Source of the DNA: Synergistaceae bacterium
Lineage (GTDB): Bacteria; Synergistota; Synergistia; Synergistales; Aminobacteriaceae
Assembly (NCBI GenBank): GCA_017405525.1
Contig: JAFRAH010000004.1
Location: forward strand, 1-52,942
Reading direction: 5' to 3'
Length of the DNA: 52,942 nucleotides
Made by a program: the position numbers and the translations under genes. Below, in pieces: positions 1-52,942 of the stretch; the stretch's first letter is position 1, and each line of letters begins with the position of its first letter. A model generated the notes under the pieces. The model was not told where the DNA came from. It searched no databases and saw only the letters and a program-made list of their open reading frames with translations.

Positions 1-300
1 GCTCATTGGTGGCTTCGGGGTCAAGTGTAGCCTCTGGGACTTCCTGCACTTCACTGCCGGGCTCATTTGTAGCGTCAGGTTCGGGCGTGGCCTCTGGGAC
101 TTCCTGAACTTCATGGCCGGGCTCATCTGTAGCTTCAGGTTCAAGTGTAGCCTCTGGGACTTCCTGCACTTCACTGCCGGGCTCATTTGTAGCGTCAGGT
201 TCGGGCGTGGCCTCTGGAACTTCCTGAACTTCATGAGCTGGTTCATCTATAGCTTCGGGTTCAGGCGTGGACTCCGTAAGTTCCTGCACATCCCCCCTCA
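1..300 (-). repeat. 60-bp tandem repeat (five units) encoding an E/P/A/T-rich tail
   Basis: Five consecutive 60-base units (1-60, 61-120, 121-180, 181-240, 241-300) align without gaps. Odd and even units resemble each other most, giving a 120-bp higher-order period: EVQEVPEATPEPDATNEPGS alternates with a form carrying LEPEATDEPGH. The unit is a multiple of three, so copy changes keep the frame. The array continues past the left edge. Confidence 0.9.
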
Positions 301-1966
301 AGAGCAACGGCAAATCCGTACCGTTAAGCCTCCTGTTGGCCACAGCATAATCAGCAGCCTTCTTCCCGTCATTGTTCAACGCCTCAATATCTGCACCAGC
401 ATCATATATTGCCCTCACTACTTCAGGGCTGTTCTCCATCGCCGCATACATCAATGCAGTGTTACCCTTATGGTTCTTCGCGTCAACTTCTGCCCCCGCA
501 TCAATCAGTGCCTTGATCACCCTCACATTGCTGTTGTTCTGCGCCGCCATCATTAAGGCTGTGGTCTTCCTCCCGTTCATTGCGTTGGGGTTGGCTCCCT
601 CATCAAGTGCCCTTATGACCTGCTCATACGTTGCGGACTTGCACAGAAGACGGAAATCAAGGTCAGACATTGCTGGCCTGCCTTCAGGTTTAGTTGCCTT
701 GAGTTTAGCCTCCTCTTGTTCACGGCTCTGTTCCTCCTCAATATCCTTCACCGACAAAAGCAATGGCGGGTATTCCGTGAGGCTGAACCACTTAACCCTT
801 GCGGTCGTCTCGTAACGTATCATCTTCATGTTCGTACCAGACTCGTAGTCGTAGAGCCTCCTTCCTGTCTCTGACAGGGGGATCTGTGCCTCAAGTCCGT
901 CCTTGAGCTCAACAAGTGCGCCCGTTGAGTTGCTGATGCTCTTTATGGTTACGTGGACATCCTGACCGGGAATATATTTCGCGTAGAGCCTCCCAACTGA
1001 TGGGATATTCTCACCCTCAGAACCACAGAGACCCAGAATTATCCTGTCGTCCTCAATGTCCGCTATCCTGAAGTTGTGTTTTTCCCCGGCCATGAACTGG
1101 AGACCTTCAGGTGTTCCTTCTTTTGGGAGATAGGCAGGGACATTCCCCAAGCTCACGGTGAAGCCGTCATCATCCTCGCCCGTTACCTTTCCCCTGACAA
1201 TGTAGCCAGCCTTCGCAGTCCTCCTGAATATCCATCCGCAGAGCTCAAGCGCACCGTCCAAGAGTCTCTTGCATTCTTCCCCGGAATTGTAGCCGGTGTT
1301 GTAGCGTTCGTGAAGTGCCTTGTTCCTCGCTATCCTGAGCTCATGGAGAACGTCCCTTGTCCAGCCGTCAATAATGCCACGTTCGGACAACACATCTATT
1401 CTGTCTATCTGGTCTTTCTCGTGTGTCTCTATACCACTGCAATAGATGATCCTGTCAGCCGCCGCCTCCCCAACATCTCCGAGACATATCAGGCAGTAGC
1501 GGGTGTTGCTGTATAGATACTCTTCAGCCTCACCGCCAAGCACCGCAAGATTCATCAAGGGAGGAACGGGCTTGTCCGGGGGGTAAAGCTCGCCGAGGAA
1601 CGCAAACCTTCCTTCAGCCTCCCAGTCCGTGAACCAGCGGCAAAGCTCTTCAGCCGACACCATGAGCCTCGAACATGTCATCTCATCCGCCGCAAAGTCA
1701 TCGTGAAATTCCGAGAGGGCAAGAATTTTCCTGTGTACCTCGTCCGTTATGATGCCGCGCTCAAGAAGCCCCTCCGAAATTTCCCCGGTACTTCCGTAAT
1801 TTTGGAGGTGGTATTTCCGGCACAGCATCTCAGTGATGAGCCCTGCTATTTTTCCGAGATGAAGAAGGCATATATTAGGGTCAGAGGCTTGGCACTCTTC
1901 AGCTTTTCGTCCATACTCTGAAAGTTTAGGGAAATCCTCCTCAAGAAAAGTAAACTTGCTTTGCAT
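1..1966 (-). CDS. Multidomain HEPN (DUF4145-like) / S1-like / ankyrin-repeat protein, 3' end missing
   Basis: Open frame on the minus strand from ATG 1966-1964 to the window edge (655 codons, no stop), preceded by AGGAG seven bases upstream. Residues about 8-110 and 140-230 look like two DUF4145/HEPN-type helical modules (an SDPN..LL.LGKIA stretch, then YLYSNTRYCLICLGDVGEAA and an R-x5-H motif, RNKALHER). Residues about 250-400 contain two S1/OB-like beta segments. Residues about 430-540 form ankyrin repeats (NPNAMNGRKTTALMMAA; NHKGNTALMYAA). The tail is a 20-residue tandem repeat rich in E, P, A and T. The individual domains are recognised by eye. Function is unknown; HEPN plus ankyrin plus S1 suggests RNA or protein binding in stress or defence (inference). 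It is divergent from iorA. Confidence 0.75.
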   Translation of the reverse strand, partial: MQSKFTFLEEDFPKLSEYGRKAEECQASDPNICLLHLGKIAGLITEMLCRKYHLQNYGSTGEISEGLLERGIITDEVHRKILALSEFHDDFAADEMTCSRLMVSAEELCRWFTDWEAEGRFAFLGELYPPDKPVPPLMNLAVLGGEAEEYLYSNTRYCLICLGDVGEAAADRIIYCSGIETHEKDQIDRIDVLSERGIIDGWTRDVLHELRIARNKALHERYNTGYNSGEECKRLLDGALELCGWIFRRTAKAGYIVRGKVTGEDDDGFTVSLGNVPAYLPKEGTPEGLQFMAGEKHNFRIADIEDDRIILGLCGSEGENIPSVGRLYAKYIPGQDVHVTIKSISNSTGALVELKDGLEAQIPLSETGRRLYDYESGTNMKMIRYETTARVKWFSLTEYPPLLLSVKDIEEEQSREQEEAKLKATKPEGRPAMSDLDFRLLCKSATYEQVIRALDEGANPNAMNGRKTTALMMAAQNNSNVRVIKALIDAGAEVDAKNHKGNTALMYAAMENSPEVVRAIYDAGADIEALNNDGKKAADYAVANRRLNGTDLPLLLRGDVQELTESTPEPEAIDEPAHEVQEVPEATPEPDATNEPGSEVQEVPEATLEPEATDEPGHEVQEVPEATPEPDATNEPGSEVQEVPEATLDPEATNE

Positions 1967-2130
1967 TATTCATTCTCCTGTTGCTCCTGTTGAATTTTTA
2001 TCTCTTCCGCAAAATTTTAATATACAACCTGAAATTTTCACATTGACACGCCGGGCAATAATACCCGTGAAAGTGATAATAATTCGTTTTTGCAGTGATG
2101 GCTAATTAGTGAGTGGTTTCATGGAACAAG

Positions 2131-2136
2131 TATAAT
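2131..2136 (+). promoter_or_regulatory. -10 box of the ior operon
   Basis: TATAAT 41 bases before the chosen iorA start. The -35 region is poor. An in-frame ATG at 2135 overlaps this box, an argument for starting translation at 2177. The same arrangement, a perfect or near-perfect TATAAT 20-45 bases before the start with a weak -35, recurs in front of most plus-strand units of this window. Confidence 0.5.
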
Positions 2137-2176
2137 GTTAAAATTCACAGCAATTCAGAAGGGGGATAAAACATTC

Positions 2177-3907
2177 ATGAAGAAACTGATGCAGGGCAAT
2201 ACCGCCGCCGCTCGTGGACTGTATGAAGCCGGCTGCTGCGTTGCGTCAAGTTACCCGGGAACACCAAGCACCGAAATCACCGAAGAGCTCGCGAAGTATG
2301 ACGATATATATTCCGAATGGGCACCCAACGAGAAGGTAGCGATGGAGGCAGCATTCGGGGCAAGTCTTGCGGGCAAGAGGTCATTCTGCGGGATGAAGCA
2401 TGTCGGCCTCAACGTTGCGGCAGATCCACTGTTCACGGTCTCATACACTGGCATTAACGCCGGGATGGTGATATGTGTCGCCGATGACGCTGGGATGCAC
2501 TCCTCACAGAACGAGCAGGACTCCCGGCACTACGCAAGAGCCGCGAAGCTCCCGATGCTTGAGCCGTCTGACTCACAGGAAGCCCTCGAATTTTTCCGCA
2601 GAGCCTATGACCTCTCAGAGGAATACGACTCGCCCGTAATCGTGAAGATGTGCACGAGAATAGCTCACTCCCAATCACTCGTTGAGACAGGAGAGAGGCA
2701 CGAAGCACCCGCCAAGCCCTACGTGAAGGACATAGCCAAGTATGTCATGATGCCCGGCAACGCAATACGGAGGCACCCCATAGTTGAGGAACGAATGAGA
2801 AGACTTCAGGCATTCGCTGAGAGCTCAGACCTCAACCGAATAGACGAGGGCACTGACCATTCAGCCGGGATAATCACGTCGTCAACATGCTACCAGTACG
2901 TGAAGGAGGCTTGCGGGGACAAATACCCCGTCCTCAAGCTGGGGATGATCTGGCCGATGCCTGACGGGAAGATTCGCGAATTTTCCCGGAACGTTGAACG
3001 CCTCGTGATTGTCGAGGAGCTTGACGGGTTCATCGAGGAACACTGTCTGATGCTCGGCCTTAAGTGCGAGGGTAAATCACTGTTCGGTTGTCTCGGTGAA
3101 CTCAGCCCCAACATAATAGCCTCAAAGCTCGGAATGAACACGCCTTCAGGGGTAAAGCTCGGCGATGACGTGAAGCTCCCTGCACGCCCCCCGATGATGT
3201 GCGCGGGATGCCCTCACAGGGGAATCTTCTACGCCCTCAGCAAGTCAGGCTGTACAGTTCTCGGCGATATAGGCTGCTACACTCTGGGTGCGGTTGCTCC
3301 GTTGTCGGCAATGGAGATGACGCTTTGCATGGGTGCGTCAGTGAGTGCCCTCCACGGTTTCACGAAGGCCGGGGGGAAGAATGCCGTTGCAGTTATCGGC
3401 GACTCCACGTTCATGCATTCGGGGATGACCGGGCTGGCCAATATAGCCTACAACCAGAGCAGCGGAGTGGTGATAATCCTCGACAACTCAATAACGGGAA
3501 TGACAGGCCATCAGCAGAACCCAACTACCGGCCTCAACATTAAGGGCGACCCTGCAGGGAAGATTGACCTTGAGAGTTTATGCCGGGCCATGGGATTCGA
3601 GCGCGTGAGAGTGGTTGACCCCTATAACCTGAAGGAATGCGAGGATGCATTGCGTGAGGAACTGGCCGCCGCTGAACCGTCAGTGATAATTTCCCGGAGA
3701 CCCTGCGCACTCCTGAAGTACGTAAAGCACAAGCCGCCGCTTAAGGTTGACCGGGAAAAGTGCAAGTCCTGCAAGTCCTGCATGAGGATAGGATGCCCTG
3801 CCCTCTCGATGAAGGACGGGAAAGCCTACGTTGACGCTACGTTATGCGTTGGGTGCGGGGTATGTGAGCAGCTCTGCAAGTTCGGGGCATTCAGGAGGGG
3901 TGAATAA
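2177..3907 (+). CDS. iorA: Indolepyruvate:ferredoxin oxidoreductase, alpha subunit
   Basis: 576 residues. With IorB it oxidatively decarboxylates aryl-pyruvates (from Trp, Phe, Tyr) to aryl-acetyl-CoA with ferredoxin as acceptor, in the cytoplasm. The N-terminal PP-type pyrimidine domain has YPGTPSTEI; the thiamine-diphosphate domain has CAGCPHRG and GDIGCY, then GDSTFMHSG and the N-N-S-I-T-G-M segment. Two ferredoxin-type clusters end the protein (CKSCKSCMRIGCP and CVGCGVCEQLC). Length fits the family. ATG 2177 has AAGGGGG upstream; the ATG at 2135 lies inside the -10 box and adds 14 non-family residues. One base separates it from iorB. Confidence 0.96.
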   Translation: MKKLMQGNTAAARGLYEAGCCVASSYPGTPSTEITEELAKYDDIYSEWAPNEKVAMEAAFGASLAGKRSFCGMKHVGLNVAADPLFTVSYTGINAGMVICVADDAGMHSSQNEQDSRHYARAAKLPMLEPSDSQEALEFFRRAYDLSEEYDSPVIVKMCTRIAHSQSLVETGERHEAPAKPYVKDIAKYVMMPGNAIRRHPIVEERMRRLQAFAESSDLNRIDEGTDHSAGIITSSTCYQYVKEACGDKYPVLKLGMIWPMPDGKIREFSRNVERLVIVEELDGFIEEHCLMLGLKCEGKSLFGCLGELSPNIIASKLGMNTPSGVKLGDDVKLPARPPMMCAGCPHRGIFYALSKSGCTVLGDIGCYTLGAVAPLSAMEMTLCMGASVSALHGFTKAGGKNAVAVIGDSTFMHSGMTGLANIAYNQSSGVVIILDNSITGMTGHQQNPTTGLNIKGDPAGKIDLESLCRAMGFERVRVVDPYNLKECEDALREELAAAEPSVIISRRPCALLKYVKHKPPLKVDREKCKSCKSCMRIGCPALSMKDGKAYVDATLCVGCGVCEQLCKFGAFRRGE

Positions 3908-3908
3908 C

Positions 3909-4484
3909 ATGAAGACCAAGAACATAATGATTGTCGGTGTCGGCGGACAAGGAAGCGTATTAGCCAGCAAGCTGCTAGGTCATCTCCTGACATCACAGGG
4001 CTATGACGTGAAGGTCTCGGAAGTTCACGGGATGAGCCAGCGCGGAGGAAGCGTCGTTACCTACGTGAGATATGGCGACAAGGTATATTCCCCCGTAATC
4101 GACAAGGGACAGGCTGACTTCATCGTGTCGTTCGAGCTCTTGGAGGCCGCAAGGTGGTTAGAGTACCTCGCACCGAATGGCCAGATCGTAACATCGACAC
4201 AGCAGGTTGACCCCATGCCCGTGCTCATCGGCGCAATGTCCTACCCTGAAGGATTGCTCGCGAAAATCCAGGCTCTTGGCGTTAAGGTTGATGCCCTCGA
4301 CTGCCTGAAGCTCGCAGAAGAAGCAGGAAGCACTAAGGCCGTGAACCTCGTACTGCTTGGGCGGTTGTCGCACTACTTCACGGACATTCCCCCCGAAGCA
4401 TGGCAGGAAGCTATAGCCTCATGTGTCCCGGAAAAATTCTTAGACATCAACACCAGAGCGTTCACACTTGGAAAGAACGCATAG
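3909..4484 (+). CDS. iorB: Indolepyruvate:ferredoxin oxidoreductase, beta subunit
   Basis: 191 residues, the gamma-domain partner of IorA. It begins with the Rossmann-like GVGGQGSVLASKLLG motif typical of IorB/PorG-type subunits, followed by EVHGMSQRGGSV, which is diagnostic for the family. The start is ATG 3909, one base after the iorA stop; the ribosome site AGGAGGGG is inside the end of iorA, so the two are probably translationally coupled. Length is normal for IorB. Confidence 0.95.
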   Translation: MKTKNIMIVGVGGQGSVLASKLLGHLLTSQGYDVKVSEVHGMSQRGGSVVTYVRYGDKVYSPVIDKGQADFIVSFELLEAARWLEYLAPNGQIVTSTQQVDPMPVLIGAMSYPEGLLAKIQALGVKVDALDCLKLAEEAGSTKAVNLVLLGRLSHYFTDIPPEAWQEAIASCVPEKFLDINTRAFTLGKNA

Positions 4485-4514
4485 ATACACTAAAGCAAAG
4501 AAGGTAGTAACTCT

Positions 4515-5816
4515 ATGGGAAAATATTTTCAGCCGGAAATCGAGACAATGCCCCATGAGAAGATTCACGAGCTCCAGAATGAACGCCTCCTGAAGCAAAT
4601 TCGTCATGTCTGGGATAACGTCCCCTATTACCGCAAGAAGATGCAGGAAAAGGGATTAACCCCCGACGATATTCGCTCACAGGATGACCTCTACAAGCTC
4701 CCGTTCCTCTCGAAGGCTGACCTCCGCGAGGCATACCCTTATGGCCTCATGGGAAAGCCCCTCAAGGACTGCGTGCGTATACAGTCGACTTCAGGGACAA
4801 CAGGACAGAGAGTGGTAGCGTTCTACACCCCGAACGACATAAAGATATGGGAGACAATGTGCGCGCGTGCAATCGTTGCGGCAGGCGGCAGTAATGAGTC
4901 AGTCGTCCAGGTCTCATACGGCTATGGTCTCTTCACCGGCGGGCCCGGACTCAACGGTGGCAGCCACATGCTAGGCTCACTCACTATCCCGGCATCATCC
5001 GGAAACACTGACAGGCAGATCATGTTCATCAAGGACCTGCAGGCTACGATACTCTGCTGCACCCCCAGCTATGCGGCATTCATTGGCGAGCGAATGAAGG
5101 AAATGGGGATGAAGCCCGACGATATACCCCTTAAGGCCGGAATATTCGGTGCTGAGGCATGGAGTGAGGAGATGAGGCGCGACATTGAGGCCACAATGGG
5201 CATCAAGGCTTACGACATCTACGGACTGACTGAGCTATGCGGGCCCGGTGTCTCGTTCGAGTGCGAAGACCAGCACGGTATGCACATAAACGAGGACTAC
5301 TTCATCGCTGAAATTATTGACCCAAAGACTGGCGAAGTTCTCCCAGAAGGAAGCACAGGCGAGCTCGTCTTCACGACACTGGAGAAGGAAGCATTCCCGT
5401 TAATCCGTTACAGGACGCGCGACATAACTAGCCTGACACATGAGCCCTGCCCCTGCGGAAGAACTCACGTAAGGATGACCAAGCTCAAGGGACGTACTGA
5501 TGACATGCTCATAATACGCGGCGTTAATGTATTCCCATCACAGATTGAGACAGTCCTCATCAACCAGGGATACCCGGCGAACTATCAGATTATCGTTGAC
5601 CGCGTGAACAACACAGACACTCTTGACGTGAGGGTAGAGATGACCCCTGAGATGTTCACGGACAACTTGGGCGAAGTGAACAGGAGGCAGGCAAAACTCG
5701 TTGACGGTCTGCGCTCAATGCTGGGACTCACGGCAAAGGTTACGCTTGTTGCCCCGAAGACTATAGTGCGTTCGGAGGGCAAGGCAGTAAGAGTTATCGA
5801 CAACAGGAAGATATAG
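4515..5816 (+). CDS. paaK: Phenylacetate-CoA ligase family (aryl-acid CoA ligase)
   Basis: 433 residues, an ANL-superfamily adenylate-forming ligase. Motifs: the P-loop-like QSTSGTTGQ (residues about 92-100), YGLTELCGPG, YRTRDI and the C-terminal KGRTDDMLIIRGVNVFPSQIE hinge. The family joins an aryl-acetate to CoA with ATP. Next to iorAB it is more likely to act at the end of aromatic amino-acid fermentation, interconverting aryl-acetyl-CoA and the acid; direction is inference. AAGGTAG lies nine bases before ATG 4515. Confidence 0.92.
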   Translation: MGKYFQPEIETMPHEKIHELQNERLLKQIRHVWDNVPYYRKKMQEKGLTPDDIRSQDDLYKLPFLSKADLREAYPYGLMGKPLKDCVRIQSTSGTTGQRVVAFYTPNDIKIWETMCARAIVAAGGSNESVVQVSYGYGLFTGGPGLNGGSHMLGSLTIPASSGNTDRQIMFIKDLQATILCCTPSYAAFIGERMKEMGMKPDDIPLKAGIFGAEAWSEEMRRDIEATMGIKAYDIYGLTELCGPGVSFECEDQHGMHINEDYFIAEIIDPKTGEVLPEGSTGELVFTTLEKEAFPLIRYRTRDITSLTHEPCPCGRTHVRMTKLKGRTDDMLIIRGVNVFPSQIETVLINQGYPANYQIIVDRVNNTDTLDVRVEMTPEMFTDNLGEVNRRQAKLVDGLRSMLGLTAKVTLVAPKTIVRSEGKAVRVIDNRKI

Positions 5817-5831
5817 GGAGGGTGAAGAATA

Positions 5832-6266
5832 ATGAGCGTGAAACAGATTTCGGTTTTTCTGGAGAACCGCCCCGGATGCCTCCACGAAATGACGAAGGCA
5901 CTTGCTGATGCGAACATTGACCTGCGGGGTTTGTCGCTGGCAGAGACGAGCGATTTCGGGATCGTCAGGCTGATAGTTGATGACGTTCTGGGAACTGCTA
6001 CAGTCCTGAAGAGCGCGCGTTTCGTGGCAAGCCTTACGGATGTCCTTGCGGTTGAGGTCCCGAATGTTCCGGGAGGCTTGAACCGTGTGCTTGAACTCCT
6101 TGACGGTGCAGGCATTAACGTTGAGTACATGTACGCGATACTGGGCAACAAGAAGTCCGAGAGTGCCTACATGATATTCCGTGTTGACGACAACGCCAAG
6201 GCATCAGGAACTCTTGAGGGTGCTGGCGTGAAGATCATCGGGCAGGAAGAACTTTCGGCACTGTAG
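5832..6266 (+). CDS. Tandem ACT-domain protein, first copy
   Basis: 144 residues made of two ACT-type beta-alpha-beta modules: residues 1-70 (VKQISVFLENRPGCL) and 71-144 (EVPNVPGGLNRVLELLDGAGINVEYMYA). ACT modules bind amino acids and regulate enzymes. Stand-alone tandem ACT proteins commonly sit beside ior/paaK clusters, so a sensing role for aromatic amino acids is likely (inference). GGAGGGTGA precedes ATG 5832. It closes the iorAB-paaK unit and is paralogous to the gene at 6337. Confidence 0.85.
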   Translation: MSVKQISVFLENRPGCLHEMTKALADANIDLRGLSLAETSDFGIVRLIVDDVLGTATVLKSARFVASLTDVLAVEVPNVPGGLNRVLELLDGAGINVEYMYAILGNKKSESAYMIFRVDDNAKASGTLEGAGVKIIGQEELSAL

Positions 6267-6290
6267 GAATTTCTGGCGAGACAATAACGG

Positions 6291-6320
6291 GCCTCCTGCC
6301 TTAAGAGCAGGGGGCTTTCT
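6291..6320 (+). terminator. Weak intrinsic terminator or attenuator between the ACT genes
   Basis: GCCTCCTGC and GCAGGGGGC form a nine-pair stem (one G-T) around a short loop, followed by TTTCTT. It sits only some 15-20 bases before the second ACT start, so it may lower rather than stop expression of that copy. Confidence 0.55.
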
Positions 6321-6336
6321 TCATGGGGTGATGAGA

Positions 6337-6789
6337 GTGAACGTAAAGCAGATTTCGGTAGTAATGAGCAATGAGCCGGGAAGTGTCCTGAGAATGGCGC
6401 GGGTCTTGTCCGCCCGCAAAATAGACATGAGGGCACTGACAGTAGCAGAGTCAAGCACATTCAGCACAGTGAGGCTTATCGTGGACAATGTGCTTTGGGC
6501 ATCTTCCGTCCTGAAGGAGGCAGGCTTTACCGTCAGCCTCAATGACGTAACCGCAATAGAAGTCCCTGATGTTCCGGGAGGGTTGACGAAGGTTCTTGAG
6601 GTTCTTGACACTGAGGGAATAAACATCGAATACATGTACGAGATACAGGGCAGGAAAATTCCCATGAGCTTGGGAGGAGGAGGAATGTCATTGCTGGTCT
6701 TCAGGCTGAACGACAACGACAAGGCAGTTAGTGCATTCATTGACGAGGGAATAAGAGTGCTGGGTCAGGGTGAACTTTCGGCAGTGTAG
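6337..6789 (+). CDS. Tandem ACT-domain protein, second copy
   Basis: 150 residues, a clear paralogue of the preceding protein: both begin VKQISV, both have VPDVPGG or VPNVPGG between two ACT modules and both end GQEELSA or GQGELSA. This copy has an insertion (about residues 105-115, MSLGGGGMS). GTG 6337 is chosen because it aligns its N-terminus with the paralogue and has GGGG eight bases upstream; GTG 6328 and ATG 6331 are alternatives in the same frame. Role as for the first copy. A hairpin separates the two genes. Confidence 0.83.
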   Translation: MNVKQISVVMSNEPGSVLRMARVLSARKIDMRALTVAESSTFSTVRLIVDNVLWASSVLKEAGFTVSLNDVTAIEVPDVPGGLTKVLEVLDTEGINIEYMYEIQGRKIPMSLGGGGMSLLVFRLNDNDKAVSAFIDEGIRVLGQGELSAV

Positions 6790-6801
6790 GCAACAAAAAA
6801 G

Positions 6802-6827
6802 CCCTCCCCTGATGATTTAGAGGAGGG
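6802..6827. terminator. Bidirectional terminator between convergent genes
   Basis: CCCTCC (6802-6807) pairs with GGAGGG (6822-6827). A run of six A precedes the stem, giving a T-run for minus-strand transcripts; GTTTTCC follows for plus-strand ones. It lies between the convergent ACT gene and the gene ending at 6842. Confidence 0.7.
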
Positions 6828-6841
6828 TTGAAGTTTTCCTG

Positions 6842-7570
6842 CTAGTTCTTTGAGGTTGCCAGCCACTTCAAGAGTTCCCTGCGTTTCGAGATCTTCAGGA
6901 ACTTGTCAGCGTATTTTGTGTTCACGATAATGTGCCTTCCGTTGCCCAAGTCCTGATGAAGCCATCCTTCAGTGTCCATGAGTGAGCTCACGGGATAGAA
7001 CGACTCAATGCCTACACCTTCACCGAAACTGAGGAACATTACCCCGTCTTCAGAGTCATCATCGAGTTCACCAGCAAGCCCGCCATTTCCCGGAACTCCC
7101 TCATCTGCCCACGCAACGAAAACGGTATCACTTCCGGGGCCTTCCTCGTCTTCGTCGGTTATGATGTCGTCATCGTCATAGTCAACGCCGGGTTTCCTGC
7201 AGAGTGTGAGGGCTATATCGTGCCACTTGCCATATTCGAACTCATCGCCAAGAAGCTCGTTGTATTTCTCCTCGTATTCTTTGCGGAAAAGAAGGAAGTT
7301 CCCTCCCCCAAGATAGTGGAACACCCAGCCTTCCCAGAGGCCGGAGTCTTGTGCGTCATCACGTATCAGTGGGCAAGCCTCAAGTATGAGGTCAGGGTCA
7401 GCATCACCATAGACGCAGTTGCAGTAATACGCCCTTCCGTCATCGGTAACAATCTCGAAAGCTCCTCCGTCCCCCATTGCGCCGCCTGCCGCCCAGAATA
7501 TGAACTGTGCACGGTCAATAAGCTCTTTCTTGATGTCCTTGTTCCTGAGGTGAATAGCTCCTAGTCTCAA
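6842..7570 (-). CDS. Unknown acidic protein
   Basis: 242 residues; I do not recognise the family. No signal peptide or membrane segment. There is an aspartate/glutamate-rich stretch around residues 130-150 (DYDDDDIITDEDEEG) and a second acidic run near 175. The N-terminus (RNKDIKKELIDRAQFIFWAAGG) and C-terminus (KYADKFLKISKRRELLKWLA) are predicted helical. It starts six bases after the amidohydrolase stop, so it is the last gene of the symporter operon. It could be a SUKH/SMI1-like immunity-type fold, but no motif proves that. Confidence 0.65.
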   Translation of the reverse strand: MRLGAIHLRNKDIKKELIDRAQFIFWAAGGAMGDGGAFEIVTDDGRAYYCNCVYGDADPDLILEACPLIRDDAQDSGLWEGWVFHYLGGGNFLLFRKEYEEKYNELLGDEFEYGKWHDIALTLCRKPGVDYDDDDIITDEDEEGPGSDTVFVAWADEGVPGNGGLAGELDDDSEDGVMFLSFGEGVGIESFYPVSSLMDTEGWLHQDLGNGRHIIVNTKYADKFLKISKRRELLKWLATSKN

Positions 7571-7576
7571 AAATAA

Positions 7577-8443
7577 TCACTCCCGGAATAAAATCTTTGA
7601 GGCATTATTATAGAGCATGGCCGACTTCTCTTCATCAGTGAGTGGCAGCGACAGAAAAGCCCTCACGCTCTCACTCTGAGATGCCCAAGGTGAGTCAGTC
7701 CCGAAAAGAACGCGCTCACTCCCGAAAGCCCTGACCATTCCCACGAACTCATCAGCTCCGAGCATCATGCAGTCATCGCCGCCGGAATAATACCCGTCCC
7801 CGTTAGGCACGAACTCACCCAACGAGAACGCCGAGTCCACGTAAACGCCTTCACGCCCCGCAAAGAGCCTCAAAGCCTCGTCCCAGCACTTCCAGCCTCC
7901 CATGTGGGCGAGAATTACCCGGACATTCCCGGCCATGTCGAGGGCACGGGATATTCTCTCAGGCATCGCTGAGTCATCACCGGGAAAACCAATGTCCCAC
8001 CCTGCATGTATCATCACCACAAGGCCAAGTTCACCGGCAATCCTGAGAATCTCCACGCAACGAGCATTATCGGCAGGCACTCCCTGATAGACCGGGTGAA
8101 TCTTGATGCCCCTGATTCCTGAGTCATAGAGCCTCCCCAGCTCATGGGAGAAATCCTCAAAGCCGGGGTGAATTGCTCCGAACGAGTATATTCCCGTTGA
8201 TGAGCCTTCCGAGTTCGTCATTATTGCCGCGTCATTGATGGCTGTAACCTGTCCGGGCTTCGTCGCGACTGGCTGAATGACCGAGCACGTTATCCCTGCC
8301 TCAGCCATTGATGCCTTGAGTGCGGTTGTCGTCCCGTCAGTGAACGGCCTCGTGTGGCTGTTGTTGCTCAGGACTTCGAGGGCATGGGCTGCGATTTTTG
8401 CCGGGAATGTGTGAGTGTGTATGTCGACTGCCCTAATCGTCAT
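7577..8443 (-). CDS. Amidohydrolase-2 family (ACMSD-like) metal-dependent hydrolase
   Basis: 288 residues, a TIM-barrel metal hydrolase. Metal ligands: HTH near the N-terminus (residues 8-10), GIKIHPVYQG mid-protein, MIHAGWD and LAHMGG, and the final catalytic aspartate in GTDSPWA. The family hydrolyses or decarboxylates small carboxylic substrates; substrate unknown. The start overlaps the symporter gene by 11 bases. The GTG one codon upstream is an alternative start. No ribosome site is obvious, so translational coupling is likely. Pairing with a Na+ symporter suggests uptake and breakdown of one small molecule (inference). Confidence 0.85.
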   Translation of the reverse strand: MTIRAVDIHTHTFPAKIAAHALEVLSNNSHTRPFTDGTTTALKASMAEAGITCSVIQPVATKPGQVTAINDAAIMTNSEGSSTGIYSFGAIHPGFEDFSHELGRLYDSGIRGIKIHPVYQGVPADNARCVEILRIAGELGLVVMIHAGWDIGFPGDDSAMPERISRALDMAGNVRVILAHMGGWKCWDEALRLFAGREGVYVDSAFSLGEFVPNGDGYYSGGDDCMMLGADEFVGMVRAFGSERVLFGTDSPWASQSESVRAFLSLPLTDEEKSAMLYNNASKILFRE

Positions 8444-10004
8444 CACCGAGCGCGCGCGACTGCCTCACTGTTACTGTCCTCGTGTAGCAGGAGAATGCAT
8501 CATCGACAAATTCACGTTCAGGCTTCGGGGTAACCATGCTCACGACCGGGACAATCACGAACCCCGCAAGCATACAGAATGCCCCCGCGTTGATCGGCGA
8601 CCTCAAGAGCTCAGGGAACTCAGGACGCACAAATATATTCGCTACCATTACGACGCTGGAGAACACAAAGTTGACCCAGCATGACAGCTTAGTTACTCCC
8701 TTCCAGTAGAGGCTGTACATGAAAGGCGCGAGGAATGCCCCGGCCAATGCACCCCATGAAACGCCCATCAACTGCGCAATGAACGTAACGTTTGAGCGGT
8801 ACTGTATCAGGGCAAGTATTACGGATATTGCGATGAAGATTACGATTAAGACCTTCATGATGAAGAGCTGCTTCTTCTCGTCCATGTCCTTGATGATGTG
8901 GCCTTTCAGCATGTCGAGTGTGAGGGTTGAGCTTGAGGCAAGTACGAGTGATGATAGCGTTGACATTGAGGCCGAGAGAACGAGAATAACCACAACGCCG
9001 ATGAGAATATCCGGCAGGTTCGAGAGCATTACGGGGATAACCGAGTCGTAACCCTCAGAAGGAACACCCAAGCCTGAAGGGTCAAGCTGTGCAGTGAAGA
9101 GCCTCCCGAAGCCGCCCAAGAAGTAGCACCCTCCCGCAACTATCAGCGCAAAGAACGTAGATATTACCGTGCCCTTAGTGATGTCGCTCTCATTCTTGAT
9201 GGCGTAGAACTTCTGCACCATCTGAGGAAGTCCCCATGTCCCCAAGCTCGTAAGTATCACCACTCCCAGCAAGTTCACGGGGTCAGGGCCGAAGAATGAC
9301 GCGAAGACTCCCGGTGATTTAGCGAGCTCTGTCGCGGCGTGGGTGTCCTGAACCTGAGCGATGCCTGCAAGTGCCGAAGTAAACCCTCCCTTGCTCTCAA
9401 GAACTGCAACGATTACCGCCACTATTCCGATTAACATTATTATTCCCTGTATGAAGTCATTGATTGCCGTAGCCATGTAGCCACCAGCAACAACGTATAT
9501 CCCAGTCAATACGGCCATGATGACAACACACACCGAGTAATCCACGCTGAAGGCCATTCCGAAGAGACGTGAGAGTCCGTTATAGAGGCTTGCTGTGTAG
9601 GGTATCAGGAATATGAAGCATATCAATGATGCTGCTATCTTGAGAGCATCACTGTTGAAGCGTTTACCGAAGAAATCGGGCATTGTCGCACTCCCCAAGT
9701 ACTGGCTCATTATTCGCGTACGTCTTCCGAGAACCGCCCAGGCCATGAGCGAACCGATGAAGGCATTACCGAGTCCTGCCCATGTCGCCGCAATCCCGTA
9801 ACGCCACCCGAACTGACCGGCATATCCCACGAATACGACAGCCGAGAAGTAGCTAGTCCCGTAAGCGAACGCCGTCAGCCATGGCCCGACAGAACGTCCG
9901 CCCAGTACGAAGCCGTTTACGTCCGTTGAGTGCTTGCGGCAGTACAGGCCAATTCCGAGCATCAGCCCGAAGAATATCACTACAAGTATTATCTTGATGA
10001 GCAT
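8433..10004 (-). CDS. Sodium:solute symporter (SSS/PutP-like)
   Basis: 523 residues with about 13 hydrophobic helices spanning nearly the whole protein. SSS hallmarks: GGRSVGPWLTAFAYGTSYFSA near the N-terminus, VAGGYMATAINDFIQG (the conserved G-G-x-A-x-x-x-x-D-x-x-Q signature), and ASMSTLSSLVLASSSTLT. Imports a small solute with Na+. I place the start at ATG 10004, where helix 1 (LIKIILVVIFFG) begins and GGAAGTGAG lies upstream; a longer frame to 10070 adds an unlikely polar stretch. First gene of a three-gene minus-strand operon. Confidence 0.9.
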   Translation of the reverse strand: MLIKIILVVIFFGLMLGIGLYCRKHSTDVNGFVLGGRSVGPWLTAFAYGTSYFSAVVFVGYAGQFGWRYGIAATWAGLGNAFIGSLMAWAVLGRRTRIMSQYLGSATMPDFFGKRFNSDALKIAASLICFIFLIPYTASLYNGLSRLFGMAFSVDYSVCVVIMAVLTGIYVVAGGYMATAINDFIQGIIMLIGIVAVIVAVLESKGGFTSALAGIAQVQDTHAATELAKSPGVFASFFGPDPVNLLGVVILTSLGTWGLPQMVQKFYAIKNESDITKGTVISTFFALIVAGGCYFLGGFGRLFTAQLDPSGLGVPSEGYDSVIPVMLSNLPDILIGVVVILVLSASMSTLSSLVLASSSTLTLDMLKGHIIKDMDEKKQLFIMKVLIVIFIAISVILALIQYRSNVTFIAQLMGVSWGALAGAFLAPFMYSLYWKGVTKLSCWVNFVFSSVVMVANIFVRPEFPELLRSPINAGAFCMLAGFVIVPVVSMVTPKPEREFVDDAFSCYTRTVTVRQSRALGDDD

Positions 10005-10100
10005 GTTTGTTGTCTCACTTCCGCTAATTTTTCCGCACGAAAGATTAACCCCCTCACAGCCCAAAATCAACCCTCATAAATGCGCCCAGACTTGAGCCGC

Positions 10101-10133
10101 AAAAAAAGAACTCCCGGAATTTCTCCCGGAAGT
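10101..10133 (-). terminator. Terminator of the tRNA-Asn transcript
   Basis: ACTCCCGG (10110-10117) and CCGGAAGT (10126-10133) form a stem with one mismatch, followed on the minus strand by seven T (A-run 10101-10107). It is 28 bases beyond the tRNA 3' end. Confidence 0.65.
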
Positions 10134-10160
10134 CCTGTTGTCGTCATAATCATAAATTTT

Positions 10161-10236
10161 TGGCTCCACCACCAGGACTCGAACCTGGAACCTAATGATT
10201 AACAGTCATCCGCGCTGCCGATTGCGCTATGGTGGA
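10161..10236 (-). tRNA. tRNA-Asn (anticodon GTT)
   Basis: A 76-base cloverleaf on the minus strand: acceptor TCCACCA pairs with TGGTGGA, discriminator G, encoded CCA. The anticodon loop CTGTTAA gives GTT. The T-arm has the GGTTCGAGTCC pattern. All arms close. Confidence 0.95.
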
Positions 10237-10285
10237 ACAACAAGGGGAATTTTAACCCTTACCCCCCGATTTTGTCAACTATAGC

Positions 10286-10291
10286 TATAAT
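10286..10291 (+). promoter_or_regulatory. -10 box for the Tim44-like gene
   Basis: TATAAT in the context GCTATAATAC, 38 bases before the chosen start. No good -35 hexamer at 17 bases. Confidence 0.45.
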
Positions 10292-10328
10292 ACAGCCATA
10301 TTCCCAACAAGGAGGCATTCACTCACTC

Positions 10329-11315
10329 ATGAAACGCAAAATCATTCCCGGCATCATCGTAATCATCACCCTCATATTCGCCGGGATAGCATATTCAGAC
10401 TTCGGCAGCTTCTCCGGCAACTCTGACTACAGCACCTCAGAACGCAGCTCATCCTCCGGCGGCTCACCAGCCCCCCGACAGCCCCGCACATACACAGGCG
10501 GCTCAACATCAACACGCTCATATTCCGGCGGGAACGTCAACGTCATTCCCCGAACAGGAGGCTTCTCCACACGTTCCGGCTTCATGGACGATGACACGGA
10601 AGACGAGAGCTTCGACGAGATCGCAGGGGTTGTGTTCGTGCTGGTAGTGTTCTTCATCTTCTGGTTCATCATCAGCCGCAGGAAGAAACACCACAACGGC
10701 GAGCCCATAACCCTCAACGTTGACCAGTCAGTCAGGACACTCAACCCCATGAGCTCATACCTGGAGTTTGACCCGGAATTTGACGAGGAACGCATAAAGA
10801 CCCTCATGGGCAACCTCTACGTCCAGATGCAGGACACATGGCACGCAAAGGACATCTCACCTCTCAGGCCATACATGACAGACTCATTCTTCAGCCAGAT
10901 GGACAGGCAGCTTGACGCGTTCAGGAAGACAGGAAGGACTGACTACACCGAACGCATTGCAGTCCTCAGCGTGAGCCTCAAGGGCTGGAGGCAGTCGGCA
11001 GGAATGGACTACATCACCGTCGGCCTGAACTCACGGATTGTGTCATACGTTCTTGACGACAGGACGGGAAAGCTCCTCTCCGGCGACATGAACCGCGAGA
11101 AATTCATGGAGTACGAGATCGAGCTCTGCAGGAAGTCAGGCGCAACGACCTCACCCGCAACAGAAGGCACCCACTCGGCGACATGCCCCCACTGCGGAGC
11201 ACCGTTGAAGCTCAATGCCTCGGCTCAGTGCGAGTACTGCGGGAGCGTCATTGAGGCCGTCAACACTGACTGGGCGATTTGCGGAATGAGGGGAATCTCT
11301 CAGAGGACGGTGTGA
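10329..11315 (+). CDS. Membrane-anchored Tim44-like domain protein with C-terminal zinc ribbon
   Basis: 328 residues. Residues 1-20 are a hydrophobic signal or anchor (IIPGIIVIITLIFAGIAYS). Residues 25-90 are Ser/Gly/Arg-rich and low complexity. A second membrane span lies about 100-120 (VVFVLVVFFIFWFII). Residues about 145-270 match the Tim44-like/MRPL45 fold (FDEERIKTLMGNLYVQMQDTW). The end carries a zinc ribbon, CPHCG-x(n)-CEYCG. ATG 10329 follows AAGGAGG at 13 bases, a long spacing; the frame opens earlier but only with non-membrane residues. Function unknown; bacterial Tim44-like proteins are linked to envelope processes. Confidence 0.8.
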   Translation: MKRKIIPGIIVIITLIFAGIAYSDFGSFSGNSDYSTSERSSSSGGSPAPRQPRTYTGGSTSTRSYSGGNVNVIPRTGGFSTRSGFMDDDTEDESFDEIAGVVFVLVVFFIFWFIISRRKKHHNGEPITLNVDQSVRTLNPMSSYLEFDPEFDEERIKTLMGNLYVQMQDTWHAKDISPLRPYMTDSFFSQMDRQLDAFRKTGRTDYTERIAVLSVSLKGWRQSAGMDYITVGLNSRIVSYVLDDRTGKLLSGDMNREKFMEYEIELCRKSGATTSPATEGTHSATCPHCGAPLKLNASAQCEYCGSVIEAVNTDWAICGMRGISQRTV

Positions 11316-11316
11316 G

Positions 11317-12525
11317 ATGGAGGACAGCAAATTTCTCCGGCGCGGGGAATCCAAGAAGTTCCGGCGGGACAAGTGGGGAGGCTTCTGGGAGGACAGGGGA
11401 GACATTGACGGCTTCAGCATCTGGGCTCCTGCTCCTGACTGGGCGGGGAACATTAACTTCTACATTTTCGAGGGACCTAATATCTTCATTGAGACACAGA
11501 GCAAGCCTCTATGTGATGTCCCGGAAATGAGGACGGGAGCAATGCCTATAGATGACGGAAATTTTCTGCTCACCACTGAGGAGAAGGACGAGCTTTTACG
11601 GACTGACCCACACGCCGGGAAGTTCATACGTCCCTTCATGAATGGCAAGGAGTTCATCAACCGTATACCCCGCTGGTGCTTGTGGCTGAAAGATGCCGAG
11701 CCTGCAGACGTGAGGAAATGCCCGCGAGTTCTTGAGAGGATAGAGAGAGTCCGGGAGTTCAGGAAGAAGAGCACAAGGGGAGCAACAAAGAGGCTGGCTG
11801 ATACCCCGATGCTTTTTGCCGATGCTTTCGAGAGCAAGACGAATTACCTTGCAATCCCTAAGACATCATCAGAGACAAGAAAATATATCCCGATGGCTTG
11901 GCTTACTCCTGACATCATAGCGGGCGATGCGTTGTTCGTGTGCGATGGTGTGAGCCTGTATCACTTCGGCGTGCTCATGTCGTCCGTACATATGGCGTGG
12001 GTAAGGTGCATAAGCGGCAGACTCACTAGCAGGTTGCGTTACTCAACTACGCTCGACTATAACGCGTTCCCATGGCCTGAACGTCCCAAGTACCCGGTGC
12101 CTCCCGAAAGATTCCCTGAAGGCAACCCCTACAAGGTGGCAATCGAGAAATCAGCACAGGCAATCCTCGACGCGCGCGCGAAATATCCCCGTAGCTCACT
12201 GGCAGATCTCTACGATGAGCGGACGATGCCCCCGGAACTCAGGAAAGCTCACAACGATAACGACGAGGCAGTCATGGCCGCTTACGGTTTCACGAGGCAC
12301 TACGAGGACGCTAAGATGCACGACGAGGACATAACGATTGCCCTCATGTACATGTACAAGGACTTGACGGGTTGCGATGAGCCGGGACGCAAGGACTACC
12401 CTAACCGCCCGTTGTGGGTGAGGTACTGCCCGGAGGACGCTGACGATGACGAGCTGGAGAACCTGGAGCTCTACCGGAGGATGTGGCCGGGTAATCCGGG
12501 GCTTGACGGTGTGGAATGGGAGTAG
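11317..12525 (+). pseudogene. C-terminal half of an MmeI-type (type IIG) restriction-modification enzyme
   Basis: 402-codon open frame matching only the target-recognition and C-terminal regions of MmeI/YeeA-like type IIG enzymes: IFIETQSKPLCDVPEM, PMNDGN-like spacing, KFIRPFMNGKEFINRIPRWC, RLTSRLRYSTTLDYNAFPWP and a tail with ARAKYPRSSLADLYD. The N-terminal nuclease and the methylase motifs (FxGxG, NPPY) are absent, and residues 1-45 do not resemble the family. It begins one base after the Tim44-like stop. It is either a remnant left by a deletion or a stand-alone specificity domain; I favour a remnant because no other restriction gene is nearby. The frame is intact across 1.2 kb. Confidence 0.75.
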
Positions 12526-12539
12526 TCAGGCAGAGGAAC

Positions 12540-12545
12540 TATAAT
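12540..12545 (+). promoter_or_regulatory. -10 box for the SH3 protein gene
   Basis: TATAAT 28 bases before the start of the next gene, just after the restriction-enzyme fragment. Confidence 0.45.
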
Positions 12546-12573
12546 AGCCTCAAAACATGAAGGAGGAACAACA

Positions 12574-13221
12574 ATGCGCAAAATCCTAGCAGTACTCACA
12601 GCCATAATACTGGTCTCAGCAATTCCGGCCATGTCCGCCGAACGCTTCGTGTCTTTCCCGACGCTCGGTGTGTGCACGGGCTCATCAGTGCGTTACCGTG
12701 GCGAACCCAACACGAGGGGCGAAATCTGGGGCCGCCTTGAACTTGACGAGAAGGTCATAGTTGAGGGCCGCAAAGTCGTGAACGGTGAAGTGTGGTACGA
12801 GATTTCCCCGAAAGACGCTCAGGACTCGGCATATGTCTTCGGAAAATACCTTGTCCCGTACTTTGACGAGGATACCCAGAGTTCCCCTGCCGGCAAGATG
12901 ATTATTGACGTTCTCAAGACCTACTGCCCCTACAGGGATCATGACTATTGGGGCGAATATGACGGGGAGTACGATTACCCGGAGGTCAGGAGGAAGTTCG
13001 ACAGTCAGGGCTGGCTGGTGAGGGTTGAGGCGTGGAACCCAAGCAAGGATTTCGGCTTCGGAGATATTCACATAGGCGACAGTGAGGAAAAGCTCACGGA
13101 GATTCTCGGAGACCCTGACGAGGACACCGGCCCGGAACGTATATACATGGCCGGTAGTTCAGCGTCCCTAACGTTCAGGGTGGAGGACGGGAAGATTACC
13201 CGGATGATCTACGAGGAATAG
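12574..13221 (+). CDS. Exported SH3-like domain protein
   Basis: 215 residues. Signal peptide 1-21 (hydrophobic core LAVLTAIILVSAIPA, cleavage near MSA-ER). Residues about 30-90 look like a bacterial SH3 (SH3_3) domain: GSSVRYRGEPNTRGEIWGRL, then VNGEVWYEI and the Y-V-F-G-K-Y-L-V end strand. The C-terminal half (120-215), ending in an IHIGDSEEKLTEILGDP segment, resembles the short repeat found in many exported SH3 proteins of gut anaerobes. Probably binds peptidoglycan or another envelope ligand. GAAGGAGGAA lies six bases before ATG. Confidence 0.75.
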   Translation: MRKILAVLTAIILVSAIPAMSAERFVSFPTLGVCTGSSVRYRGEPNTRGEIWGRLELDEKVIVEGRKVVNGEVWYEISPKDAQDSAYVFGKYLVPYFDEDTQSSPAGKMIIDVLKTYCPYRDHDYWGEYDGEYDYPEVRRKFDSQGWLVRVEAWNPSKDFGFGDIHIGDSEEKLTEILGDPDEDTGPERIYMAGSSASLTFRVEDGKITRMIYEE

Positions 13222-13233
13222 GGAGCACAAAAA

Positions 13234-13268
13234 ATCCCCGGAGGCCGCGTGAAAAAGCCTTCGGGGAT
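13234..13268. terminator. Bidirectional terminator, mainly of groEL
   Basis: ATCCCCGGAGGC pairs with GCCTTCGGGGAT (one G-T) across an 11-base loop. Six A just before the stem provide the T-run for the minus-strand groES-groEL transcript. Confidence 0.8.
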
Positions 13269-13299
13269 ATTGTTATTCTGCGTGTGTCTTTGGCCGGGT

Positions 13300-14955
<1,656 letters not shown>

Positions 14956-15246
14956 TTACTTCTCTACTATTGCAAGAACATCACGCTCGCTGAATATCAC
15001 GAGTTCTTCACCGTCAAGTTTTACCTCTGTCCCTGCGTACTTGCTGAATATTATCCTGTCTCCTACCTTCACTTCAACGGGCTGTTTCTGGCCGTTGTCG
15101 AGAACTTTACCCGTTCCTACTGCGATTACTTCGCCTTCAGTGGGCTTCTCTTTTGCTGTGTCGGGAAGGAAGAGTCCGCTTTTGGTTTTCTCTTCGCGCT
15201 CAAGAACCTTCACTACTATCCTGTCGCCTAATGGTTTAAGTTTCAT
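14956..15246 (-). CDS. groS: Co-chaperonin GroES (Hsp10)
   Basis: 96 residues, normal length. Starts [12 protein letters not shown], has the mobile-loop region [18 protein letters not shown] and ends [11 protein letters not shown]. The start ATG 15246 has AAGGAGG nine bases upstream; an earlier in-frame ATG (15279) would place the start inside the CIRCE operator. Confidence 0.97.
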
Positions 15247-15268
15247 GGTTATGTGCCTCCTTGATTTA

Positions 15269-15295
15269 ATGGCACTCAACTTTACAGAGTGCTAA
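15269..15295 (-). promoter_or_regulatory. CIRCE operator (HrcA-binding inverted repeat)
   Basis: GGCACTC-N9-GAGTGCTAA (plus-strand reading), 23-49 bases upstream of groES; the right arm matches the CIRCE consensus fully and the left arm differs at two outer bases. This implies heat-shock control by HrcA, whose gene is not in the window. Confidence 0.9.
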
Positions 15296-15381
15296 TCAGA
15301 CAACGCGGGGAATATTACCCCTTAAGCCCGAAAAACGCAATAGTCAATTTTACGTAGAGCCTGAAGCAAGATGAAGCTGTG

Positions 15382-15387
15382 TATAAT
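15382..15387 (+). promoter_or_regulatory. -10 box of the cupin operon
   Basis: TATAAT, 39 bases before ATG 15426. The divergent groES unit lies upstream. Confidence 0.45.
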
Positions 15388-15425
15388 AGCCAGCATCCCA
15401 ATAACAACTTAAGGAGGAATAAACC

Positions 15426-15488
15426 ATGCCCGTAATCACAGTAGAGGCAGGTCGTTTCACGAAGAAACAGGAGGAAGTGAGGCCATGA
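15426..15488 (+). CDS. 20-residue tautomerase stub or coupling leader peptide
   Basis: Short frame starting MPVITVEAGRFTKKQ, which is the start of 4-oxalocrotonate tautomerase-family proteins including the catalytic Pro-2, then a stop at TGA 15486. It has the best ribosome site of the operon (TAAGGAGGAATAAACC-ATG). Its stop overlaps the next start as ATGA, so it should deliver ribosomes to the cupin gene. Most likely a deletion relic of a tautomerase gene that now works as a leader (inference). At 20 residues it cannot form the tautomerase fold. Confidence 0.65.
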   Translation: MPVITVEAGRFTKKQEEVRP

Positions 15489-16615
15489 AGATACTTTTTC
15501 TCATTCTTGCGGCAATGCTCTTCACGTCCTCGGCACATGCACACACGGTTTTTGCCCCCGAAGGTAAGACGCTCAAAGTTCATTGGGCAGTCCTCACGTC
15601 AAAGCCCGGCAAGATGTCCGACATGGCCGCAATAAGTTCCCGGACAGTCGCAAAGTTCACCCCCAGCGAGGCAGGAAGTTACGCGCTCTATGGTGCAGTT
15701 GACCGCAATAACCCTGACGTTATGCGCATCCTTGAGGTCTACGAGGACGAGGTAGCCTATCAGGTTCACAGGGACAGCGAGGGCTTCAAGGCATTCATTG
15801 AGGAACGAAAGCCCATACTTGAGAGCCTCAAGATATTACCCGTTGACCCTATAGTGCTTGAGCAGAAAAAGGAGGGCACTGGCCACACGGTCATAATGTC
15901 GCTGGTTGAGGTCAGGCCTGAGAGCCTGGAGGCATTCAGGACACTCACAGCTCAGGAGATGACGAGGGCAGTCGCTGAAGTTCCGGGGGTTATGGCGATG
16001 TTCGCGACAAGTGAGAAGGATGAACGCCGCAACTTCATTCACACCCTCGAAGTTTACGCGGATGATGCGGCAATGGAGAGCTACACACACTCAGAGGAAT
16101 ACCAATCATACAGGAAGAAGGCAGACACAATGACAGAATCACGCAAGGACTTCACGAACAACCCCGCAAATGTTACGCTCAGCAGCAAGGGGCTTCACCT
16201 CACGCCCGACGGCCAGGAATTGAGCGCGTTCCCTCTCGGCAATCCCAACACGGCATATTCACAGTACTTTGACGGACAGAGCTACCTTGCCCCGCTCTCG
16301 ACACAGCAGGTAGGCATCTTCAACGTAACGTTTGAGCCCGGCTGCCGCAATCACTGGCACATTCACCACGCAAAGGCAGGAGGCGGCCAGATACTCGTTG
16401 TTGTGTCAGGCAGGGGGTACTATCAGGAATGGGGAAAGCCCGCCCAGGAGCTCAAGCCCGGCGATGTCGTGAACATTCCTGCGGGGGTAAAGCACTGGCA
16501 CGGCGCGGCAAAAGACTCATGGTTCCAGCACCTTGCAGTCGAGGTTGCCGGGGAAGAGACCTCAAACGAATGGTGCGAGGCTGTTGACCCCGAAGAATAC
16601 GCAAAGCTGAAGTAG
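15485..16615 (+). CDS. Exported double ABM-domain protein with C-terminal cupin
   Basis: 376 residues. Signal peptide 1-19 (cleavage after AHA). Two antibiotic-biosynthesis-monooxygenase-like ferredoxin-fold domains follow, about 25-115 and 125-225 (SYALYGAV..; EVPGVMAMFATSE with HTLEVYADDAAMESYTHSEEY). A cupin barrel occupies 250-350 with the metal ligands HWHIHH, GRGYYQEWG and H-W-H-G in IPAGVKHWHG. Combining ABM and cupin parts with an N-terminal tautomerase stub suggests a redox or quinone-like small-molecule role outside the cytoplasm; substrate unknown. Start ATG 15485 overlaps the stub stop. Confidence 0.82.
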   Translation: MKILFLILAAMLFTSSAHAHTVFAPEGKTLKVHWAVLTSKPGKMSDMAAISSRTVAKFTPSEAGSYALYGAVDRNNPDVMRILEVYEDEVAYQVHRDSEGFKAFIEERKPILESLKILPVDPIVLEQKKEGTGHTVIMSLVEVRPESLEAFRTLTAQEMTRAVAEVPGVMAMFATSEKDERRNFIHTLEVYADDAAMESYTHSEEYQSYRKKADTMTESRKDFTNNPANVTLSSKGLHLTPDGQELSAFPLGNPNTAYSQYFDGQSYLAPLSTQQVGIFNVTFEPGCRNHWHIHHAKAGGGQILVVVSGRGYYQEWGKPAQELKPGDVVNIPAGVKHWHGAAKDSWFQHLAVEVAGEETSNEWCEAVDPEEYAKLK

Positions 16616-16626
16616 TGAGGCACGTC

Positions 16627-17982
16627 ATGAGGATAGTACTAGCTCTTGCAGTGGCCTTGATGATGTCGGGATGTGCTTTTGGCGGTGATGGTTTCGTTCA
16701 CGTTAAGGGAGGCTCGTTCATGATGGGCAGCCCTGAGTCCGAGAACTGGCGGAGTGATGACGAACTACAGCACCGCGTTACTGTCGGGGACTTCTGGATT
16801 TCCCCGCGCGAGGTTACACAGGGTGAGTACATGGCACTCGTCAACGGCAACCCCTCAACATTCACCGGGGATGACCTGCCTGTGGAGAATGTTACGTGGC
16901 TTGAGGCTGTCATGTTCTGCAACGTGAAGAGTGAGGCCGCCGGGTTGAAGCCTGCCTACAAGGTTGACGGTGCAAAAGTAACGTGGGACTTGTCCGCTGA
17001 CGGCTACCGACTGCCTACTGAAGCTGAGTGGGAATATTCCTGCCGTGCCGGGACAACAACGCCCTTCAACCTTGAGCACTCAATCGGAGCAGAAGAAGCC
17101 AACTTTTACGGACATTACCCCTACGAGATAGAGGAGAACTACTTTTCACAGCACAAGCTCACGACAAAACCCGGCATCTATCGCGGAACAACCGTTGCGC
17201 CCGGACAATTCCCTCCGAACAAGCTGGGTCTCTACGACATGCACGGGAACGTTGGCGAGTGGTGCTGGGACATCTACGCACCCTATGACGTTACGGCGGC
17301 CATGAACCCCACGGGCCCAGAGTCAGGAACCCGGCGAGTGAACCGCGGGGGTGGCTGGAACGATTTCGCGAAGAACATGCGCTCGGCTTATCGTGCGGCG
17401 GCTCCACAAGAACGCAGGCTCTACAACGTCGGCATCAGGCTTGCGCGCGGGGCAGTAGGTACGGGGTTAATCTCGTCTCAGGCAGTGCAGGAGACTTCAG
17501 GCTCAGGGGGCAGGAAGGTGCTGATAGCCTACTTCACCTGGAGCGGGAACACTCAGGGAATAGCCTACGAGATACAGAAGCAGACGGGCGCGGAGATATT
17601 CGAGATTGTCCCGGAAAAAGCATACTCGGAGAACTACAACACAGTTTTGCGTGAGGCTCAGAGAGACCAGCACAGGAGGGCAAGGCCAAAGCTCAGGACT
17701 CACATTCAGGATTTCGCGCAGTATGACGTTATCATGCTTGGTTATCCGAACTGGTGGGCGAGTATTCCTGCTCCTGTTGCATCGTTCCTTGAGGAGTATG
17801 ACTTCAGCGGGAAAACTATAATGCCTTTCTGCTCACATGGTGGCGGCAGGTTTGGGCAGAGCTTGACGGCAATCGCTAAACTTGCTCCGAAGGCAGTAAT
17901 CACTGAGGGATTATCCGTGCACTATTCGGGCGGCGGGAGGCTCAAGGACGATATAGCGCGCTGGCTTTCAGCGAACAGGTAG
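16627..17982 (+). CDS. Lipoprotein fusing a SUMF1/FGE-type domain to a flavodoxin
   Basis: 451 residues. Lipoprotein signal with lipobox LMMSGC (Cys-16 lipidated). Residues about 22-280 form a formylglycine-generating-enzyme-like (FGE-sulfatase) domain: GGSFMMGSP, RLPTEAEWEYSCRAGT, GLYDMHGNVGEWCWD, RVNRGGGWND and GIRLAR. Residues about 300-451 are a flavodoxin domain (KVLIAYFTWSGNT phosphate loop; GYPNWWASIPAPVASFLEEYDFSGKTIMPFCSHGGGRFG). The fusion is unusual: a C-type-lectin-like fold with a flavin carrier at the envelope. ATG 16627 is used because AGTGAGG precedes it and it gives a clean signal peptide; GTG 16615 is the alternative. Operon with the cupin gene. Confidence 0.85.
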   Translation: MRIVLALAVALMMSGCAFGGDGFVHVKGGSFMMGSPESENWRSDDELQHRVTVGDFWISPREVTQGEYMALVNGNPSTFTGDDLPVENVTWLEAVMFCNVKSEAAGLKPAYKVDGAKVTWDLSADGYRLPTEAEWEYSCRAGTTTPFNLEHSIGAEEANFYGHYPYEIEENYFSQHKLTTKPGIYRGTTVAPGQFPPNKLGLYDMHGNVGEWCWDIYAPYDVTAAMNPTGPESGTRRVNRGGGWNDFAKNMRSAYRAAAPQERRLYNVGIRLARGAVGTGLISSQAVQETSGSGGRKVLIAYFTWSGNTQGIAYEIQKQTGAEIFEIVPEKAYSENYNTVLREAQRDQHRRARPKLRTHIQDFAQYDVIMLGYPNWWASIPAPVASFLEEYDFSGKTIMPFCSHGGGRFGQSLTAIAKLAPKAVITEGLSVHYSGGGRLKDDIARWLSANR

Positions 17983-18064
17983 GACACTTCAGCACATAAA
18001 GGATAGAATATAGCCGTGCCTGTTTTATTCGGGTGCGGTTATTTTTATGGGAGTGATCGTGTTA

Positions 18065-18775
18065 ATGTCGAGTGGAATCTTCAAATTCATGTTGTCATCA
18101 GGAGCAGTCAGGTATCTCGGTGCGTTCCTCTGGGGAATTTCGAGCGTAATACTCAGCCCCTGCGGAATAAGCATCATCCCCCTAGTTGTCGGTTATGTTG
18201 CCAACACCGATACCCCTTCACACTTCCGGGCATTCACCATCTCATGCGCCTTCTGTCTCGGAATAGTCATCAACTTAATGCTAGTTGGCTTCGTCATGTC
18301 TGGAATAGGTACAATCTTCGGAGGATATGAACGCCTCCTGACGCTCATAACTGCCGGGGTTTTCGTCATCATGGGTCTTCACTTGGTGGGAGTGTTGCGG
18401 GTGAAGTTCTTTGCGCTTGGTTCGGGGGCTAAGGGTACTGAGAGCCAGAACATGAAGGGTGCTGTGGTTTTGGGCATAGTTTCAGGGCTTGCCATCGGGC
18501 CGTGCAGTATCGCCTATGTCAGCCCGGTGCTCTCTCTCGCAATGTCCGAAGCATCCGGCGGATTCATGAGTTCGGCAGGTCTCGTACTGTCCTATGCTCT
18601 GGGTTATAGTGCCGTTCTTGTATGTGCCGGGACGTTCGCGCAGATATTCTCGTACTACCTTCACAGCGGGGATAACGGGATAATTGGCCTTGCGGTTAAG
18701 GCGGTGAATATTTTGTGCGGTGTAGTGCTGGTATTCGGTGGGGTATATTTGGCCTTTGAGGTGATAAGGCTGTAG
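18065..18775 (+). CDS. ccdA: CcdA/DsbD-type thiol-disulfide electron transporter
   Basis: 236 residues with about six membrane helices in two pseudo-symmetric halves. Each half has the family's proline-cysteine site (SPCGISIIPL near residue 31, GPCSIAYVSPVL near residue 146), the cysteines that relay reducing power across the inner membrane. It follows the SUMF1-flavodoxin lipoprotein by 82 bases, so it may feed electrons to it or keep its cysteines reduced (inference). Start ATG 18065 has GGGAG ten bases upstream; GTG 18059 and ATG 18047 are in frame. Confidence 0.85.
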   Translation: MSSGIFKFMLSSGAVRYLGAFLWGISSVILSPCGISIIPLVVGYVANTDTPSHFRAFTISCAFCLGIVINLMLVGFVMSGIGTIFGGYERLLTLITAGVFVIMGLHLVGVLRVKFFALGSGAKGTESQNMKGAVVLGIVSGLAIGPCSIAYVSPVLSLAMSEASGGFMSSAGLVLSYALGYSAVLVCAGTFAQIFSYYLHSGDNGIIGLAVKAVNILCGVVLVFGGVYLAFEVIRL

Positions 18776-18791
18776 TCCCGGAAAACAAAGA

Positions 18792-18825
18792 AACCTGAGA
18801 AGGTCTCCTTAATGCCTCTCAGGTT
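18792..18825. terminator. Bidirectional terminator between convergent genes
   Basis: AACCTGAGA (18792-18800) and TCTCAGGTT (18817-18825) are perfectly complementary. T-runs are poor on both sides, so efficiency is uncertain. It separates the CcdA-like gene from the TROVE gene. Confidence 0.6.
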
Positions 18826-18833
18826 CTTACACT

Positions 18834-21434
18834 CTAGAAACCGAATAGATTTATCATCTCCTGATCCGGCTCAAGCAAGTATATTCCTTCGCGTTCCTCC
18901 ATGTAGTCCCAAAGCCGCCTGACCTCATCGGCAAAAACAAGCTCTTTCCCCGTCCAGCCGCAAAGTATCGACGACCTGTAGCCATATTCAGGCATTACGG
19001 TGTTCGTGTATCCTGATGTCTGTATGCATACGACGTTCAGCTTCGGGTTCACGCTCTGACGGTATTCCTTCACGAGCCCGTTGATGTCGATGCTCCTGCC
19101 GTTCCGCATGAGGGCACCCATCTTCCTGAAGTTTTCGGGGTTAATGCCGTACTTCATGCTTGAGCCTGCCTGCATGTCAGAGTATATGAACACGCTGTCC
19201 CAGTGCTGATGCTGCATTACCGCGTCCCTGAAGAATGCGTATAATCCGCTCTCGGTGGACATTCCGCATTCAAGGCCCATGCTGTTGACGAGGCGAGCCT
19301 GTTCGAGAACCCCGGCATCCCGGATGACAGGTACTGCCCTGAGTTGGTCGCCGAACGTGTAGACCGTGCCCTTCTCCGCACGCATTGCACCGATTACGCT
19401 GCTGAGATTACCGATCTCGGCCATGCTGGTACTGCCATGCTCGGACGTGTGAGCCCCCCATGCTGAGCCTGAGTTGTCCGTAAGGAACGCGCATCTTCCT
19501 GGAATTTCCGGGAGATTGCCGCAGGACAGGTTGATGCATTCCTCAAGGGCTGCCTGAACTCTCAAGTGCCACGGGAAAAAACGTTCTACCGCCTCCCAAA
19601 GCCAGGAGCTCTTCTCGTCCTCAAATATCTTCCAGGCTGTATAGTACCTGAACGGGAACTGCTTTCCTCCTTTTACGCCGCGCTTTAGGAGTTCGAGGGC
19701 ATCATCCAGAATTTCCGGGTCTTCAACCTCGTCGAATATTCCCCGCAAGTTCCGCAGCAAAGCCATGTGAGGCATCCTGATTTTGCGGAGGATTTCCTGC
19801 CACTTCATGCCTGAAGCCCTGAGACGCTCCCATGTGTCTTCACCTTCGGGCATCGGGACTTTCCCCGTACGCATGAGGGTGTTCACGAGGGGGCTCTTGG
19901 CGTGGCACATCCTCACCACATCGACAAGGCCGGTTCCTGCGTGTGCGTATTTCGACATCGAGTAGGCATCCATTGAGCCGATACGTTTTGCCCATGAACG
20001 TTTGAGTATCGCAGGGAGTCCGTTCTTTGAGCCCTTCCAGCCGAGCCAGTACTCCATCTGATGGATGACATCATCGCCGCGGGTCATGACCTTCTGCGCG
20101 ATTTCCTGGAACTTTCCCGGATTGCGCCTCGTAAAGTTGAGCCTCTCAGGGTGAACTGCAGCCCTCACGATTATTACTTGCGGGTTGAGCCTCATAAGGA
20201 AGCGTGTCCTTAAGTCTACAGCCCACTTCAGAGTGCCCTCAAAGTCAAAGGTTAGAGCGTCATCAATGACCTTCTCCATAACTTGGGAGGCCGTGAGAAG
20301 CCTGAACTCTTCCGCCATTTTCCGAAAGTACTCGCCTTCTCTCATTGAGAGGTCATAGTACTTCATGTTGTAGTCATCCGCCCAACCGATGCCATAAAGT
20401 GAGTCGAGATTTTCCGGGGCCTCGTTGTCGCCTTCATGGTAGTACATTGGCTCGCCGAATATTGAGCCTGCACTAATCAGCTTGAGTGTGTCGAGCGGGT
20501 TGACCATGCTGTAAGACACTCCGCCCATGAAGTTCTCTTCACGTGTGGCGTTCTCGACGCACCTTGCGGCATGTTCATACGGTACGGCCTGAACATAGGG
20601 GCTGCGGTATATGGGCATTTGTATCTCGTAGTATGCCGGGTAATATTCGGGCGGGACATAACGCGCCGTGTACTGAGCCTTGCGCTTCGGCCTAAGAGGT
20701 TCATGGGGCGGGCAGCATCCCCACGAGTACCAGTCCCTAACCTGCCAGCAACGATATGTTGTCCCGTCTGTCTCCTCGTACCAGCTCCGCCATGACGCAT
20801 GAGGTCCTGCAACACTTCCGCCACGTCTTGGCCTGCTCTTCATCTCCCTGAACTTCCAGCGGCTGGCTAATCGTCGTTCCTCGTCTGCACGCTCTTGTGC
20901 TTTGGCCTTCATGAGCTCTGCCTGTTCACGGAGGTATTCTGCGGTCTCCGGGCTGTAACGCTCACAGTATCCTGCCTGCCTCAGGTATTCTTCTGCCTTC
21001 TGAGTGTAGGAGTAGGAGCTTGGTTCTCCCTGAGACACCGGGAGGGCTGGCTCTGAAAGCAACACCCTGGCCTTTAACGTTAGGCTTCTTGCTTCGGCCT
21101 GCATGGTTATACTTTCTGGGGTCCAGTGCGACGGATCAGACCCGCAGATTTCTCTTACCTTGTACATCAATGACCTGGCTTCGTCCATGTACCGCCAAGC
21201 CTGATATTCCCGTTCTTCTCTTGTAGCCTCGAACTTCCGGCGTTCCTTGCGGCATTCCCGGAGTCTTGCACGCTTGCAATGCTCGTTCCATTCCCCGATG
21301 GTCTTGGCTTTGGTACACCAGCTCCCTCCACCTTTGCGCCTTTGTGGCCTTGCATCCCGCTCGTCAATGAGTGATTTCTTTCTGAGCTGACGGATTAGCG
21401 CATCGCATTTCTTGCCTCTTCCTCCGTATGACAT
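18834..21434 (-). CDS. Enlarged Ro60-family (TROVE + vWA) RNA-binding protein
   Basis: 866 residues, far longer than typical bacterial Ro orthologues (about 530). The TROVE ring starts near residue 335 (NPLDTLKLISAGSIFGEP); the C-terminal von Willebrand A part has the MIDAS motif DNSGS at about 652-656. Bacterial Ro binds Y RNA and helps exoribonucleases and RNA quality control. The N-terminal 330 residues are not TROVE: Arg/Lys-rich, with two related helical repeats (about 80-130 and 140-190, sharing SP-E-A and KA-Q spacing), then a Tyr/Pro/Trp-rich stretch. A full AAGGAGGTGA site precedes ATG 21434. RtcB or Rtc partners are not adjacent. Confidence 0.85.
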   Translation of the reverse strand: MSYGGRGKKCDALIRQLRKKSLIDERDARPQRRKGGGSWCTKAKTIGEWNEHCKRARLRECRKERRKFEATREEREYQAWRYMDEARSLMYKVREICGSDPSHWTPESITMQAEARSLTLKARVLLSEPALPVSQGEPSSYSYTQKAEEYLRQAGYCERYSPETAEYLREQAELMKAKAQERADEERRLASRWKFREMKSRPRRGGSVAGPHASWRSWYEETDGTTYRCWQVRDWYSWGCCPPHEPLRPKRKAQYTARYVPPEYYPAYYEIQMPIYRSPYVQAVPYEHAARCVENATREENFMGGVSYSMVNPLDTLKLISAGSIFGEPMYYHEGDNEAPENLDSLYGIGWADDYNMKYYDLSMREGEYFRKMAEEFRLLTASQVMEKVIDDALTFDFEGTLKWAVDLRTRFLMRLNPQVIIVRAAVHPERLNFTRRNPGKFQEIAQKVMTRGDDVIHQMEYWLGWKGSKNGLPAILKRSWAKRIGSMDAYSMSKYAHAGTGLVDVVRMCHAKSPLVNTLMRTGKVPMPEGEDTWERLRASGMKWQEILRKIRMPHMALLRNLRGIFDEVEDPEILDDALELLKRGVKGGKQFPFRYYTAWKIFEDEKSSWLWEAVERFFPWHLRVQAALEECINLSCGNLPEIPGRCAFLTDNSGSAWGAHTSEHGSTSMAEIGNLSSVIGAMRAEKGTVYTFGDQLRAVPVIRDAGVLEQARLVNSMGLECGMSTESGLYAFFRDAVMQHQHWDSVFIYSDMQAGSSMKYGINPENFRKMGALMRNGRSIDINGLVKEYRQSVNPKLNVVCIQTSGYTNTVMPEYGYRSSILCGWTGKELVFADEVRRLWDYMEEREGIYLLEPDQEMINLFGF

Positions 21435-21893
21435 TCTTCTAGTTCACCTCCTTCCGTTTTGACGCAGAGAACCTTGAAGGCATGGCCTCGTCAAAGCCCC
21501 GTTTATCCGTCCGTAGTGTCCCTATCATTTCAGGCACCGTAAAGACCCCCCGGCGAGGTTGGCTTTCAGGAAGTCTCAACGGAAGACGTGATTATGACCC
21601 GGTGATGCCAGCTCAATGCATCGTGAGGGGTATGATAGCCTCCTGTGGATTTTGCCGCAATAAACTTAGGGTTTAATGACATGGCCGGGGAAGGCTAGTA
21701 GAATTTCATGCGTGCTTGAAACATTGGCACAGTGTCGCAGCGGTTTTCATGACTGCATCTGAATTTACAGTCTTATTCGAATTTTTCGCGCTCCCTTTTG
21801 GGAGTTGTCATGAGAGATATTCGCGGCACAACGTCTGAACTCAGGAAGGAGGCATTTCCCGGGCTCAGGCGTTTTTTTGTGGAGAGGAGGAGC
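21435..21893. other. 459-base gap upstream of the Ro60-like gene; candidate Y-RNA/leader region
   Basis: No convincing gene in either strand. The frames on the plus strand do not resemble proteins. It holds the promoter at 21632-21660 and so a leader of about 190 bases in front of the TROVE gene, a GC-rich stretch (21541-21560), and a hairpin at 21751-21772 (GACTG..CAGTC). In bacteria Y RNAs are often encoded next to Ro. I could not fold a full tRNA-like YrlA module by eye, so no RNA is called. Confidence 0.4.
21632..21660 (-). promoter_or_regulatory. Candidate promoter for the Ro60-like gene
   Basis: On the minus strand TTGCGG (21660-21655), exactly 17 bases, then TATCAT (21637-21632). The -10 matches five of six consensus bases, the -35 only three. 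Confidence 0.4.
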
Positions 21894-22157
21894 TCAGGCG
21901 GCAGAATAGGAGACCTCCCGATCCTCGTAGACCAGGAGGCTCTCAATGGTTACCCCGAAGATGAGGGACAACGCAAGAAGGTTGTCGATTGAGGGGAGGC
22001 ACTCGCCATGCTGCCACTTGTAGATAGCCTGCGGGTACTCGAAGCCGAAATACCCCTGAAGATCCCTGACAGTGAGTCCGGCATTCCTGCGGCACTGCTC
22101 AATGTTGCGGCCAGTTCCCGGAAGGTCAATCACCGGGAAAGATGTCCTTATCGGCAT
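21894..22157 (-). CDS. XRE-family helix-turn-helix regulator
   Basis: 87 residues with a Cro/C1-type HTH at about 18-72: GRNIEQCRRNAGLTVRDLQ, then the recognition-helix region YPQAIYKWQHGECLPSIDNLLALS. Small single-domain DNA-binding protein. ATG 22157 has AAGGAGG eight bases upstream, better placed than the TTG at 22163. It is divergent from the RiPP locus at 22506 and upstream of the Ro60 gene; it could control either. Confidence 0.85.
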   Translation of the reverse strand: MPIRTSFPVIDLPGTGRNIEQCRRNAGLTVRDLQGYFGFEYPQAIYKWQHGECLPSIDNLLALSLIFGVTIESLLVYEDREVSYSAA

Positions 22158-22505
22158 AAGCAATTCCTCCTTGATGTGGTTATGCCTGAAATTCTAGCTG
22201 AATGATGATGGATTGTTCTTGCCTTGATGGAAACTTAACGAGGAGAGGAATCATAGCATCAAGCAACGGTATACGCAAAGGCCATGTTGAAGCTGTAAAT
22301 CAATTTCACACATAATAAAACAAGGATAAGTTTTTATACTATAATCATACTCAACCGAAAGTAAGAAAGCACATGACTTTATGGCGTGTGCCAGCAGTCT
22401 TATCTTGTCCTGCGTTCATTATAACACAGTACAGCGTAAGATGATGAATAGTTGTGTGCTTAAAATTTCTGCAAATGGATTTATCACAGGGAGGAGGTGA
22501 TTTAC
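22158..22505. other. 348-base divergent intergenic region before the RiPP locus
   Basis: AT-rich compared with its surroundings. It contains a TATAAT at 22340-22345 and a second AT-rich box (TATAAC, 22420-22425); no frame with a plausible start and ribosome site apart from the peptide at 22506. The region probably carries the promoters of the HTH gene and of the peptide operon. Confidence 0.5.
22340..22345 (+). promoter_or_regulatory. Candidate -10 box of the RiPP operon
   Basis: TATAAT in TACTATAATCATAC, about 160 bases before the precursor start, which would give a long leader. TATAAC at 22420 is a nearer alternative. Neither has a good -35. Confidence 0.35.
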
Positions 22506-22628
22506 ATGGCGTACAGCAAACCGAAGACATTAGCACGGAGCGCAAAGAAGTCATCGTTTGTAGCAGGTTGCCCCGAGTATCAGCACGGCAATTTCAACTG
22601 CTATAGCTGCGAGATTGAGAAGGACTAA
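22506..22628 (+). CDS. RiPP precursor peptide, 40 residues, three cysteines
   Basis: Encodes MAYSKPKTLARSAKKSSFVA, then GCPEYQHGNFNCYSCEIEKD. The first 20 residues are basic and Ser-rich (leader-like); the rest holds Cys-22, Cys-32 and Cys-35. It has a near-perfect ribosome site (GGAGGTGA, seven bases away), is followed by a hairpin with a T-run, and precedes a radical SAM-SPASM maturase carrying its own RRE. That context makes it the substrate. Likely product: a peptide with Cys thioether or other radical-installed crosslinks (inference). The small size and lack of a Gly-Gly site set it apart from the Nif11 precursors at 50591-52870. Confidence 0.85.
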   Translation: MAYSKPKTLARSAKKSSFVAGCPEYQHGNFNCYSCEIEKD

Positions 22629-22638
22629 TACAGTCAGC

Positions 22639-22672
22639 TCCCGGAGTGAGTTTGTCCTCCGGGAATGTTTTT
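22639..22672 (+). terminator. Attenuator-type terminator between precursor and maturase
   Basis: TCCCGGAG (22639-22646) and CTCCGGGA (22657-22664) pair perfectly over a ten-base loop; TGTTTTT follows. Partial read-through would give more precursor than maturase transcript, a common arrangement in RiPP operons. Confidence 0.75.
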
Positions 22673-22692
22673 GCCCAAAGGAGGAATAAGTA

Positions 22693-23991
22693 TTGCTAGT
22701 ATGTCTTGCTAAGGATTCATTTGTTAGGATATTTGAAGACATAGGGTACATCGTCAATAAAATCACAAGGCAGGATAGAATTTACGACATAAACGGAAAA
22801 ATATTTCTTCAGCAGCTCACACGCAAGCCCAAATCCACAGACAAAATCAGCGCAAAGATGCCATCTTTCAGCTACAGCATGAAGAACAGGAAGACCGCTC
22901 CCTTGACCGCGCTCAATGTATCACCAGACGCTCAAGGCACTACAGAATTTCTCGGAAGATACTTCAGGAATGACCCGCATCTATTCGCGTTCCAGTTCGA
23001 GCTGACCAGCAGGTGCAACGAACAATGCCGACACTGCTATTTGCCCGGCGCAAGAAACTTCCATGACCTCGAAACCGACTTAGTCATTAGCATACTCGAC
23101 CAGTTAAGAGACATGGGTACGCTGAAGGTTACGTTTTCGGGCGGTGAGTGCCTCCTTCACCCTGACTTCATACCCATTCTGAGACATGCACGGGAAAATG
23201 ACCTCTCTATCTCCATACTGAGCAACATTACGCTTCTCACAGACAAGATGATTTCAGCCATCAAGGACGCAAACATAGACTTCCTGCAAGCCTCAGTGTA
23301 CAGCATGAACCCCGAAGAGCACGACTATATTACACGTCTTCCCGGCTCTCACGCAAAGACAATCGCAGGACTTGAACGCCTCATAGCCGCAGATGTCCCC
23401 GTGATGATAAGCTGTCCGACAATGAGGAAGACTTACTCGTCGTACAAGGCTGTGCTCGACTGGGCATATTCGCACGGAATAAAAGGCTACACTGACTATA
23501 TCATGATGGCAAGAACTGACGGGACAACGGACAACCTCGAAAACAGGCTGACGATTAGCGAGACTGAGGAGCTCTTGAGGGACATAATCGGCTACGATAT
23601 ACAGTACAGGACGATCCTTGACGCGGGCATTGCTCCCTCACCGCTGAACCCGGACGAGCATGTATGCGGGGCAGGTATCGACATGATGTGCGTTGCGGCA
23701 AACGGCGAGTTTTACCCGTGCTCAGGGTTTCAGGGCTGGCCTCTGGGCAATGCCCATTCTCAGGGAGTGGCGGATGTCTGGGAGAACTCGGAGGCATTGA
23801 GGGAACTTAGGGCGGTGAAGTGGCGGGATTTCCCCAAGTGCATGGAGTGCGGGGCAAAACCTTACTGCTCCATGTGCATGGTGAGGAATCTGAACGAGAC
23901 GGGCTCAATCTTTGAGGTGAGCAAGCATTTCTGTGATGTCGCGTTCATCAACAAGAGGCTTGTCGAAGAATACAGGAAGGAGCAAGGATAA
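22693..23991 (+). CDS. Radical SAM/SPASM peptide maturase with N-terminal RRE (PqqD-like)
   Basis: 432 residues. About 8-50 matches the PqqD-like RiPP recognition element (FVRIFEDIGYIVNK, RQDRIYDINGKIFLQQL). The radical SAM core has the cluster motif CNEQCRHC (Cys-108, 112, 115) and SGGECLLHPDF. The SPASM region binds auxiliary Fe-S clusters: a CGAG, then C-x9-C (MMCVAANGEFYPCSG) and C383/C386/C392/C395 with C414 near the end. It should bind the peptide leader and modify its core. TTG 22693 is the start: AAAGGAGGA lies seven bases upstream and the RRE would be lost from later starts. Confidence 0.9.
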   Translation: MLVCLAKDSFVRIFEDIGYIVNKITRQDRIYDINGKIFLQQLTRKPKSTDKISAKMPSFSYSMKNRKTAPLTALNVSPDAQGTTEFLGRYFRNDPHLFAFQFELTSRCNEQCRHCYLPGARNFHDLETDLVISILDQLRDMGTLKVTFSGGECLLHPDFIPILRHARENDLSISILSNITLLTDKMISAIKDANIDFLQASVYSMNPEEHDYITRLPGSHAKTIAGLERLIAADVPVMISCPTMRKTYSSYKAVLDWAYSHGIKGYTDYIMMARTDGTTDNLENRLTISETEELLRDIIGYDIQYRTILDAGIAPSPLNPDEHVCGAGIDMMCVAANGEFYPCSGFQGWPLGNAHSQGVADVWENSEALRELRAVKWRDFPKCMECGAKPYCSMCMVRNLNETGSIFEVSKHFCDVAFINKRLVEEYRKEQG

Positions 23992-23992
23992 T

Positions 23993-24778
23993 ATGCAGGA
24001 TTTCCATGTTCACACAGGACACTTCAAGGGCAAGTTATATTTTTCCCCCGAAGAAGTTGCGGAAGGAATGAAGGCTCTCCATGTTGAGCGTTACTATTTC
24101 TCGTCAACCTCAACCGGCAGTGTTCCGTTCAGCGAGGTTAGGCACGAAATAGAGTCGCTTGTTGACCTGAGCGGGGGCAGGGCTGTACCGTTCCTTTGGG
24201 TGTCTCCTGAGATGCTCGAACATTCGCCGGACTTGGGCTCGTATTTCTTCTGTGAGTTCGCGGGGATAAAGATTCACGGCTATCATCACGACTGGAATCC
24301 GAACGGCAAACCGTTACGCAGGGTTCTGAGTATTGCGAGGGACAAGGTGCTTCCTGTCATGTTCCACACAGGAGGGTGCGAACGCTCTGACGCGGGAGTC
24401 TACATGAACATATGCCGCGAATTTCCCAGTGTCAAAATAATCTTAGCGCATGGCCGACCTATTGATGAGTGCGTGGCCGTCATGAAGGAATGCCCCAACG
24501 CTTGGGCTGATACCGCGTTCATGTCGGTGAACAGCATCGTGAAGTTCAGGGATGAGGGGCTGATCTCACGCGTATTGTGGGGGAGTGATTTTCCCGTCAT
24601 GAGGTATTACTACGATATGCCAGCCACTGAGTACTACAGGCATAACACCGGGGCAGTAAGTGAGGCACTGGGGGACGAGGATTTTGCACGGATAACACGG
24701 GACAACTTCAGGCAGTTCTTCAGCACAAAAAGGCAGACCCGCAATGATCCGCGAGCCTGCCCAAAATTCCAGCCTTAA
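23993..24778 (+). CDS. TIM-barrel amidohydrolase of the RiPP locus
   Basis: 261 residues, amidohydrolase-2 fold. Metal ligands: HVHTGH at residues 4-9, GIKIHGYHHDW, MFHTGG, LAHGRP and GSDFPV with the catalytic Asp. It starts one base after the maturase stop, with AAGGAGCAAGG in the end of that gene, so it belongs to the same operon. An amidohydrolase in a radical SAM peptide operon could trim or release the product or hydrolyse a side chain (inference). Related but not close to the hydrolase at 7577. The last 50 bases also encode a terminator of the opposite strand. Confidence 0.85.
   Translation: MQDFHVHTGHFKGKLYFSPEEVAEGMKALHVERYYFSSTSTGSVPFSEVRHEIESLVDLSGGRAVPFLWVSPEMLEHSPDLGSYFFCEFAGIKIHGYHHDWNPNGKPLRRVLSIARDKVLPVMFHTGGCERSDAGVYMNICREFPSVKIILAHGRPIDECVAVMKECPNAWADTAFMSVNSIVKFRDEGLISRVLWGSDFPVMRYYYDMPATEYYRHNTGAVSEALGDEDFARITRDNFRQFFSTKRQTRNDPRACPKFQP
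24727..24761 (-). terminator. TRAP operon terminator embedded in the amidohydrolase gene
   Basis: On the minus strand GGCAGGCTCGC and GCGGGTCTGCC form an 11-pair stem (two G-T) with an eight-base loop, followed by five T. It lies 15-45 bases beyond the TRAP stop, inside the coding end of the convergent amidohydrolase. Confidence 0.75.
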
Positions 24779-26778
24779 CGGTTCATGACGTACACCGCCA
24801 CAAGAATCACGAACCCCGCAATTGTAGTAGCAGGCCACACACTCAGGCACAACACTCCCGACACAAGCAGCAACAAGCGCATGAACGCATTGATTGGCCG
24901 CTTGATGTAGCCCATCCACATATACGCGAACGCAAAGACCGCACTAATCCCGCTCAGCAATGCCCAGCCAATCTGAGCCAATGAACCCTGCATGAGCAGT
25001 CCGGGGTCATAGCAGAACGCGAAAGGCACTACATACGCCAGAAATCCTAACTGCATGGCCTGGAAGCCCGTCTTGTTGGGGTTGGAGTCAGCGATTGAGC
25101 TCGCCGCATATGCCGCCAAAGCAACAGGAGGAGTTATGTTCGAGATTATCGCGTAGTAGAACACGAACATGTGAGCCGCTATCGGAGGGAAGCCCAGCTT
25201 AACGAGTATCGGAGCTCCCAACGCCGCCGCAAGTATGTATGCCCCGGTCGTTGGCAGTCCCATTCCCAGCAACGTGGCAATCAGCATCACCAAGACCAGC
25301 GCAAGGAACGGCATATCTCCCGCAAACGAAATCACGAACCCCACGAGCTTGCCGCCAATGCCAGTGAGTGAGACAGCTCCGAGAACTATTCCTGCTGTGG
25401 CACAGGCAACGCACACCAGCGGGATTCCCTGAGCTCCCTGCTCGATTGCGTCAATGAACTCACGCGTATTCATTCCGGGGTTGAACCACGAAGCTACGAG
25501 CATATAGACCCCGATAATCACGAACTGCATACCCGGCTTAATCCCCGCGAAAATCTCAGGCTTGAGCGTCAGGAGTGTACCCAGTCCCAGAGAGATTAAC
25601 GCAACGACAACTGCAAGGGTCTTCTGTGTCCCGGTGGTCTCAGGCTTGAAGTTGAAGAATGACACAAGCCACGCAAGACCTATTCCCAGCAATGCCGCCC
25701 TCATTGGTGTATAGCCAATCAGCAAGAAAACGATTAACCCAAGAATTGGCGCAATCATGTAGAACTTGCTCAGAACGTCATGCTTTGAGGGGAGATCTTC
25801 AGGGTTGAGACCCTTAAGGCCGGTCTTGAGGGCACGAAGACGAACCATCAGGAACAACGCACCGTAGTAGAGCAGTGCCGGGAAAATTGCCGCTATCATT
25901 ATCTCCCTGTACTGCAAGCCCAGGAACGAGGCCATCAGGAACGCGCCCGCTCCCATAATCGGGGGCATTATCTGTCCTCCTGAGCTCGCAACCGCCTCAA
26001 CAGCTCCCGCAAAGAACGGCTCATACCCTATCTTCATCATGAGGGGGATCGTGAACGTTCCAGTACCGTAGACGTTGGCGACAGCACTGCCTGAGATTGA
26101 CCCGAAGAGGCACGAACTCAGCACCGCAATCTGTGCAGGACCTCCGGGGGTTGTCCCGGTGAACGCCTGAGCAACACTCATGAACCAGTCGCCAGCCCCG
26201 GACTTCTCCAGGAATGCACCGAATATCAGGAATATCATCACGTACGTAGCTGACACTCCCAGAGGTGAGGCAAATATTCCCTCGTCCGTAAGGTAGAGCT
26301 GCTCGATAACTTCAGGGTACGAGAACGGATACCCCTGAAGCAAGCCCGGAAGCTGATAGCCATAGAGCATGTAGACCGCGAAGAGTGCCGCAATCAGTGA
26401 GAGAGGAAGCCCCACAATCCGCCGTGTTCCCTCAAGCAACAGGAGCACTAACAGCGACCCAAGCACTAACTGTGCAGTCGTCAGAGGGTCAATCTGCTGT
26501 ATTCTCTCGGTTATGGCTGTGTAGTTCACCATCGAGTAGACTCCCGGAGCCGCCGCAAGTACAGCAAGGAACCAGTCATATATCGGCACCCTGTCCTTGG
26601 GAGCTCCCTTCGTCATCGGGAACAGTACGAACGCCAAAGGAAGCACGAACGCAAGATGTATCGAACGCTGAAGGTATGCCTCGTAATTCCCCGCGCTTGC
26701 TGTGTAGAGGTGGAACACTCCCATTGCGAGGACGTAGAGATATACGAGGGATTTAGACCAGCCTGAAAGTTTGCGCAT
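24775..26778 (-). CDS. TRAP transporter, fused small and large membrane subunits (4TM/12TM, TAXI type)
   Basis: 667 residues, nearly all membrane helices. The N-terminal about 170 residues correspond to the DctQ-like part and the rest to the DctM-like permease: PGGPAQIAVLSSCLFGSISGSAVANV and GLPTTGAYILAAALGAPILVKLG are family hallmarks, as is NITPPVALAAYAASSIA. Na+-driven uptake of organic acids or amino acids in TAXI systems. It starts seven bases after the TAXI binding-protein gene, and its stop TAA overlaps the stop of the convergent amidohydrolase. Confidence 0.95.
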   Translation of the reverse strand: MRKLSGWSKSLVYLYVLAMGVFHLYTASAGNYEAYLQRSIHLAFVLPLAFVLFPMTKGAPKDRVPIYDWFLAVLAAAPGVYSMVNYTAITERIQQIDPLTTAQLVLGSLLVLLLLEGTRRIVGLPLSLIAALFAVYMLYGYQLPGLLQGYPFSYPEVIEQLYLTDEGIFASPLGVSATYVMIFLIFGAFLEKSGAGDWFMSVAQAFTGTTPGGPAQIAVLSSCLFGSISGSAVANVYGTGTFTIPLMMKIGYEPFFAGAVEAVASSGGQIMPPIMGAGAFLMASFLGLQYREIMIAAIFPALLYYGALFLMVRLRALKTGLKGLNPEDLPSKHDVLSKFYMIAPILGLIVFLLIGYTPMRAALLGIGLAWLVSFFNFKPETTGTQKTLAVVVALISLGLGTLLTLKPEIFAGIKPGMQFVIIGVYMLVASWFNPGMNTREFIDAIEQGAQGIPLVCVACATAGIVLGAVSLTGIGGKLVGFVISFAGDMPFLALVLVMLIATLLGMGLPTTGAYILAAALGAPILVKLGFPPIAAHMFVFYYAIISNITPPVALAAYAASSIADSNPNKTGFQAMQLGFLAYVVPFAFCYDPGLLMQGSLAQIGWALLSGISAVFAFAYMWMGYIKRPINAFMRLLLLVSGVLCLSVWPATTIAGFVILVAVYVMNR

Positions 26779-26785
26779 TATCCCG

Positions 26786-27799
26786 CTACCTCAGGGTGCT
26801 CCAGAACTTCACGCTGCCTTCATGTGCCGGGACTGTTGCAGGGATTGCGATTGACGGCTCAAGTTCGGCCATGTCCTTAACCGCCGCTACCATTGCGTCC
26901 TTGTGCTCCCAGATTGCTTTGTTGAGCTCATAGACGAGTGAGGCAGGAAGGTCTTTGCGTATCACTATGCAGGTGTAATCCCCGACAACCTTAACCGGCT
27001 CTGCACCTTCGGGAACTGACTTGTAGATGCCCGGATCAATCGTGAGGGTAACTGTACCGTATGCCTCCGAGAGCTTGTCGAGTGCGTCCTGACCTACAGG
27101 GAGCAGCACTATATCCAGCTGGCTCTCAATGTTCATTACGACGGAAGCGATTTTACCGACGGAGAACGCGAAGCAGTCAAGGTGATTGTCCGCGAGGAGG
27201 TCAGCACCGCCCTCATAGGATGCGTATTCGACACTTCCGCCCCATTCCTGGAACGTCTTCTTGTAGTCGAAACCATAGCCCTTGTCGAAGAGTGCCTTGA
27301 CGACAAACTCAGAGCTTGTTCCGGGCTTGAGTGTGGCAAACCTCATCGGGAGCTTTTTGGCTATTATGTCCTCCACTGACTTGATGCCGTTCTTCTCCGC
27401 AAAGTCCTTCCGCATGATGAAGTATGTGTACTGAGTGTAGAGGTTGCTCATGATTACGGCGTTGTCCACAACCCTGCCCTTGAAGTCCGCCTCACCTTTG
27501 AGTGCCGCGCCAAGAAGGGACGTTACCGAGAAGCCGAGATCCCCGCGCCTTGTGTGGGCATTGAGGATGTTCGATACACCGCCGCCGGATGAGCTTGTGG
27601 TCTGAGGAAGTCCTGCACCTGTCCACATTTCGGAGAGGGCAGTACCGAGTGCGAACCAGTTACCGCCGGGAGGGCCTGCCATGAAACGGAGCTGTGAGGG
27701 CCAGCCGGTTTTATCGGGCTCTGCGGCTGAAGCTGAGGAAGCGAGAACGAGCACTGCCGAGAGTATCAGCATTGCCTTGAAGAAACGAGATGACTTCAT
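26786..27799 (-). CDS. TAXI-family TRAP solute-binding protein
   Basis: 337 residues. Signal peptide 1-26 (LILSAVLVLASSASA). TAXI features: FMAGPPGGNWFALGTALSEMW, STSSSGGGVSNILNAHTRRGDLGFS and the FATLKPGTSSEFVVKALF region. It captures the solute outside the inner membrane and hands it to the fused permease. AGGAGTGAT precedes ATG 27799. Divergent from uvrC, with 100 bases between the starts. Confidence 0.93.
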   Translation of the reverse strand: MKSSRFFKAMLILSAVLVLASSASAAEPDKTGWPSQLRFMAGPPGGNWFALGTALSEMWTGAGLPQTTSSSGGGVSNILNAHTRRGDLGFSVTSLLGAALKGEADFKGRVVDNAVIMSNLYTQYTYFIMRKDFAEKNGIKSVEDIIAKKLPMRFATLKPGTSSEFVVKALFDKGYGFDYKKTFQEWGGSVEYASYEGGADLLADNHLDCFAFSVGKIASVVMNIESQLDIVLLPVGQDALDKLSEAYGTVTLTIDPGIYKSVPEGAEPVKVVGDYTCIVIRKDLPASLVYELNKAIWEHKDAMVAAVKDMAELEPSIAIPATVPAHEGSVKFWSTLR

Positions 27800-27900
27800 G
27801 AGAATATCACTCCTGAATATAAATTTTTGTGGGTGATGGAAATTTTATCAGCCTGTTAGAATTTTCATAACGTTAAAATTTATGAGGAGAGCAAATAACC

Positions 27901-29352
27901 TTGAAGGAAAAAATTTCTGCAATCTTGAAGACTCTTCCAGAACGTCCGGGAGTTTACCTGATGAGGGACATCGAGGGAAAAATAATATACGTTGGGAAGG
28001 CCATAAAGTTAAAGCGGAGGGTCTCGTCATACTTCAGGCACTCCCATTCATCGCCAAGACTCAGGAAGCTGGTAGAGCTCATTGATGACATCTCCATAAT
28101 CCGCACTGAGACAGAGGCAGAAGCTCTCATAGTTGAGGCAAAACTCATCCGACGTTACAGCCCGTTCTTCAACGTCGACCTGAAGATGAATGACCGTTAC
28201 CCCTACATCAAGATCACGAACGAGGATTACCCGCGTGTTGAAATTACCCGGAGGAAGTGTGATGACGGGGCAGTGTATCTTGGGCCGTTCGTTGATGCCG
28301 GGAACATACGCAACCTCATGAGGCTGTCAGAACGTTACTTCCCCCTTCGTGTCTGCAGGTCAAAGCTCACACCTGACAGGCACAAACGGCCATGCATCGA
28401 GTATTCTCTTGGGCACTCAATGGGTGCATGTGCGGGGCTCTGCTCTCAGTCCGAATACAGGGAACGAGTCGCCGACATCATATTGCTGTTCGAGGGGAAA
28501 CAGCCGGAGCTTATTGAGCGACTACGTGAACGCATGAACATTGCCGCGCAAAATCTGGAGTTCGAGAAGGCCGCAAGATACCGCGACACAATCCGGGCAG
28601 TGTGGAGGCTCTCACGTCAGAAGATCTCCTCAGCACTTCAGGAAGACCTCGACAATGAGACATGGAGGGTGCTCAACCGTATTCAGGAGCTCTTAGGGCT
28701 TGAGGTTCTGGCGTGGAGGATTGACGCGTTCGACATCTCACACACTCAGGGGCACGACACTTACGGGTGCTGTGTTGTCTTCGAGCAGGGGAGGCCGAGC
28801 CCTAATCTCTACAGGCGGTTCAAGATACGTTCACTTGATGATGGGGAGATTGACGATTTCGCATCGATCTATGAGACGGTGAAGAGGCGTTACGCTCATG
28901 TGATGGACAACTCGGAGCCTTCACCTCAGCTTGCGTTGATTGACGGGGGGCCGGGACAGCTCGAATATGCCGGGCGTGCATTGAGGGACTTGGGCTTTGA
29001 GCTCCCGTTGATTGCTCTGGCTGAACGTGAGGAGCTGGTATACCTTCCGGGGAATCCTGAGCCTTTGAGGCTTGGGCGAGATGATGAGGCGTTGCAGCTT
29101 CTCCAGAGGATACGGGACGAGGTACACAGGTACGCGATAACGACACACAGGAACGCGAGGGCTAAGCACATGAGGCATTCGAGGCTTGACGAGATTCCGG
29201 GCATAGGTCGCAAGAAGGCCGCTGAACTCCTCGTGAAGTTTGGGAGTGCGAAGAAGGTTGCGGCTCTAAGCGTTGAGGAGCTTATGACGGTTAAGGGTAT
29301 TGGGGCTAAACTTGCGGTGAAGGTGCTTGAGTCATTGAGGCGTGAAGATTAG
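27901..29352 (+). CDS. uvrC: Excinuclease ABC subunit C, short form
   Basis: 483 residues, about 100 fewer than the usual 590-620. Present in order: GIY-YIG nuclease (residues 14-95, PGVYLMRD..IIYVGKA), UVR motif (about 205-240, NLEFEKAARYRD), RNase-H-like nuclease (about 275-420, DAFDISHTQGHDTYG, LALIDGGPGQL) and the C-terminal helix-hairpin-helix pair (IPGIGRKKAAELLV, VKGIGAKLAVKVL). The missing stretch is the linker between UVR and RNase H. Catalytic residues of both nuclease halves look intact, so it is probably functional in nucleotide excision repair. TTG 27901 is the start, with GAGGAG 11 bases upstream. Confidence 0.93.
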   Translation: MKEKISAILKTLPERPGVYLMRDIEGKIIYVGKAIKLKRRVSSYFRHSHSSPRLRKLVELIDDISIIRTETEAEALIVEAKLIRRYSPFFNVDLKMNDRYPYIKITNEDYPRVEITRRKCDDGAVYLGPFVDAGNIRNLMRLSERYFPLRVCRSKLTPDRHKRPCIEYSLGHSMGACAGLCSQSEYRERVADIILLFEGKQPELIERLRERMNIAAQNLEFEKAARYRDTIRAVWRLSRQKISSALQEDLDNETWRVLNRIQELLGLEVLAWRIDAFDISHTQGHDTYGCCVVFEQGRPSPNLYRRFKIRSLDDGEIDDFASIYETVKRRYAHVMDNSEPSPQLALIDGGPGQLEYAGRALRDLGFELPLIALAEREELVYLPGNPEPLRLGRDDEALQLLQRIRDEVHRYAITTHRNARAKHMRHSRLDEIPGIGRKKAAELLVKFGSAKKVAALSVEELMTVKGIGAKLAVKVLESLRRED

Positions 29353-29360
29353 GGGGGTGA

Positions 29361-29366
29361 TATAAT
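29361..29366 (+). promoter_or_regulatory. -10 box of the glycosyltransferase pair
   Basis: TATAAT nine bases after the uvrC stop and 44 before ATG 29410. A transcript from here would carry the AAGGAG-ATG signal and the heptamer repeat near its 5' end. Confidence 0.5.
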
Positions 29367-29422
29367 CATGGCCGGGTAAGTAAATCCATAAGGTGAAGGA
29401 GAGTTGACGATGACGGATAAAG

Positions 29423-30181
29423 TTGGTACAATGCGACCTGCGACCTGCGACCTGCGACCTGCCAATACTATACCTTATAGCACCTGCCTATAACGAATCC
29501 CAAAACATCAAACAGTTCATTGAAGAGTGGTATCCCGTAGTAGAGCGTCATAATGGGGGCGGATTGTCGCGTCTTCTTGTCGTGGATGACGGGAGCACTG
29601 ACGACACGTTCAGGCAGCTTCAGGACATGGCCGGGACTCGTGAGCTCCTGCTGCCCCTCACGAAACCCAACGGCGGACACGGTGCTGCGTGTCTCTACGG
29701 CTACAGGTACGCGGTAGAGCACGGGGCGGAGTACATCTTCCAGACCGACACGGACGGGCAGACCTCGGCGGGTGAGTTCGAGGGTTTCTGGGCTGAACGT
29801 GAACATGATGCAGTCCTGGGGATGAGGCCTCACAGGGGGGACGGCTGGCAGCGGAAGTTCGTCGAGAATGTACTGTGCTTCGTGCTGAGGATGGTTTTCG
29901 GGGTTAGAGTCCCGGATGCTAACTGCCCCTACAGGCTCATGAGTGCCGGGCTTGTCGGGAAGTATACCGCGATGATGCCGGAGGACTTCAACCTGCCCAA
30001 TGCGATGCTGACGGCGTATTTTTCGTACTTCCACGAGAATATCACGTTCAGGGCAATAACATTCAGGCCGAGACAGGGCGGCAAGAACTCAATCAATATC
30101 AGGAAGATTATTGCCATAGGGTTAAAGGCAGTATCTGACTTCCGGCAGCTCAGAAAAAAACTGAAGGAGACCTCAATATGA
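29423..30181 (+). CDS. Family-2 glycosyltransferase (polyprenyl-phosphate sugar synthase-like), probably phase-variable
   Basis: 252 codons from TTG 29423. GT-A fold motifs: LIAPAYNESQNI, VVDDGSTDD and the metal-binding DTDGQ; resembles dolichyl-phosphate-mannose synthases, which load a sugar on a lipid phosphate. Conserved coding starts only at about 29461. The good start, ATG 29410 with AAGGAG nine bases upstream, is in another frame and ends after 27 codons at the present copy number of a heptamer repeat (29433-29460). TTG 29423 is the only start in the enzyme frame and has no ribosome site. The gene may thus be in an off or low state in this sequence. Its stop overlaps the next start (ATGA). 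Confidence 0.82.
   Translation: MVQCDLRPATCDLPILYLIAPAYNESQNIKQFIEEWYPVVERHNGGGLSRLLVVDDGSTDDTFRQLQDMAGTRELLLPLTKPNGGHGAACLYGYRYAVEHGAEYIFQTDTDGQTSAGEFEGFWAEREHDAVLGMRPHRGDGWQRKFVENVLCFVLRMVFGVRVPDANCPYRLMSAGLVGKYTAMMPEDFNLPNAMLTAYFSYFHENITFRAITFRPRQGGKNSINIRKIIAIGLKAVSDFRQLRKKLKETSI
29433..29460 (+). repeat. Four tandem copies of heptanucleotide GCGACCT in a gene start
   Basis: Exact repeats, 28 bases, followed by GCC. A seven-base unit shifts the frame with each gain or loss. With three (or six) copies the ATG at 29410 reads straight into the glycosyltransferase; with four it does not. This is the typical layout of a slipped-strand contingency locus. Confidence 0.9.
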
Positions 30182-31269
30182 ACATTAAGAGCCTTCATGA
30201 CAGGGTTGATGCTCATAAAGTTTTCTTCTGGAGCGTGGCCATAGTGCTTGGCTTGTCGTTCCGCTTTCTTGTGCTTTACGTTACGGACAACGTGGACTTC
30301 AGGAATTTCTATCACACTGCTTCACTTGCGGCAGAAGGAAAAAACATTTATGCTTACATGGCTCACTACAACTACGGTGCGTTGCTCTCCATAATGCTGG
30401 GAGAAATCTTCAAGGCAGCCTCATTCTTAGGGGGAAGCGTCCTTGTCTTCAAGGTTATGTATGTAGGTGTGCTTGCCCTTGCCGACTTCATCATCGCCAA
30501 AGTTGCAGAGAAGAAAGCAGGAACGTTATGGGGTATAGCGTTCTTCCTCAACCCAATATCAATGATTGTAGACGGCTATCATACACAGTTCGACAACATG
30601 GCCGTAATGTTCGGGGTCTTGGGGGTATTGTGCCTTGAGGAGTCATGCAGGCAGGAGAAGTTCTGCCTCAGCGACATTTCAGGGGTTGTGTTACTGTCAT
30701 TGAGCCTGATAGCCAAGCATTTTATGTGGGCATTCCCGCTCTATATACTGTTCAGCCGCGAGATCAAGACACGCAAGAAAATTCTTTATGCCTTCGTTCC
30801 TCCGTTATTGTTCCTGCTGGGCTTCCTGCCTTACTGGAGCGAGGGAGCAGAGGGCATCATTCATAATGTCTTCATGTACCGCTCGTTTGGGAATTACCCC
30901 CTTTTGTTCATGGGCTTCATCCTCAATGCAGGGGTTATTTTTGCCAACACTCTGACTAATTCGTTCCTTCTCATTTTCGGGGGGCTCATGGCAATTAGCG
31001 CATATCTCGTCAGGCGTGAGGATATATTCAGGCTGTTCCTGATCTATACGATCTCCGCAGTGTCCTTCTCGTCCGGGGCATCAGGGCAGCAGCTCGTAAT
31101 ACCATGCCTGGCAATGACAGTTCTTTTCCGTGAAAAGTCCCTGCCATATTTCGCGCTGATATTCACGAGGCTGGCAGGGAAACAGGTAATGCTTTCGGTT
31201 GAGGCGTGGTGTCTTCTTGGGTATCTCGTCCACTATGTCCGAATGAAGGGCAGCTCCCGTTTGAATTAG
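30178..31269 (+). CDS. GT-C-type membrane glycosyltransferase
   Basis: 363 residues with about nine to ten membrane helices. The motif NPISMIVDGYHTQFDNM resembles the acidic/histidine loop of ALG6/ALG8-type enzymes that transfer sugar from a polyprenyl-phosphate donor outside the membrane. An early Asp (DNVDF, residue about 40) could be the catalytic base in the first loop. Coupled by ATGA overlap to the GT2 gene, which would supply the donor. Target glycan unknown; LPS or glycoprotein are plausible. Its expression would follow the heptamer switch through coupling. Confidence 0.75.
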   Translation: MNIKSLHDRVDAHKVFFWSVAIVLGLSFRFLVLYVTDNVDFRNFYHTASLAAEGKNIYAYMAHYNYGALLSIMLGEIFKAASFLGGSVLVFKVMYVGVLALADFIIAKVAEKKAGTLWGIAFFLNPISMIVDGYHTQFDNMAVMFGVLGVLCLEESCRQEKFCLSDISGVVLLSLSLIAKHFMWAFPLYILFSREIKTRKKILYAFVPPLLFLLGFLPYWSEGAEGIIHNVFMYRSFGNYPLLFMGFILNAGVIFANTLTNSFLLIFGGLMAISAYLVRREDIFRLFLIYTISAVSFSSGASGQQLVIPCLAMTVLFREKSLPYFALIFTRLAGKQVMLSVEAWCLLGYLVHYVRMKGSSRLN

Positions 31270-31288
31270 GGCGGGAGTTTTCATTTTT
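31254..31288 (+). terminator. Terminator of the glycosyltransferase operon
   Basis: CTCCCG (31254-31259) pairs with CGGGAG (31272-31277), with the stop codon in the loop, followed by TTTTCATTTTT. Confidence 0.75.
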
Positions 31289-31301
31289 CCGGCCATGAGG
31301 C

Positions 31302-31307
31302 TATAAT
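31302..31307 (+). promoter_or_regulatory. -10 box of the P-type ATPase gene
   Basis: TATAAT, 38 bases before the TTG start; TTTCAT 17 bases upstream is a weak -35. Confidence 0.5.
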
Positions 31308-31344
31308 CACTCCCGAAATCTCACAGTAACAGGAGGAATATACA

Positions 31345-33921
31345 TTGACAGACATCAAAGGGCTCACTGACTCCCAAGTCCAGGAAAGCCGAAAGCTCTA
31401 CGGCACCAACGCACTCACTGAACTTCCCGGAGACCCCCTGCTCACCAAGTTCCTCGAAAGCCTCAAAGACCCCATGATCATCATCCTTCTCTGCGCACTC
31501 GTCATCCAGCTGGTGCTCTTCTTCATGGGACGCGCTGAATGGTTCGAGCCTTTCGGGATTCTCATGGCCGTACTCATTGCATCGGGCGTGTCATCCATCA
31601 CTGAGTACAAGCAGGAACAGAAAGCCTCACTCCTCAAGGCACAGCAGGAAGCTGGCGAGACCACCAAAGTCATCCGCAACGGGACAATCCATGAGATTCA
31701 CGTCAGCGAAGTGGTGCAGGGTGATGTGGTCTACCTGCAGGCAGGCGACAAGATACCTGCTGACGGCGTAATCATTGAGGGCGCAGTCAAGGTAGACCAG
31801 TCGGCACTAAATGGCGAGACCGAAGAGGCAGAGAAGCTCCCCAACCCCAACAACGAGGACTACAACATCAAGGACTTGCTCAACAAGTATTATGCCTATC
31901 GCGGAACTGTAGTGTGCTCAGGCGAGGGCTACATGAAGATTTCGGTTGTTGGGGATAAGACATTGTTCGGTGAGCTGGCTCTTGAGGTCCAGGAGGCACA
32001 GAGGAAGACTCCCCTCCAAGTCAAGCTGGGAAAACTGGCGCACCAGATCTCAGTTTTCGGCTACACCGGGGCAACCGCTATAGTCGTGGGTATATTGATG
32101 CGTACGTTCATCACCGGTAATTTACCCCCTGACTTCTACGCCTGGGCACGCCTACTTGTTGACGCAATCACTGTAGCAGTTACGATTGTCGTCTGTGCAG
32201 TGCCTGAAGGTCTCCCGATGCTAACGTCTATGCTTATGTCGTTCCAGTCCATGCAGATGGCCGGGGATAACGTCCTAGTCCGCAAGATTAACGGACTCGA
32301 AACTGCCGGAAGCCTCAACCTACTCTTCAGCGACAAGACAGGGACAATCACCGAAGGAAGGCTAACGATTGCGGAGATTGCACTTCCCAGCGTGAAGGTG
32401 GTTACCTCACTCGATGAGCTAGACCCCGAAAGCCTCAGTGATATTCTCGTAGGTGCGGGCGTGAACAACAGCGCGGCAGTAGGCGACGGTGCAGTAATTG
32501 GCGGGAACAGCACAGACAGGGCGTTAATGTCGTTCTTCATGGGACATTCTGAGATCCTCGCTAAGATTGAGGAGGCCAAGCGAAACGTCAAGGAGTTCAC
32601 GGCGTTCAATTCCGACAACAAGACATCAACCGTAACACTCAATGACGGGGTGAAGTACATCAAGGGTGCGCCGGAAAAAATCATCCCCCAGTGCAAGCAC
32701 ATGGCAGTAACAGCCCTCAAGAAGCTGAACAATTACATCAATGCTCAGGCTGACAGGGCAATGAGGCTGTTAGCTGTGGCCAAAGATTCAGGCAAGGGAA
32801 TGGAGCTCGTATGTGTCCTGAGTATCCGCGACAACGTCAGGAAAGAGGCAGTTGACGCAATCCGTCAGGTACGCAACGCAGGGATTCAGGTAGTCATGGT
32901 AACGGGCGACAGGAAAGAGACAGCAGTAGCAATCGCGAAGGAAGCCGGGCTGATAACCTCACCTGACGAAATCGCAATGACCAGTGCTGAAATGTCCGAG
33001 AAGTCAGATGATGAGTTGAAGGCCATGCTCCCGAACATACGCGTGATTTCCCGTGCGTTGCCTTCAGACAAGAGCAGGCTCGTGAAGATTGCCCAGGAAC
33101 TGAATATGGTTGTCGGAATGACGGGGGACGGAGTGAATGACTCCCCCGCGCTGAAGAAGGCCGATGTTGGTTTTGCGATGGGGTCAGGCACTGAGGTCGC
33201 GAAAGAGGCAGGAGACATTACGATACTTGACGACAACTTCAAGTCAATCGCTAAGGCAATACTTTACGGCAGGACGATGTTCAAGAGCATTCGGAAGTTC
33301 CTTGTGTTTCAGCTCACGGTGAACGTTGCGGCGGTGGCAATATGTTTCTTGGGGCCTTTGTTCGGGCAGAACGTCATCCTAACGGTCATTCAGTTATTGC
33401 TCATCAACCTAGCGATGGACACTCTTGCGGCAGTAGCGTTCGGTACAGAGCCACCGAGACAGGAATACATGAACGAGAAACCAATTCCACGAGACGCGAA
33501 CATAATCACTCAGGACATGCTCAGCGAGATTCTCACGGGTGCGCTATATATCACGGTGACATGCCTTGCGGTTCTCTTTGTGCCGAAGGTCAGGGGGCTT
33601 TTCGGGAATGTCGACGTGATTTATCTGCGTTCGGCGGTCTTTGCGGTCTTCATGATGGCTATAACGTTCAACGGCCTAGCTATGGCATCCTCGAAGAACT
33701 GCGTGATGGTTATGATGTTCATCTTCCTGATGCAGTGGGCATTCATTGAGTTCGGCGGGGAAGTCCTGAGCGTTGAGGCATTGAGCCTTGACTCGTGGCT
33801 GAACTGCTTTGTGCTTGCCGTGTGTGTCGTGCCTTTCAGGTGGGCAGGTAAGTACTTGCTCAGGCTATGGGAGGAGAAACGGAAGAATACCCCTAAGGTG
33901 GCTTATGGCTTCCTGAAGTAG
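31345..33921 (+). CDS. Calcium-type P-type ATPase (P2 class)
   Basis: 858 residues. Pumps a cation, probably Ca2+, across the inner membrane. In order: actuator domain with NGETEE (about 155), ion-site helix M4 with VPEGLPM (about 288), phosphorylation motif SDKTGT (about 330), nucleotide-binding KGAPEK, TGD and hinge TGDGVNDSPALKKAD (about 593). C-terminal helices M5-M10 follow, with NLAMDTLAA in M6. Ten helices in all. TTG 31345 is the start, with AGGAGGA seven bases upstream. Single-gene unit between two terminators. Confidence 0.93.
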   Translation: MTDIKGLTDSQVQESRKLYGTNALTELPGDPLLTKFLESLKDPMIIILLCALVIQLVLFFMGRAEWFEPFGILMAVLIASGVSSITEYKQEQKASLLKAQQEAGETTKVIRNGTIHEIHVSEVVQGDVVYLQAGDKIPADGVIIEGAVKVDQSALNGETEEAEKLPNPNNEDYNIKDLLNKYYAYRGTVVCSGEGYMKISVVGDKTLFGELALEVQEAQRKTPLQVKLGKLAHQISVFGYTGATAIVVGILMRTFITGNLPPDFYAWARLLVDAITVAVTIVVCAVPEGLPMLTSMLMSFQSMQMAGDNVLVRKINGLETAGSLNLLFSDKTGTITEGRLTIAEIALPSVKVVTSLDELDPESLSDILVGAGVNNSAAVGDGAVIGGNSTDRALMSFFMGHSEILAKIEEAKRNVKEFTAFNSDNKTSTVTLNDGVKYIKGAPEKIIPQCKHMAVTALKKLNNYINAQADRAMRLLAVAKDSGKGMELVCVLSIRDNVRKEAVDAIRQVRNAGIQVVMVTGDRKETAVAIAKEAGLITSPDEIAMTSAEMSEKSDDELKAMLPNIRVISRALPSDKSRLVKIAQELNMVVGMTGDGVNDSPALKKADVGFAMGSGTEVAKEAGDITILDDNFKSIAKAILYGRTMFKSIRKFLVFQLTVNVAAVAICFLGPLFGQNVILTVIQLLLINLAMDTLAAVAFGTEPPRQEYMNEKPIPRDANIITQDMLSEILTGALYITVTCLAVLFVPKVRGLFGNVDVIYLRSAVFAVFMMAITFNGLAMASSKNCVMVMMFIFLMQWAFIEFGGEVLSVEALSLDSWLNCFVLAVCVVPFRWAGKYLLRLWEEKRKNTPKVAYGFLK

Positions 33922-33941
33922 AGATAACCTGACCTGCAACG

Positions 33942-33974
33942 TCCCTCTGTCTCAATGGCAGGGGGATTATTTTT
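33942..33974 (+). terminator. Intrinsic terminator of the P-type ATPase gene
   Basis: TCCCTCTG (33942-33949) pairs with CAGGGGGA (33959-33966), one G-T, then TTATTTTT. Confidence 0.8.
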
Positions 33975-34006
33975 GCCCTCGCAACATTTTTTCCCCCTTA
34001 ATGCTC

Positions 34007-34012
34007 TATAAT
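34007..34012 (+). promoter_or_regulatory. -10 box of the cupin-flavodiiron operon
   Basis: TATAAT in GCTCTATAATTCCC, 26 bases before the cupin start. Confidence 0.45.
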
Positions 34013-34037
34013 TCCCACATATCCCACTAACAAGAAG

Positions 34038-34703
34038 GTGATTGTCCTGAAGGATTTTGACGGCGTTGTTTTCTCCATTGCCCGCGAGAATGAGCCCGTT
34101 GATGGCTGTACTGTATCGCGTCCCGTCCATGACACCCAGGACTTCGGGATAAGCTGGTTCTCACTGGCACATGACACGGATATCAGCCCGGAGAGTTACC
34201 CCCACCGCAAAATCATCGTCAACGCATCCGGCGGACTCGTCATGTATTCCCCCGGCCATGAACTCACGCTGAACGAGGGAGACTGCATCATTACCCCGGC
34301 AAATATCCCGGCCGGGTTCAGGACATCAACAGGCAGCACGTACACAGAAATACGCTTAAAGGAGGGCGTGAACATGAACAAGGCACTTCATGACGGCGAG
34401 GTATTCAGGCTTTCGGAGCTCGTACCCTATCAGTCGGGTCGCATCGTGAACATGGACTTGGTGAATGACCCGGCAATGAAGTTCGTGGTTATGTCGTTCG
34501 ACGAGGGCACGGGGTTATCCGAGCATTCAGCACCGGGAGAGGCGTTAGTGTTTGCTCTTGATGGCGAGGCTGTAATAGGCTATGAGGGAAAAGAACATCA
34601 CATCAAGGCCGGAGAAAACTTCAAGTTTGCGAAGAACGGAAGGCATTTCGTGAGGGCTCAGGGGAAATTCAAGATGGCACTGCTATTGACACTGGAGGAC
34701 TGA
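34038..34703 (+). CDS. Double-cupin protein
   Basis: 221 residues from GTG 34038. The C-terminal part (about 125-221) is a clear cupin: SEHSAPGEALVFALDGEAVIGYEGKEHHIKAGENFKF with a metal-type His-Glu pattern. The N-terminal half (about 40-105) is a second, degenerate barrel (SGGLVMYSPGHELTLNEGDCIITPANIPAGF). The best ribosome site, AAGAAGGTGAT, overlaps the GTG; a CTG at 34047 would be better spaced, so the start is uncertain. Six bases before the flavodiiron gene: a small-molecule sensor or binding partner in oxygen/NO defence is possible (inference). Confidence 0.8.
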   Translation: MIVLKDFDGVVFSIARENEPVDGCTVSRPVHDTQDFGISWFSLAHDTDISPESYPHRKIIVNASGGLVMYSPGHELTLNEGDCIITPANIPAGFRTSTGSTYTEIRLKEGVNMNKALHDGEVFRLSELVPYQSGRIVNMDLVNDPAMKFVVMSFDEGTGLSEHSAPGEALVFALDGEAVIGYEGKEHHIKAGENFKFAKNGRHFVRAQGKFKMALLLTLED

Positions 34704-34709
34704 TACACA

Positions 34710-35903
34710 ATGAGAAGGCACATAAAGAATAACGTTAGCTGGTTGGGTTATATTGACTGGGAGCTTGAGAGCTTTCACGGTGATGATTACTCCATCATGA
34801 ACGGTTCAAGCCAGAATGCATATTTGGTTGAGGAGGGCAAAACCATTCTCATCGATACCGTCTGGACACCACACAGGTTCGATTTTGTCGACAACCTCAA
34901 GAGTGAGATAGACCTTCACAGGATTGATGCCATAATCGCCAATCACGGGGAATGCGATCATTCCGGCTCACTCACTGCGCTGATGGACGAGATACCCGGA
35001 ACTCCCATATACTGCACAGCAAACGCCGTAAAGTCGATTGAGGGGCAGTACGGCAAACGTGGCTGGGATTTTCGTGTAGTGAAGACGGGCGACACACTCG
35101 ACATCGGGAACGGCAAAAAGTTAGTGTTCGTTGAGATGCGTATGCTACATTGGCCGGACTCAATGGCTACATACATGACGGGCGACAATATCCTGTTCTC
35201 GAATGACGCTTTCGGCCAGCACTATGCTGTTGAGGAGCTCTTCAACGACCGCGCCGATAAGTGCCTGCTCTGGAAGGAAGCCATGAAGTATTTTGCCAAC
35301 ATCCTCAACCCCTTTGCGGCAATCCTCACCAAGAAGCTCGAAGAAATCACCAAGCTCAACCTACCCATAGACATAATAGCCCCGTCTCATGGCGCAATAT
35401 GGCGTGATGACCCCCTCCAGATCGTCAGGAAATATTCAGAGTGGGCAGACGCATACCAGGAAGACCAGATCACCATAGCCTACGATACTATGTGGGAAGG
35501 AACTACGAGGATTGCTCACGAGATAGCCTCAGAGGTTGCCCGTCAGTCCCCCTCAACGGTCGTAAAGGTCTTCAACGTCTCAAAGGCAGACAAGAACGAG
35601 GTCATGACTGAGATATTCAGGTCAAAGGCTGTAGCGTTGGGCTCCCCCACTGTGGGCAACGGCATTCTCTCAAGCATGGCCGGGTTCATCGAGTTCATGA
35701 GGCAGCTGAAGTTCAGGAACAAGAAGGCAGCGGCTTTCGGGTGCTATGGCTGGAGCGGTGAGAGCGTCAAGATACTTCAGGAGAAACTCAGGGAGTCAGG
35801 CTTTGCGGTAATCGACGAGAACATCAGGGCAATGTGGACAGCCTCAAGTGATGACCTCGCGAAAATCCCCGGAATGGTCAGCTCACTCCTTGCGCAGGGT
35901 TAA
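34710..35903 (+). CDS. Flavodiiron protein (O2/NO reductase)
   Basis: 397 residues, normal for the core two-domain enzyme without a rubredoxin tail. The metallo-lactamase-like diiron domain has HGECDHSG (H-x-E-x-D-H) near residue 80, a downstream LHWPDSMATY and SHGAIW for the remaining iron ligands. The flavodoxin domain starts near residue 250 (ITIAYDTMWEGT for FMN phosphate; GSPTVGNG; FGCYGWSGE). Cytoplasmic; reduces oxygen to water and/or NO to N2O. Its last seven codons overlap the end of the convergent Crp/Fnr gene. Confidence 0.95.
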   Translation: MRRHIKNNVSWLGYIDWELESFHGDDYSIMNGSSQNAYLVEEGKTILIDTVWTPHRFDFVDNLKSEIDLHRIDAIIANHGECDHSGSLTALMDEIPGTPIYCTANAVKSIEGQYGKRGWDFRVVKTGDTLDIGNGKKLVFVEMRMLHWPDSMATYMTGDNILFSNDAFGQHYAVEELFNDRADKCLLWKEAMKYFANILNPFAAILTKKLEEITKLNLPIDIIAPSHGAIWRDDPLQIVRKYSEWADAYQEDQITIAYDTMWEGTTRIAHEIASEVARQSPSTVVKVFNVSKADKNEVMTEIFRSKAVALGSPTVGNGILSSMAGFIEFMRQLKFRNKKAAAFGCYGWSGESVKILQEKLRESGFAVIDENIRAMWTASSDDLAKIPGMVSSLLAQG

Positions 35904-36542
35904 GCTCCTTCCGTCCATCGTGATGATGCCGTCATGAACCATGTTCCTGAGCTCGCGCGATAATGCAGTCCTGTTGACGCAGAGGAACTCAGACATTGCG
36001 GTTTTCGTGAACGGCAGGGTGATTATTCCGTTTTCGTCAGGGCGGAGGCTCTGAAGGTAGGTTATGATTTTCCCGCGTAGGGTCTTGCGGCTGAGTATCC
36101 TCACCTTCTGGTTCATGAAGAAATTCTGCCCTGATACTATCCTGATGAGATTTACGGCTATCGTCATGCTGTATTCGTACTTTGTGCCCCAGTCATAGAG
36201 CACCCTGAAGTCAAGGAACATAACCACGCAGTCAGTCAGTGCCATAATCTGCATGGGGCTCTCACTCACTCCCGCGCAGGTCATAGACTCGCCGAAAAGC
36301 TCGCCGCCGGAAAAATGGTTCATGTTGTACTTGTTGAACTCGGCATCAAGGTACGAGCACTCTATCACTCCCTCAAGGACAAGCCCGGCATAACGGAACT
36401 CGTCCCCAATGTGCATGATAATCTCACCCTTCCTGAATGAGCGCATTGACCCGTGAAGGTATCTCAGGACATCATGATATGACCCTTCAGGTATCCCATC
36501 GAAGAGCCGGCATTGCTTCAGCAGGGTGGTATAGTCCTTCAT
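35883..36542 (-). CDS. Crp/Fnr-family transcription regulator (HcpR-like by context)
   Basis: 219 residues: cyclic-nucleotide-binding-type barrel (about 15-120, with FRKGEIIMHIGDEFRYAGLVLEG and SGGELFGES) and a winged HTH (about 165-215, TKTAMSEFLCVNRTALSRELRNM). No N-terminal Cys cluster, so not a classic FNR. Divergent from hcp and convergent with the flavodiiron gene. Regulators in this position (HcpR in other anaerobes) control hcp in response to NO. The same role is likely here. The palindrome at 36574-36590 is its candidate site. Confidence 0.88.
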   Translation of the reverse strand: MKDYTTLLKQCRLFDGIPEGSYHDVLRYLHGSMRSFRKGEIIMHIGDEFRYAGLVLEGVIECSYLDAEFNKYNMNHFSGGELFGESMTCAGVSESPMQIMALTDCVVMFLDFRVLYDWGTKYEYSMTIAVNLIRIVSGQNFFMNQKVRILSRKTLRGKIITYLQSLRPDENGIITLPFTKTAMSEFLCVNRTALSRELRNMVHDGIITMDGRSLTLRKE

Positions 36543-36573
36543 TGTCTCCTCCCGTTAAAGTAGTTGCCATTGC

Positions 36574-36590
36574 CACAGAAATTTTCAGTG
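36574..36590. promoter_or_regulatory. Candidate Crp/Fnr operator between the regulator and hcp
   Basis: CACAGAAATTTTCAGTG, a 17-base inverted repeat with seven of eight arm positions complementary. It lies in the 90-base divergent gap, just upstream of an hcp -10 (TATATT, 36598-36603), where a bound protein would cover the -35. Confidence 0.5.
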
Positions 36591-36632
36591 AATGCGTTAT
36601 ATTATCCCTCAAAAAATGGAGGAATGCGGAAA

Positions 36633-38144
36633 ATGTTTTGCTTCCAGTGTGAACAGACAGCAGGCTGCAAGGCTTGTACAGGTAATGCCGGGGTCTGCGG
36701 GAAATCCTCAGAGGTTGCGCGGCTTCAGGACGAACTTACGGGCTCGCTAATTTCACTCGCAACGTCAGGCAGCAATGACTATGACCTGTTCATTGACGGA
36801 CTATTCACGACAGTAACCAACGTGAACTTCAACCCCGAAACCATCAGGGCACTAATCGCACGTGCAGGCACAACACCCTACGACATGGCCGGGGTCTGGG
36901 AGGCTGACGAGAACACTCGCTCGCTGAAGTCGTTACTTCTCTTCGGCTTAAGAGGAATGGCGGCATATGCATACCATGCGCGGGCATTGGGCTACCGTGA
37001 TGATGAGGTCAACGCGTTCTTTGGGCGGGCACTCTCGGCACTCGGACGCAACGACTACGGAATGAATGAGCTCCTTCCACTCGTCATTGAGGCAGGCAAC
37101 GTGAACCTTAAGTGCATGGCTCTCCTCGACAAGGCCAACACTGAGACCTACGGCACACCCTCACCCGTGAAAGTCCCCCTGACTGTCGCAAAAGGCCCGT
37201 TCATCGTAATCACCGGCCATGACCTGCGCGACCTTGAGCTGCTCCTGAAGCAGACTGAGGGGAAGGGCGTGAACGTCTACACACACGGCGAGATGCTCCC
37301 GGCACATTCATACCCTGAGCTGAGGAAGTACAAGCACCTCAAGGGCAACTTCGGGACGGCCTGGCAGAACCAGCAGAAGGAGTTCGACGGAGTACCGGGG
37401 GCATTCCTCTTCACGACAAACTGCCTCATGCCACCGAAAGCAGGCTACGTTGACCGAGTATTCACGACCGGGCTTGTGTCGTTCCCCGGAGTTCAGCACA
37501 TAGGCGAGGAGAAAGACTTTTCCCCCGTAATCGCGAAGGCACTCGAACTAGGCGGCTGGCCTGAAGACCGGGAGATGACGGGCATTAACGGCGGCCATGA
37601 AGTAATGACTGGTTTCGGGCGCGGGGCAGTTCTTGGTGTTGCGGACAAGGTCATTTCGGCGGTGAAGTCAGGGGCGGTAAAACACTTCTTCCTTGTTGGG
37701 GGCTGCGATGGAGCGAGGACAGGAAGGAACTACTACACCGAGTTCGTGAAGAAGACTCCCAGCGACAGCATAATACTCACACTTGCCTGCGGAAAATTCA
37801 GGTTCAACGACCTCGACTTAGGGGACATTGGCGGAATTCCCCGTATTCTCGACATGGGACAGTGCAACGATGCGTATTCGGCGGTACAGGTTGCCCTTGC
37901 ACTTTCTGAGGCTTTCGGTTGCGGCGTGAATGACCTTCCGCTGTCTATCGTCCTCTCATGGTATGAGCAGAAGGCCGTCTGTGTCCTCTTGACGCTTCTG
38001 GCACTGGGCATCAAGAATATACGTTTGGGGCCTACACTTCCTGCGTTTGTTTCGCCGGATGTCCTGAGCTACCTCGTCGACAACTTCGGCATCAAGCCCA
38101 CTACTACACCTGACGAAGACCTGAAGGCTATTCTTTCGCGTTAG
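36633..38144 (+). CDS. hcp: Hybrid-cluster protein (hydroxylamine reductase)
   Basis: 503 residues. The N-terminal cluster cysteines are CFQCEQTAGCKACTGNAGVCG. Hybrid-cluster ligands follow in ITGHDL (His), an FLFTTNCLMPP Cys, GGCDGAR and ACGKFRFN cysteines, with a late conserved E (WYEQKAVC). Hcp reduces NO or hydroxylamine under nitrosative stress in anaerobes. ATG 36633 (GGAGG ten bases upstream) gives the family N-terminus MFCFQCEQ; the longer frame is not conserved. Completes a set with the flavodiiron protein and the divergent regulator. Confidence 0.95.
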   Translation: MFCFQCEQTAGCKACTGNAGVCGKSSEVARLQDELTGSLISLATSGSNDYDLFIDGLFTTVTNVNFNPETIRALIARAGTTPYDMAGVWEADENTRSLKSLLLFGLRGMAAYAYHARALGYRDDEVNAFFGRALSALGRNDYGMNELLPLVIEAGNVNLKCMALLDKANTETYGTPSPVKVPLTVAKGPFIVITGHDLRDLELLLKQTEGKGVNVYTHGEMLPAHSYPELRKYKHLKGNFGTAWQNQQKEFDGVPGAFLFTTNCLMPPKAGYVDRVFTTGLVSFPGVQHIGEEKDFSPVIAKALELGGWPEDREMTGINGGHEVMTGFGRGAVLGVADKVISAVKSGAVKHFFLVGGCDGARTGRNYYTEFVKKTPSDSIILTLACGKFRFNDLDLGDIGGIPRILDMGQCNDAYSAVQVALALSEAFGCGVNDLPLSIVLSWYEQKAVCVLLTLLALGIKNIRLGPTLPAFVSPDVLSYLVDNFGIKPTTTPDEDLKAILSR

Positions 38145-38154
38145 GGATGAATAA

Positions 38155-38182
38155 CTCCCTCCTTCATGTTGCGGGGAGGGAG
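38155..38182. terminator. Hairpin between convergent hcp and binding-protein genes
   Basis: CTCCCTCC (38155-38162) pairs with GGAGGGAG (38175-38182). The T-run is short on both strands. Confidence 0.6.
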
Positions 38183-38191
38183 CTTACTTCA

Positions 38192-39127
38192 TTACTCCCT
38201 GAAGAAATCGAACAGTCCTTTCTTCGGCGCAACCCTGATAATCATTTCCTTCTTCCACCTGTAATATGGCACTGAGAGTATTACCCCTTCCGGAACATCA
38301 AGGAACAACGACTCTATAGGGTCAATCTCTTCGCCCTCCTCAATTGCGCTCTTTGTCGTCCTGTACCAGAACACAGCATCAGCCCTCCCGGAGAATAGAG
38401 CCGATGACCTTCCTCCTGCCTCAATGTTGACGAACTGGATATTTTTCCCCAGACGCTTCCCGATCTCAGCAAGCACCGCAGTGTTGTAGCCCGCAGGCTT
38501 CCCGTCCCCTGCGAACATGTCCATGGGAGGCATGTCCCCGGTTACTGCAATGCGTATCGTCTCAGCTCCGGGGAAACTCTCAGGCTTCAGCGACTGCACA
38601 CCCCTGAATACGTCCCGCGAAATGTACTGTTCGGCCAGTGCGTCAAGAGTCCCGTCATCCTTCATTGAGGTTATGGCGGTGTCGATTTCATGCTTCAAGG
38701 CTTCATTGCCCTCAAGGAAAACGAAAGATATTCCCGAAAGAAGTATGCCCGTCGTGAATTTCGTGTCATACCCGCTGTTCACGCTGAGGATATAACGCCC
38801 AGTTGCTGCCGGAAGAATTGCCTCGTCGATTTTCCCGGACTTCAGGTTCATCAGGAGCGTCATCATTGAGCCGTAAAAGTGTATAGTCCTGTGCTCTCTC
38901 GTCAGGGACGTAAGGAACTCCCCGCCCTCAATGTCCGCTGAAATGTCCTCACTTGTTATGTTGCGGCAGAACTCATCAAATCCACGCTGGAAGTCTTCCT
39001 CCGTTATCCCCAGGTAGCCAAGCATCCCGGTGTTAAGAGTCTCTTTGCTCTTCTCAGGTCCCGGCTTAAGGGCATAAAGCGCGAGGATCACAACCACAGC
39101 AACAAGAGCCGTCATAATTTTACGCAT
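38192..39127 (-). CDS. Membrane-anchored SBP_bac_3-like protein with split (permuted) lobes
   Basis: 311 residues. N-terminal hydrophobic anchor (about 5-20). The order of binding-protein elements is unusual: residues 60-170 look like the end of an amino-acid-binding protein (a KSGKIDEAIL stretch, then GNEALKHEIDTAITSMKDDGTLDALAEQYIS, normally C-terminal), whereas 190-300 look like a beginning (TIRIAVTGDMPPMDMFAGDGKPAGYNTAVLAEIGKRLG, then SGRADAVFW). So either two truncated domains or a circular permutation. ATG 39127 has GAGGG nine bases upstream. Not linked to any permease here; a sensor role is possible. Divergent from GH57. Confidence 0.75.
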   Translation of the reverse strand: MRKIMTALVAVVVILALYALKPGPEKSKETLNTGMLGYLGITEEDFQRGFDEFCRNITSEDISADIEGGEFLTSLTREHRTIHFYGSMMTLLMNLKSGKIDEAILPAATGRYILSVNSGYDTKFTTGILLSGISFVFLEGNEALKHEIDTAITSMKDDGTLDALAEQYISRDVFRGVQSLKPESFPGAETIRIAVTGDMPPMDMFAGDGKPAGYNTAVLAEIGKRLGKNIQFVNIEAGGRSSALFSGRADAVFWYRTTKSAIEEGEEIDPIESLFLDVPEGVILSVPYYRWKKEMIIRVAPKKGLFDFFRE

Positions 39128-39217
39128 CAATAAAATCCCTCACTGTGAAAAATTTTTCTTCATGGCCGGATATTAACGTATTGCCCGATAAATTCAACAT
39201 TATTTTTCCTGAGTGAG

Positions 39218-39223
39218 TATAAT
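39218..39223 (+). promoter_or_regulatory. -10 box of the GH57 gene
   Basis: TATAAT 41 bases before TTG 39264. A GTG at 39213 in the same frame lies upstream of this box and so cannot be the start of this transcript. Confidence 0.45.
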
Positions 39224-39263
39224 TAGTGATAGTAATTTTACCTTTTTGGAAGGAGATGTTAAT

Positions 39264-41693
39264 TTGCCGCGCTACATATGTATTCACGGACACTTTTACC
39301 AGCCTCCGCGTGAAAATCCATGGCTCGAAACCGTAGAGCTCCAGGAATCGGCAGCACCCTGGCACGACTGGAACGCAAGAATCTCAGCCGAGTGTTACAG
39401 CCGAAACGCCGCATCAAGAATCCTCAATGAGCAGGGATATATCCGCAAGATCTGCAACAACTATTCACGAATGAGCTTCAACATCGGGCCGACTCTGCTG
39501 ACATGGCTTGAAGAGAATGATCCTCTCTGCTACAGCGCAATACTTGAAGCCGACAAGCTCGGGCGCAGGAGATTTTCCGGGCACGGTCCGGCAATGGCTC
39601 AGGTCTACAATCACATCATCATGCCGTTAGCATCACGGCGCGACAAGGAGACCCAAGTCAAATGGGGGATTGCCGACTTCAAGAAGAGATACGGACGAAT
39701 GCCGGAGGGTATGTGGCTCGCGGAATGTGCTGTTGACACTGAGACCCTCGAAGTCCTTGCCGAGAACGGAATAGACTTCACCGTCCTTTCACCGTATCAG
39801 GCTCAGTCAGTCAGGGTCAAGGGCTGGGGAGACTGGGAGGATGTTAGCGGCGGAAAAGTCGACACGAGATGTGCCTATGTCTGCAACCTTCCTTCAGGGC
39901 GGAAAATCAACCTGTTCTTCTACGACGGCGATTTGTCCCAGAAAATAGCGTTCGGGGGGCTCCTCGATGACGGGGGGAACTTTGCCCGCGAACTCATCAC
40001 CGCACACCCTGCACACGGAAAACCCGTACTCTGCCACGTTGCCACAGACGGAGAATCATACGGTCATCACCACAAGCACGGTGATATGGCTCTGGCCTAC
40101 TGCCTCGAATGCCTGGAGCATACTTCTGGGGCTCAGCTTACGGTTTACGGCGAATACCTGGAGTTCTACCCTCCTGAGTGTGAGGCCAAGATAGTCGAGA
40201 ACTCATCATGGAGCTGTGCGCACGGTGTCGAACGCTGGAGGAGCAACTGCTCTTGCGGGGACGGGACTCCGGGCTATCATCACAAGTGGCGAGAACCCCT
40301 CCGTAACGCCATGAACTACCTGCGTGATGAGCTGGCGAAAATCTACGAGGGCAATAACCTTCTTGTTGACGCTTGGGAGGCAAGGGACAAGTACATACGC
40401 GTGATACTCGACAGGTCAGACGAGAACGTTGACGCATTCCTCAGTGAGCACACAGACCACACTCTCACTCCTGAAGAACGGGTTAGGGCGTTGATGTTCC
40501 TTGAGATGGAGAGAAACGCTCTGTTGATGTTCACGTCATGCGGATGGTTCTTTGACGAGATTTCGAGGATTGAGCCGGTTCAGATCATGCGATACGCCGC
40601 AAGGGCAATCGAGCTCGCAAGAATACTGACGGGTGAAGACCTTGAGCCTGCATTCATGAAGTTACTTGCTGAGGCACCGAGCAATGTCCCGGAACTCCAG
40701 GACGGGGCGAAAATCTACGAGCTCCGCGCAAAACTCGGCAGGGCTGACCGCAAGCAGATGGCGGCATATTACGGCATCACCTCACTGTTCGAGGACTTCA
40801 GGGACTCATTCTCCGAAGGATGCTGGGACATGTCGGGAAATGCTCTCAACGTCAAGGCTGAAGGCGAGGAGTCATCATTCTCTGCAGGGAAGGTACACGT
40901 TCGCTCAAGGATTACGGGGATTGAGGGCGACTATCTTTTTGCGGTGAACATAAACCACAGCGGTGAAGGAGGCGGGGCGTTAATCTCGTGCGGAATCTGC
41001 GAGACCAACCCGGACGAAGAGATTATGCCTGATGAGGTCATGGAACTTCAGGCAATGTTCGAGAGCGATGAACGGGAAAAATTGTTGTTCGGGAAATTCG
41101 GCTATGACCAGTTCACGCTGAACAATATACCCTCGAACTCACGCTACAGGATAATCAACGCACTCTTGAAGCAGGACATGCACAGCCTCGAAGAAGCACT
41201 AGCCTCAAAGGTGAAGAATTATGACCAGCTCCTAGAGTACCTGACGTTATTGGGCTCTAAGCCTCCTGCAATTCTTACTGTTGCGGCGGAGTTCACACTG
41301 ACCAGCGAGATAGTGAAGCGTCTTGAGGATCACTACCCTGACCTTGAGGGGATAAGGCGGGGGTTTGAGCTTGCGGGGTTCTGGAGGGTTGAGCCTGACG
41401 AGGAGAGGATACGTTTTGCGTTCTCGGACTGTATCAACGAGATACTGACGGGGCTATGCATGGGCGGGCTGAACATGCAGGCAGTTGAGGACCTGAACGA
41501 ACTGGTGAAACTGTTCACGGAAAAATTCGAGTGGCACTTGAGCCTCTATGACTCACAGAACCTGTATCATGAGCTCCTGAAGAAATACGGCGATGACCTG
41601 CGGAATGAGCCCGAAAGAATGCGAAGTGCTCTCTATGAGTTAGGCCATGCCCTGAAGTTTTCGGATGAGATGCTTGGGGTGCTGAGACACTGA
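39264..41693 (+). CDS. Glycoside hydrolase family 57 protein with DUF3536
   Basis: 809 residues. The GH57 barrel (about 1-320) starts PRYICIHGHFYQPPRENPW and includes EGMWLAECAVD (nucleophile Glu region) and HVATDGESYGHHHKHGD (acid Asp region). DUF3536 covers most of the C-terminal half. GH57 enzymes act on alpha-glucans (amylase, branching enzyme, transferase); this subfamily is uncharacterised as far as I know, so a glycogen role is inference. Start TTG 39264: AAGGAG eight bases upstream and family-like N-terminus. Own terminator at 41707. Confidence 0.9.
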   Translation: MPRYICIHGHFYQPPRENPWLETVELQESAAPWHDWNARISAECYSRNAASRILNEQGYIRKICNNYSRMSFNIGPTLLTWLEENDPLCYSAILEADKLGRRRFSGHGPAMAQVYNHIIMPLASRRDKETQVKWGIADFKKRYGRMPEGMWLAECAVDTETLEVLAENGIDFTVLSPYQAQSVRVKGWGDWEDVSGGKVDTRCAYVCNLPSGRKINLFFYDGDLSQKIAFGGLLDDGGNFARELITAHPAHGKPVLCHVATDGESYGHHHKHGDMALAYCLECLEHTSGAQLTVYGEYLEFYPPECEAKIVENSSWSCAHGVERWRSNCSCGDGTPGYHHKWREPLRNAMNYLRDELAKIYEGNNLLVDAWEARDKYIRVILDRSDENVDAFLSEHTDHTLTPEERVRALMFLEMERNALLMFTSCGWFFDEISRIEPVQIMRYAARAIELARILTGEDLEPAFMKLLAEAPSNVPELQDGAKIYELRAKLGRADRKQMAAYYGITSLFEDFRDSFSEGCWDMSGNALNVKAEGEESSFSAGKVHVRSRITGIEGDYLFAVNINHSGEGGGALISCGICETNPDEEIMPDEVMELQAMFESDEREKLLFGKFGYDQFTLNNIPSNSRYRIINALLKQDMHSLEEALASKVKNYDQLLEYLTLLGSKPPAILTVAAEFTLTSEIVKRLEDHYPDLEGIRRGFELAGFWRVEPDEERIRFAFSDCINEILTGLCMGGLNMQAVEDLNELVKLFTEKFEWHLSLYDSQNLYHELLKKYGDDLRNEPERMRSALYELGHALKFSDEMLGVLRH

Positions 41694-41706
41694 AGGAATA
41701 TTAGCG

Positions 41707-41737
41707 GGCTTCCTGAATGAACGGGAGGCCTTTTTTT
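41707..41737 (+). terminator. Strong intrinsic terminator of the GH57 gene
   Basis: GGCTTCCTG pairs with CGGGAGGCC (nine pairs, two G-T, six-base loop), followed by seven T. Confidence 0.9.
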
Positions 41738-41743
41738 GTGCGC

Positions 41744-41749
41744 TATAAT
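41744..41749 (+). promoter_or_regulatory. -10 box of the nikR operon
   Basis: TATAAT directly after the terminator T-run, 37 bases before ATG 41786. Confidence 0.5.
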
Positions 41750-41785
41750 ACGGGAAAAATTTTAGCCCGGAGGCAATATCACTAA

Positions 41786-42205
41786 ATGTTCTCATTCGAC
41801 AAAATCCGCGAATACGCAATGAAGTTCCTCAAGCCCTCGCTGTACATGGGAGGTCTAGATTTCGTCCTCAAGATATGGCGTGAGTCTGACGCAAAGGACA
41901 GGGGCATTCTCATTCTTGTATTTTCCCCGATGTTCATATGCATGGGCGGCTTCATCTTCACGATAATATATTTCGTCCTGTTCGTCCTTCCCTCATACCT
42001 CTTCAGTTTTCTCGGCTGGGGAATACTGACGGCACTTTTCGGGGCTGGCGGTAAGTACTGCTACAACCACTTCACCGGCCATGAAATCAGCGCAAATGAT
42101 GGGGTTATTGACGTTGAGTTCACTGAGACCCCGAAGGCTGAGGCACCCTCTGCTCCCGAAGAGCCCGCGAAGAAATCATCACGCCGCCGTCAGAATGCAC
42201 AGTGA
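41786..42205 (+). CDS. Small membrane protein, unknown
   Basis: 139 residues. Two adjacent hydrophobic segments, about 45-65 (LILVFSPMFICMGGFIFTII) and 66-90, then a polar tail rich in Pro, Glu and Ala ending SSRRRQNA. I do not recognise the family. It shares a transcript with nikR, whose start overlaps its end by 11 bases; a role in nickel handling is possible but nothing in the protein shows it. Confidence 0.7.
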   Translation: MFSFDKIREYAMKFLKPSLYMGGLDFVLKIWRESDAKDRGILILVFSPMFICMGGFIFTIIYFVLFVLPSYLFSFLGWGILTALFGAGGKYCYNHFTGHEISANDGVIDVEFTETPKAEAPSAPEEPAKKSSRRRQNAQ

Positions 42206-42608
42206 GAGGCTGACACGTTTCAGCATAACCGTACCTGAAGACCTGCTGGCAGAGTTCGAGGCTGAATATTACGCGGAGAATAGGGCTAACAGGTCTGAGG
42301 CTGTGCGCAACCTCATGCGGGGCTATGTCTCGTCCGAACGCTGGAAGTGCAACGGCGGGCAGGTCTGCGCAACCATCACGATCGTCTATGACCATCACCT
42401 GCCTGACTTGACACGGAGCATTACGGCGGCACAGCATGACTTTGGGGACGTGATAATCTGCTCGACTCATGTCCACCTGAATCACGAGACATGCCTTGAG
42501 TGCGTAATCACCAAGGGGGCATCACAGGAGATACAGGGATTTATCGAGGCTCTCAGGAAAATTCGGGGCATCAAGAGCCTTAATGTCAACGTTACTGCGG
42601 AGGTTTAG
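42195..42608 (+). CDS. nikR: Nickel-responsive regulator NikR
   Basis: 137 residues. N-terminal ribbon-helix-helix (ERLTRFSITVPEDLLAEFE, then NRSEAVRNLMR) and C-terminal ACT-like nickel domain. High-affinity Ni ligands are visible as H-x-H in STHVHLNHETCLE plus its Cys, with an earlier His in YDHHLPDL. Represses nickel-uptake genes when Ni is abundant; no such genes are in the window. Start ATG 42195 overlaps the upstream gene; it gives the family N-terminus (x-ERLTRFS). Confidence 0.93.
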   Translation: MHSERLTRFSITVPEDLLAEFEAEYYAENRANRSEAVRNLMRGYVSSERWKCNGGQVCATITIVYDHHLPDLTRSITAAQHDFGDVIICSTHVHLNHETCLECVITKGASQEIQGFIEALRKIRGIKSLNVNVTAEV

Positions 42609-42660
42609 TATTAATTCACGAAATGGGGAAAATCTTTGCTGGCTGGTAAATATGAGTTAA

Positions 42661-42736
42661 TGGCGACCCCGGGGTGATTCGAACACCCGGCCTACGGCTT
42701 AGGAGGCAGTCGCTCTATCCACTGAGCTACGGGGCC
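42661..42736 (-). tRNA. tRNA-Arg (anticodon CCT)
   Basis: 76-base cloverleaf on the minus strand: acceptor GGCCCCG/CGGGGTC (one G-T), discriminator G, encoded CCA. The anticodon loop CTCCTAA gives CCT. The T-loop is TTCGAAT. Confidence 0.95.
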
Positions 42737-42774
42737 AAAGTCAACGCGTGAAAATATAGCAACAATCCCCGAAT

Positions 42775-42993
42775 TTGTCAAATCTCAAGCTTTCGCTGGA
42801 GGCTGTCTCACCTTTCGGTCTCATCAACAACACGGCTCATGATGTTAAGGTGGTGATTGACGGGAGCATCAGGGGGCGTGAAGTCTTGGGATTTCACCCG
42901 AACGTGAACACTGCGACTGTTTGGCTGGTATGGGAGGACTTCATGAAGTTCATTGAGGCTTGCGGGAATCCTGTGAAGTTTGTGAATTGCTGA
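42775..42993 (+). pseudogene. C-terminal fragment of a YbaK/ProX-type prolyl-tRNA deacylase
   Basis: 72-codon open frame from TTG 42775 with no ribosome site. Residues 8-72 match the end of the YbaK/PrdX/ProXp deacylases: VSPFGLINNTAHDVKVVIDGS, GFHPNVNTATVWLVWEDFMKFIEACGNPVKFV. The catalytic N-terminal 100 residues (with the Lys and substrate pocket) are absent; the sequence upstream is the tRNA-Arg gene. A relic left by deletion. Such proteins clear misacylated Ala-tRNA-Pro, so the organism may have another copy. Confidence 0.75.
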
Positions 42994-43007
42994 GTTTAAG
43001 TTCATGG

Positions 43008-43023
43008 TATAATGTATATACAT
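43008..43023. promoter_or_regulatory. marR promoter with overlapping palindromic operator
   Basis: TATAAT (43008-43013) runs straight into the perfect 12-base palindrome ATGTATATACAT (43012-43023), which covers the expected transcription start. Typical layout for MarR autorepression. Confidence 0.5.
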
Positions 43024-43041
43024 CAAAAGAGAGGCGCAGTT

Positions 43042-43464
43042 TTGAGCAAACGAATCGACAATACTAGCTGCCATTGCCTGAAGATTAGGCGTAGTGCTGA
43101 GAACGTTATACGTTTCTATGATGACATTCTTGCAACTTCAGGCGTAACCGTCAGACAGTATTCTCTGCTGTACCAGATTTCGGCACATGAAGGCTGTAGC
43201 GTCCGTGAGCTTTCTGAATTTACGGAACTTGACCGTTCAACTTTGGCTCGAAGTCTAAAACCGTTAATGTCATGCGGTCTTATTGAGGATAAAAAAGAGG
43301 CAGGAGCGAGGAACAGCAGACTTTCAATGACAGACAAGGGGCGCAGAGTTTGCGAAGAAGCCGGAAAATTATGGGAATACGCACAGAGTCAGTATGAATC
43401 AAGAATAGGCATTGAGCAGGTTAGGATACTTGAGAACGCGCTCGAAAAACTGCAAGAACTCTGA
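43042..43464 (+). CDS. MarR-family transcription regulator
   Basis: 140 residues from TTG 43042 (AGAGAGG about seven bases upstream). Winged HTH with TVRQYSLLYQISAHEGCSVRELSEFTELDRSTLARSLKPLMSCGLIEDKKE and wing R-x-S-R-LSMTDKG. Two Cys near the N-terminus (CHCLKIRR) might be redox-sensitive, as in some MarR proteins (inference). It precedes a flavin reductase by 21 bases, so it likely controls that gene and itself. Confidence 0.9.
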   Translation: MSKRIDNTSCHCLKIRRSAENVIRFYDDILATSGVTVRQYSLLYQISAHEGCSVRELSEFTELDRSTLARSLKPLMSCGLIEDKKEAGARNSRLSMTDKGRRVCEEAGKLWEYAQSQYESRIGIEQVRILENALEKLQEL

Positions 43465-43485
43465 ATACTCAGGAGGCATAAAGTC

Positions 43486-43959
43486 ATGGCAAATGTCGGA
43501 AAGGAGTTAGCACTCCTCACAGCCGGAACGCCTGAACACTTCAACGCATTGACCGTAATGTTCGGGGCAGTCGGAATGATTTGGGGGAAAGATGCGTATT
43601 TTGCATTCATCAAGCCGGAGCGTTACACGTGGGAATTTGTGAGGGACAACGATTATTTCACGGTCTCATATTTCCCAAAAGAGATGAACGGGATTCATAA
43701 GGTCTTTGGCTACAAGTCAGGACGCGACATTGACAAGGTGAAGGAGACAGGGATAACTCCTGAAATTCTGGAGCATGGAATAACCTTCAAGGAAGCCGAA
43801 GAGGTCTACGTTTGCAGGAAAATCTATATGAAGCAGATGGACAGAGACGCAGAACCAGCCGAGATAGTTGCGAAATATGATGACCCGAACGATATTATCT
43901 ACGGTCAGTGTCATTACGCGGTAATAGGGGAAATCGTCAGGCACATAATCAGGAAGTAA
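43486..43959 (+). CDS. Flavin reductase-like FMN-binding split-barrel protein
   Basis: 157 residues. Split-barrel features: NALTVMFGAVGMIWGKDAYFAFIKPERYTWEFVRDNDYFTVSYF, then SGRDIDKVKETG and GQCHYAVIGEI. Members reduce flavins or act as flavoredoxins. AGGAGG nine bases before ATG. Probably regulated by the upstream MarR protein. Substrate and partner unknown. Confidence 0.88.
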   Translation: MANVGKELALLTAGTPEHFNALTVMFGAVGMIWGKDAYFAFIKPERYTWEFVRDNDYFTVSYFPKEMNGIHKVFGYKSGRDIDKVKETGITPEILEHGITFKEAEEVYVCRKIYMKQMDRDAEPAEIVAKYDDPNDIIYGQCHYAVIGEIVRHIIRK

Positions 43960-43969
43960 ACACAAAACT

Positions 43970-43993
43970 CCCTCCCGCGCAATCATGGGAGGG
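43970..43993. terminator. Bidirectional terminator between flavin reductase and pepP
   Basis: CCCTCCC (43970-43976) and GGGAGGG (43987-43993) are perfect complements. The hairpin includes the stop codon of the minus-strand peptidase. Confidence 0.7.
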
Positions 43994-45095
43994 AAATAAC
44001 TTCTATACTCTGGTTGTCATTCACCGTCAGGCACTCGCAACCGTCCTCCGTAATCAGGTAGTCGTCCTCAATCCTCAAGCCTCCCCAGCCCTCAATGTAT
44101 ATCCCCGGCTCAACCGTAACCACATCCCCAGCCTTCAGGACATCCCGTGAAGTCCGCGACAATCTCGGTGCCTCGTGAACCTCAAGCCCCAGGCCATGAC
44201 CCAAGCCGTGAAGGAAGTTAGCCCCGTAGCCCGCATCAGCAATCACCTTCCGCGCAACAGCATCAACCTCAACCCCTGAGACCCCCGGCCTCAGTGCCCT
44301 GACCGCCTCATGATGAGCCCTCAGAAGGACAGCGTTAATCTCCCGTGCCCTATCGCTCACATGGCCAAGCGCAAAGTTACGGGTTATGTCGCTCATGTAC
44401 CCCCCGAACATTGCCCCGTAGTCCACCGTAACAGTCTCGCCCTCACGGAATGCCTTCATTGTTGCCGGGGCGTGGCACATTGCAGAGCGTTCACCTGATG
44501 CCACGATAAAGTCATCATGAGCCCAGCCCTTCTCAGCTCCCAGCAGCTTGACCTCAGACTCAAGCATAACGTCAAACTCAACCTCAGTCATTCCCGCGTG
44601 AACCCTCGAAAGAACATTGCCGTATGCCTCGCGACCAATCTCTGCCGCCCTACGGATTTGTGCCACCTCGTGAGCGTCCTTAGTCCTCCGTAACGTGGGT
44701 ATCATGGCCGTAGCGTCAAGCCACTCGCATTTTACGGGGGCAAAGTGTTTCGTGAAAGTTGCGTGTGAGATTTTCCCTGCCTCATAGCCTACTCGTGAAT
44801 ATCCCGCATCGTTGACGGCATCAGTGATGTATTGCGGTAATCCTTTCTCGGACTGTATGATGATGCTGAAGGGAGTCTGTGATTTTGCCTGAGTGGTATA
44901 GCGTCCGTCAGTGATTAGGGTTGCGTCATTGGGAGTGATGATTAGCCCCGCTGAACTCCCACGAAAGCCAGAAATATAGTGGCAGCTCTCAGAGTTGGCC
45001 CGCTCGTCTACTATCAGGACGAAAGCATCAAGCCCCTCATCTGCCATCATTGCCCGTAACCTCTCAAGTCTTGGTGTGATTATCCCGTTATTCAT
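43983..45095 (-). CDS. pepP: Xaa-Pro aminopeptidase (M24 family)
   Basis: 370 residues. N-terminal creatinase-like domain (1-140) and pita-bread catalytic domain. Metal ligands: DYGAMF, MSDITRNF, LHGLGHGLGLEVHE, VEPGIYI and RIEDDYL. Cleaves the bond before proline in peptides, in keeping with peptide-based growth. Its start overlaps the DUF4268 gene by eight bases, the last gene of a six-gene minus-strand run. Confidence 0.93.
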   Translation of the reverse strand: MNNGIITPRLERLRAMMADEGLDAFVLIVDERANSESCHYISGFRGSSAGLIITPNDATLITDGRYTTQAKSQTPFSIIIQSEKGLPQYITDAVNDAGYSRVGYEAGKISHATFTKHFAPVKCEWLDATAMIPTLRRTKDAHEVAQIRRAAEIGREAYGNVLSRVHAGMTEVEFDVMLESEVKLLGAEKGWAHDDFIVASGERSAMCHAPATMKAFREGETVTVDYGAMFGGYMSDITRNFALGHVSDRAREINAVLLRAHHEAVRALRPGVSGVEVDAVARKVIADAGYGANFLHGLGHGLGLEVHEAPRLSRTSRDVLKAGDVVTVEPGIYIEGWGGLRIEDDYLITEDGCECLTVNDNQSIEVISLP

Positions 45096-46041
45096 TCCCG
45101 AACTCCTTTATGTGCCTGCCGAAAACTTCACGAATGCTGATTACTGAGCTCATGATCCAGTCGAATTGTTCCGGCCATGTCTCTTTGTCGTCAATCCTTG
45201 CGGGTGATTTCTTTGCGCGAATACGGTTACCCTTCTTGTCGGGGAGTTCGAGCCAGTCGAAGATCATTCCGCATTCAGCCTCAATGTCGTCCTTCCTGCC
45301 GAGCAAGTAGGTGAAAAGCTCCCTGTCGTCGGCAATGTTGAGGCCTGCCTCAATGTCATCCCTGGTCTTGGCGATGATGATGCTGCATCCCGGCCTGCCA
45401 GTCCCGAAGACCACACCGTAATTTGACGATGTCTGCCAGCGTCTGTAGCTTGCGGCGAATTTCGGGTTGCTCCCGCCGTCAAACGCGTAATCCTGGAACG
45501 CATTCCAGTAGTCGAATCTCAACTTCTCGATGTCGCTCACACCCTCGGAGATTTTGCGGGTCTCTTTAGCCCAGGTGTTGGGACGGGAGATAACCTCGAA
45601 CTTCACGGCAGGTTCAGAGTCGCCAATTCTGAAGAGCTTTATCTCACACAGGAAGAAGCCCGTGGTGTTCCATGTCCTGGAGTTCAGCCACTCTATTGCG
45701 GCCTTGTGCTCCTCGTTTGCATGGCGGACTATCCAGATGATTACGTCGGCATTTTTCCCGGCGGCGTAAGTGATGAGTTTTCCGAGCGATGAGTCTTCAG
45801 TGCCGGTGAAACTGCTCATGATGATGATTTTGCGGTTAGTTCCTGATTCTGAGGCCAGGATGTCAACGCTGAACTTCCCGACGGGGGAATGTGTTTCTTC
45901 CGCTGAGATTTCGAGGCCGGTAGTTTCTGAGAGAAGGTTAATGTTGTCTTCTTTTGCGAGCCACTCGGTGAAATCCTTTGAGTCGTTCTGCCATATTGTG
46001 CGCAAGTCTGTAATTTCTTCAAGCCGTCCAAGTGATGCCAT
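45088..46041 (-). CDS. DUF4268-domain protein with altered nuclease-like motif
   Basis: 317 residues. The N-terminal half resembles the PD-(D/E)xK-like part found before DUF4268 (TIWQNDSKDFTEWLAKEDN, FSVDILASE, LGKLITYAAGKNADVIIWI); the rest is DUF4268 (DYWNAFQDYA, WQTSSNYGVVFGTG). In relatives the strand after VDILA carries an E-N-Q motif; here it reads IIIMSSFTGTED, so the catalytic acidic/Gln pair seems lost. Function of the family is not established. Situated between an SDR gene and pepP. Confidence 0.8.
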   Translation of the reverse strand: MASLGRLEEITDLRTIWQNDSKDFTEWLAKEDNINLLSETTGLEISAEETHSPVGKFSVDILASESGTNRKIIIMSSFTGTEDSSLGKLITYAAGKNADVIIWIVRHANEEHKAAIEWLNSRTWNTTGFFLCEIKLFRIGDSEPAVKFEVISRPNTWAKETRKISEGVSDIEKLRFDYWNAFQDYAFDGGSNPKFAASYRRWQTSSNYGVVFGTGRPGCSIIIAKTRDDIEAGLNIADDRELFTYLLGRKDDIEAECGMIFDWLELPDKKGNRIRAKKSPARIDDKETWPEQFDWIMSSVISIREVFGRHIKEFGNE

Positions 46042-46074
46042 GAAAATTTTTCACCCCGTAATATATATTTTCCC

Positions 46075-46809
46075 TTAACTGTAGCAATAACTTCCGTCAA
46101 CTGGTATCAATGCCCCGTTAATGTACCCGGCATCAATTATAGCCATGACTGCCTGAGCAATCTCTTCGGGCTCGGCGAACCTGTGAAGTGCAACCTTCCC
46201 GCAGATTCTTTGACGTTGTTCTTCGGGTTTTGCCTTCTGCCATGGAGTGTTGACGAACCCCGGAAGAATTGCGTTGACGCGGATATTCCTCCCGCAATAC
46301 TCCTTCACCAGAGCAAGAGTAAGGCCGTTTACCGCGCTTTTCGAGACAGTATAGGGCACTGACACTGCATGAGGGTATACGCTCATTGCCGAACTAATCA
46401 TGATGATGTTTCCCCCGTTGTTGAGGTTGCCGTCAAATTTCCGTATGAGCTCGGCAGGTGCGTTCACGTTCACGTCCATTACGTGGCTGAATTTCTCCCA
46501 AGTCAGCTCAGTCCATTTAGCCCGGTCGGTACAGCCGGCATTCAGGACGAGAAGGTCAACCCCTGAGCCTGCTTCATCATGGCCTGTGAACTCATCATGA
46601 AACCTTCGAACGTCCTCCTTAGTTTCGAGGGGCTGATGTATCACTGCGAATTTTCCGGGGTATTCACGGGACAATTTGGACTTCACGGCTTCGGCATTCT
46701 CTGAGTCATTGGCGTAGTTCATGAACACGAAATATCCCCTGCCAAGAAGTGCCGTAGATATTGCCAGGCCGATACCCTTAGTTGAGCCTGTTACTATTGC
46801 TGTCTTCAT
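46075..46809 (-). CDS. Short-chain dehydrogenase/reductase (FabG-like)
   Basis: 244 residues, classical SDR. Cofactor loop TGSTKGIGLAI, LNAGCTD, catalytic Ser in MISSAMS and YTVSKSAVNG (Tyr and Lys), and LPGFVNTPW. NAD(P)-dependent reduction of a ketone or the reverse. Not next to other fatty-acid genes, so the substrate is open. AGGAGGAATACAGGA lies before ATG 46809. Confidence 0.9.
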   Translation of the reverse strand: MKTAIVTGSTKGIGLAISTALLGRGYFVFMNYANDSENAEAVKSKLSREYPGKFAVIHQPLETKEDVRRFHDEFTGHDEAGSGVDLLVLNAGCTDRAKWTELTWEKFSHVMDVNVNAPAELIRKFDGNLNNGGNIIMISSAMSVYPHAVSVPYTVSKSAVNGLTLALVKEYCGRNIRVNAILPGFVNTPWQKAKPEEQRQRICGKVALHRFAEPEEIAQAVMAIIDAGYINGALIPVDGSYCYS

Positions 46810-46827
46810 TCCTGTATTCCTCCTGTC

Positions 46828-48153
46828 TCACTTCGTCATCACTGCAACGCTCTCAACATGAGCCGTCTGCGGGAACATGTCGAACGCCCTCACACTCTCC
46901 AGACTGTAGCCATGTCCCGCCAGTATCCTGCAGTCCCGTGCAAGTGTCGCCGGGTTGCACGAGACATAGACCACCCTGCGGATTCCGAGAGTGTTCACCA
47001 CCTCAATCACTGCCCTGTTGCAGCCATCACGCGGTGGATCCATCACTACAGCGTCATAGCCTCCCTCAAGCCCTGAGATAACATCCTCAGAGCGTCCGCA
47101 CAAAGGCCTGACGTTCCCGAAGTTGTTGGCCTCAAGGTTCTTCACCGCCATTCTGACAGCACCCCGCCACTCCTCGACGCTCGTAACGTTCCTGCAATTC
47201 TCCGCAAGCCAGCAGGTCAGTGAGCCCGTCCCGCTGTAGAGTTCGAGAACGTTAGACGCACCTTCAGCCTGTGATGACGCATACGCAAAGAGCTTCTCTG
47301 CCTGTCCTGTATTGACCTGAAAGAATGATGACGTGTCGAACATGAGCCGGAATTTTCCCAGACGTTCAGAGATTAGCCCCGACCCTGTGAGATTTTCCGT
47401 GTACGTGCCAAGTATAACGTTGCCGGGCTTGGAGTTGTGGTTCAGTGTGAGAGTATTAGGACGAGCCGAATTTCCCAGAGACGCAAGAGCCTTCACGCTT
47501 TTAGCCGAGAGCTTGCCGTTCACCACGAACGACAATAACGACTCGCCTGTGTTGATGCCTGTACGTGTGATTATGTGGCGCAGCTTCCCCGTGTGATCTT
47601 TCTCGTTGTAGCCGTCAAAGGGGTATTTATTGCGTTCGAGGCCGTCAAGTATTCTGCTGTACATATCGTTTAGCCTCGTGGCATTCACCGGGCAGTTACG
47701 GATGTGTTCGAGCCTGTGAGTTCCTGCCCTGTAGAACCCCGTAGCTATTCCTCCGTTCATGGCTTGGACGGGAAAAGCTGCCTTGTTCCTGTAGCCCCAA
47801 GATTCCGGCGATGGCTCACACGTAAGGCCGTCAACGAGTTCCGGGGGAAAACCTCCGAGCCTCGTCATTGCGTCCCGGACAATCCCGGCCTTGAGCTGTA
47901 ACTGCAACCCGTAATCCGCGTGCTGTAACTGGCAGCCCCCGCACCTCCCGTAGTACTTGCACTTGGGGGCAGAACGTCCTGATGATGCCTCCTCAACCGT
48001 GAGAGTGTTGGTGGCCATGAAGTCCTTACGACGTGCCACAACCTCAGCCCTGACCTTTTCGCCCGGCAATGCCCCCTGAACGAATACTATTCCCCGTTCA
48101 GTCCGTGATATTCCTGTTCCGTCGCTTGAGAACCCGGAGATTTCTAGCGTCAT
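46828..48153 (-). CDS. rlmD: RlmD/TrmA-type rRNA (uracil-5)-methyltransferase
   Basis: 441 residues. TRAM domain (1-60), a 4Fe-4S site C-x5-C-x2-C (CKYYGRCGGCQ) and the SAM methyltransferase fold with ELYSGTGSLT, DPPRDGC and the catalytic VSCNPATLARD. Methylates C5 of a uracil in rRNA or tRNA; which one cannot be told, so the symbol is tentative. ATG 48153 is preferred: it begins the TRAM domain and does not overlap lptB, while the longer frame to 48213 does. Confidence 0.88.
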   Translation of the reverse strand: MTLEISGFSSDGTGISRTERGIVFVQGALPGEKVRAEVVARRKDFMATNTLTVEEASSGRSAPKCKYYGRCGGCQLQHADYGLQLQLKAGIVRDAMTRLGGFPPELVDGLTCEPSPESWGYRNKAAFPVQAMNGGIATGFYRAGTHRLEHIRNCPVNATRLNDMYSRILDGLERNKYPFDGYNEKDHTGKLRHIITRTGINTGESLLSFVVNGKLSAKSVKALASLGNSARPNTLTLNHNSKPGNVILGTYTENLTGSGLISERLGKFRLMFDTSSFFQVNTGQAEKLFAYASSQAEGASNVLELYSGTGSLTCWLAENCRNVTSVEEWRGAVRMAVKNLEANNFGNVRPLCGRSEDVISGLEGGYDAVVMDPPRDGCNRAVIEVVNTLGIRRVVYVSCNPATLARDCRILAGHGYSLESVRAFDMFPQTAHVESVAVMTK

Positions 48154-48166
48154 TACTTCACTGTGA

Positions 48167-48919
48167 TTATTCCTGATGATGATGCACTCCTTCCCACTCG
48201 AAATTTTCGCCAAGATAGAACTTCCGGGCTAACTCATTCCCCGCCACTTCTTCAGGTGAGCCCGACAAAAATATTTTCCCGTCATGAATGAGATATGTCC
48301 TGTCAGTTATCGATAACGTTTCCCTGACGTTGTGGTCAGTGATGAGTATTCCGTAGCCTTGTGCCTTGAGCTCGTGTATCATGCTCTGAATGTCGGCAAC
48401 TGCTATCGGGTCAATCCCGCTGAATGGCTCGTCAAGTAGTATGAATTTCGGCTTCAGCGTCAAGGCTCTGGCAATCTCCACACGTCTTCGTTCACCGCCT
48501 GAGAGAGCATAGCCCTTAGTCTCGGCAATGTGGGTAATCTTGAACTGTTCCAGCAGGGCATCAGTGAGCTCCTTGGCATGTCTCTTCCTGCCTGTCTCCT
48601 CCCACACAAGGTTGATGTTTTCGCGGACGGTCAGGTTCCTGAACACTGAGGCTTCTTGCGGCAAATAACCTATACCCTTTCTTGCGCGCGCATAGACCGG
48701 GAGGCCGGTAATCTCTTCGCCGTCAATCATGACAGTCCCGGAGTCAGGACGTATGAGCCCGACGATCATGTAGAATGATGTAGTTTTCCCCGCACCGTTG
48801 GGGCCTAAGAGTCCTACAACCTCGCCTGCATTGACGTTGATGCTTACCCCTCCAACTACGAGCCTGCCGCTGTAACCCTTGCGGAGGTCTGAGGCTTTGA
48901 GTTCGTTAGTGCCGCTCAT
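48167..48919 (-). CDS. lptB: LPS export ABC transporter ATP-binding protein
   Basis: 250 residues. Walker A GPNGAGKTT, Q-loop LPQEASVFRNLTVREN, signature LSGGERRRVEIARAL, Walker B FILLDEPFSGIDPIAV and H-loop ITDHNVRET: the LptB pattern. Drives LPS extraction from the inner membrane with LptFG, absent here. Start ATG 48919 overlaps the end of the LptA-like gene. Its presence indicates a Gram-negative envelope. Confidence 0.95.
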   Translation of the reverse strand: MSGTNELKASDLRKGYSGRLVVGGVSINVNAGEVVGLLGPNGAGKTTSFYMIVGLIRPDSGTVMIDGEEITGLPVYARARKGIGYLPQEASVFRNLTVRENINLVWEETGRKRHAKELTDALLEQFKITHIAETKGYALSGGERRRVEIARALTLKPKFILLDEPFSGIDPIAVADIQSMIHELKAQGYGILITDHNVRETLSITDRTYLIHDGKIFLSGSPEEVAGNELARKFYLGENFEWEGVHHHQE

Positions 48920-49889
48920 TCTTGCGTGCCTTCCCTGTCTGTGGCTTGGCTTTGGGGCGTGTGTCAATCTTCAGGGTCTGGGGCTTGTCCTGAGTCCCTT
49001 GTTCCGGCTGGGGGGCTGGTGAGATTGCAGGGGTGTCCTGCCTGTCTCTTCGCTCGCGTGTAAGGTCTATGGTGATCTCTGCACGGTCTGCACTTATTGC
49101 GCCGTCCTCAGTCCTTCGGGTCAACCCACCGAGAGCCTCTACCCTGTTCTGGTCGGGGAAGTAGACGACTGAGTCAGACCTGAGCGTCCTTCCTCCCTGG
49201 ACTGCCACGACATGGCCGCTGACTACCACACTTCCGCGTTCAATCGAATACAATGCGTTGTCTCCCTTGAGGCTGACTGCATCACCTTTTGCCTTGGGCT
49301 TGCCTTTGAGCCAGACTCCTTTCTTGGCCGTGAGCTCGTAGAGATCCCCGCTGATTATGAGACCTTCAACAGAGTCTGCCCCAAAGCTGAGACCTCGTGA
49401 AGTGTCCTCAAGGCTGCGGACTTTCGTGAGCCAGAATTTCGTCTTGCGGTCATTGCCTGAAGGGTCGCTTACTCCTCCGACACCTGTGATTGTGAGACGG
49501 TCAGCGTCAAGCCTCATTGTCCCGATGCTGCCCCTGACCACGTCCCTGAAGCTGCATGTCGGTATGTCGAGGAACGAGAGCAGTAACCTTCCGGCCATGA
49601 TGTCGATGTTGTCGCCGTACCATTTGCCGGATGCATTGATGCCCTCGTTGAAGCTGACTTCCCGGCGGTCAACGTTCCCGGAACCTTGCGGGGCTGTAAC
49701 CCTGAGTTCCCCGGCTGTGATTACCACGTTGCCGTCAGCAAGGAAGTCTCCTGTCTCTGCGTCAAAGCGCATTCTGTTGGCTGAGAGGGTAGCCTGTTCG
49801 GGCATTTGGGAGTCATCGAGAGCGTAACATGGCAGTGTAAAACATAAGCACGTCAGAAAAGTAACGTACACTAAAATTTTTCGGGTCAT
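48906..49889 (-). CDS. lptA: LptA/LptC-like OstA-domain periplasmic protein
   Basis: 327 residues, longer than classical LptA (about 185). Signal peptide about 1-24 (ILVYVTFLTCLCFTLPCYA). Two OstA/LptA jellyroll-type stretches: ATLSANRMRFDAETGDFLADGNVVI and the second at about 210-275 (LKGDNALYSIERGSVVVSGHVVAVQGGRTLRSDSVVYFPDQNRVEALGG). The tail (275-327) is Pro/Gln/Lys-rich. Bridges LPS across the periplasm. Start ATG 49889 fits the signal peptide; the nearest AAGGAG is about 16 bases away, so a different start remains possible. Confidence 0.85.
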   Translation of the reverse strand: MTRKILVYVTFLTCLCFTLPCYALDDSQMPEQATLSANRMRFDAETGDFLADGNVVITAGELRVTAPQGSGNVDRREVSFNEGINASGKWYGDNIDIMAGRLLLSFLDIPTCSFRDVVRGSIGTMRLDADRLTITGVGGVSDPSGNDRKTKFWLTKVRSLEDTSRGLSFGADSVEGLIISGDLYELTAKKGVWLKGKPKAKGDAVSLKGDNALYSIERGSVVVSGHVVAVQGGRTLRSDSVVYFPDQNRVEALGGLTRRTEDGAISADRAEITIDLTRERRDRQDTPAISPAPQPEQGTQDKPQTLKIDTRPKAKPQTGKARKNERH

Positions 49890-49981
49890 TGTGTGGTTAG
49901 TCAGTCTCCTTTCGCTGGGAATGCCTGATAAATATATCACATGTCTAATCAGCATAGAATGAAGTATCAGGGAGGCAGTGA

Positions 49982-50307
49982 ATGAAGCAGATTGAACACG
50001 CTGAAGTAAAGCTCGAACTTGATGGAATGCTCTTCACGTGGGATGACGAGAAGAAAGGATTAACGTCCGAAAGCATGGGATGGATTTCTACACGAGTGCG
50101 TCAGTTACCTGTTCGTTGAGTTCAATTCCGTTGATGAATATACAGGCTAGGAACGTTTCGATGCTATAGGTGCGATTGGCGGAAACATGATGATATTTGT
50201 TGTCTATGCAGAACGGGTAACAATAAATGGCGATGATAATAATCAGGATAATTTCAGCAAGGAAGGCAACAATGGAGGAAAGAAGACGCTATGCTAATGG
50301 GAATTGA
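49982..50307 (+). pseudogene. brnT: Decayed BrnT-type toxin
   Basis: Begins with a real start (GGAGG six bases before ATG 49982) and MKQIEHAEVKLELDGMLFTW, the BrnT N-terminus. The rest is in pieces: KHG-like HGMDFYTSASV in another frame (about 50085-50115), LFVEFNSVDEYTG then a TAG at about 50147, ERFDAIGAIGG..FVVYAERVT in the same frame, and finally IIRIISARKATMEERRRYANG in a third frame ending 50305-50307. At least three frameshifts and one nonsense codon. BrnT toxins are RNases; this one should be dead. Confidence 0.85.
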
Positions 50308-50533
50308 TGATGTACTTGCGCTTGCCAAGACACCCAAAGAACGACAGGAAATGAAGGAACGCTTAATCAGGCTGATGGAGATGCGCGATGAGGATATAGA
50401 CTTCTCGGACATTCCCCCGATAACTGACTTCTCACGCTACAAGCCCCTCAAGCCCCGCCTCGATGCCATGCGTGAACACAACCGCCGAATAACCGAAGAG
50501 CAGGAACGCATGAAGTCCCTCCAGCCCGAATAG
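50291..50533 (+). CDS. BrnA-like antitoxin, orphaned
   Basis: 80 residues. The middle (MRDEDIDFSDIPPITDFSRY) matches the segment of BrnT-partner antitoxins that wraps the toxin. No ribbon-helix-helix is visible, and the C-terminus is polar and helical. It overlaps the end of the broken toxin, the normal BrnT-BrnA arrangement. The frame is intact while the toxin is destroyed. ATG 50297 in the same frame is an alternative start. Confidence 0.7.
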   Translation: MLMGIDDVLALAKTPKERQEMKERLIRLMEMRDEDIDFSDIPPITDFSRYKPLKPRLDAMREHNRRITEEQERMKSLQPE

Positions 50534-50538
50534 CCCGC

Positions 50539-50573
50539 AAAAAAACCGGGCAGAGCATTATCACCCCGCCCGG
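50539..50573 (-). terminator. Terminator of the Nif11 precursor array
   Basis: CCGGGC (50546-50551) pairs with GCCCGG (50568-50573). Seven A at 50539-50545 form the T-run on the minus strand. It is 18 bases past the stop of the last precursor. Confidence 0.75.
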
Positions 50574-50590
50574 CATTGTCCCGTAAACCA

Positions 50591-50938
50591 TCAGTCAACG
50601 TTATGACCATACCCGCCACCTACACAGGCACAAGATCCTAGGTTATCCTTGTTGTTGGAAAAACCGGCACCAGCTCCCCAGACACATGCACAGGTCAGAT
50701 CACCAGCACCGCCACCGTATATAGCACATGCGCACCAGCTTCCGCCAGCTACTGCCTTCATTTCGTCCTCACTGAGCTGACCAGCCTGAGAATCCGCCGT
50801 GAAATCTTCTGCAGTCAGGTCGAAACCGTTGGCATTAGCTACCTTCAGCATGGCCTCAAGTTGTGCCGCATTCATGGCCTCCTGAAGTTTGCTGTCCTTT
50901 GAGAACTGATCGAGAAACTTCTTGCTGTTTTCTGTCAT
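50591..50938 (-). CDS. Nif11-leader RiPP precursor 1 (short-leader type)
   Basis: 115 residues. Leader 1-66: Nif11-like helical segment (KKFLDQFSKDSKLQEAM.. NGFDLTAEDF) ending LSEDEMKAVAGG, a double-glycine protease/exporter site. Core of 49 residues with three C-x-C motifs: WCACAIYGG, TCACVWG and SCACVGGGYG, separated by Gly-rich spacers. AGGAGG lies about nine bases before ATG. Closest to precursor 2 in the leader, to precursor 4 in the core. The modifying enzyme is not in the window. Confidence 0.9.
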   Translation of the reverse strand: MTENSKKFLDQFSKDSKLQEAMNAAQLEAMLKVANANGFDLTAEDFTADSQAGQLSEDEMKAVAGGSWCACAIYGGGAGDLTCACVWGAGAGFSNNKDNLGSCACVGGGYGHNVD

Positions 50939-50946
50939 TCCTTCAT

Positions 50947-50980
50947 CACCTCCTGATTTGCCTAAAAGTTACACCACAAG
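50947..50980 (-). repeat. Conserved precursor 5' element, copy 1
   Basis: Reads (plus strand) CACCTCCTGATTTGCC..GTTACACCACA; carries the ribosome site on the minus strand. Related copies precede precursors 2, 3 and 5. Confidence 0.7.
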
Positions 50981-50992
50981 ATATTTTGCCAC

Positions 50993-51027
50993 CCGGGCAG
51001 AACTCCAACCCATAAACAGAGACCCGG
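50993..51027 (-). other. Intergenic hairpin after the leaderless core
   Basis: CCGGG (50993-50997) and CCCGG (51023-51027) flank a loop with AGAACTCCAACCC, nearly the same sequence as in the hairpin at 51635-51668. It begins four bases beyond the relic's TAG, as the other does beyond the stop of precursor 3. Confidence 0.6.
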
Positions 51028-51031
51028 AAGC

Positions 51032-51181
51032 CTAGTTATTCTGCCCCATGCCAGAAGTTTGGCAATCGCAACGGTTATCGCTTATGAGACTGATACCGCC
51101 ACCGCCCTTCATGCATTGGCAGAACATATCACCAGAACCGCTACCTGCATAGTAGCAACCACATCCATTTCTGCTGCCTTC
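51032..51181 (-). pseudogene. Leaderless relic of a Nif11-type core peptide
   Basis: A 49-codon open stretch ending at TAG 51034-51032, with no start and no leader. It reads NGCGCYYAGSGSGDMFCQCM, then a Gly-rich spacer and NRCDCQTSGMGQNN: three C-x-C motifs at the same spacing as the intact cores. Just upstream, in another frame, is EGIDGQHDKK, similar to EGVDGKHH in precursor 2. Best explained by a deletion that fused the end of one precursor to the core of another. Confidence 0.75.
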
Positions 51182-51236
51182 TTATCATGTTGGCCGTCAA
51201 TGCCTTCACGCCTCCGTTCTGGTTGCAGCATCAGGC

Positions 51237-51584
51237 TTAATTTATTCCTGCACCGGCAATGACACACACGCACTTGCAGTCTTTAATCAGGTGGTGTTTG
51301 CCGTCTACTCCTTCGCCGCCAGTTGTACAGGCACACACAAGACCATCACCGCCGCCGCCGCCATAGAAAGCACATGCACATTTTCCGCCGCCAGCAACTG
51401 CCATCATCTCATCCTCGCTGAGTTCCTCGGCCTTTGCATCAGCCGCGAAATCCTCTGCAGTCAGATTGTACCCGTTGGCGTTCGCTACCTCCAGAATCGT
51501 CTCAAGCTGTGTAGCCCTCATGACTTCCTGGAGCTTAGCGTCCTTTGATGCCTGCTCAATAAACTTCTTGCCGTTCTCTGTCAT
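51237..51584 (-). CDS. Nif11-leader RiPP precursor 2 (short-leader type)
   Basis: 115 residues. Leader 1-66 (MTENGKKFIEQASKDAKLQE.., NGYNLTAEDF, EDEMMAVAGG) and a 49-residue core: KCACAFYGGGGG, VCACTTGG and DCKCVCV. This core has a seventh cysteine (C-K-C-V-C). Leader very like precursor 1 and distinct from 3-5, so the array has two leader classes that presumably serve the same protease. Frame intact; AGGAGG upstream. Confidence 0.9.
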   Translation of the reverse strand: MTENGKKFIEQASKDAKLQEVMRATQLETILEVANANGYNLTAEDFAADAKAEELSEDEMMAVAGGGKCACAFYGGGGGDGLVCACTTGGEGVDGKHHLIKDCKCVCVIAGAGIN

Positions 51585-51592
51585 TACTACAT

Positions 51593-51625
51593 TACCTCCT
51601 GATTTACACTAAGATTACTCCCATA
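51593..51625 (-). repeat. Conserved precursor 5' element, copy 2
   Basis: TACCTCCTGATTTACACTAAGATTACTCC, the most diverged of the four copies; contains the AGGAGG for precursor 2. Confidence 0.6.
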
Positions 51626-51634
51626 AAATTTTGC

Positions 51635-51668
51635 ACCGGGTAGAACTCCAACCCGAAAGAGACCCGGT
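51635..51668 (-). other. Hairpin between precursors 3 and 2 (attenuator or processing site)
   Basis: ACCGGGT (51635-51641) and ACCCGGT (51662-51668) pair perfectly; on the minus strand GCAAAATTTTA follows, a poor T-run. It starts four bases after the stop of precursor 3. Confidence 0.6.
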
Positions 51669-51671
51669 AGC

Positions 51672-52040
51672 CTAGTCGTTAGTCTCACCGAAGCCAGGAC
51701 CTGCGCAGGCGCAGCAACCTTTTTTCCCATTTCTTCCATCACCGTAACCGCCAAATACGCACCCGCAGGAAAGATCCCCGGCACCACCACCGACCACAGG
51801 GCATACGCAGACACTTCCACCCGCAACTGCCTCCATCTCGTCCTCGCTGAGTTCTCCCATTTCTGAGGGCTTGAAGTCATCCTCCGTGAGTGTGAACCCG
51901 TGTTTGGCCGCAAACTCTACCGTAGCTGACTTCTGAGCATCGACTTCTTTTGCAGCACCGTCAGCTAATACCTTGAACTCTTTCTGCAGTGCCTCATCAC
52001 TAGAAACAGCCTCGAGAAATTTCTTCATGTTGGCCGTCAT
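51672..52040 (-). CDS. Nif11-leader RiPP precursor 3 (long-leader type)
   Basis: 122 residues. Leader 1-75 (NMKKFLEAVSSDEALQKEF.., HGFTLTEDDFKPSEMGELSEDEMEAVAGG) and a 47-residue core: VCVCPVVGGG, SCGCVFGGYG and GCCACAGPGFG. Seven cysteines. The leader is almost identical to those of precursors 4 and 5, a sign of recent tandem duplication, while the cores differ more. Confidence 0.9.
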   Translation of the reverse strand: MTANMKKFLEAVSSDEALQKEFKVLADGAAKEVDAQKSATVEFAAKHGFTLTEDDFKPSEMGELSEDEMEAVAGGSVCVCPVVGGGAGDLSCGCVFGGYGDGRNGKKGCCACAGPGFGETND

Positions 52041-52048
52041 TACTTCAT

Positions 52049-52083
52049 GACCTCCTGATTCGCCTTAAGGTTACGCCACAGAG
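52049..52083 (-). repeat. Conserved precursor 5' element, copy 3
   Basis: GACCTCCTGATTCGCC..GGTTACGCCACAGA, close to copy 4. Confidence 0.7.
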
Positions 52084-52119
52084 GTTTAGCCTCCGGGTTT
52101 AACACTGAATCCTTGCAGA

Positions 52120-52491
52120 CTAGTAGACGTTGTCTCCGTAACCGCCACCCACGCAGGCACACATGCCCTTGTGTCCAGCGTTGGAGGAACCGCCGCCTAC
52201 TCCCCAGACACATGCGCAGGTAAGGTCGCCGCCGCCTCCACCGTATATAGCACACCCGCACTCGCTTCCACCAGCAACAGCCATCATCTCATCCTCGCTG
52301 AGTTCTCCCATCTCTGAGGGCTTGAAGTCATCCTCCGTGAGTGTGATTCCGTGTTTGGCCGCAAGCTCTACTATAGCTGACTTATGAGCGTCGACTTCTT
52401 TTGTCGCACTGTCCGCTAATACCTTGAACTCTTTCTGCAGAGCCTCATCACTGGAGACAGCCTCAAGAAACTTCTTCATGTTATCTGTCAT
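52120..52491 (-). CDS. Nif11-leader RiPP precursor 4 (long-leader type)
   Basis: 123 residues from ATG 52491, which aligns with the MTDNMKKFLEAVSS start of its paralogues; a longer frame to 52566 runs back into precursor 5. Leader 1-75 ends MMAVAGG; core of 48: ECGCAIYGGGGG, TCACVWGVGGG and MCACVGGGYG. The core is close to that of precursor 1 although the leaders belong to different classes, suggesting recombination between units. Only 19 bases separate it from precursor 5; GGGGGCG is its ribosome site, unlike the AGGAGG of the others. Confidence 0.88.
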   Translation of the reverse strand: MTDNMKKFLEAVSSDEALQKEFKVLADSATKEVDAHKSAIVELAAKHGITLTEDDFKPSEMGELSEDEMMAVAGGSECGCAIYGGGGGDLTCACVWGVGGGSSNAGHKGMCACVGGGYGDNVY

Positions 52492-52510
52492 GATTACGCC
52501 CCCATTGTTG

Positions 52511-52870
52511 TTAATCATCTTGGCCCAAGCCGCTCCAGGAACATTTGCAAGTTTTACCACTGTCATTAGTGCCTAGTCCGCTTAGTCCACAAACGCACTG
52601 TTTGCCTGTACCTGTTCCACCGCCAACCAAAGGACAAAAGCACACTCCGCCCGCAACTGCTTCGAGTTCGTCCATGCTGAGTTCTCCCATCTCTGAGGGC
52701 TTGAAGTCATCCTCCGTGAGTGTGAACCCGTGTTCAGCCGCAAGCTCTACTATAGCTGACTTATGAGCATCGGCTTCTTTTGTCGCACTGTCAGCTAGTA
52801 CCTTGAACTCTTTCTGCAGAGCCTCATCACTGGAAACAGCCTCCAGAAATCTCTTCATGTTGTCCGTCAT
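52511..52870 (-). CDS. Nif11-leader RiPP precursor 5 (long-leader type)
   Basis: 119 residues. Leader 1-75 (MTDNMKRFLEAVSS.., EHGFTLTEDDF, SMDELEAVAGG), core of 44: VCFCPLVGGG, QCVCGLSGLG and TCKCSWSGLG. Three C-x-C motifs, six cysteines. Its AGGAGG lies in the conserved element at 52878. It is the first precursor transcribed within the window; more may lie beyond the right edge. Confidence 0.9.
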   Translation of the reverse strand: MTDNMKRFLEAVSSDEALQKEFKVLADSATKEADAHKSAIVELAAEHGFTLTEDDFKPSEMGELSMDELEAVAGGVCFCPLVGGGTGTGKQCVCGLSGLGTNDSGKTCKCSWSGLGQDD

Positions 52871-52877
52871 TTCTACA

Positions 52878-52912
52878 TAACCTCCTGATTTGCTTAAAGG
52901 TTACGCCACAGA
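52878..52912 (-). repeat. Conserved precursor 5' element, copy 4
   Basis: AACCTCCTGATTTGC..AAGGTTACGCCACAGA; followed by CTCCGGG as in copy 3, so the duplication unit seems to continue past the window end. Confidence 0.7.
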
Positions 52913-52942
52913 AGATTTCTCCTCCGGGCGCAACTTCAGTAC

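Follow-up and report, generated by a model that had tools for sequence, protein, structure and literature searches.

The minus strand of a 52,942-nucleotide contig from a Synergistaceae gut bacterium (the whole contig was analysed and is called the window here) carries an array of genes for small precursor peptides with Nif11-type leaders. The full repeat unit of their cores is C-x-C-x3-G-x-G, of which the C-x-C pair is merely a part, and the array would supply a radical SAM RiPP operon with its library of substrates. As to product type, we infer sulfur-crosslinked peptides: the best explanation overall, which we hold with slightly better than even confidence, is that a radical SAM enzyme bearing an RRE domain forms thioethers from cysteine sulfur to glycine, after which a C39 peptidase cleaves at GG. 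The features of the locus, including those on a second contig (C7) that appears to continue the window, are as follows.

52511 to 52870, minus strand: Nif11-leader precursor; 75-residue leader; core VCFCPLVGGGTGTGKQCVCGLSGLGTNDSGKTCKCSWSGLGQDD; TIGR03798 and Pfam match
52120 to 52491, minus strand: Nif11-leader precursor; 75-residue leader; three units
51672 to 52040, minus strand: Nif11-leader precursor; 75-residue leader; three units; seven cysteines
51237 to 51584, minus strand: Nif11-leader precursor; 66-residue leader; three units; seven cysteines
50939 to 51236, minus strand: relic precursor; all three core units present, leader absent or not in frame (frame translation)
50591 to 50938, minus strand: Nif11-leader precursor; 66-residue leader; three units
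50545 to 50574, minus strand: terminator-like hairpin (consensus match only); 13-bp stem and T run just past the last precursor
52816 to 52942, no strand: overlaps the first 127 bp of contig C7 exactly; occurs once in the window
C7, 206 to 550, minus strand (continuing the window): sixth precursor, past the overlap
C7, 553 to 2001, minus strand (continuing the window): radical SAM/SPASM maturase, past the overlap

The five intact precursors and the relic described in the first-pass annotation are borne out. All five open reading frames lie on the minus strand and score above both the curated TIGR03798 cut-off and the Pfam Nif11 (PF07862) cut-off; every leader ends in AVAGG, and the two reported length classes, 66 and 75 residues, account for all five. 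The start of the 52120-52491 precursor is placed by Nif11 homology at the ATG at 52491, where the ORF finder gave 52566. This precursor and the one on C7 have cores that are 79% identical and leaders that are just 47% identical. The relic (50939-51236), read in a single minus-strand frame, gives GSRNGCGCYYAGSGSGDMFCQCMKGGGGISLISDNRCDCQTSGMGQNN up to its stop codon, a complete three-unit core without a leader. Such frames do not arise by chance, since stop-to-stop frames of at least 40 residues with at least three C-x-C motifs number eight in the window, whereas 20 first-order Markov simulations of it averaged 0.1.

The repeat unit is easily followed in individual cores; that of the 52511-52870 precursor consists of CFC PLV GGG, CVC GLS GLG, and CKC SWS GLG (three CxCx3GxG). 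When the C7 precursor is counted with the five in the window, G-x-G follows C-x-C in 18/18 units (shuffle maximum 11), with a loop of 3-5 residues between them. An alignment of 32 precursors has only cysteine and glycine as (nearly) invariant core columns; the residues between them vary freely, and no other core column is conserved. Among 129 units from 45 non-redundant cores, unit positions 7 and 9 are each glycine in 95% (background 24%), and GxG is present in 127 units (shuffle maximum 38); in a small hold-out set the counts were 18/18 and 15/18, the Gly being there in all 18 units. The claim that each core has exactly three C-x-C motifs holds for the units of this array, though not strictly as pattern matches, two cores having a seventh cysteine (in DCKCVC of 51237-51584 and in GCCAC of 51672-52040); three units per core are common rather than universal, since only two are present in an orphan precursor encoded on contig C28. 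Homologues do keep the motif, but C-x3-G, rather than C-x-C, is the deepest invariant on the sequences compared, kept even where more distant relatives have a single cysteine: in these it occurs at 35/39 cysteines (shuffle maximum 21).

The first-pass annotation advised looking for a maturase and an exporter beyond the contig end, and took their absence, or loss of the pattern in homologues, as grounds for rejection; the results went the other way. The exact 127-bp overlap (an assembler k-mer) suggests that the window and C7 are contiguous, and once they are joined the radical SAM/SPASM enzyme adjoins the array. The joined order would run from a promoter-like site, which precedes the maturase on C7, through the maturase and six precursors to the terminator. 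Also beside the C7 maturase are genes that look like those of an iron-type ABC uptake system. No exporter was found in the array locus; the single C39 exporter of the genome is encoded on a different contig, C26. There, a sister locus combines a paralogous maturase, two further precursors, and this C39-peptidase exporter, probably of the NHLM type, whose C39-peptidase ABC component is the sole TIGR03796 match in the genome (856 bits; cut-off 853). The partner ABC component falls below its cut-off (TIGR03797; 682 bits against 709), and the HlyD component is a short 172-residue protein with only a weak partial match.

Both PF04055 and the SPASM domain are above cut-off in the C7 maturase. The radical SAM motif CX3CX2C is present in 56/56 family members (CNYRCKHC in this enzyme), and the seven-cysteine SPASM pattern in 48/56, among them the C7 maturase (C-x12-G-x4-C ... 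C-x2-C-x5-C-x3-C ... C). Among solved relatives the sactisynthase SkfB comes closest by sequence profile (E 2.6e-16). Structural matches to the predicted model are ChlB, SkfB, anSME, SuiB, and CteB; identity to solved relatives is only 15-24%. This closeness to sactisynthases is a matter of profile; in fold, ChlB, anSME, SuiB, and PqqE match as well, and the enzyme lies equally near the non-thioether enzymes SuiB, PqqE, and anSME. A leader-binding RRE (PqqD-like) domain is predicted at the N-terminus: for the first 88 residues, modelled alone (pLDDT 94), many of the matches are RRE domains, those of lasso B1 (Z 7.8), TbiB1, PqqD (5.7), LynD, and MccB, with modest single Z scores (at most 7.8), weak Foldseek E-values, and some unrelated winged-helix proteins scoring equally. 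A sequence profile of this domain found no match in the PDB; the matches come from the fold search alone.

The motif is conserved in homologues, which had been named as a check on the pattern. In Synergistota, Bacillota, and Actinomycetota, related maturases have cores of this type beside them; in Spirochaetota their neighbours are single-Cys C-x3-G cores. Core type tracks maturase subclade. An exporter lies beside the maturase in many relatives. Some sister maturases of the same family stand by cores with other cysteine layouts, and a few by cores with hardly any cysteine. No relatives of the maturase were found on plasmids. The site beside an lptA-like gene was compared among relatives for an empty site; gene content differs among those looked at.

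In the proposed pathway the maturase, encoded directly upstream, would use its N-terminal RRE domain to bind the Nif11 leader. Its radical SAM/SPASM chemistry would link the cysteine in every C-x3-G to the alpha carbon of the glycine there as a thioether (a sactionine; i to i+4). The alpha carbon of glycine bears its only carbon-hydrogen open to attack. In units with both C-x-C and G-x-G, a bond would probably also run from the outer cysteine to the outer glycine (i to i+8), giving a nested mini-hairpin; three hairpins in series would carry up to six thioethers (-12.1 Da). This outer C1-to-G9 pairing cannot be universal, and was rejected as a strict rule, because Atopobiaceae retain C1 with glycine at position 9 in only 7% of 28 units. 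Cleavage after GG and export of the core in trans would then fall to the C39-peptidase exporter on C26, encoded once in the genome. Cores diversify fast behind conserved leaders, and by leader-core exchange as well, so that a mixture of peptides would come from a single enzyme; their role is probably competition or signalling among gut anaerobes.

Glycine conservation could reflect structure (tight turns) instead of chemistry. The thioether might then fall on a variable residue (at the alpha, beta, or gamma carbon, as in a sacti- or ranthipeptide), with G-x-G merely permitting the turn; we consider this unlikely. Known sactisynthases take many residues, and the ranthipeptide synthase PapB has the same Cys-x3 spacing, with Asp as the acceptor (PMC8172795). 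The residue at Cys+4 is glycine in 187/198 units, which could equally be a turn requirement; yet aspartate and glutamate occur there in none, so the cores do not follow the Cys-x3-Asp ranthipeptide type, and free variation between cysteine and glycine, with no other conserved column in the 32 cores, leaves a regular non-Gly acceptor without a fixed place. It is doubtful, too, that the enzyme makes some other radical SAM change (a C-C crosslink, epimerisation, cysteine conversion, or glycine oxidation) in which cysteine is substrate or radical partner and no S-C bond forms: the fold is common to SuiB (C-C bond), PqqE, EpeE (an epimerase), and anSME, but a Cys-Gly bond best accounts for the joint invariance of cysteine and glycine with their spacing fixed.

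The first-pass annotation had preferred a crosslinked or metal-binding product to a lanthipeptide, and it is the crosslinked half of that reading that is favoured. A secreted chelator, in which C-x-C thiol pairs hold Zn, Cu(I), or Fe-S, would suit six paired cysteines like those of thiol-rich metal binders and the iron-type uptake genes by the C7 maturase. It is judged very improbable: distant relatives have single-Cys cores that retain C-x3-G, which weakens a C-x-C chelate, the invariant glycine is left without explanation, the regular neighbour is a radical SAM/SPASM maturase, and no iron-type uptake genes were seen at sister locus C26. A classic lanthipeptide or azole peptide, with its enzyme encoded away from this locus, is scarcely credible, even though Nif11 leaders serve lanthipeptide synthetases (prochlorosins), as cores hold just 2-8 serines plus threonines and the genome (99.4% complete) has no match to LanC-like (PF05147) or YcaO (PF02624) genes; with the radical SAM/SPASM enzyme and its predicted RRE fold as sole candidate maturase by the array, a crosslinked product is favoured over lanthionine.

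Cys-to-Gly thioethers of the proposed kind have partial counterparts among described systems. To our knowledge, neither ruminococcin C nor streptosactin has a Nif11 leader. The sactipeptide ruminococcin C, made in a gut anaerobe by the radical SAM maturase RumMC, joins, as proposed here, a C-x-C pair to two downstream residues in a nested hairpin (Cys22-Asn35, Cys24-Glu31; PMC8172795); its acceptors, in contrast, are Asn, Glu/Ala, Arg, and Lys at i+7 or more, and it has two hairpins. Streptosactin (GggB), from streptococci, has a Cys-to-Gly alpha-thioether (Cys31-Gly34; PMC8172795) in small, unnested rings, but with C-x2-G spacing, two rings, and one Gly and one Ser acceptor. Freyrasin (a ranthipeptide; PapB) has, as proposed here, a repeated Cys-x3-acceptor motif and six crosslinks in a single peptide (PMC8172795), with the Asp beta carbon as acceptor instead of glycine. 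Prochlorosins also pair conserved Nif11 leaders with diverging cores, one enzyme serving many precursors (PMC10783134), whereas their lanthionine chemistry is that of ProcM. Also related are the Nif11/NHLP-leader systems whose only maturase is a radical SAM enzyme (Haft; NCBIfam TIGR04064, TIGR04103), which share the GG-ending Nif11 leader, an NHLM exporter (a probable one here) with C39 peptidase, and a radical SAM/SPASM maturase; by maturase score, however, the C7 enzyme falls far below both curated families (about 12 bits against a cut-off of 519 for TIGR04064, and 76 against 725 for TIGR04103).

Nif11-radical SAM systems as a general type were predicted in 2011 (PMC3023750); no description was found of this maturase family and motif. 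Literature on Nif11 with C-x-C, sactipeptides, rumen, and Cys-X3-Gly yielded no described product of this kind, an absence that is weak evidence with most subscription journals outside coverage. The findings point to sulfur-crosslinked natural products of a family not described before, which has relatives in four or more bacterial phyla. More tentatively, and with confidence well short of even, they may represent a RiPP topology that is itself new, in which mini-hairpins follow one another along the chain, each closed by nested thioethers from Cys to the Gly alpha carbon (C-x-C-x3-G-x-G, as many as six crosslinks in a peptide). A single radical SAM family, guided by the leader, would make them on fast-diversifying precursor libraries, with simpler C-x3-G forms in more distant relatives; the hosts, mostly gut anaerobes, would span at least four phyla. 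Should the Cys-Gly reading be right, the substrates of a thioether-forming enzyme would follow a strict code that can be read from sequence (C-x3-G, the intervening residues being free), dozens of cores would form a natural library for testing it, and glycine would be a regular acceptor. A 2014 survey of three Synergistota genomes had found no RiPP cluster (PMC4289311); the phylum would then be shown to make such peptides.

The draft genome comprises 2.17 Mb in 43 contigs and is 99.4% complete; the window is the whole of one contig, C41, and at its right end the minus strand carries five intact genes for precursors along with a single relic. All five leaders score above curated Nif11 models and terminate in AVAGG, and the three C-x-C motifs per core reported in the first-pass annotation are borne out in these five precursors. 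The proper start of the fourth gene is 52491. The relic retains a complete three-unit core in a single frame, its leader being gone. The final 127 bases of the window match the initial 127 bases of another contig, C7, exactly and in a single occurrence; this overlap is probably the trace of an assembler (inferred k=127) at a graph junction. Two further features lie on C7:

C7:206-550, minus strand, sixth precursor
C7:553-2001, minus strand, radical SAM/SPASM protein of 482 aa (the maturase), immediately upstream of the sixth precursor

Because a promoter-like site lies upstream of the maturase gene and a terminator-like hairpin downstream of the last window precursor, the maturase, six precursors, and relic read as one operon. 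Elsewhere in the window (48906-49955 and upstream), the neighbor of an lptA-like gene differs among the relatives examined, so this junction seems to be a variable site.

The core motif is larger than C-x-C. When 32 precursors, drawn from this genome and others, are aligned, the only invariant or near-invariant core columns are Cys and Gly, arranged as three C-x-C-x3-G-x-G units. Across 45 non-redundant cores (129 units), Gly fills positions 7 and 9 of the unit at a frequency of 95% each (Gly background, 24%). G-x-G follows a three- to five-residue loop in 127 of the 129 units; the maximum after permuting the non-Cys residues is 38, although such tests count related sequences as separate, and the numbers should be read as a description and not as exact probabilities. 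Seven hold-out cores, from genomes unused in motif discovery, have Gly at position 7 in 18/18 units and at position 9 in 15/18. Since single-Cys relatives (Treponema and others) keep x3-G after Cys in 35 of 39 cases, and Atopobiaceae units always have Gly at position 7 and seldom at position 9, C-x3-G is, judged from these sequences, the deepest invariant of the core, to which the outer Cys and Gly seem to have been added.

The maturase carries a radical SAM cluster motif and a seven-Cys SPASM motif, and belongs to none of the curated NCBIfam families checked: it scores 76 bits with the Nif11 maturase model TIGR04103 (cut-off 725) and about 12 with TIGR04064 (cut-off 519). Its top solved match in profile searches is the sactisynthase SkfB. 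The AlphaFold model (pLDDT 86.5) matches ChlB, SkfB, anSME, SuiB, and CteB at Z 22.7-25.2, a shared fold that leaves the reaction unspecified. Modeled alone (pLDDT 94), the N-terminal 88 residues resemble leader-recognition domains (lasso B1, Z 7.8; TigE, TbiB1, LynD, MccB, PqqD), each at a modest Z that certain unrelated winged-helix proteins equal.

One scan of genome contigs recovered 33 clear maturase relatives, mostly from gut metagenome genomes (Synergistaceae, Clostridia, Lachnospiraceae, Oscillospiraceae, Erysipelotrichaceae, Atopobiaceae, Coriobacteriales, Spirochaetota). The maturase or a relative occurs in 18 of 188 Synergistota genomes and in 21 of 200 from the family of one Clostridia relative. 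Close relatives mostly adjoin precursors of the same plan, often with the NHLM exporter pair in the locus. In the maturase tree, where certain placements are long-branched and uncertain, the ten Synergistaceae enzymes that are paired with CxCx3GxG cores fall into a single clade (support 100/97), and the adjacent sister clades from the same genus are paired with very different short cores. This co-variation of enzyme branch and core type supports action of the enzyme on the core.

Synergistaceae loci of the sister clades (L023, L030, L032, L058-L060, L068-L071, L076, L077; most from the same genus) have short cores such as YSCTGVIMKWTCDNVTW and WKCNESHVAAVRTYALCGWCNYSHIW, suggesting one enzyme family with several substrate codes. 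Three Atopobiaceae loci (L034, L035, L036) have two tandem maturases, 11-14 precursors dispersed in the genome, and an altered unit, C-x-C-x3-G-x-A/V. More distant maturases (L208, L210-L212, L214) adjoin precursors whose cores, such as WCFADYDCYTAWNHDSPDQ and FFWTGEDAPDGHEMGC, seem to represent additional types.

On contig C26, a paralogous maturase, 70% identical to that on C7, has as neighbors two precursors, genes for a response-regulator-like and a short HlyD-like protein, and the pair of ABC proteins of an NHLM exporter. A ninth precursor, isolated and with two units, is on C28. The genome has only one C39-exporter match above cut-off, and neither a LanC-like nor a YcaO gene was found in it. 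The C26 locus (L011) also encodes a DUF7005 (PF22541) protein (L011:10809-11615) with a conserved HExxH ... NNLHDELIADF pattern. Its homologues (L014, L045, L056, L176, L041) are 60-63% identical in Synergistaceae and 31% in one Spirochaetaceae genome; the protein adjoins the maturase in several loci and is a putative metallopeptidase that could be part of the system. Nearby, in a 61-aa ORF without a Pfam match (L011:11661-11846), a core resembling a C2H2 zinc finger comes after a GG-leader-like stretch (LTDEMLESYAGG).

In the pathway proposed as most likely, the RRE domain of the maturase would bind the Nif11 leader, and the radical SAM center would abstract hydrogen from a Gly alpha carbon, to which the Cys four residues upstream would add as a thioether; each C-x-C-x3-G-x-G would become a minimal nested hairpin. 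We infer the Cys-Gly thioether chemistry and the nested outer bond; parts of the scheme have precedents in the nested C-x-C arrangement of ruminococcin C and the Cys-Gly bond of streptosactin (both in PMC8172795). The C39 domain of the exporter would cut the leader after GG, and export would proceed in trans through the C26 transporter.

Precursors with 75-aa leaders share 85-91% of the leader and 36-51% of the core, whereas between the C7 precursor and that at 52120-52491 identity is 47% in the leader and 79% in the core. On these identities, cores diversify rapidly around a constant Cys/Gly frame, and the leader classes appear to have swapped cores. Taken with the relic, this pattern resembles a library of precursors undergoing turnover.

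A 2011 study (PMC3023750) predicted Nif11 precursors whose only maturase is a radical SAM enzyme, so the broad type is a known one. No description of this maturase family, the C-x-C-x3-G-x-G unit, or its breadth was found in the literature searched, which covered few subscription journals. A proven string of Cys-Gly hairpins would raise the finding above a variant of the known Nif11-radical SAM type.
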